Source of the DNA: a virus
IMG/VR virus record: IMGVR_UViG_3300025872_000366
Coordinates: 1-21,411 of that record
Length of the DNA: 21,411 bases
Strand: one strand, 5' to 3'
Positions 1 to 21,411 of this stretch are shown piece by piece (the stretch's first letter is position 1; each line of letters begins with the position of its first letter). The notes beneath the pieces were generated by a model. The model did no database searches, had not been told where the DNA came from, and saw only the letters and a program-made list of their open reading frames with translations. A program made the translations under genes and the position numbers.

Positions 1-292
1 GCTCGCCACATATCTTTTCCAATTTCTCCCTGTGCCGCTCCGAACTGCCCGCCTTGGATGCTATGTAATCCCGCACGGCCGACTTCATAGACATGCCCCT
101 CGCCTGCTCCTCCGAGAGCGAATCCGTGCCGCCCTTTTGAAGTTGGTCAACCAACCCAGGCCCCGCCGCCCAAGCCTCCGCCTCGGTGCGGTAAAACCGG
201 CGGATCCGCTTCCCAAAAATTTTCTGTGGGATCGTGAGTTTCCACGGCGTCGAAGGCCGCTGTGGGTAGGGACTGACAATAAAGGCGCTCAT
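1..292 (-). CDS. int: Tyrosine integrase, N-terminal part (runs off left edge)
   Basis: Seen: an open frame starts at an ATG at 290-292 and is still open at base 1, giving 97 residues of an N-terminus. Residues 17-45 (WKLTIP, then IFGKRIRRFYRTEAEA) resemble the small beta-sheet, arm-DNA-binding domain at the front of lambda- and Tn916-type tyrosine recombinases. The following Lys/Arg/Glu-rich helical stretch (SMKSAVRDYIASK, then REKLEKI) resembles the start of the SAM-like core-binding domain. The catalytic Arg-His-Arg-Tyr domain would lie beyond the edge and is not seen. Context supports the call: the start codon is next to three GTTGCCC direct repeats and about 140 bases from a tRNA-Leu 3' fragment, so the gene sits beside its own attachment site. 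Those repeats directly upstream of the ATG could let the integrase repress itself (inference). There is no Shine-Dalgarno sequence. An in-frame TTG lies 12 bases upstream, but ATG is preferred. Confidence 0.78.
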   Translation of the reverse strand, partial: MSAFIVSPYPQRPSTPWKLTIPQKIFGKRIRRFYRTEAEAWAAGPGLVDQLQKGGTDSLSEEQARGMSMKSAVRDYIASKAGSSERHREKLEKICGE

Positions 293-295
293 GGT

Positions 296-543
296 GTTGC
301 CCAATCTGTTGCCCGTGTTGCCCGAAATCGCAACTATTTTCTTCCACTAGCCTCCACTTGTCGCCGCTAGATTCTTGAAGCCAACCGCCCGCCAACCCGC
401 ATAAAACCTAGCTGAAATCGCTGTAACCCCCTCTGCCGGCGGCGGGACTTGAACCCGCACGACCCTTTCGGATCAACGGATTTTAAGTCGCTTTCTCGGC
501 TTTGTTTTTCAATGACTTGCGGGCTTGTTGCCCGGCGTTGCCC
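296..543. other. attP: Phage attachment site attP: tRNA core with flanking arm-type repeats
   Basis: Seen: five exact copies of GTTGCCC in one orientation, at 296-302, 308-314, 317-323, 527-533 and 537-543, flanking a tRNA-Leu 3' fragment at 434-489. The spacing within each group is 9-12 bases, about one helical turn. Known: lambda-type attP sites have a core identical to the bacterial target, often a tRNA 3' half, with arm sites for the integrase N-terminal domain on both sides. Inference: the GTTGCCC copies are arm sites and the tRNA fragment is the core, with exchange near the anticodon loop. The last copy abuts the stop codon of the amidase gene. Integrase lies on one side and lysis genes on the other, so this is the joined phage site and not a host junction. 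Confidence 0.72.
434..489 (-). other. 3' fragment of tRNA-Leu (anticodon TAA), attachment core
   Basis: Read on the minus strand from 489 to 434: anticodon loop CTTAAAA, the 3' strand of the anticodon stem, a long variable arm (GATCC, GAAA loop, GGGTC), a T arm with GCGGG and CCCGC around TTCAAGT, an acceptor 3' strand and discriminator A. No CCA is encoded. The long variable arm and TAA anticodon identify a class II tRNA-Leu. The 5' half is absent: the sequence at 490-545 forms no D arm or acceptor strand, and the base pairing of the anticodon stem breaks two pairs below the loop. This is therefore not a working tRNA gene. It is the part a phage carries to restore the host tRNA after integration. 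The fragment predicts the bacterial target: the 3' half of a tRNA-Leu(UAA) gene. Confidence 0.85.
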
Positions 544-1148
544 TAGAGAACCTTATTTAAAGCGGCGATCAGGGCGGCGTGGGCTGCTGGGGAGCAATCA
601 TCTTTGCGGCCGGGGGAGACATCGGCGTGGCGGAGGATGTTGGCGAGGGGGATGTTGTTTTCGCGGAGGATGGGGAGGAGGTATTCCACGGCGCTGAGGA
701 GGGCGTCTTCCGAGAGTGGCGTGGTGTAGGTGTCGCCTTCCCATGCCATACCGACGGCGAAGCTGTTGGCGTCTTTGCGGCCTTGCCATGAGGATACCCC
801 GGCGTGCCAGGTGCGTTGGGTAGGCAGGGCAAGCACGGTGCGCTTGCCGTTCCGGGCGATAATGCAGTGATACGAAACTTTGCTCACGGGATCGCAGCAC
901 CACGATACGGATCCGGCGTAAGCTCCGCTCGAGTGGTGGAGCACGATGTGCGTTGGCTTAATGACGCGGCCCGCGCTAATGTTGGGCGTGCGCTTGTTTG
1001 TCTGTTGGTAAAACTTTGGCTCAGGCTTGATGACGCCGTAGGTTTTGGCGGGCTTGGCTGATGGCTTTGCGGGCTTCGGCTCGGGAGCGGGTGCGGGGGA
1101 TTGCGCGGGCTTAGGGAACATAAAAAACCGAGCGAGGAGGGAGAGCAT
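543..1148 (-). CDS. Endolysin: N-acetylmuramoyl-L-alanine amidase (Amidase_2/PGRP fold)
   Basis: 201 residues. Known role: zinc enzyme that cuts the bond between MurNAc and the stem peptide of peptidoglycan, releasing progeny phage. Seen: HIVLHHSSG (His71/His72), VSYHCII (Tyr93, His94), TWHAGVSS and RHADVSPGRKDDCSP (His174, Lys182, Cys185). This is the order of zinc ligands and catalytic residues in T7 lysozyme-like amidases. The first 11 residues (MLSLLARFFMF) are hydrophobic with one Arg, followed by a Pro/Ala/Lys-rich linker to about residue 45 and then the catalytic domain. The hydrophobic start may be a weak signal or membrane anchor. The ATG at 1146-1148 overlaps the upstream TAA as TAATG, so translation is probably coupled to the lipoprotein gene. 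It is the last gene of the late block, and its stop codon touches an arm-type repeat of attP. Confidence 0.9.
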   Translation of the reverse strand: MLSLLARFFMFPKPAQSPAPAPEPKPAKPSAKPAKTYGVIKPEPKFYQQTNKRTPNISAGRVIKPTHIVLHHSSGAYAGSVSWCCDPVSKVSYHCIIARNGKRTVLALPTQRTWHAGVSSWQGRKDANSFAVGMAWEGDTYTTPLSEDALLSAVEYLLPILRENNIPLANILRHADVSPGRKDDCSPAAHAALIAALNKVL

Positions 1149-1399
1149 TATTTGTCCTTCAGTGCGGGGATGGTTTCTTGGAATTTTCCGAAGGCGTGCC
1201 AGAGGTCGCGGTTGGCGGCTTCGCCTTCGCTGAGGCGTGGCTCGAAGCGGATGCTGGTTCGGATGTGGAGCGTTCCGGCTTCACCGACGCGGTCGCCAAA
1301 TGGAGGAACTGGCACGGCGACGCACGAGGTGAGGAAGGCCATGGCGAGGCAAAGCCAGCCGAGGATCATGAGCACGACGGCGACCTGTTTGGGCGTCAT
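1148..1399 (-). CDS. Small lipoprotein of the lysis cassette, possible spanin
   Basis: 83 residues. Seen: an N-terminal hydrophobic stretch (residues 6-24, VAVVLMILGWLCLAMAFLT) ending in a lipobox LTSC, with Cys26 the expected lipidated residue, then PVPPFGD and a charged, soluble remainder. Known: phages of Gram-negative hosts carry spanins that disrupt the outer membrane, and the outer component (Rz1) or a unimolecular spanin is a small, often Pro-rich lipoprotein beside holin and endolysin genes. Inference: position between two membrane proteins and the amidase makes a spanin the best guess, but there is no Rz-like partner and no direct sequence match that I recognise. The start overlaps the upstream stop as ATGA; the stop overlaps the amidase start as TAATG. 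It would fit a host with an outer membrane. Confidence 0.6.
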   Translation of the reverse strand: MTPKQVAVVLMILGWLCLAMAFLTSCVAVPVPPFGDRVGEAGTLHIRTSIRFEPRLSEGEAANRDLWHAFGKFQETIPALKDK

Positions 1400-1569
1400 T
1401 TTCCTTTTCGGAAAACATTGATCGCACCGACGAGCCCGAGGCCAGCGGCGACGATCGCTTCCTGGTGATCAGGCTCGAGCTTGAGGCCGACAGCGGTGCC
1501 GACCAAAATCAAACCGCGCCATGTGCTGTTTTCTGAGAGACGGTCCAGGATGTAGAGGAGTGCTTTCAT
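1396..1569 (-). CDS. Small two-helix membrane protein, holin-like
   Basis: 57 residues, start ATG at 1567-1569, stop TGA at 1396-1398. Seen: a short amphipathic start (MKALLYILDRLSENS), one hydrophobic segment at about residues 18-29 (GLILVGTAVGLK), a short polar turn (LEPDHQE), a second hydrophobic segment at about 38-53 (AIVAAGLGLVGAINVF) and a basic tail (RKGK). This hairpin topology and length fit a class II holin or an antiholin. It sits between another small two-helix protein and a lipoprotein, directly before the amidase. Upstream is TTTGACAC at 1583-1590, 13 bases before the start, and no Shine-Dalgarno sequence. The stop overlaps the next start as ATGA. I do not recognise the family; the holin call rests on size, topology and position. 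Confidence 0.6.
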   Translation of the reverse strand: MKALLYILDRLSENSTWRGLILVGTAVGLKLEPDHQEAIVAAGLGLVGAINVFRKGK

Positions 1570-1593
1570 CGTCTTTGCGGGGGTGTCAAAGGA

Positions 1594-1776
1594 TCAGCGG
1601 CGAAGGTCGCGCAGGATTTTAACCAATGTGGCGAGGCCGACCGCGAGGCCGACCGCCACGGACGCGAGGCGCATCCACGCTTCCAGGTGCGGAAGCATGG
1701 AGTAGATCGCCGCGCCGATGCTTGTGGCGCTTCCGATGAGGCCGGTGCTGATGGTTTTTATCTGGTCGCCGTTCAT
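1594..1776 (-). CDS. Small two-helix membrane protein, holin-like (first of pair)
   Basis: 60 residues beginning MNGDQIKTIS. Seen: hydrophobic segments at about residues 11-28 (GLIGSATSIGAAIYSMLP) and 37-54 (LASVAVGLAVGLATLVKI), then a basic end (LRDLRR). Small size, two membrane passes and a charged C-terminus are typical of holins, which perforate the inner membrane at a set time and let the endolysin reach the wall. The ATG at 1774-1776 shares one base with the upstream fibre gene's TAA. The open frame reaches much further upstream (to 2106), but that part lies inside the fibre gene and is Arg/His-rich shadow sequence, so I use the ATG at 1776. With its neighbour at 1396-1569 it may form a holin/antiholin or two-component holin pair (inference). 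Confidence 0.6.
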   Translation of the reverse strand: MNGDQIKTISTGLIGSATSIGAAIYSMLPHLEAWMRLASVAVGLAVGLATLVKILRDLRR

Positions 1777-2966
1777 TAGCTGTTCGCCTGGGCGATGAGG
1801 TTGCCGACGATGGCCGTGGTCGCGACATTCGCGAGGCGCTCGGTGTTGAGCGCGGAGACCTTGGCGAGTTCGGCGGTCAGTTCCACGCGGACTTCGTCGG
1901 CGATGGCCGATGCGGTTGGCGGGGTGCTTGGCGCGGTGTAGTCCGCCGAGGCGAGGCGTGTGCTGATCGCTTGGTCGATCCGACCGAGTTCGACCGAAAG
2001 CTCGGTGCGGACCTGGGCGGCGATTTCGGATTCGGTCGGGACATCGGGCGAGTTCGTGAGCGTGTCCACGGTGCCGCCGGTGATTTCCTTGGTGCTGGCG
2101 CTCCACACGGCGCTTGCAACCGAGGCCGCGCTGGGAGCGGCGTCGGTGGGGATGCTGTCGAGTTTTCCTCCGCTGCGCTCGAGGTCGGAGCGGATGGCCG
2201 CGACGAGGGCGACTTCGTCCACATTGCTGTTGCCGATGGCACCGACAATGGCGTTTAGGACGGTTTGGCCGTCGTTTTCGTCGAGGAGCGAGCCTTCCAC
2301 GGCGGCGCTGATCTGCGCGGCGGTGGGGATGTCACTGACGGCTGCGGGCGAGGCAGGGAGGTTGTCCGTTTTGGCTTTGATCGCCGAGATGTCGGAGTTG
2401 GCTGGTGCCGTGTAGGAGGCTGACGCAAGTCTGCTAGACACCGAGGCATCAAGATTGCTGATCTCCGTCAGCTCAGATCGGACGGCGGAAGCCACAGCGG
2501 CGGCAGTTGGGGCGGCGGTTGGTGCGGTGTAGTCTGCTGCTGCCAATCGGCTCGAGACGGAGGCGTCTAGGTTTGCCAGCTTGGTGCTGTTGGTGTCCAG
2601 CTCCGTGCGGATGGCCGAGACGGTTGGCGCGGCGGTGTAGCTCGAGGACGGCAGGCGCGAGCTGGTCGTGGCGTCGAGGTTTTCGACTCCGGCGCGTCCG
2701 AGAACCCACAAGCTCGGAATGTGCTGGCTGTCCACGGTCGAGTCGGTGGTTTTGAAAATCGCGGCATATTCGCCCTCGCTGCTGTTATTCGAGGAGAGCG
2801 TGTAGCTATACAACCCGCCGCCGAGGGCGGTGGCGCTGGCTCCGGTCACGATCTGGGTGCCGCTGGGGTCGTAGATGTCGATGGTGACGGTCAGGCCGGT
2901 TTTGCCTTGTTTCGAGGCCGTGTAGAAAGCCAGGAACTTTACGGAGTTTGAGACTTGTTCGAGCAT
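1776..2966 (-). CDS. Tail fibre or baseplate protein with SSRL-YTA repeats
   Basis: 396 residues. Seen: an N-terminal beta-rich domain (about 1-90) with features of an Ig-like module (GLTVTIDIYDPSGT, then GGGLYSYTLSS and GEYAAIFKT). Then come four copies of a short motif (SSRLPSSSYTA, SSRLAAADYTA, SSRLASASYTA, STRLASADYTA), separated by Ala/Val-rich helical segments such as AAAVASAVRSEL and IADEVRVELTAEL, and ending in a helical C-terminus. Known: similar LDASVSSRLASADYTAP repeats occur in phage tail proteins as elongated, probably trimeric rods. Inference: a structural fibre or shaft at the end of the late tail operon. It is the last tail gene before lysis. The ATG at 2964-2966 has an A/C-rich leader and no Shine-Dalgarno. 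The repeats could recombine, so length may vary between relatives. Confidence 0.7.
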   Translation of the reverse strand: MLEQVSNSVKFLAFYTASKQGKTGLTVTIDIYDPSGTQIVTGASATALGGGLYSYTLSSNNSSEGEYAAIFKTTDSTVDSQHIPSLWVLGRAGVENLDATTSSRLPSSSYTAAPTVSAIRTELDTNSTKLANLDASVSSRLAAADYTAPTAAPTAAAVASAVRSELTEISNLDASVSSRLASASYTAPANSDISAIKAKTDNLPASPAAVSDIPTAAQISAAVEGSLLDENDGQTVLNAIVGAIGNSNVDEVALVAAIRSDLERSGGKLDSIPTDAAPSAASVASAVWSASTKEITGGTVDTLTNSPDVPTESEIAAQVRTELSVELGRIDQAISTRLASADYTAPSTPPTASAIADEVRVELTAELAKVSALNTERLANVATTAIVGNLIAQANS

Positions 2967-2979
2967 GGTGTGGGTTGGT

Positions 2980-3294
2980 TTAAATTTCTTCGGGTTGGGG
3001 CAGGAGCGGGAGGACTTGGGACATGGGGATGACTTCGACGGCGGGGAATAGCTCGGCGGGCAGATGGGCGAAACCGCCGGAGTAGAGGCCGCCAGGTCCG
3101 ACTTCGGTCAGCAAATCCGCGCACAGCATTTTTCGGCCATCGGTGAGATCGACGGGCGAGGCGACATGGCGCGGGTTGCCATGCTCGGCTTGCACGGCGG
3201 TGAGTTGGGCGGCGAGTTCGGGACTGAAGACCAAGGCTAGGTCTTTCGCGCTTTGGTAGCTCACGGGCTGGGTTATGAGGTCGGCGAGTGTCAT
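2980..3294 (-). CDS. Hypothetical tail-region protein, possible fibre-associated factor
   Basis: 104 residues, beginning MTLADLITQPVSYQSAKDLA. I do not recognise a family. Seen: no membrane segment or signal peptide; a helical first half (ELAAQLTAVQAEHG), then DLTDGRKMLCADLLTEVGPGG and FAHLPAELFPAVEVIPMSQVLPLL, with a Pro/Glu end. The start overlaps the stop of the lectin-like protein upstream as ATGA (3291-3294), so the two are probably translated together. Small proteins that directly follow a receptor-binding gene are often fibre chaperones, and this position suggests such a role (inference only). The gap to the next gene is 13 bases. Confidence 0.6.
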   Translation of the reverse strand: MTLADLITQPVSYQSAKDLALVFSPELAAQLTAVQAEHGNPRHVASPVDLTDGRKMLCADLLTEVGPGGLYSGGFAHLPAELFPAVEVIPMSQVLPLLPQPEEI

Positions 3295-4085
3295 ATTGCT
3301 GCGGCGAGGGCGGTCATAAGCGTGGACACGCGGGAGTCGAGGGCGGCGAGGTCGATTGTCCCGCCAATCGAGTAAAATGAGATGCGGGGATTACATAAAA
3401 GGTTTGCCGTTCCATTTGAGTTTCTTGCGAAGAAATAAATTGGCAAAGATGACTCGTTATTTGGCGCACTGGTTATGGAATATGTTGAGCCTGCTGACCT
3501 AAAATTAATAGTATTGCCGTTTCGTGAAGTTCCATGTAACCCTGCCAATTTAGTAAATGATCCCGATCCATCTCCTCTGTTTGAAAACTGCACATTTGTA
3601 AGAATTGCGGAATTTGCTATTGGTGAAATTGAACTGTCATAAACTCCGCCATACGATAAATTGCTGCTGGCTTCGACAATTGTTGCATTGATTGCTAAAT
3701 GGAACGAGTCAATGCTACTGCTTGCCGTGTTCTCTGGCTGGTTTGAATTCAGATACTTGGTCGATTGGTTCCCAATCAACCCCGTCTCTCGGTCATAGTC
3801 GCCGCTGACGAAATTGTTGTTTGTAGGCGCTGAGCCAACCAGCGGCACCAGCGCCCCGGCAAGGGTGCGTGCGCCAGCAAGAATGCAGGAGCATTTTATC
3901 GCGTTCCAGATTCCGTCGGATTTGCAGCCGGTGACAAAGTTATTAATCGCGCTCTTTACCCCGTCCTCAAGAGTCGCGCCGTCCGCCGCTTCGACGGCGG
4001 CGATGTAGGCCAAGGCGTCGGCGTCCGGCGGGGCGATTGTAGGCACGCGGAGGGGGGAGAGTTGGCCGTAAAGCGGGCTAAGCAT
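3291..4085 (-). CDS. Receptor-binding-type tail protein with lectin-like domain
   Basis: 264 residues. Seen: a conserved-looking N-terminal part (about 20-100) containing ADALAYIAAVEAADG, VKSAINNFVTGCKSDGIW, ILAGARTLAGALVPLVG and NNNFVSGDYDRETGLIGN, then about 130 residues of Asn/Ser-rich beta sequence, and a short C-terminal helix (LDSRVSTLMTALAAAI). Known from memory: this N-terminal pattern recurs in phage and environmental tail proteins before a concanavalin A-like, carbohydrate-binding fold. Inference: it is a host-surface binding protein at the tail tip. The middle part (about 3370-3780) is clearly richer in A and T than the two ends, as if a binding cassette had been exchanged. Start ATG at 4083-4085 overlaps the upstream gene by 8 bases; the stop overlaps the next start as ATGA. 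Confidence 0.65.
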   Translation of the reverse strand: MLSPLYGQLSPLRVPTIAPPDADALAYIAAVEAADGATLEDGVKSAINNFVTGCKSDGIWNAIKCSCILAGARTLAGALVPLVGSAPTNNNFVSGDYDRETGLIGNQSTKYLNSNQPENTASSSIDSFHLAINATIVEASSNLSYGGVYDSSISPIANSAILTNVQFSNRGDGSGSFTKLAGLHGTSRNGNTINFRSAGSTYSITSAPNNESSLPIYFFARNSNGTANLLCNPRISFYSIGGTIDLAALDSRVSTLMTALAAAI

Positions 4086-4458
4086 AGGTCAGTGACTCTT
4101 TGTTTGACCACGCGCCGGTGGCCGAGCTTTCGGTGGATGTGGTGCCTGCGGCGTTGAAAATGGTTCGGGAGATTTCCCAGGATTCGCTGTCATACACCGA
4201 GCCGGAGTTTGGAAAGTCCGAGTAGAGAAGGAATCCGAGGTAGGTCGTGGTGCCGTCGCTCGAGATGTCGAAGGACCACACGCGGTCGGGGGCGTCTTTG
4301 GTGCCGGCTAATTTGTAGACTTCGCCGGTGGAGGGGTTGCGCGAGTAGATTCGGCGGTCGGCGTGGTTGACGCAAATCTCGCCGAGTGCGAGCTGCGCGG
4401 TGGTCGGAATGGCTGAGGCTTGGACCGACTTTTTCGGGATGATTTGTGGGTTTGGCAT
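4078..4458 (-). CDS. Short tail fibre-like protein
   Basis: 126 residues. Seen: an N-terminal segment (MPNPQIIPKKSVQAS, then TTAQLALGEICVNHADRRIY) that matches the general form of fibre N-termini, a run of polar residues followed by GE-x-x-VN-x-AD-x-x-x-Y and a short sheet, as in the neighbouring gene's GEVAFDTLNKSLFIG. It continues with a beta-rich second half containing VWSFDISSDGTTTYLG. Inference: an adaptor or short fibre that attaches through its N-terminal module, working with the lectin-like protein that overlaps it downstream by 8 bases. Start ATG at 4456-4458. No Shine-Dalgarno sequence is present (leader AAAAACCGGCCC). The 84-base gap upstream holds a GC-rich stem-loop. Confidence 0.65.
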   Translation of the reverse strand: MPNPQIIPKKSVQASAIPTTAQLALGEICVNHADRRIYSRNPSTGEVYKLAGTKDAPDRVWSFDISSDGTTTYLGFLLYSDFPNSGSVYDSESWEISRTIFNAAGTTSTESSATGAWSNKESLTYA

Positions 4459-4498
4459 GGGCCGGTTTTTGATTTCGCGGAGTTAGACCCCCCGCGTG

Positions 4499-4522
4499 GC
4501 GAGGCGCTATGGAGCGCCCCGC
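4499..4522 (-). other. GC-rich stem-loop after the coiled-coil fibre gene
   Basis: Seen: GGCG, A, GGCGCT at 4499-4509 faces AGCGCC, C, CGCC at about 4512-4522, giving ten base pairs with one mismatch and a tight loop. It sits 21 bases after the stop codon of the gene at 4543-5460. No T-run follows on the minus strand, so it is not a standard rho-independent terminator. It could slow mRNA decay, attenuate transcription or mark a processing site between fibre genes (inference). Confidence 0.4.
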
Positions 4523-4542
4523 CGGGGTTGCGGGTTTAGGGA

Positions 4543-5460
4543 CTAGTAAGAACCTCCATCGATCGTCGTCTCCAAGGCGGAGATACGAAGTTCGTGATCA
4601 GCCACATCGCTCTCGAGGTCGCCCAGGCGGGTATCCGCACTGGCGTTTTCGAGGGTGGTGATGCGGTTGCTCAACGAGGTGTCGGCTGTGGAACGAGTCG
4701 AAGCCTCGGCGTCGATGTTGTCCTGCAAGGTCTCGTCGGCTGCTTCGAGCGCGCTGACGGCGCTCTGGCGGGCGCTGGTCTCGGCGGAGACCGCGGCGAT
4801 GCGTGCGGCTTCTTCGTCGAGGATGTCCTGCTCGGCTGCGGAAACGCGGCTGGTCAGCGCGGTCGCTGCGGTCTCGACTCCGTCGATGCGCACGCCCAAG
4901 GCTGTGTCGGCATTCGTGCGGTTCGTGACTTCAGTCGCGAGCGCGGCGTTGTTCGATGTGACATAGCCAGCGAAGGCTGAGTCGTTCTCGGTGTCCACCG
5001 AATTGATCAAAGTGACGATCTCGGCGAAGCTGTCCTTGTCGGCATCAGCGGCGGAAAGGATCGCATCGATGCGGCCTTTCTCGGTGTCGATGTTCGACTG
5101 GAGAGTCGTGTCGGCTGCTTCACGCGCAGATTGCTCGGCGGAAACGGCTGCGATGCGGGCTGTCTCTTCGGCAGAGATGTCGTCAGCGAGATCGCTCTCG
5201 GCACCCTGGGCGCGGGAGATTTCGGCGTTCAGCGAGTTGGTGAGGGTCGTATCGGCTGCTTCGCGTGCGGATTGCTCGCTGGAAACGGCGCTATCGACAT
5301 AGGTCTTTTTGGCGAAGACATGCTCGCCGCCGATGGCGAGGACGCCTTCGGCTGTGCCGATGAAGAGGGACTTGTTGAGCGTGTCGAAGGCGACTTCACC
5401 AGTCTGCAAGGAGACGGGCGCGCCTGAACCGCGTTTGATTTTGATGATGGGATTGGCCAT
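4543..5460 (-). CDS. Coiled-coil tail fibre protein
   Basis: 305 residues. Seen: residues 1-45 (IKIKRGSGAPVSLQTGEVAF, then NKSLFIG) resemble the small beta N-terminal domain that begins many phage fibres, including the major tropism determinant type. From about residue 50 to the end the protein is an almost unbroken coiled coil with repeated units: SAEQSAREAADTTLQSNID, SAEETARIAAVSAEQSAREA, DEEAARIAAVSAETSARQSA and a final ADTRLGDLESDVADHELRIS heptad. Known: this composition marks trimeric fibre shafts. Inference: it forms the rod of a tail fibre and lacks a large receptor-binding head of its own, which the next genes may supply. The 50-base leader upstream is full of CCA/ACC units; there is no Shine-Dalgarno. 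Confidence 0.75.
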   Translation of the reverse strand: MANPIIKIKRGSGAPVSLQTGEVAFDTLNKSLFIGTAEGVLAIGGEHVFAKKTYVDSAVSSEQSAREAADTTLTNSLNAEISRAQGAESDLADDISAEETARIAAVSAEQSAREAADTTLQSNIDTEKGRIDAILSAADADKDSFAEIVTLINSVDTENDSAFAGYVTSNNAALATEVTNRTNADTALGVRIDGVETAATALTSRVSAAEQDILDEEAARIAAVSAETSARQSAVSALEAADETLQDNIDAEASTRSTADTSLSNRITTLENASADTRLGDLESDVADHELRISALETTIDGGSY

Positions 5461-5510
5461 GGCTAGTTAGGTTGGTGGTGGTTGGTTGGGCTGTTCGTGG
5501 TGGGTGATTG

Positions 5511-6374
5511 TCAAAAGTTGCCCGCGTCTATCACGGGGATCATCAGGGCGTAGGCGGCTGCGTTGGGCGACCAGCGGTAGGGCATCCCCTCGTCGAGGGC
5601 CATGTAGAGCCGGTCTGGCTTGCCGCTGGATGGGAACGCCGAGCGCGTCGGGTATTCGACGACGACAGGCGGGGAAACGGCGTCGACGGCGCTGGCGAAG
5701 TCGGTGATGTCGCTGGCGGTGTGGGTGTGGATGGCGGGGGCTTTGCCATCCACTTGGGCCTGGAGGGTGTTTATCGAGGCGGCGGCTTCGGCGATGGAGT
5801 CGAGGGAAGCGGTGCCGAGATTGCTGGCGAGCAGGTCAATACGCTCGTTGGCGTCGGCGAGGGCTTGGCTGACTTGGGCGGTGATGGCTTGCTCCGTGCG
5901 GAGCGGTGTCATCCACTTGGCGTTGTCGGTGCCTTCTTCGGCTTCGGCTTGAGTGGCTTTGCCGTCGGGGATGGTTGATGGCGTTCCTTCGTCGCCGAGG
6001 ATGACGCTGTTTTGAATCTCGACCTGGAGCGTGGCGGTTCGGAGGGCTTGGCTCGGAGCGGTCCAGCGGATCTCGAGGAAGGCGGTGATGCTGGCTGGGT
6101 CTGAGGAGAAGGCGGCCTCGACTGGCTGGGTATTTAAGTCGAGGATGGTTTGGCCAGGAGCCGCCAGAGCTAGAAAATTGAAGTCGGAAAAAGAGGACTT
6201 GAGTGCGACGGTGGTCTCGGTGCCGAGGACCGGATCGACGGCCACGCCGTTCTCCACGAAGATGACCTCGAGCGGCACCTGGTCGCGGCGTTTGAGCACG
6301 AGCGTCTGGAGCGCGACATTGCTCGCGGCGGACTTGATGAAGCGCCGGTTTTTTTGGTCGAGGAAGAGTTTCAT
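5511..6374 (-). CDS. Tail fibre-like protein with N-terminal module shared with the Ig-repeat protein
   Basis: 287 residues. Seen: residues 1-130 (MKLFLDQKNRRF, LKRRDQVPLEVIFVE, PGQTILDLNTQPVEAAF, ITAFLEIRWT, QNSVI) match the C-terminal 133 residues of the protein at 8191-10698 almost motif by motif. Then follow a fibre linker (ATQAEAEEGTDNAKWMTPLR), a helical segment, the HTHTASDITDF motif typical of metal-binding tail fibre shafts, and a C-terminal sheet (RLYMALDEGMPYRWSPNAAA). I chose the ATG at 6372-6374 because the paralogous module begins MKIYID; a GTG 12 bases upstream is possible. TTTGACAC lies upstream at 6394-6401. Inference: a fibre or fibre adaptor. Confidence 0.72.
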   Translation of the reverse strand: MKLFLDQKNRRFIKSAASNVALQTLVLKRRDQVPLEVIFVENGVAVDPVLGTETTVALKSSFSDFNFLALAAPGQTILDLNTQPVEAAFSSDPASITAFLEIRWTAPSQALRTATLQVEIQNSVILGDEGTPSTIPDGKATQAEAEEGTDNAKWMTPLRTEQAITAQVSQALADANERIDLLASNLGTASLDSIAEAAASINTLQAQVDGKAPAIHTHTASDITDFASAVDAVSPPVVVEYPTRSAFPSSGKPDRLYMALDEGMPYRWSPNAAAYALMIPVIDAGNF

Positions 6375-6430
6375 GCCGCTGACCACGCGGCAGGTGTCAA
6401 ATCAGTCGGGCTTCCGAGCGTCTCCTAATG

Positions 6431-6503
6431 CGGAAAGCGGAATGCGGAGGGCGAAGAGATGCAGTTAGCTTTCCGGCTTCCGATCTCCGGTTTCCGGTTT
6501 CGG
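6431..6503. repeat. CCGGTTTCCGG-type repeat with inverted ends
   Basis: Seen: CGGAAAGC at 6431-6438 is inverted as GCTTTCCG at 6468-6475, followed by a run of CCGGCTTCCGATCTCCGG-like units up to 6503. The 13-mer TCCGGTTTCCGGT at 6486-6498 is repeated exactly at 7353-7365. The element covers the intergenic gap and the last codons of the zinc-ribbon gene, encoding its PKPETGDRKPES end. Known: degenerate repeats of this form are scattered between genes in several large-genome environmental bacteria. Confidence 0.55.
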
Positions 6504-6788
6504 CTCGACGGCTTCCCATTTGCCGAGCGGGCAGCGCTCGGTGGCCATGCGGAGCTTTGCCCAGGTGCTGCAACCGCACTTGCGGCATCGGCCGGTGGAG
6601 TTCAGCGCGGCGGCGTCCCACTCGGCGCAGGCGCGGCAGGTGGCCTCACGCTCAGCGAGGATTTTGGGTGGGGTGGTGGCGAAGCCGCTGCGGGCGAAGC
6701 GGCCCGTGGCTTGCATGGCGGTTCGCAAGCGGTGATGCCTTTCGCGCAATTCAACGGGCAATTTCACGAGGAAATCGGCGTAAGTCAT
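6465..6788 (-). CDS. Small zinc-ribbon protein of the tail region
   Basis: 107 residues starting MTYADFLVKL. Seen: a helical, charged first half (PVELRERHHRLRTAMQATG), then a cysteine array CRAC (about residues 51-54), CRKCGC (about 69-74) and a final CPLGKW. The pattern CxxC, about 14 residues, CxxCxC and a later C fits a zinc-ribbon. I recall similar short phage proteins ending in CPLGKW, but their function is unknown. The ATG at 6786-6788 overlaps the stop of the cysteine-rich gene upstream as ATGA; a longer frame reaching 6845 would run into that gene and is rejected. The last dozen residues come from a dispersed repeat and are probably not functional. Being tail-cluster encoded, it may be a small virion or assembly factor (inference). 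Confidence 0.6.
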   Translation of the reverse strand: MTYADFLVKLPVELRERHHRLRTAMQATGRFARSGFATTPPKILAEREATCRACAEWDAAALNSTGRCRKCGCSTWAKLRMATERCPLGKWEAVEPKPETGDRKPES

Positions 6789-7336
6789 GAAATGATCACG
6801 GTAAAATTGTAGCTTCTCTGTTCCTGGAAGGGCATTCCGTCCCATGATAATCCTGAGCAGGGACCCGTGATATTGAATGTATAGGTGCCTCTTGGATCGA
6901 GGGCTGTGATTTCCAGTTCCTCAAAGGCAGAAAAATCGCAGAAGCTCGGGAACCCAGAAGGGTCTATGGTTTCCTCTTGGGTGTTGTAGCCCATACCTAA
7001 AACCCAGCCGCACACAAGACCGCCCTGCCCAGTGATATATTCTCTTCTCAGAGTTACTCCGTGCGTAGCAAAGCCGTTTCCAGAACCTGCGGGGCTGTAG
7101 CCATCGCAGGAGTCCAAGCAAGTTTGCCCATCGGCTCCAAGCGCCGGTTCGTAATTAAATGTCTGAACCCAGCCACTGAAGTCACCCGAAACAGAAAAAT
7201 TCAAATCTCTAATAAATGGTGGACAATCTTCGCAGGGGTCAAATGGACCACTTTGGCAGCACCCGCAATTCACAGCGCGGAGGCCGCCGTCGGTTTTGAT
7301 TTTTATGGCTCCGGAGGATGTGCGGCCGAGGGTCAT
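6785..7336 (-). CDS. Cysteine-rich tail-region protein
   Basis: 183 residues. Seen: a short basic N-terminus (MTLGRTSSGAIKIKTDGG), then ten cysteines: a cluster at 24, 26, 27, 35 and 38 (CGCC and CEDC), then 73, 77, 109, 133 and 160. The rest is beta-rich with aromatic, Gly-rich segments and ends in YNFTVIIS. No signal peptide or membrane segment. I do not recognise the family. The clustered cysteines could bind zinc or an iron-sulphur cluster; lambda tail-tip protein L carries such a cluster, which makes a tail-tip role worth considering (inference). It lies between a 94-residue unknown and the zinc-ribbon gene, which it overlaps as ATGA. AT content is higher than in the head genes. Confidence 0.6.
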   Translation of the reverse strand: MTLGRTSSGAIKIKTDGGLRAVNCGCCQSGPFDPCEDCPPFIRDLNFSVSGDFSGWVQTFNYEPALGADGQTCLDSCDGYSPAGSGNGFATHGVTLRREYITGQGGLVCGWVLGMGYNTQEETIDPSGFPSFCDFSAFEELEITALDPRGTYTFNITGPCSGLSWDGMPFQEQRSYNFTVIIS

Positions 7337-7350
7337 AAGGCGGAGAAATT

Positions 7351-7383
7351 TTTCCGGTTTCCGGTCTCAGGTTTCCGGTCTCT
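7351..7383. repeat. Second CCGGTTTCCGG-type repeat
   Basis: Seen: three TTTCCGGT(T/C)T-like units in tandem, TTTCCGGTTTCCGGTCTCAG then GTTTCCGGTCTC, filling the short gap between the genes at 6785-7336 and 7386-7670. TCCGGTTTCCGGT at 7353-7365 is identical to 6486-6498. It is the same repeat family as the element at 6431-6503, and again sits exactly at a gene end. Confidence 0.55.
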
Positions 7384-7385
7384 CA

Positions 7386-7670
7386 CTAGCACTCCTCCGT
7401 GGCGAGCCAGGTAAACGCGCCATCCTTGAATGCGAAAACATAAGTTCCCTGCTCACTTGGAGGAGCGGGGTCGAACTTGAGCGAGCGCACTATCATGCCG
7501 TTGCCGACGGTCTTGTCGCTTTCTTTAAAAGGTTGAATCTCCGTATCGCTCACAACCATCGATGCTTTGTGAAAATTTTTCATCATGTCTGTCGCAGAGA
7601 TTTGGACGGGATAACCTGCTCCCACACTTGGAGAACTAAATTTTTCAACGAAATCGACAGGGAATTTCAT
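7386..7670 (-). CDS. Hypothetical tail-tip-region protein
   Basis: 94 residues, starting MKFPVDFVEKFSSPSVGAG. I do not recognise it. Seen: a mixed alpha/beta composition with no membrane segment (VQISATDMMKNFHKASMVVS, then DTEIQPFKESDKTVGNGMIV, RSLKFDPAPP and GTYVFAFKDGAFTWL). Its start overlaps the stop of the 175-residue gene upstream as ATGA, indicating that the two are made together. It ends at a dispersed repeat. Its place behind the tape measure and the Ig-repeat protein suggests a tail-tip or tail-completion component (inference). Confidence 0.6.
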   Translation of the reverse strand: MKFPVDFVEKFSSPSVGAGYPVQISATDMMKNFHKASMVVSDTEIQPFKESDKTVGNGMIVRSLKFDPAPPSEQGTYVFAFKDGAFTWLATEEC

Positions 7671-8194
7671 GATGTTACTGCTTTGTTCCGAAATGTGACC
7701 GACAGGTGAAAGATGCCGCCGATTTTTTGCTGAGTCACATCCGATGCGTATGACTCAAAGGTCGTTTTAGACTTAGCAGATCCGTAAGCTTGGCCGATGA
7801 TTGTGGTGGTCAATACTGGCGGTGTGGGAATCTTTTGAAAAGTCCCAGTGCTTAAAATGTAAACCGTTTTTGTTGTAGAGACCCAGGTCTCCGTTGCGGT
7901 CATCAATATTGTTTCAGCGGCCGAATTTGTCTCAAACCAAGTTTTTGGAACGCTGATGATTTCGCTCGAAATCGTTTCGGGAATCACAGAATCAATTTCG
8001 TAGAGCGAATATTCGCAGACAACAAGCCCGTCGGAATAGTCGATCACAATGCCTTCCGGCTCGCCGACGATTTGGTCGATTATGGACTCATCTCGCCCGA
8101 CGATTTGCTTGCGAACTTCGACAAGTCCACGGGGCAGATGGCGGCGACTTAGAGTCTTATCGACTAAAACAGTATTGCTGGCGCTGTAGATCAT
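7667..8194 (-). CDS. Hypothetical tail-tip-region protein
   Basis: 175 residues, starting MIYSASNTVLVDKTLSRRHL. Seen: beta-rich with many Thr/Ser residues (TILMTATETWVSTTKTVYIL and TPPVLTTTIIGQAYGSAKSK), and a charged central part (VRKQIVGRDESIIDQIVGE). No signal peptide, no membrane helix and no catalytic motif that I can identify. The start overlaps the stop of the Ig-repeat gene as ATGA (8191-8194), and its own stop overlaps the next start in the same way, so three tail genes form a tightly coupled set. In lambda-like phages this position holds tail-tip genes, but no similarity to M, L, K, I or J is evident. Confidence 0.6.
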   Translation of the reverse strand: MIYSASNTVLVDKTLSRRHLPRGLVEVRKQIVGRDESIIDQIVGEPEGIVIDYSDGLVVCEYSLYEIDSVIPETISSEIISVPKTWFETNSAAETILMTATETWVSTTKTVYILSTGTFQKIPTPPVLTTTIIGQAYGSAKSKTTFESYASDVTQQKIGGIFHLSVTFRNKAVTS

Positions 8195-10698
8195 TGCCCG
8201 TCACGTTCATCGCGGATGACTGAGTTGTTTAGGTTCACGGGAAGCGTGACGGATCGGCTCGATGCGTATTCGTCTGCCCAGCGAACCTCGAGGAGTGCGA
8301 TGATGCTCTCGGGATTGTCGGCGGCGAATTCCGCTTCGATGGCGTCGGTGTTCAGGTCAAGCGTGCTAGTCCCGTGAGGCACGAGCGCGAGATATGTAGT
8401 GTCTTCGAACCGCGCTTTGATGCCAACGGTGATCTCGGAGCTGGTCGGCAAATCCACAGCCTCCGTGCCCTCGATAAAAAACAACTCAAAAGGCATTTTG
8501 TCGCGGCGTTTTAAGTCCAGCGAGGCGATTGGGTATCGGGAGTTTGGCCGGTCCAGGAAGCGTTTTTTTTGCGGGTCGATGTATATTTTCATAATGTTCC
8601 AGTGTTTGATGACGATTTCGAGTGCCGTAGGAGTTGCAACCCCTGCCTCATTAGCGGCTTCCAGAGTGATTGTATAAACTCCCGGCACCGTCGGGGTGCC
8701 AGAGATGGTTCCAGCGTCGGTAATGGTTAAGCCTGCAGGCAGTGAGGAGGCGACCCATGTCGATGCCGGGGCGAGTTGGTCCACGACTGTCGCTTGGTAG
8801 CTGACCGGGTATCCTGTGCGGGCGGTGAAAGCTTGGCTTTCGCTAATTGTCGGCACGCCTCCTAGAGCGATGATATCGAGCGCCTCAGATACAGAGTTAC
8901 CTAAAGAGTCCGTGATTGTGTAGGTGACGGGGTAGGTCGCTGGCGTTGAGGCATTCCCCGAGATCGTGCCGGTCCCGGCGTCGATGGTCGCCCATTGGGG
9001 AAGCCCCTGAGCGGAATAAATGTAAGTCTCCGTCAGGTTTTTATTTAACACTTCCGGCTGCGCTTGAAATGGCGTGTCGAGGATCGTGTAGAATTTTTGG
9101 CCAGCGGGAAGAATTGGCTTTAATGCGGAGCGAAGTTCCAGAGTCGATTCGGTCGATCCCCCTGGACCTGTGCCGGTGAGTGTAATTTGCGCCACTGTGA
9201 CCTCGGTTGGTGAACCGGTGATCGTGCCAGTCAGCACGTCGAGGGTAGCCCACTCAGGCAGGTCGGTTGCTTGCCAAGAGTCAACTGGGCGGTTTCCTGC
9301 GTTGATGGTCTGCGGCGTAAAAACAAAATCCTCGCCAATATAGGCCGTGAAATATTGCGGCGATGGGATGTCTGGCGCTCCAGCAGTGATGGTTAGTTGA
9401 ATGTTTTCAAAATCACTGCCAACCGCAGATGAGGCGGTCACAAGGTAAGGCCTATTAACGATCGTCGTTGGCGTGCCAGACAGCACGCCGGAGTTTGAAA
9501 TGGTTAAACCGCCAGCGACATTTGATGACCATGACGATGCGGGACGATCTTGCTCGTCTTGGAGAAGAATTTGCGCTGTGAAAAACTCGCCGACTTTTCC
9601 GGCGAAAGCCTGCCCTGATACGATGATCGGTTTCCCCGCAGCGATTGAGATGGATACTGTTTCGGTTCTTGATCCCCCCGGCCCGGTCGCCGTGAGTGAT
9701 ATAGCGGAGGTCTCTGAATCTTGAGGAGTGCCTGAGATCGCGCCCGTTGAGGCATCAAGGGTCGCCCAACTCGGCAGGCCTGTCGCGCTCCAGCTTGTCA
9801 CGGGCCGATTTTTGGAATCCGAAATTGCAAAAGTTTTTGCAAAAGGAAGGCCAACCGTGCCGGTCGCGGACTGCCCAGCGATGATGATTGGAACTCCAGC
9901 GCTCACTTCAAAGCTAATTAACTGCGAGGCCGTGCCATAGACCATTGTGCCGCCGGGGCCAGTTATGTAAAAATAAACACCCCGGCGCCCAGCTTTTATT
10001 GTCGGCGTGCCAGAGATCACCCCGGTAGACCCATTTAATGACAACCCAGATGGCAGTGGGGATAACAATGGAGGAACCAACCAGCTATTTGCGGGACGGA
10101 ACTCCTCTTCTAAAAGGATCGGCCTAGCCGAAAATGGTTCGCCGACTTTGCATATAAAAACCTGATCTGGCTCTACCTCGGGATACCCGTATCCAATAGA
10201 TAGAGTCGCCGTTTTTGTGTCACTGCCGACTGCGCTAGTCACGGTTATGGTGACAGCATAGTCCTGCACACCTGTCGGCGTGCCAGTGATCACCCCTGTC
10301 GCGGGGTCGTAGGTCGCCCACTCGGGCAAGCCGTTAATTTCCCAAGAATCAACAGGCCGACCGGCGGCGTTTTCCAGAGCGAAAGTTTTGGAAAAATCAG
10401 TGCCGTATTTGTGAGATAAGATTTGGCCGGAGATTAAGAGGGGTGCGCCCGGATCGATTTCAAAATTCAACCAGGTTTCCTCTTGAAAGCCAGAACTGTA
10501 TGTTCTCCGGACACGGGCTGAAAAAGACCCATAGGCGCCAGAAATGCGGCCGGTTAAATTAAATCCGTTATTGTAGCCGATTTCTATGCCTTGCGGAAGA
10601 TAGCCATAAACTAAGTCATTGCTAACGGTTCCCGCGTTAAAATTCCCTTGGAAATAATCCCCAACGCGTGCGGTAAAGTTGTAAGTTGGCAAACTCAT
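8191..10698 (-). CDS. Large tail protein with seven Ig-type (He_PIG-like) repeats and a fibre module
   Basis: 835 residues. Seen: at least seven repeats of about 85-95 residues, each with the signature LP-x-WATxD-xxTGxISGTP(T) and a GPGGS or AVGSDT turn: GVITGTPT, GVISGTPT, GAISGTPQ, GVLSGTPT, GTITGSPT, GTISGNAS, GTISGTPT. A more divergent copy starts the protein (GYLPQGIEIGYNN). Repeats begin with a conserved hydrophobic step such as GQxFTAxxGxxF. These are putative Ig (He_PIG/cadherin-like) folds, known in surface adhesins and phage tails. Residues 703-835, from an internal ATG at 8592, match the N-terminus of the fibre at 5511-6374. Inference: an extended tail-tip or side fibre that binds cell-surface carbohydrate. 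It directly follows the tape measure gene, where lambda has its tail-tip genes. Confidence 0.75.
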   Translation of the reverse strand: MSLPTYNFTARVGDYFQGNFNAGTVSNDLVYGYLPQGIEIGYNNGFNLTGRISGAYGSFSARVRRTYSSGFQEETWLNFEIDPGAPLLISGQILSHKYGTDFSKTFALENAAGRPVDSWEINGLPEWATYDPATGVITGTPTGVQDYAVTITVTSAVGSDTKTATLSIGYGYPEVEPDQVFICKVGEPFSARPILLEEEFRPANSWLVPPLLSPLPSGLSLNGSTGVISGTPTIKAGRRGVYFYITGPGGTMVYGTASQLISFEVSAGVPIIIAGQSATGTVGLPFAKTFAISDSKNRPVTSWSATGLPSWATLDASTGAISGTPQDSETSAISLTATGPGGSRTETVSISIAAGKPIIVSGQAFAGKVGEFFTAQILLQDEQDRPASSWSSNVAGGLTISNSGVLSGTPTTIVNRPYLVTASSAVGSDFENIQLTITAGAPDIPSPQYFTAYIGEDFVFTPQTINAGNRPVDSWQATDLPEWATLDVLTGTITGSPTEVTVAQITLTGTGPGGSTESTLELRSALKPILPAGQKFYTILDTPFQAQPEVLNKNLTETYIYSAQGLPQWATIDAGTGTISGNASTPATYPVTYTITDSLGNSVSEALDIIALGGVPTISESQAFTARTGYPVSYQATVVDQLAPASTWVASSLPAGLTITDAGTISGTPTVPGVYTITLEAANEAGVATPTALEIVIKHWNIMKIYIDPQKKRFLDRPNSRYPIASLDLKRRDKMPFELFFIEGTEAVDLPTSSEITVGIKARFEDTTYLALVPHGTSTLDLNTDAIEAEFAADNPESIIALLEVRWADEYASSRSVTLPVNLNNSVIRDERDGQ

Positions 10699-10723
10699 TT
10701 CAGAAATGGCGCAGAGTCAAAAG

Positions 10724-12853
10724 TCAGGCCATTAGCGCGTTCGTCGGCAGTTTGGGTTCGATTTTTTCGATGAGTTTTTTAATATCCTCGACAAGCGACT
10801 CGAGGGCTGACTTGCCAATGGGTTTGCCATCGCCGCTGCGGGCTTGTTCGCGGGTCTGGCCGGTCTGGCCGGGTTTGTCCACGGAAGCGACTGCTGATTT
10901 TGTTTCTTCGGCTTTTTTGGCGAAACGGTCGCGGAAGGATTGAGTGCCTTCGGCCATGCGTTGGGCAAGTGGCTTGGCGGCTTCGGCGGCGGCGGTTTCT
11001 TTCTCTGCGGCTTGGCGGGTTTGGCGTTCTTCGCGGGCGGCGATGCGGTTGGCAGCACGCTCAGCGGCAGAGAAGTTGCCTTTGCCGATGGCATCCTGGG
11101 CGCGCTTGGTGTCGCGGCCGCCACGGTCCACGGCGTCTTTGGCGCGGGCTTCTTCGATGGATTTGAAGAGCTTGGCGGATTCGGAGAGTTCTTCTTTGGC
11201 CTTCTTGGCGGAGCCTGCGGCTTTGTCGAAGGATCCGGCGATAGCCTCGGCATCGGTGACCGCGCCGGAGGTGCTTTTGTTGGCAGCGTCTGCCGAGGTG
11301 GCGGATTTCTCGAAGTCCTCGCGGACCTTTTTTCCTACTTCCACCACTTCGCCGAATTTGTCCTTCGTGCGTGCGGCGGACTCTTCGGCACCGAAGAAAT
11401 CGCGGGCGCTCGGCTCGATCGAATCGACGAGCTTGCCGAAACCATCTTGTATAGTCGATACGCCTTCGACTAAGTTTTTTTTGTAATTGTCCGCCGTGGC
11501 TCCAAGTCCTGCGGACACTTTATCTAAAACACTACCGCCTGCACTTTCAAATGCTGATTGAAATTTCGATGCACTACCTTGAGTTACAAACTCTAAACCA
11601 GACTTTAATTTACCGGTGAAAAAACCGATAGGGTCTGACATTGCATTTGCGAAATCCTGTGCAAAACCTTTTACAAAATCAAAAAATCCTGAACTAAAAA
11701 AATCTAAAATACTTTTGATTGCTTTTGAAAAGAAGTCCTCGATTGATTTTGCTGAATTGATAATGGCGTCAATCATGCCTTTAGCAAAAGAGCTATAAAT
11801 ATAACCCATCGCAGAACTTAATGTCTTAATGGCTGTAAATGGGAGCTCTGAGGTAATATATTTCCCCAAAAAGTCAGCCGCCGTCATAAAACCATTAAGC
11901 AAGGCATTCCCCGTCATTCTGATGCCTGTCTCGAGCGCGCTGCCGATTGCTTCGATGGCGGGCATGGGTGCCTTGAATGCTCCGATGAGGAAATCCGCAA
12001 CGCTCATCACTTGATCCATGAGCTTCTGGCCCCAGCCAGCGGCATCCACGCCGGTCAGCGAGGTCGTGAAAGCATTCAGCGCGGGCAGGGCGTCCTCGAG
12101 GAAGCCCGCTGCGAATTCCATCGTCTTGTTTTTGATGGCGGCAAAATTGTCGCCGAGCGTGTCCATGGCGGCGGCGCTGCGATCCATCACGCCGGGGAGG
12201 CTGCCGAGTTGGCCTTTAGCCGCATCGATCTCGCCCGCGAAATTATTGAGAAGCGGCAAAAGCTCGCCGCCGGATTTTCCGAAGACCTCCATCGCGGCGC
12301 GGGCGCGCTGGGCGGGGTCGGAAATATCGGCGATCTGCTTGGCGAAAACTTGCATCTGCTCTGTCGGGGTCTTACCAGCGAGGTCGCTCATGGAGATGCC
12401 GAGGGCGGAGAGCGTTTCGGTTTGGCTTTCGCCCCCTGCGGCCGCCTCGGCCATGAATTTCTGAAGCTTGTTGATGCTCGTGCCGACTTTATCCGCGCCG
12501 ACGCCAGAGTTATCAAACGCACGCTGGAGCGTGAGGAGATTCCCGGCCGTTTCGCCGGTGCGGGAGGAGAGATCGCTGAGCTTCCCACCGAGATCGATGG
12601 CTTGACCGAAACCATCCACGACCGCACGAGCGGCGGCTGTGGCGGCCTCGACGGCCATCATGCCGACCTTCACCGCCGCTCCCGCGACACCGGCGGCGAG
12701 GCCGATCTTGCCGAAGGACATGTCGAAGCCTTTGGAGGCCTCATCGGCTTTTGATCCCAGCTTGCTGATCGATTGCTGGATGTTTCGGATGCCTTGCTCG
12801 ATGCCGTCTGTCTCGGCTCCGATTTTGACTGTGATTGCGTTTCCTTCGGCCAT
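10724..12853 (-). CDS. Tail tape measure protein
   Basis: 709 residues. Known role: fills the tail tube during assembly, sets tail length and can take part in DNA entry. Seen: an N-terminal helical part (IGAETDGIEQGIRNIQQSIS), an Ala/Gly-rich hydrophobic helix (IGLAAGVAGAAVKVGMMAVE), the segment LSDLSSRTGETAGNLLTLQR and LGISMSDLAGKTPTEQMQVF common to phage tape measures, a hydrophobic, Phe-rich middle (residues 330-450), and a C-terminal Lys/Ala/Glu coiled coil (AAEAAKPLAQRMAEG). By the lambda ratio, 709 residues predict a tail of roughly 105-112 nm. Bases 11450-11890 are markedly AT-rich. It is preceded by the G/G-T chaperones and one unknown, as expected, and starts two bases after that unknown gene's stop codon. 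Confidence 0.9.
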   Translation of the reverse strand: MAEGNAITVKIGAETDGIEQGIRNIQQSISKLGSKADEASKGFDMSFGKIGLAAGVAGAAVKVGMMAVEAATAAARAVVDGFGQAIDLGGKLSDLSSRTGETAGNLLTLQRAFDNSGVGADKVGTSINKLQKFMAEAAAGGESQTETLSALGISMSDLAGKTPTEQMQVFAKQIADISDPAQRARAAMEVFGKSGGELLPLLNNFAGEIDAAKGQLGSLPGVMDRSAAAMDTLGDNFAAIKNKTMEFAAGFLEDALPALNAFTTSLTGVDAAGWGQKLMDQVMSVADFLIGAFKAPMPAIEAIGSALETGIRMTGNALLNGFMTAADFLGKYITSELPFTAIKTLSSAMGYIYSSFAKGMIDAIINSAKSIEDFFSKAIKSILDFFSSGFFDFVKGFAQDFANAMSDPIGFFTGKLKSGLEFVTQGSASKFQSAFESAGGSVLDKVSAGLGATADNYKKNLVEGVSTIQDGFGKLVDSIEPSARDFFGAEESAARTKDKFGEVVEVGKKVREDFEKSATSADAANKSTSGAVTDAEAIAGSFDKAAGSAKKAKEELSESAKLFKSIEEARAKDAVDRGGRDTKRAQDAIGKGNFSAAERAANRIAAREERQTRQAAEKETAAAEAAKPLAQRMAEGTQSFRDRFAKKAEETKSAVASVDKPGQTGQTREQARSGDGKPIGKSALESLVEDIKKLIEKIEPKLPTNALMA

Positions 12854-12855
12854 GG

Positions 12856-13533
12856 TTATGCGGTGGCCTTGAGGCCTGGGTATTTCGCGGCGATGTCGCT
12901 GGTTTTTTTGAAGACTCCGAGGCGGAGGTTTTTCTTAAAGAAGTTCGTGCGGCCTCGCATGGCGGCGCGGATGGCATCGCGCACGCTGGGTGAGTAGGTT
13001 CGGGAGTTGGTGATCTGGATAAAAAACGAGGATCCGTCCTGCTTCTCGGAGGCCTCGGCGTCTTCCGGGTAGTCGCCTTTTTTTGTTTTGGCATTGGCGA
13101 CATAGGAAGGAACTGAAATCGTGATGCCTAATTTCTCGGCGACCTGCATCCAGCTTTTTTTCGCGAGGCCGCGAGCCGCTTTGGTTATTGCGATCTCGTC
13201 TTTGATTTGCTTCTGAATCGCCGCCCACACCGCGCCTGGAAGTTTCCAGCCTTTCGGTGCTGGGGGTGTCCACCAAGAAGGGCTGCGCCAAGCGCGGCTA
13301 GTATTTGTGAGATATGTTTTGCCGTTTACGGTTCGGACGCGGGTTTCTTTTACACTTTGCTCGATGAGCTTAACCTGCGCTGCTTTGGTTTTTTTCACCG
13401 CTGCCTCGAGGATTGATTGGGTCTCGGCACGGATGATGTCTTGAAATGACGCGCCGGTGATCTTGGCCATCTCCCGCATGGCGCGGGTGAAATCGCTGGC
13501 GACCACATTGAGACTGGCGGAGGCTTTAGACAT
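12856..13533 (-). CDS. Hypothetical protein between chaperone and tape measure
   Basis: 225 residues. Seen: a helical N-terminus (SDFTRAMREMAKITGASFQD, IIRAETQSILEAAVKKTKAA), a central Trp/Pro-rich part (AWRSPSWWTPPAPKGWKLPG), then a second mostly helical section and a basic C-terminal end (MRGRTNFFKKNLRLGVFKKT). Helical N-termini of this type occur in minor tail protein Z or HK97 gp10-like proteins, but I cannot assign it. In lambda, G-T is followed directly by the tape measure, so this gene is an extra piece. Its ATG lies inside the final codons of the -1 frame T extension: eight bases overlap. Inference: a minor tail or tail-completion protein. Confidence 0.6.
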   Translation of the reverse strand: MSKASASLNVVASDFTRAMREMAKITGASFQDIIRAETQSILEAAVKKTKAAQVKLIEQSVKETRVRTVNGKTYLTNTSRAWRSPSWWTPPAPKGWKLPGAVWAAIQKQIKDEIAITKAARGLAKKSWMQVAEKLGITISVPSYVANAKTKKGDYPEDAEASEKQDGSSFFIQITNSRTYSPSVRDAIRAAMRGRTNFFKKNLRLGVFKKTSDIAAKYPGLKATA

Positions 13534-14157
13534 CGAGTTTTTGAAAGGCGCTTTCTATTGCCGCGAGCGAGTCAAAATCCGCGTTCGGATTGCGGCGAAG
13601 ATAAAGGCGAGGAACGCCGTGGCTGAATGAATCGGCGTCCAGGATTTGGAGCCCGGCAGCAAAGGGGACTTCCCACATGCAGGCGTGAAACCCCCAACCG
13701 GTGATGCTTGCGAGGCGGTAGACATAGGATGCAAGCCAGTTGGGGGATGCTACTCCCCCGAGGTTGGGGCTCCGGTGGAGGGGTGCTTGGCTTTGGTCTC
13801 GGCGGCGTTCACGCGATCCCAGGCGGCGGAGACGAGCTTCGAGAGTTCGTTTTGGTCATCGAGGTCGGCGATGTTCTCGAGCTGCCAGCGGCGGACGGCT
13901 TTGTTAAATTCCTCGGGGTCGCTGTCCACGGCGAGGACATCCTCGAGTGGTGCGGAGTGGACAAAGGCAAAGGCGGCGACGAACCAGAACTCATCGCGCT
14001 TTTCGAGCAGATTCGAGCGGATGATGCTGATCGTGCCGGGAACGCACGGGCGGAGCTTGAATTTGCCGACTCGCTTCGTGCCGTCGCGCATGGCGGCTTC
14101 GCGCAGGGCTTCGTCGTCGGTGAGGAGGTCGGTGTCGGGTTGGGTTTGTTTTTTCAT
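13526..14157 (-). CDS. Tail assembly chaperone G-T fusion made by -1 frameshift
   Basis: Seen: the gene at 13750-14157 ends TCG GGG GAG TAG. Shifted back one base at GGGGGAG (13753-13759), the frame runs open for about 75 codons: GVASPNWLASYVYRLASITG, then WGFHACMWEVPFAAGLQILD, then a C-terminal end closing with FQKLDV and TAA at 13526-13528. The open -1 frame has no useful start of its own; its only ATG is internal. Predicted fusion: 210 residues. Known: in lambda and most long-tailed phages the two proteins before the tape measure are made from G by a -1 slip (G and G-T), both being chaperones for tape measure assembly. Position and stem-loop spacing fit. Inference, not proven by translation data. 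Confidence 0.72.
13691..13759 (-). promoter_or_regulatory. Programmed -1 frameshift signal: slippery G-run plus stem-loop
   Basis: Seen: slippery heptamer G GGG GAG at 13753-13759, in frame and ending right before TAG. After a 6-base spacer, CCCCCAACTGG (13736-13746) pairs with CCGGTTGGGGG (13691-13701) as 11 base pairs including one G-T pair. An inner stem CTTGC (13731-13735) with GCAAG (13707-13711) extends it. Known: slippery site, 5-8 base spacer and strong stem is the standard layout. The A-site pairing after the slip (GAG to GGA) is imperfect, so slippage may occur with GGG in the P site. A smaller hairpin, GGGGGA with TCCCCC (13742-13759), competes. Confidence 0.68.
13750..14157 (-). 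CDS. Tail assembly chaperone, gpG-like
   Basis: 135 residues. Seen: starts MKKQTQPDTDLLTDDEALRE, with an acidic, helical content in the second half (DSDPEEFNKAVRRWQLENIA, DLDDQNELSKLVSAAWDRVN), a Pro/Gly/Ser-rich C-terminus (KHPSTGAPTSGE) and no membrane segment. Known: lambda gpG is a similar-sized (140 residue) chaperone that coats the tape measure. The key support is its location two genes before the tape measure, and the frameshift signal at its last codons, which extends a fraction of the product into the T frame. Start ATG at 14155-14157, leader A/T-rich without Shine-Dalgarno. Confidence 0.7.
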   Translation of the reverse strand: MKKQTQPDTDLLTDDEALREAAMRDGTKRVGKFKLRPCVPGTISIIRSNLLEKRDEFWFVAAFAFVHSAPLEDVLAVDSDPEEFNKAVRRWQLENIADLDDQNELSKLVSAAWDRVNAAETKAKHPSTGAPTSGE

Positions 14158-14169
14158 GGTTTTTTATTT

Positions 14170-14565
14170 CTAAAAAAATTTGGCGAATTTGCGGCGGGTC
14201 TCGTCGTCGGCGTTCTCAGAGAGGTAGAGGATCTTGCCGTTGCGCCGGATTTCGAGCGTGCGGGGGGTGGATTTGTGGAGGTCGATCGCGGTCTCGCGGT
14301 TGGCGAAAGCGGCGCGGATGTAGTTCACCGGGTGCTCGGGATCGGACTCCTCAATCTCGGAGGCGCCACGGGTCATCCAATGGATGATCTTGCTGGCGCG
14401 AGTGCCGTTCGGTCCGTGCTCTTCGAACCAATAGGAGGAGGTCTCCTTTCCGTCCTCGCGGTGGACTCGCACGCAGGGCGAGGCTTCTTTGAACTTGAAT
14501 CCGAGGGTCATCAGGGCAGCAGCGGCCTTGATGTTTTGTGTGTAGGTGTAGGTTGTTTTTTCCAT
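14170..14565 (-). CDS. Hypothetical protein between tail tube and chaperone
   Basis: 131 residues, starting MEKTTYTYTQNIKAAAALMT. I do not recognise it. Seen: a helix-turn-strand pattern; VRVHREDGKETSSYWFEEHG and ASKIIHWMTRGASEIEESDP; a helical stretch after that (HPVNYIRAAFANRETAIDLH); a basic segment near the end (LEIRRNGKILYLSENADDET, RRKFAKFF). No membrane segment. It is the first gene after the terminator behind the tail-tube pair, with 12 bases to the chaperone gene downstream. In tailed phages this slot can hold a small tail-completion or accessory protein. The final part, with its repeated Arg/Lys and aromatic residues, might bind nucleic acid, but there is no clear motif. Confidence 0.55.
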   Translation of the reverse strand: MEKTTYTYTQNIKAAAALMTLGFKFKEASPCVRVHREDGKETSSYWFEEHGPNGTRASKIIHWMTRGASEIEESDPEHPVNYIRAAFANRETAIDLHKSTPRTLEIRRNGKILYLSENADDETRRKFAKFF

Positions 14566-14578
14566 GCTATTGTCTCGT

Positions 14579-14611
14579 AAAAAATCGGCTCCCTATTGTG
14601 CCGGGGAGCCG
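14579..14611 (-). terminator. Rho-independent terminator after the tail-tube pair
   Basis: Seen: on the minus strand CGGCTCCC (14604-14611) and GGGAGCCG (14586-14593) form an 8-base-pair stem with a 10-base loop, followed by A and six Ts (14579-14584). It lies 18 bases after the stop of the tail-tube-like gene at 14630-14992. A leaky terminator here would reduce expression of the chaperone, tape measure and fibre genes below that of the tube protein. Confidence 0.85.
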
Positions 14612-14629
14612 GTCGGCGGGCGTGGTGGG

Positions 14630-14992
14630 CTAGGCGAGGACGGCGTCGTATTGCGTCATTGAAATATCCACCGAGGCGAAGCCTTCGGAGGTGAGATTTT
14701 GGGTCACGCTGTCCACGAGGATTGTGCCGGAGAGAGCGCCGGCGCCGGTATTCACGAGCGAGGTTATCTTGTCGCCGACATTAGGGATAGTGGTGCCGAT
14801 GCCGTTGATCGAAATTGTGGCTTTTTTTCCGTAGCGGTGGGTGTAGACAAGTGTGCCATCGGTGTCGAAAACCTCGGCTTTGTCGGAGGTGACATCGTAG
14901 CTGAATGACTGGATGAGGATGCCGAGGCCGGATTCATCTTGGATTCCAAAGTCGGCAGTGATTCCGCTGGCGGCGTAAAATTGTGCGGGCAT
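14630..14992 (-). CDS. Tail tube protein-like, second of two paralogues
   Basis: 120 residues. Seen: MPAQFYAASGITADFGIQDE at the start, then ILIQSFSYDVTSDKAEVFDT, YGKKATISINGIGTTIPNVG, ALSGTILVDSVTQNLTSEGF and VDISMTQYDAVLA. The pattern GILIQSFS, DTDG, KKATISINGIG, SGTILVDSVT and GFASVDISMTQYD mirrors the upstream gene (14999-15310), so the two are paralogues. The beta-strand-rich profile with a final Ser/Thr-aromatic strand is typical of tail tube (gpV-like) proteins of long-tailed phages. Known role: hexameric rings stacked into the tube. Position between the tail terminator and the chaperones supports this. It is followed by a strong terminator. It may be the main tube protein, and its partner a variant or completion protein (inference). 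Confidence 0.68.
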   Translation of the reverse strand: MPAQFYAASGITADFGIQDESGLGILIQSFSYDVTSDKAEVFDTDGTLVYTHRYGKKATISINGIGTTIPNVGDKITSLVNTGAGALSGTILVDSVTQNLTSEGFASVDISMTQYDAVLA

Positions 14993-14998
14993 GGCTTT

Positions 14999-15310
14999 TT
15001 AGTCTTGGGTTGCGGTGATTTGGAATTCCGCGAATCCGTCGATGGATCGGGAAGTGGAGATTTGGTCGATCGTGTAGGATCCAGAGACGCCGGGCATGCT
15101 GCCGAGCGCTCCACCGACTGCGAGAGAGCCTGCATCGCCGACGCCGGAGATGGAGACTTCGCGCTTAAATTTGTTGTAGCCCACGGCGGCGTATTCGCCG
15201 TCCGCGCCACGGAGTTCTTGTTTTGCAGAGGTGTCGGTGATGGTGACCGAATTAACGATCATCGATCCCGCATTCCCGCCGGTGATTCCAAAGGTGTAGG
15301 ATGCTGGCAT
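14999..15310 (-). CDS. Tail tube protein-like, first of two paralogues
   Basis: 103 residues. Seen: MPASYTFGITGGNAGSMIVN, then SVTITDTSAKQELRGADGEY, YNKFKREVSISGVGDAGSLA, SGSYTIDQISTSRSIDGFAE and FQITATQD. It shares length class, order of motifs and many positions with the gene at 14630-14992: an N-terminal MPA, the ADG/TDG turn, KREVSISGVG with KKATISINGIG, GSYTIDQIS with GTILVDSVT, and a final aromatic/Ile strand. The true start is the ATG at 15308-15310; a longer open frame upstream (to 15604) is Arg/His-rich shadow of the neighbouring gene and is rejected. The TTTGACAC motif lies 27 bases upstream; the leader ends in CCACCACCT. Inferred role: tail tube subunit or tube-related variant. Confidence 0.62.
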   Translation of the reverse strand: MPASYTFGITGGNAGSMIVNSVTITDTSAKQELRGADGEYAAVGYNKFKREVSISGVGDAGSLAVGGALGSMPGVSGSYTIDQISTSRSIDGFAEFQITATQD

Positions 15311-15339
15311 AGGTGGTGGATTTCGATGGAGGCGGGGTG

Positions 15340-15732
15340 TCAAATTTCCCCGAGGCCGAGGACCAGCGTGGCGGTGCATACCCAGCGCGATTCCGATTGG
15401 GATTCGGTGAGGCCGGTCAAAACCGCCCCGGCAAAGGCGAGGCTTGAAAAATGCGGAGCCAGGGATGGGAGATTGCGGAGCGCGGTGCGCAGCGCGCTGG
15501 TGAGCTGGTGATGCTGCTCGACCTCTAGGTGCGACGGAGTAGCGAGGACGATGGATGCTGTGGCGCGGGATAGCGCGCCGCCGATGATCTCGACATTCTC
15601 GCAAGCGGCAAAGAGCACCGGCTGGTCCTGCGGGATGGTTTCGGCGGATTGACCGGTGTGGACGGGGATTCCGTCAAAGGCGGGCTGGGCGCGGAGCCAC
15701 GCGGCGAGGGAGGTTTCGACGGGGATGTTCAC
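15340..15732 (-). CDS. Tail terminator-like protein (gpU position)
   Basis: 130 residues, start GTG at 15730-15732 overlapping the upstream stop (GTGA). Seen: MNIPVETSLAAWLRAQPAFD and IPVHTGQSAETIPQDQPVLF, then VEIIGGALSRATASIVLATP, helix HHQLTSALRTALRNLPSLAP and a terminal strand (RWVCTATLVLGLGEI). The composition (N-terminal helix, central strands, long helix, final strand with aromatic and Thr residues) fits small head-tail and tail terminator proteins such as gpU. Known role: caps the tail tube and joins tail to head. It is placed between the head-joining gene and the tube genes exactly as in lambda. The homology is not provable by eye. The stop TGA is part of a TTTGACAC junction motif. 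Confidence 0.6.
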   Translation of the reverse strand: MNIPVETSLAAWLRAQPAFDGIPVHTGQSAETIPQDQPVLFAACENVEIIGGALSRATASIVLATPSHLEVEQHHQLTSALRTALRNLPSLAPHFSSLAFAGAVLTGLTESQSESRWVCTATLVLGLGEI

Positions 15733-16049
15733 GCGGCACCTCCTGGCGACATGGTGGCGAGGTATTCGCCGGGGCTGTTTGTTTCGCTGACTTGGCTGAT
15801 GAAGTAGGTCTTGGCGCTAAAGGTGACGGCTTCGCCTCGGCGGGGTGGGCTTTGCAGGTCTGCGGCGAGGAAGCGGATCGAGAACTCGCCGCCTTGGCGG
15901 AGTCCGCCGGTTTCGAGGTCGAGGCCGATGGCGATGGGGGCGAGGCCGACGCGGATCTCAGCCTGGCGAAATTTTACGGGCGTGCCGTGGGCGGATTGGC
16001 GCAGTTGCGCGGAGCGGAGAGCGAGGGCGTTGCGAGCGGTTGGCGACAC
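15729..16049 (-). CDS. Head-tail joining protein, gpFII-like
   Basis: 106 residues, start GTG at 16047-16049. Seen: ALALRSAQLRQSAHGTPVKF, a central strand set (IRVGLAPIAIGLDLETGG), and a C-terminal half containing IRFLAADLQSPPRRGEAVTF, SAKTYFISQVSETNSPGEYL. This half lines up in motif order with the lambda FII protein region (DEV-x-x-LRRGDTLTI-x-x-x-x-FWVDRVS), including the Arg-Arg-Gly-Asp/Glu turn. Known role: bridges the portal connector and tail. Position is directly after the capsid and before the gpU-like gene. Upstream lie a terminator and TTTGACAC at 16062-16069, 12 bases from the GTG; no Shine-Dalgarno sequence and no in-frame ATG are present. Confidence 0.65.
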   Translation of the reverse strand: MSPTARNALALRSAQLRQSAHGTPVKFRQAEIRVGLAPIAIGLDLETGGLRQGGEFSIRFLAADLQSPPRRGEAVTFSAKTYFISQVSETNSPGEYLATMSPGGAA

Positions 16050-16066
16050 GCCACTGGGGCCGTGTC

Positions 16067-16108
16067 AAAAGAAAAGCCCCCGGCAGGAGTGAGACTGCCG
16101 AGGGCTTT
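16067..16108 (-). terminator. Rho-independent terminator after the capsid gene
   Basis: Seen: bases 16073-16086 pair with 16095-16108 (13 base pairs with one mismatch; GC-rich core CGGCAG with CTGCCG) around an 8-base loop, and the minus strand continues TTTTCTTTT (16067-16075, partly in the stem). It lies 33 bases after the capsid stop codon and 18 bases before the next start. Strong termination behind the capsid gene is common, as much more capsid than downstream head-joining protein is needed. Confidence 0.88.
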
Positions 16109-16141
16109 GTGCGGGCGAGGAGCGCGGGTGTGCGCTTGGAA

Positions 16142-16990
16142 TTACGCTGGGACGATGAGGGCCATGGTGCCGTCGGTGAGGCCAGCGGCTGCGCCGAACA
16201 TAATTTCGAGCGAGGCGATCAGCGAGCGGGTGCTCTTGTCGCTGTAGACATTGTAGCTGACGGTCAGGCCGATCTGATCGAGCGTGACGCTGTCGCTGAC
16301 GAGGTAGTCGTTGTCCGCGAGGGCGGGAACGCCAGCGGCCATGACGAGCGCTTCGGGGCTGCAAGCGAAGCCTTTGAGGCCGCTCTCTCCGCCGAATGCG
16401 GTGGCGTAGTGGACGCCGTTCTCGAATCCGTAGGCTCCATCACCGAGGTTGAGCGCGGTGGTCGAGGTCGGGATGAGGTTGCTGTAGATGACGGGCGAGA
16501 CCACGAGGCCTTTGCGCATCGACTTGTGGACACCTGCCCAGAGCAAGGGGAGGTCGCCGGAGGTCGCGTTGATCGAGCCTTCTGCGGCGTCAACAACGGC
16601 CGCGCCGAAGTTGGCAACGGTGACGGGAGCTGTGGCGAGGGTCCAGATTTTGTCGGCGATGGCGTCGAGGTTGATCTGGATGAGGCGCTCCAAGCGGTGT
16701 GCGCTTTGGAGGTCGCTGTAGGCGAGGCCGAAGGGCTGGTAGATGTGGTCGAGGCTGACGCTGGCTTTGCCGAGGGTCGTGCCGCCGATCGAGTTGAAGG
16801 TGGTTGGGTTCACCGATGTGCTGGCAGTCGCGGAAGCGATTGGCACATGGATGGTGTCTTTTGGCTTCTTAACATCCGAAGAGAAATCGGAGGCGAAGAG
16901 GTTGAGCGCGGAAAGGCGCTTGCTGAGGACGGTTTTGGTTTGTGCGGCGATAGAATCCGCTACCAAGGCTGAATCGATGTTATTGGGCAT
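16142..16990 (-). CDS. Major capsid protein
   Basis: 282 residues. Seen: an N-terminal helix (SALVADSIAAQTKTVLSKRL), SALNLFASDFSSDVKKPKDT followed by IHVPIASATASTSVNP, then TTFNSIGGTTLGKASVSLDH, IYQPFGLAYSDLQSAHRLER, LIQINLDAIADKIWTLATAP, VTVANFGAAVVDAAEGSINA and a C-terminal LTVSYNVYSDKSTRSLIASL. A strand pair around DTIHVPIA, a long helix with Leu/Ile repeats and a beta-rich end match HK97-type major capsid proteins. Known role: assembles the icosahedral head around the scaffold. The position after the protease/scaffold gene and before a strong terminator fits a highly expressed gene. The leader upstream is CCACCAACCACCACCAAA with no Shine-Dalgarno. No separate decoration gene is seen. Confidence 0.85.
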   Translation of the reverse strand: MPNNIDSALVADSIAAQTKTVLSKRLSALNLFASDFSSDVKKPKDTIHVPIASATASTSVNPTTFNSIGGTTLGKASVSLDHIYQPFGLAYSDLQSAHRLERLIQINLDAIADKIWTLATAPVTVANFGAAVVDAAEGSINATSGDLPLLWAGVHKSMRKGLVVSPVIYSNLIPTSTTALNLGDGAYGFENGVHYATAFGGESGLKGFACSPEALVMAAGVPALADNDYLVSDSVTLDQIGLTVSYNVYSDKSTRSLIASLEIMFGAAAGLTDGTMALIVPA

Positions 16991-17032
16991 TTTGGTGGTG
17001 GTTGGTGGGTTTGGTTTCGGGTTCTCCTCGGC

Positions 17033-17533
17033 TTACGCTTTGGAAAGTTTTGAGCGGGCCGACCAGATGGCGGCTTTGTGTTTCTCGAAAAGGGCGGATG
17101 CGGTTTTGCGGTCTCCGGCTTCCACGGCGGCGATGTATTCGGCGACGGGGTCGGAGGCTTCGGGCGATGCGTTCTCGATGACGGGGACGACGCGGGCGGC
17201 GGAGAGGCCGAGGCTGCGCTCGAGGCGTTGCAGGGCTTCGCGCTCGGTGTCGAGCTGGGCCTTGTAGCTGCGGGCTTCGGCGATGGCGCTGTCGCGCTCG
17301 GCGAGGGCGGCGTTGTATTTCGCGAGGATCTGGTCGGCTGCGGCGATCTTGGCGACGGGGCTTTCGATGACTTCGGCAGGTTGCTCGGCGACGGGCTCGG
17401 CCTCGAGGACGGTCTCGACGGCGGGCTCGGCGGCCGGGGCTTCGACAACTTCGGGGGCGGATTCGCTGACGACGGTGGCGAGGATTTCGACCTCGGGCTC
17501 GGCGGCGGGTTGGGTTTCGGCTGGGCTCTGCAT
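17033..17533 (-). CDS. Nested scaffold protein in the protease C-terminal region (Nu3-like)
   Basis: 166 residues if initiated at the internal ATG at 17531-17533, in frame with the protease gene (residue 204). Seen: a Glu/Ala/Pro-rich disordered start (SPAETQPAAEPEVEILATVV, then VEAPAAEPAVETVLEAEPVA), then a long Ala/Glu/Lys helix (KYNAALAERDSAIAEARSYK, AQLDTEREALQRLERSLGLS) and a basic end (ARSKLSKA). This is the composition of phage scaffold proteins. TTTGACAC lies upstream at 17553-17560. Known: lambda makes scaffold Nu3 from an internal start of the protease gene C. Internal initiation here is inferred; the alternative is that the same part is released only by proteolysis. Confidence 0.5.
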   Translation of the reverse strand: MQSPAETQPAAEPEVEILATVVSESAPEVVEAPAAEPAVETVLEAEPVAEQPAEVIESPVAKIAAADQILAKYNAALAERDSAIAEARSYKAQLDTEREALQRLERSLGLSAARVVPVIENASPEASDPVAEYIAAVEAGDRKTASALFEKHKAAIWSARSKLSKA

Positions 17534-18142
17534 AGATTTTGCCTTGGCGAAGGTGTCAAATCTCTCCCTGAGTTGGGCGGGGGTGGCAGTGGCCGCGGCG
17601 GCGACGCCTTCCTCGATGGCGTCGGCGAATCCGAGGGCCACGGCTTCGACGGCGTCGAGCCATGTTTCTTGGTCCATCATCTCGGCGATGCGGTCGGCCT
17701 CCATGCCTGTCTTGCGAACATAGGCGTTGCGGAGATTGTCTTTGAGCTTGTCGAGGAGATCGGCTTCGCGGCGGAGCTGCTCGCTGTCGCCCATGCTGAC
17801 GGTCCATGGGTTGTGGATCATCAAAAGAGCGTTGTCGGCGATGTAAACGGGAGCGCCGGCCATGGCGATGACCGAGGCCATCGAGGCGGCGAGCGCGTCG
17901 ATGTGAACGGTCAGCCCGCCTTGGTGCCGCCGGAGAGCGTTGTAAATCGCGGTTCCCTCAACCACGGAACCGCCGGGCGAGTTGATGCGGAGGTGGATGT
18001 GTTGGCCGTCGAGCTTGGCGAGGTCGCTAAGGAATTCTTTGCTGCCTGCGCCGAAAGCACCGACCTCATCGTAGAGGTGAATCGTTGCTGTGCCGTCGTT
18101 GGATTTTTCCAAAGCATAGAATTTTTGGGTGGGTTGGTTCAT
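17033..18142 (-). CDS. ClpP-type (S14) prohead protease with C-terminal scaffold domain
   Basis: 369 residues. Known role: matures the prohead by digesting scaffold. Seen: residues 18-180 form a ClpP-like fold: INSPGGSVVEGTAIYNAL, catalytic Ser87 in IDALAASMASVIAMAG, His110 in LLMIHNPW, and a probable Asp157 in MMDQETWLDAVEAVALGFAD. After residue 185 there is an Ala/Glu/Pro-rich linker and a coiled-coil scaffold domain to the C-terminus. Start ATG at 18140-18142 overlaps the portal stop as ATGA. A longer open frame reaching 18244 includes part of the portal gene (Arg/Pro-rich) and is rejected. Protease-scaffold fusions of this design follow portal genes in many lambda-like phages. Confidence 0.88.
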   Translation of the reverse strand: MNQPTQKFYALEKSNDGTATIHLYDEVGAFGAGSKEFLSDLAKLDGQHIHLRINSPGGSVVEGTAIYNALRRHQGGLTVHIDALAASMASVIAMAGAPVYIADNALLMIHNPWTVSMGDSEQLRREADLLDKLKDNLRNAYVRKTGMEADRIAEMMDQETWLDAVEAVALGFADAIEEGVAAAATATPAQLRERFDTFAKAKSMQSPAETQPAAEPEVEILATVVSESAPEVVEAPAAEPAVETVLEAEPVAEQPAEVIESPVAKIAAADQILAKYNAALAERDSAIAEARSYKAQLDTEREALQRLERSLGLSAARVVPVIENASPEASDPVAEYIAAVEAGDRKTASALFEKHKAAIWSARSKLSKA

Positions 18143-19863
18143 GGTTCGATGGGTGTTGAATCTTCGGGAGGCGGCACAGGGGCATCTGGTGCGGCGAGTT
18201 GGTTTGTGAGAGTGATCGGCGAGCGGATCGGGTTTTCGGTCCACTCGGATTCGACGGCTTCGCCCATGACCGGCAGCGCCAGCATGGAGCGGACGGAGGT
18301 TTCGACTTCGCGGGATGGCGTGATGACACCGGCTCGGACGGCTGCGCCGATGGCGTCGAGTTTTTCCTTAGCTTGCATATCGAACATTTCGCCTTGTGCT
18401 GGTTCGGAACCGGGTTGTGTGGCTTGAGTTGGCGTGATCGTTTCGGCTTGGGCGGGGAATACATCGCCGAGGTTGAGTCCGAGGGATTCGCACTTCTGCT
18501 TGCGGCGGAGATAGGCGCTGAGGATGTCGTCTTCTTCGGCTTCGGCATCGAGGCCGTGGAGGTTGCAGTAGCGCTCCCAGCTCATGTAGCCGGAGTCGAG
18601 GAGTTGGGCGTAGAGGCGCCCGTCGCGGCCGTTGTCCACGGTGATTTTTCGCGGGGCGACGAACTCGCAGCGCCACCAATCATCGCCGGGGTATGGCAAG
18701 CGACCGGCTTGGATTTCTTGGTAGATCCAGAATTTCCAGAGCGGGCGGCAGAACTGATCGATCAGCATTTGTTGCAGCCGCTCGAGGAAGTTTTGAGCGA
18801 CTTCGAGGAGGCCGCGGAACTCGGTGCCTGCGCTGCCGACGAAGATCATGAGTGCCTCGGGAGGGAGGCCCATGCCGCGTGCGATCTCGCCCATGATGGT
18901 GCGGATGAATGGCTCGAAGGCTCCGGCTGGGTGTTCGTTTTTGAAAGATTGGATGGACTCGCCGGGCTTGAGGCGTGGGATGAGCGTGCCGTTGTAGAGG
19001 GCTTCGGTGCTGATCTCTTCGCCGTTGGGGCCGGTGATCATCTTGCCTGCGCCGAGGCCGATCTTTTGGGCTTCGTTGCTGGTGACGACAAAGCCGACTT
19101 GCGCGCCTGCTTTGGCACTGCCTTTTTCGTAGGCGAGATATTCGACGAGGTCGTGACAGTTCGTGATGGCGTTGTGGAGCCACGAGACGCCGCGTGGGTA
19201 GCCTGCCCGGCGGATGTGCCGGAAGTGGAGCATGTCGGCGGCGGGGACATCTTGAAATTTCCCGTTGGCTCGGTCTGTGATGACGCGGTAGCTGACGGGT
19301 GCGCCGAAGCGGTCGAGAAGCACGCCGTCGAAAGCGCGCTCGTTGCTGTTCGCGGTGGATCCGACGGCTTCGGCTCCGATGAATCGGACGCGGGTTCCGC
19401 CTGCTTGGGTGGAGAGAAATTGCGCGAAGAAATCGCCGTCACAGGCGACTTGGCGAAGGATGAGAGATTGCGCGCCGTAGAAATTCACCTGAGCGCTGGC
19501 GTCGAATGCCCAGGCATCTCCGCAGGCGCGGTCTTCAAAAGCGCGTTCAGCTTGGCGGTTCCATGCGCTGTCGGCGGTGCGGGCCTTGGGGACGATGCCG
19601 GTGCCGACGGCGCGCTGGGCGAGGTGCTCGATGAGATAGGAGGCGGTGCCGAAATTGTTGTAGAGCCAGCGGGCGCGCTGCATGAGCTCCATGCGAGTCC
19701 GTGGCGCGAGTTCGCGCTTGGGCTCGTAGGTATTCATCACAATCAAGGAGCGCTCGCGGGAGTGCTCGGCACCTTCAAAGGCCGCTGCCTTGGGGTCTTT
19801 GCGCGGACGGCCTGCGCCGGGACGCGAGCCGCCCCAACTTGATTTCTTGATTTTTGGAGCCAT
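18139..19863 (-). CDS. Portal protein, lambda gpB family (Phage_portal_2-like)
   Basis: 574 residues. Known role: dodecameric ring through which DNA enters and leaves the head. Seen: RMELMQRARWLYNNFGTASY, LIEHLAQRAVGTGIVPKART, DASAQVNFYGAQSLILRQVA, AVGSTANSNERAFDGVLLDR, DMLHFRHIRRAGYPRGVSWL, IQSFKNEHPAGAFEPFIRTI, MGEIARGMGLPPEALMIFVG and LERLQQMLIDQFCRPLWKFW, in the order of lambda-family portals. An N-terminal extension (about 1-30) carries GGSRPGAGRPRKD. The ATG at 19861-19863 is used; a TTG seven codons earlier lies in the previous gene. TTTGACAC is 14 bases upstream. The stop overlaps the protease start. Large and standard in length for the family. Confidence 0.92.
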   Translation of the reverse strand: MAPKIKKSSWGGSRPGAGRPRKDPKAAAFEGAEHSRERSLIVMNTYEPKRELAPRTRMELMQRARWLYNNFGTASYLIEHLAQRAVGTGIVPKARTADSAWNRQAERAFEDRACGDAWAFDASAQVNFYGAQSLILRQVACDGDFFAQFLSTQAGGTRVRFIGAEAVGSTANSNERAFDGVLLDRFGAPVSYRVITDRANGKFQDVPAADMLHFRHIRRAGYPRGVSWLHNAITNCHDLVEYLAYEKGSAKAGAQVGFVVTSNEAQKIGLGAGKMITGPNGEEISTEALYNGTLIPRLKPGESIQSFKNEHPAGAFEPFIRTIMGEIARGMGLPPEALMIFVGSAGTEFRGLLEVAQNFLERLQQMLIDQFCRPLWKFWIYQEIQAGRLPYPGDDWWRCEFVAPRKITVDNGRDGRLYAQLLDSGYMSWERYCNLHGLDAEAEEDDILSAYLRRKQKCESLGLNLGDVFPAQAETITPTQATQPGSEPAQGEMFDMQAKEKLDAIGAAVRAGVITPSREVETSVRSMLALPVMGEAVESEWTENPIRSPITLTNQLAAPDAPVPPPEDSTPIEP

Positions 19864-19880
19864 TGACTCCGAGGGCCGTG

Positions 19881-20153
19881 TCAAACGGGGGTCGTGAAAA
19901 AGGAGCGGTCGAGGACCGTGCAGAGTTGCCGGCCGTTTGGCTCAGATAGGATCTCTTCGAGGGCTTGGAGGAGGAGCCATTTCGGGAAACTTACCTGGCC
20001 GCTGGATGCGGTTCCGTCGCCGCTGATGGATGTGATCACGACTTCCTCGGAGGCGGACGCGAAGGCGCTGTCGGCGAGGGCTTCAAGCTCAGCCGTGGTC
20101 TTGGTGCGGCGGAGGTAGCTTTTGACGCCGCTGATTTTGTCGAGGTCGGTCAC
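19881..20153 (-). CDS. Small pre-portal protein, gpW-like in position and predicted fold
   Basis: 90 residues, start GTG at 20151-20153. Seen: a helix (TTAELEALADSAFASAS), a beta hairpin (EVVITSISGDGTASSGQVSF), and a second amphipathic helix (PKWLLLQALEEILSEP), then a tail with a Phe-Phe end. Known: lambda gpW, the head-completion protein encoded before the portal gene, has the same helix, hairpin, helix order over about 68 residues. I cannot show homology by eye, so this is a topology and position argument. The upstream junction contains TTTGACAC at 20166-20173, 12 bases before the start. The TGA stop is also part of a TTTGACAC. Confidence 0.5.
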   Translation of the reverse strand: MTDLDKISGVKSYLRRTKTTAELEALADSAFASASEEVVITSISGDGTASSGQVSFPKWLLLQALEEILSEPNGRQLCTVLDRSFFTTPV

Positions 20154-20187
20154 GCCCGAGGGGGCGTGTCAAAGATTCAGCGGATTG

Positions 20188-20216
20188 ACCACAGAGAGCA
20201 CAGAGGACACAGAGGG
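20188..20216. repeat. ACCACAGAGAGCACAGAGG-type dispersed repeat
   Basis: Seen: three near-tandem CACAGAG-type units (CACAGAGAG, CACAGAGGA, CACAGAGGG) beginning ACC. It sits in the 71-base gap between the genes at 19881-20153 and 20225-20416, and has no coding role. Known from general experience: repeats of this exact style are scattered between genes in Verrucomicrobiota, Planctomycetota and related genomes. Its presence in a phage is a host hint. Confidence 0.6.
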
Positions 20217-20224
20217 GGAGGAAT

Positions 20225-20416
20225 TCAAATGCGCGACTCGATATACTTCCCGCGTGATTGGTCGCCGCGCTGGCGGTCGAGCTTGTCCCAGGATTCGGGC
20301 TGCATGGAGACGGAGCGCGTGACGGCTGTTCGGCCTTTGGCGTTCTTTGATTTCGCTCCTTTGGGGCGGCCTGCCCCTTTGCGCGGGCCGCCGTGGGTGG
20401 TTGGCTTTTTGCTCAT
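20225..20416 (-). CDS. Small basic DNA-binding-type protein (ribbon-helix-helix-like)
   Basis: 63 residues, starting MSKKPTTHGGPRKGAGRPKG. Seen: a basic N-terminal arm with GGPRKGAGRPKG, a motif common in phage small terminase and RHH proteins, then AVTRSVSMQPESWDKLDRQR and GDQSRGKYIESRI. The second part fits a ribbon-helix-helix: one strand (RSVSMQ), helix PESWDKLDRQRG, turn, helix SRGKYIESRI. Start ATG at 20414-20416 overlaps the previous stop as ATGA. A longer frame is shadow. Possible roles: transcription regulator, or DNA-packaging accessory, given its place in the packaging-side region (inference). The portal N-terminus carries the same GG-x-R-x-GAGRP motif. Confidence 0.65.
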   Translation of the reverse strand: MSKKPTTHGGPRKGAGRPKGAKSKNAKGRTAVTRSVSMQPESWDKLDRQRGDQSRGKYIESRI

Positions 20417-20562
20417 TGCGGTCGTGGGTAGTAGCCGGAGGGAGTGTCCACTTGGGTGATGGTTGGATTCTTTTGCAGGATTTCGGCGGCCTGGTCTTTC
20501 GTGATTTCTTTTGAGACGACGGCTCGCGTTCCGATGGTTTTGAATTTGATTTCGGTTTTCAT
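20413..20562 (-). CDS. Hypothetical 49-residue protein
   Basis: Seen: MKTEIKFKTIGTRAVVSKEI, TKDQAAEILQKNPTITQVDT and a terminal PSGYYPRPQ. Predicted strand, helix, strand arrangement with a helix at about residues 21-31. I do not recognise it. The start overlaps the stop of the 53-residue gene as ATGA, and its own stop overlaps the next start in the same way. This chain of coupled small genes (20720, 20562, 20416) supports it as real coding sequence in spite of its size. No function can be given. Confidence 0.6.
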   Translation of the reverse strand: MKTEIKFKTIGTRAVVSKEITKDQAAEILQKNPTITQVDTPSGYYPRPQ

Positions 20563-20720
20563 TTTTTCGAGCGGGTGGAGGTTTTAATCTTGTAGGCGAT
20601 GAGAAGTTGTTCGGATTTTTGGAGCGCAAGCGCCAAGTCTTCAAGCGTGCTTTTCAGTTCCTTGCCGAAAAGGACAAGGTAGGCGAGCGAGTTGTAGAGT
20701 TGTCGTTCGGAGGCTTTCAT
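20559..20720 (-). CDS. Hypothetical 53-residue helical protein
   Basis: Seen: MKASERQLYNSLAYLVLFGK, ELKSTLEDLALALQKSEQLL and IAYKIKTSTRSKK. Almost wholly helical, with Leu/Ala spacing and a Lys/Arg-rich tail. One hydrophobic stretch (LYNSLAYLVLFG) might contact membrane or protein. I do not recognise it. The start ATG at 20718-20720 has the A/C-rich leader that recurs here (CCACCAACCAACACGAAAAA). A longer frame to 20897 runs through the T-arm-like element and into the next gene, and is rejected. Its stop and the next start overlap as ATGA. Confidence 0.6.
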   Translation of the reverse strand: MKASERQLYNSLAYLVLFGKELKSTLEDLALALQKSEQLLIAYKIKTSTRSKK

Positions 20721-20731
20721 TTTTTTCGTGT

Positions 20732-20762
20732 TGGTTGGTGGCGCGGGGATCGAACCCGCGCC
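20732..20762 (-). other. tRNA-like T arm plus acceptor strand and CCA (tRNA 3' fragment)
   Basis: Seen on the minus strand: GGCGCGGG, loop TTCGATC, CCCGCGCC, ACCA, A, CCA. The loop matches the T-loop consensus, and the stem with acceptor strand (GCCACCA, discriminator A, CCA) is as in a mature tRNA 3' end. There is no upstream D or anticodon arm, because 20770 onward is coding sequence. It might be a decayed tRNA, an attachment-site remnant, a processing hairpin or coincidence. There is no T-run, so it is not a terminator. Confidence 0.5.
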
Positions 20763-20769
20763 GGGTGGG

Positions 20770-21144
20770 TTAGAACGAGAAATCGTAGTAGTGATCGCGC
20801 TTGCCGATTGCGAGGCGCTGGCCGCGAATTGATTCGCCTTGGCGAACCCATGCGCCATTTTTCCGAAGTGTGAAAAATGTCGGCGATCCAGTCCCACGCT
20901 CGAAAGAGTATTCTTGGGAGTCGCTCATTCCGTTTTCGTCAACACGCGTTGCAATGTCTTCAACAATTCCGACACGTTTCCCGCTTTTGCTCACTTGGGT
21001 AATTGTGCATGCGCGGCGATCAGTCCATCCAAGGATCGTCCCGCCCATGCCTACTTCCGGTGCTGCCATGCGGCATCCGCTGATAATGTGATTCATCAAG
21101 GAACCTGTTTCTGTGCCTGCTTTGAGTTGTGTTGCTGTTGTCAT
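20770..21144 (-). CDS. Hypothetical protein of the pre-portal region
   Basis: 124 residues from the ATG at 21142-21144 (MTTATQLKAGTETGSLMNHI). Seen: beta-rich and Gly/Arg-rich: GGTILGWTDRRACTITQVSK, SGKRVGIVEDIATRVDENGM, RGTGSPTFFTLRKNGAWVRQ, and a C-terminal end (LAIGKRDHYYDFSF). The final RDHYYDFSF with its aromatic tail is reminiscent of hypothetical phage proteins, but I cannot name a family. An upstream TTG extension (to 21231) is basic with no useful pattern and is rejected. The leader is AAAACCAAAACGAAAA, without Shine-Dalgarno. Its stop precedes the T-arm-like element by a few bases. Confidence 0.6.
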   Translation of the reverse strand: MTTATQLKAGTETGSLMNHIISGCRMAAPEVGMGGTILGWTDRRACTITQVSKSGKRVGIVEDIATRVDENGMSDSQEYSFERGTGSPTFFTLRKNGAWVRQGESIRGQRLAIGKRDHYYDFSF

Positions 21145-21330
21145 TTTTCGTTTTGGTTTTGGGTTTTTGTCTCCGGCGTGGTGCCTTCGATCTGGGATGA
21201 CTTTCTCACGAACTTGATTTTTCGTCAACAACTTTTTTTCAAAAAAAAGAAAATATTTTTTGAGGCTTGCGGAGCCGCTTAAAACCTAGCGCGGCGGGCG
21301 GGGATCATTTTGGTGAGCGCGCCGGGATGG
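21145..21330. other. AT-rich intergenic region
   Basis: Seen: a palindrome CTTTTTTTTGAAAAAAAG near 21232-21249, a GCGG-CT-CCGC hairpin near 21269-21278, and long A and T runs. I see no gene, and no good -35/-10 pair: TTGACG near 21226 has no convincing -10 at the right distance. The 11-mer TAAAACCTAGC at 21280-21290 is repeated at 402-412. Confidence 0.4.
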
Positions 21331-21411
21331 TCAGTTTTTCTCAAAGGTGATGGCTCCGGCGAGGATGAGGCGGTGGACGATGGCGTGGTTCAAGCGGACG
21401 GCGTCGGCGAA
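21331..21411 (-). CDS. C-terminal end of an unidentified gene (runs off right edge)
   Basis: 26 residues and a TGA stop at 21331-21333: FADAVRLNHAIVHRLILAGA followed by ITFEKN, open to base 21411. Seen: a His/Leu-rich helix and a short charged end. By position before the small genes and the portal it could belong to a packaging or regulatory protein, but the segment is too short to identify. It is the nearest visible upstream gene of the structural block. Confidence 0.45.
   Translation of the reverse strand, partial: FADAVRLNHAIVHRLILAGAITFEKN

Follow-up and report, generated by a model that had tools for sequence, protein, structure and literature searches.

The 21,411-nt stretch of DNA analysed here (hereinafter the window) comes from the record of an uncultured virus and very probably encodes a G/GT-type pair of tail assembly chaperones expressed by −1 programmed ribosomal frameshifting (probability about 0.92; the slippage itself we infer). 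Sequence comparison indicates a real and ordinary programmed frameshift of the phage lambda G/GT type, a well-known kind, in a family of divergent sequence. What is new here is the divergent family, linked to Verrucomicrobiota, together with a natural pair of slip-site variants; the kind of frameshift was known already.

Layout of the G/T locus

The structural genes of the record are on the minus strand. Those that place the locus are:

19884-18139, minus strand: portal protein, lambda family (family search)
18244-17033, minus strand: ClpP-type protease (family search)
13753..14157, minus strand: G, 0-frame product of 135 aa, presumed short form of a tail assembly chaperone (ORF; homologues; AlphaFold model)
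13526..13753, minus strand: T, −1 frame extension of 75 codons plus stop (sequence; conservation in 79 relatives; pN/pS 0.39)
12856..13533, minus strand: intervening tail-region gene, 225 aa, no assigned function (ORF; homologues in relatives)
10724..12853, minus strand: 709-aa tape measure protein (matches to PHROGs tape-measure families; E 1.1e-18 for the best one so named)

The elements at the end of G that would direct the frameshift are:

13770..13773, minus strand: GGAG, which may act as a Shine-Dalgarno-like stimulator, 10 nt before the heptamer (duplex energy in relatives)
13753..13759, minus strand: slip heptamer G GGG GAG; GGGAAAG, GGGAAAC or AAAAAAC there in other lineages (sequence comparison)
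13750..13752, minus strand: TAG stop codon of G, abutting the heptamer (sequence; stop adjacent in all 79 distinct relatives)
13747..13752, minus strand: spacer TAGCAT, 6 nt, from heptamer to stem (spacing constant in ungapped alignment)
13691..13746, minus strand: stem-loop with an 11-bp stem (arms 13746-13736 and 13701-13691) and a 34-nt loop (RNAalifold consensus)

A preliminary description of the window had put a slip heptamer right before TAG, a −1 frame of about 75 codons without a useful start that ends at the start of the next gene, and the G/G-T pair before the tape measure, and this layout is confirmed. Specifically, G has 135 codons and closes with GGG GAG TAG, the heptamer being at 13759-13753 and the stop at 13752-13750. 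The T frame, 75 codons with no start codon before codon 26, is open from 13753 to 13529 and stops at 13528-13526, 8 nt inside the 225-aa gene, whose ATG is at 13533. This gene alone sits between the G/T pair and the tape measure gene, and G is two genes upstream of the latter (10724-12853).

The slip site in relatives

Viral contigs were scanned with G, with T and with the gene that follows, and viral contigs and genomes were scanned with T profiles, which gave 79 distinct sequences spanning the slip site. In all 79, the heptamer is followed at once by the 0-frame stop. The heptamer is GGGAAAC in 31 sequences, GGGAAAG in 29, AAAAAAC in two and GGGGGAG in 17, the last being the window's clade. 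Heptamer and stop combine as GGGAAAC-TAA (30), GGGAAAG-TAG (29), GGGGGAG-TAG (17), AAAAAAC-TAG (2) and GGGAAAC-TGA (1). The site is therefore a canonical XXXYYYZ in 62 of the 79 relatives and GGGGGAG in the other 17. The heptamer had been called unusual, which is true of the window's clade, in which GGGGGAG breaks the XXXYYYZ rule, but not of the sister lineages, which conform with GGGAAAG.

As a yardstick, we took the ORFs of at least 120 codons in the relatives' loci, which have 1,682 distinct ends. XXXYYYZ stands directly before a stop codon 57 times among these ends, and none of the 1,682 carries XXXYYYZ plus stop outside the heptamer-stop combinations of this site type.

Since the frame is disrupted within one conserved region, G and T could also be read as a single gene broken by a sequencing error or as a pseudogene. 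The same break, with differing stops, recurs in 79 distinct sequences, which come from viral contigs and from two Verrucomicrobia MAGs, and the T frame is under purifying selection; the relatives already refute this reading, and its probability is negligible.

Selection on the T frame

The T frame is open in 76 of the 76 sequences scored. Its pN/pS is 0.39, compared with 1.46 and 1.44 for the two alternative frames, and within the window clade it is 0.21, compared with 1.7 and 2.4. The median pairwise dN/dS in the T frame is about 0.22. Purifying selection on the −1 frame, which the preliminary description had put forward as its test, is thus found (0.39 versus about 1.4-1.5 elsewhere). Conservation begins at the first codon past the slip (VASPNWLASYVY...), and codons 1-22 of T are among the best conserved. 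Four relatives (L029, L032, L034 and L049) have longer T ends, with variable KTHKTHK-type repeats and a GGEI or REI terminus.

T might instead be a separate protein, whose translation is coupled to that of G or re-initiates close to the G stop, with no fusion. The G stop and T do overlap, and phages commonly re-initiate translation where genes overlap. However, the window T has no ATG, GTG or TTG before codon 26 (the M of MWEVP), no start codon is conserved among the relatives within the first 25 codons, and Met26 is unconserved whereas the codons ahead of it are kept. Re-initiation would also leave the kept slip heptamer unexplained. Because conservation starts at codon 1 without a conserved start codon, a separately started T is argued against strongly, and we consider it very unlikely.

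The downstream stem

In the window sequence alone, the stem is within the range of chance (fold z = −1.07), with an equally good fold in 30 of 200 shuffled sequences. An RNAalifold consensus of 62 sequences gives precisely the 11-bp stem, with 97.5% of its alignment cells paired. Changes on both sides occur at two pairs of this stem, in 22 and 18 sequences. The outer pair changes from C-G to G-C, whereby TCC..GGG becomes AGC..GGC and the encoded Ser and Gly are unchanged; another pair changes from A-U to G-C. When the partners are slid by 1-3 columns, pairing of the whole structure drops from 90% to 29-56%. Native stems are also more stable than synonymous-codon draws, the mean z for each of the three main slip groups lying between −1.6 and −2.0. 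The 11-bp stem and 6-nt spacer drawn in the preliminary description are thus supported. The 5-bp inner stem that it had added is rejected as a conserved element, with 74.8% of its cells paired and one pair mostly broken.

The stem and the heptamer both bear on the idea that RNA polymerase slips on the G run and a proportion of the transcripts gain one base, in which case a fusion would arise from altered mRNA. The window clade has the GGGGG run for this, but most relatives have GGGAAAG or GGGAAAC there, and in many of them no run exceeds three bases. A stem that is conserved and covaries 6 nt downstream is, in turn, the kind of element that ribosomal shifting employs. We regard polymerase slippage as extremely unlikely.

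In the relatives, the duplex energy with a generic anti-Shine-Dalgarno sequence dips 6-12 nt upstream of the heptamer, which is no more than suggestive of a Shine-Dalgarno-like purine stretch that may act as a stimulator.

Origin of GGGGGAG

The slip heptamer of phage lambda is GGGAAAG, which also occurs in the sister lineages of the window clade. In a tree of G proteins made without the slip codons, the GGGGGAG sequences form one clade (support 100/99), and the GGGAAAG lineages adjoin it, the two together having support of 97/97. Because GGGGGAG is monophyletic and its nearest neighbours are GGGAAAG lineages, the likeliest history is that GGGGGAG replaced GGGAAAG once and is thus derived from the textbook site.

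The A-site re-pairing of GAG on GGA had been called atypical. The site is indeed outside XXXYYYZ, but the re-pairing is less odd than it appeared, as tRNA-Glu(UUC) shifting from GAG to GGA retains G-C, G.U and A-U pairs and GGGGGAA offers a precedent. Specifically, the PRFect authors state that the 'fivetwo' motifs in SEA-PHAGES data, about a thousand sites in tail-chaperone genes, are all GGGGGAA, and they proposed G.U re-pairing on GGA for them (PMC10885494); a GGGGGAA site with an internal Shine-Dalgarno sequence is predicted in corynephage phi16 (PMC5506516). GGGGGAG differs from it in the wobble base only. No report of GGGGGAG as a slip site was found in the literature searched; among the results listed, the single phage paper with this string has it in a ribosome-binding site.

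The MAG that carries relative L111 encodes tRNA-Glu with UUC and CUC anticodons and tRNA-Gly with CCC, UCC and GCC anticodons. tRNA-Glu(CUC) would give a C.A mismatch on GGA. With this set of Glu and Gly anticodons, tRNA content does not single out the slipping tRNA.

A model for G and GT synthesis

We infer slippage, its efficiency, the identity of the slipping tRNA and chaperone function, and propose the following course. Most ribosomes would read G and terminate at TAG, yielding gpG. A minority would be delayed at the heptamer, owing to the 11-bp stem downstream and possibly also to the adjacent stop, and would slip back by one base, the GGG tRNA re-pairing with GGG and tRNA-Glu moving from GAG to GGA with a G.U pair in the central position. 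Shifted ribosomes would continue with GTA GCA and so on, yielding gpGT, a fusion of 210 residues. If the analogy with lambda holds, gpG would coat the tape measure protein and the T part of gpGT would recruit the tail tube protein.

In a stop-assisted variant of this model, TAG is already in the A site, termination is slow, and a lone P-site tRNA-Glu slips from GAG to GGA. The directly adjacent stop in 79 of 79 relatives favours the variant, as does the A-site re-pairing, which is weaker for GGGGGAG than for GGGAAAG. However, the preceding GGGG, a requirement for tandem slippage, does not vary within the window clade either, and the adjacent stop may be a mere economical end for G. The invariant stop fits both tandem and stop-assisted slippage, and we consider the variant possible but unlikely. 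Somewhat more doubtful is a version in which GGGGGAG, as a derived but functional site, relies chiefly on single P-site slippage, assisted by the stop next to it, with a G:GT ratio unlike that of the sister phages.

The G and T proteins

The preliminary description had named a G-T chaperone. The frameshift anatomy it relied on is present and, apart from the inner stem, conserved in the relatives; the name 'chaperone' is drawn from position and layout. The traits of the G/GT class that are present are the position near the tape measure gene, a heptamer with an open −1 frame, a coding T without a start codon of its own, and a downstream RNA structure, which is a frequent but not universal trait of the class. 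Searches of G and T against Pfam, PHROGs and PDB sequences gave no significant family match, and Foldseek searches with the AlphaFold models detected no significant similarity for G in PDB or BFVD or for T in BFVD. Similarly, tblastn of the window T against named phages gave no match, and tblastn of two divergent T proteins gave nothing credible. Such chaperone ORFs of different phages show low sequence similarity (PMC5009743).

The AlphaFold model of G (mean pLDDT 73.7) is mostly helical and includes a single beta hairpin, and that of T is helical (mean pLDDT 80.6). Homologues of G in 54 loci are 129-140 aa long. Compared with the window, relatives L094-L109 are alike in the N-terminus of G and in the whole of T and are strongly diverged in the middle of G, with an overall G identity of 28-34%, which hints at mosaic exchange.

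Comparison with known systems

As in the gpG/gpGT system of phage lambda, a −1 shift near the end of G would give a short and a long product, encoded upstream of the tape measure gene (PMC5009743). Unlike in lambda, the stop abuts the heptamer, one extra gene precedes the tape measure gene, and the heptamer of the clade is GGGGGAG; in addition, G and T have no detectable sequence match to known families.

The layout of heptamer, stop and one gene before the tape measure gene is that of gp18/gp19 of Burkholderia phage KL1 (PMC3483164; JF939047), in which GGGAAAC directly precedes the 0-frame stop TGA, a downstream stem is predicted, and one intervening gene precedes that for the tape measure. 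The T part is 122 aa in KL1 compared with 75 here, and an hhalign profile comparison of G/T with KL1 gp18/19 detected no homology.

The window's site shares with the GGGGGAA 'fivetwo' sites (SEA-PHAGES, PMC10885494; phi16, PMC5506516) five G followed by the end of a Glu codon, and the proposed G.U re-pairing on GGA. It differs from them in having G rather than A as the wobble base, and the phages and hosts also differ. A pseudoknot is predicted in phi16, compared with a stem-loop in the window.

The locus extends the tail-chaperone frameshift to a Verrucomicrobiota-linked phage family whose G and T escape sequence recognition. It also offers a natural one-step comparison, namely closely related phages with GGGAAAG or GGGGGAG, the same stop, nearly the same stem and a single switch between them. 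Because nature supplies this pair with a single switch, the tolerance of the heptamer rule is directly testable.

Host link and neighbouring genes

A T-profile scan of genomes matched two Verrucomicrobia MAGs, with 84% and 52% identity to T. Because of these two matches, the sequences point to Verrucomicrobiota as the phylum of the relatives' hosts; the link concerns the relatives and not the window virus's own host.

Upstream of G, two small proteins are encoded side by side at 14630-14992 and about 14999-15340 (both minus strand) and look paralogous by eye. They may be tail-tube-like, with weak PHROGs support (phrog_2005, E 0.007; a weak minor tail match for the protein at 14630-14992). At 8191-10698 (minus strand), an 835-aa protein contains seven He_PIG Ig-like repeats and is probably a tail or fibre protein.
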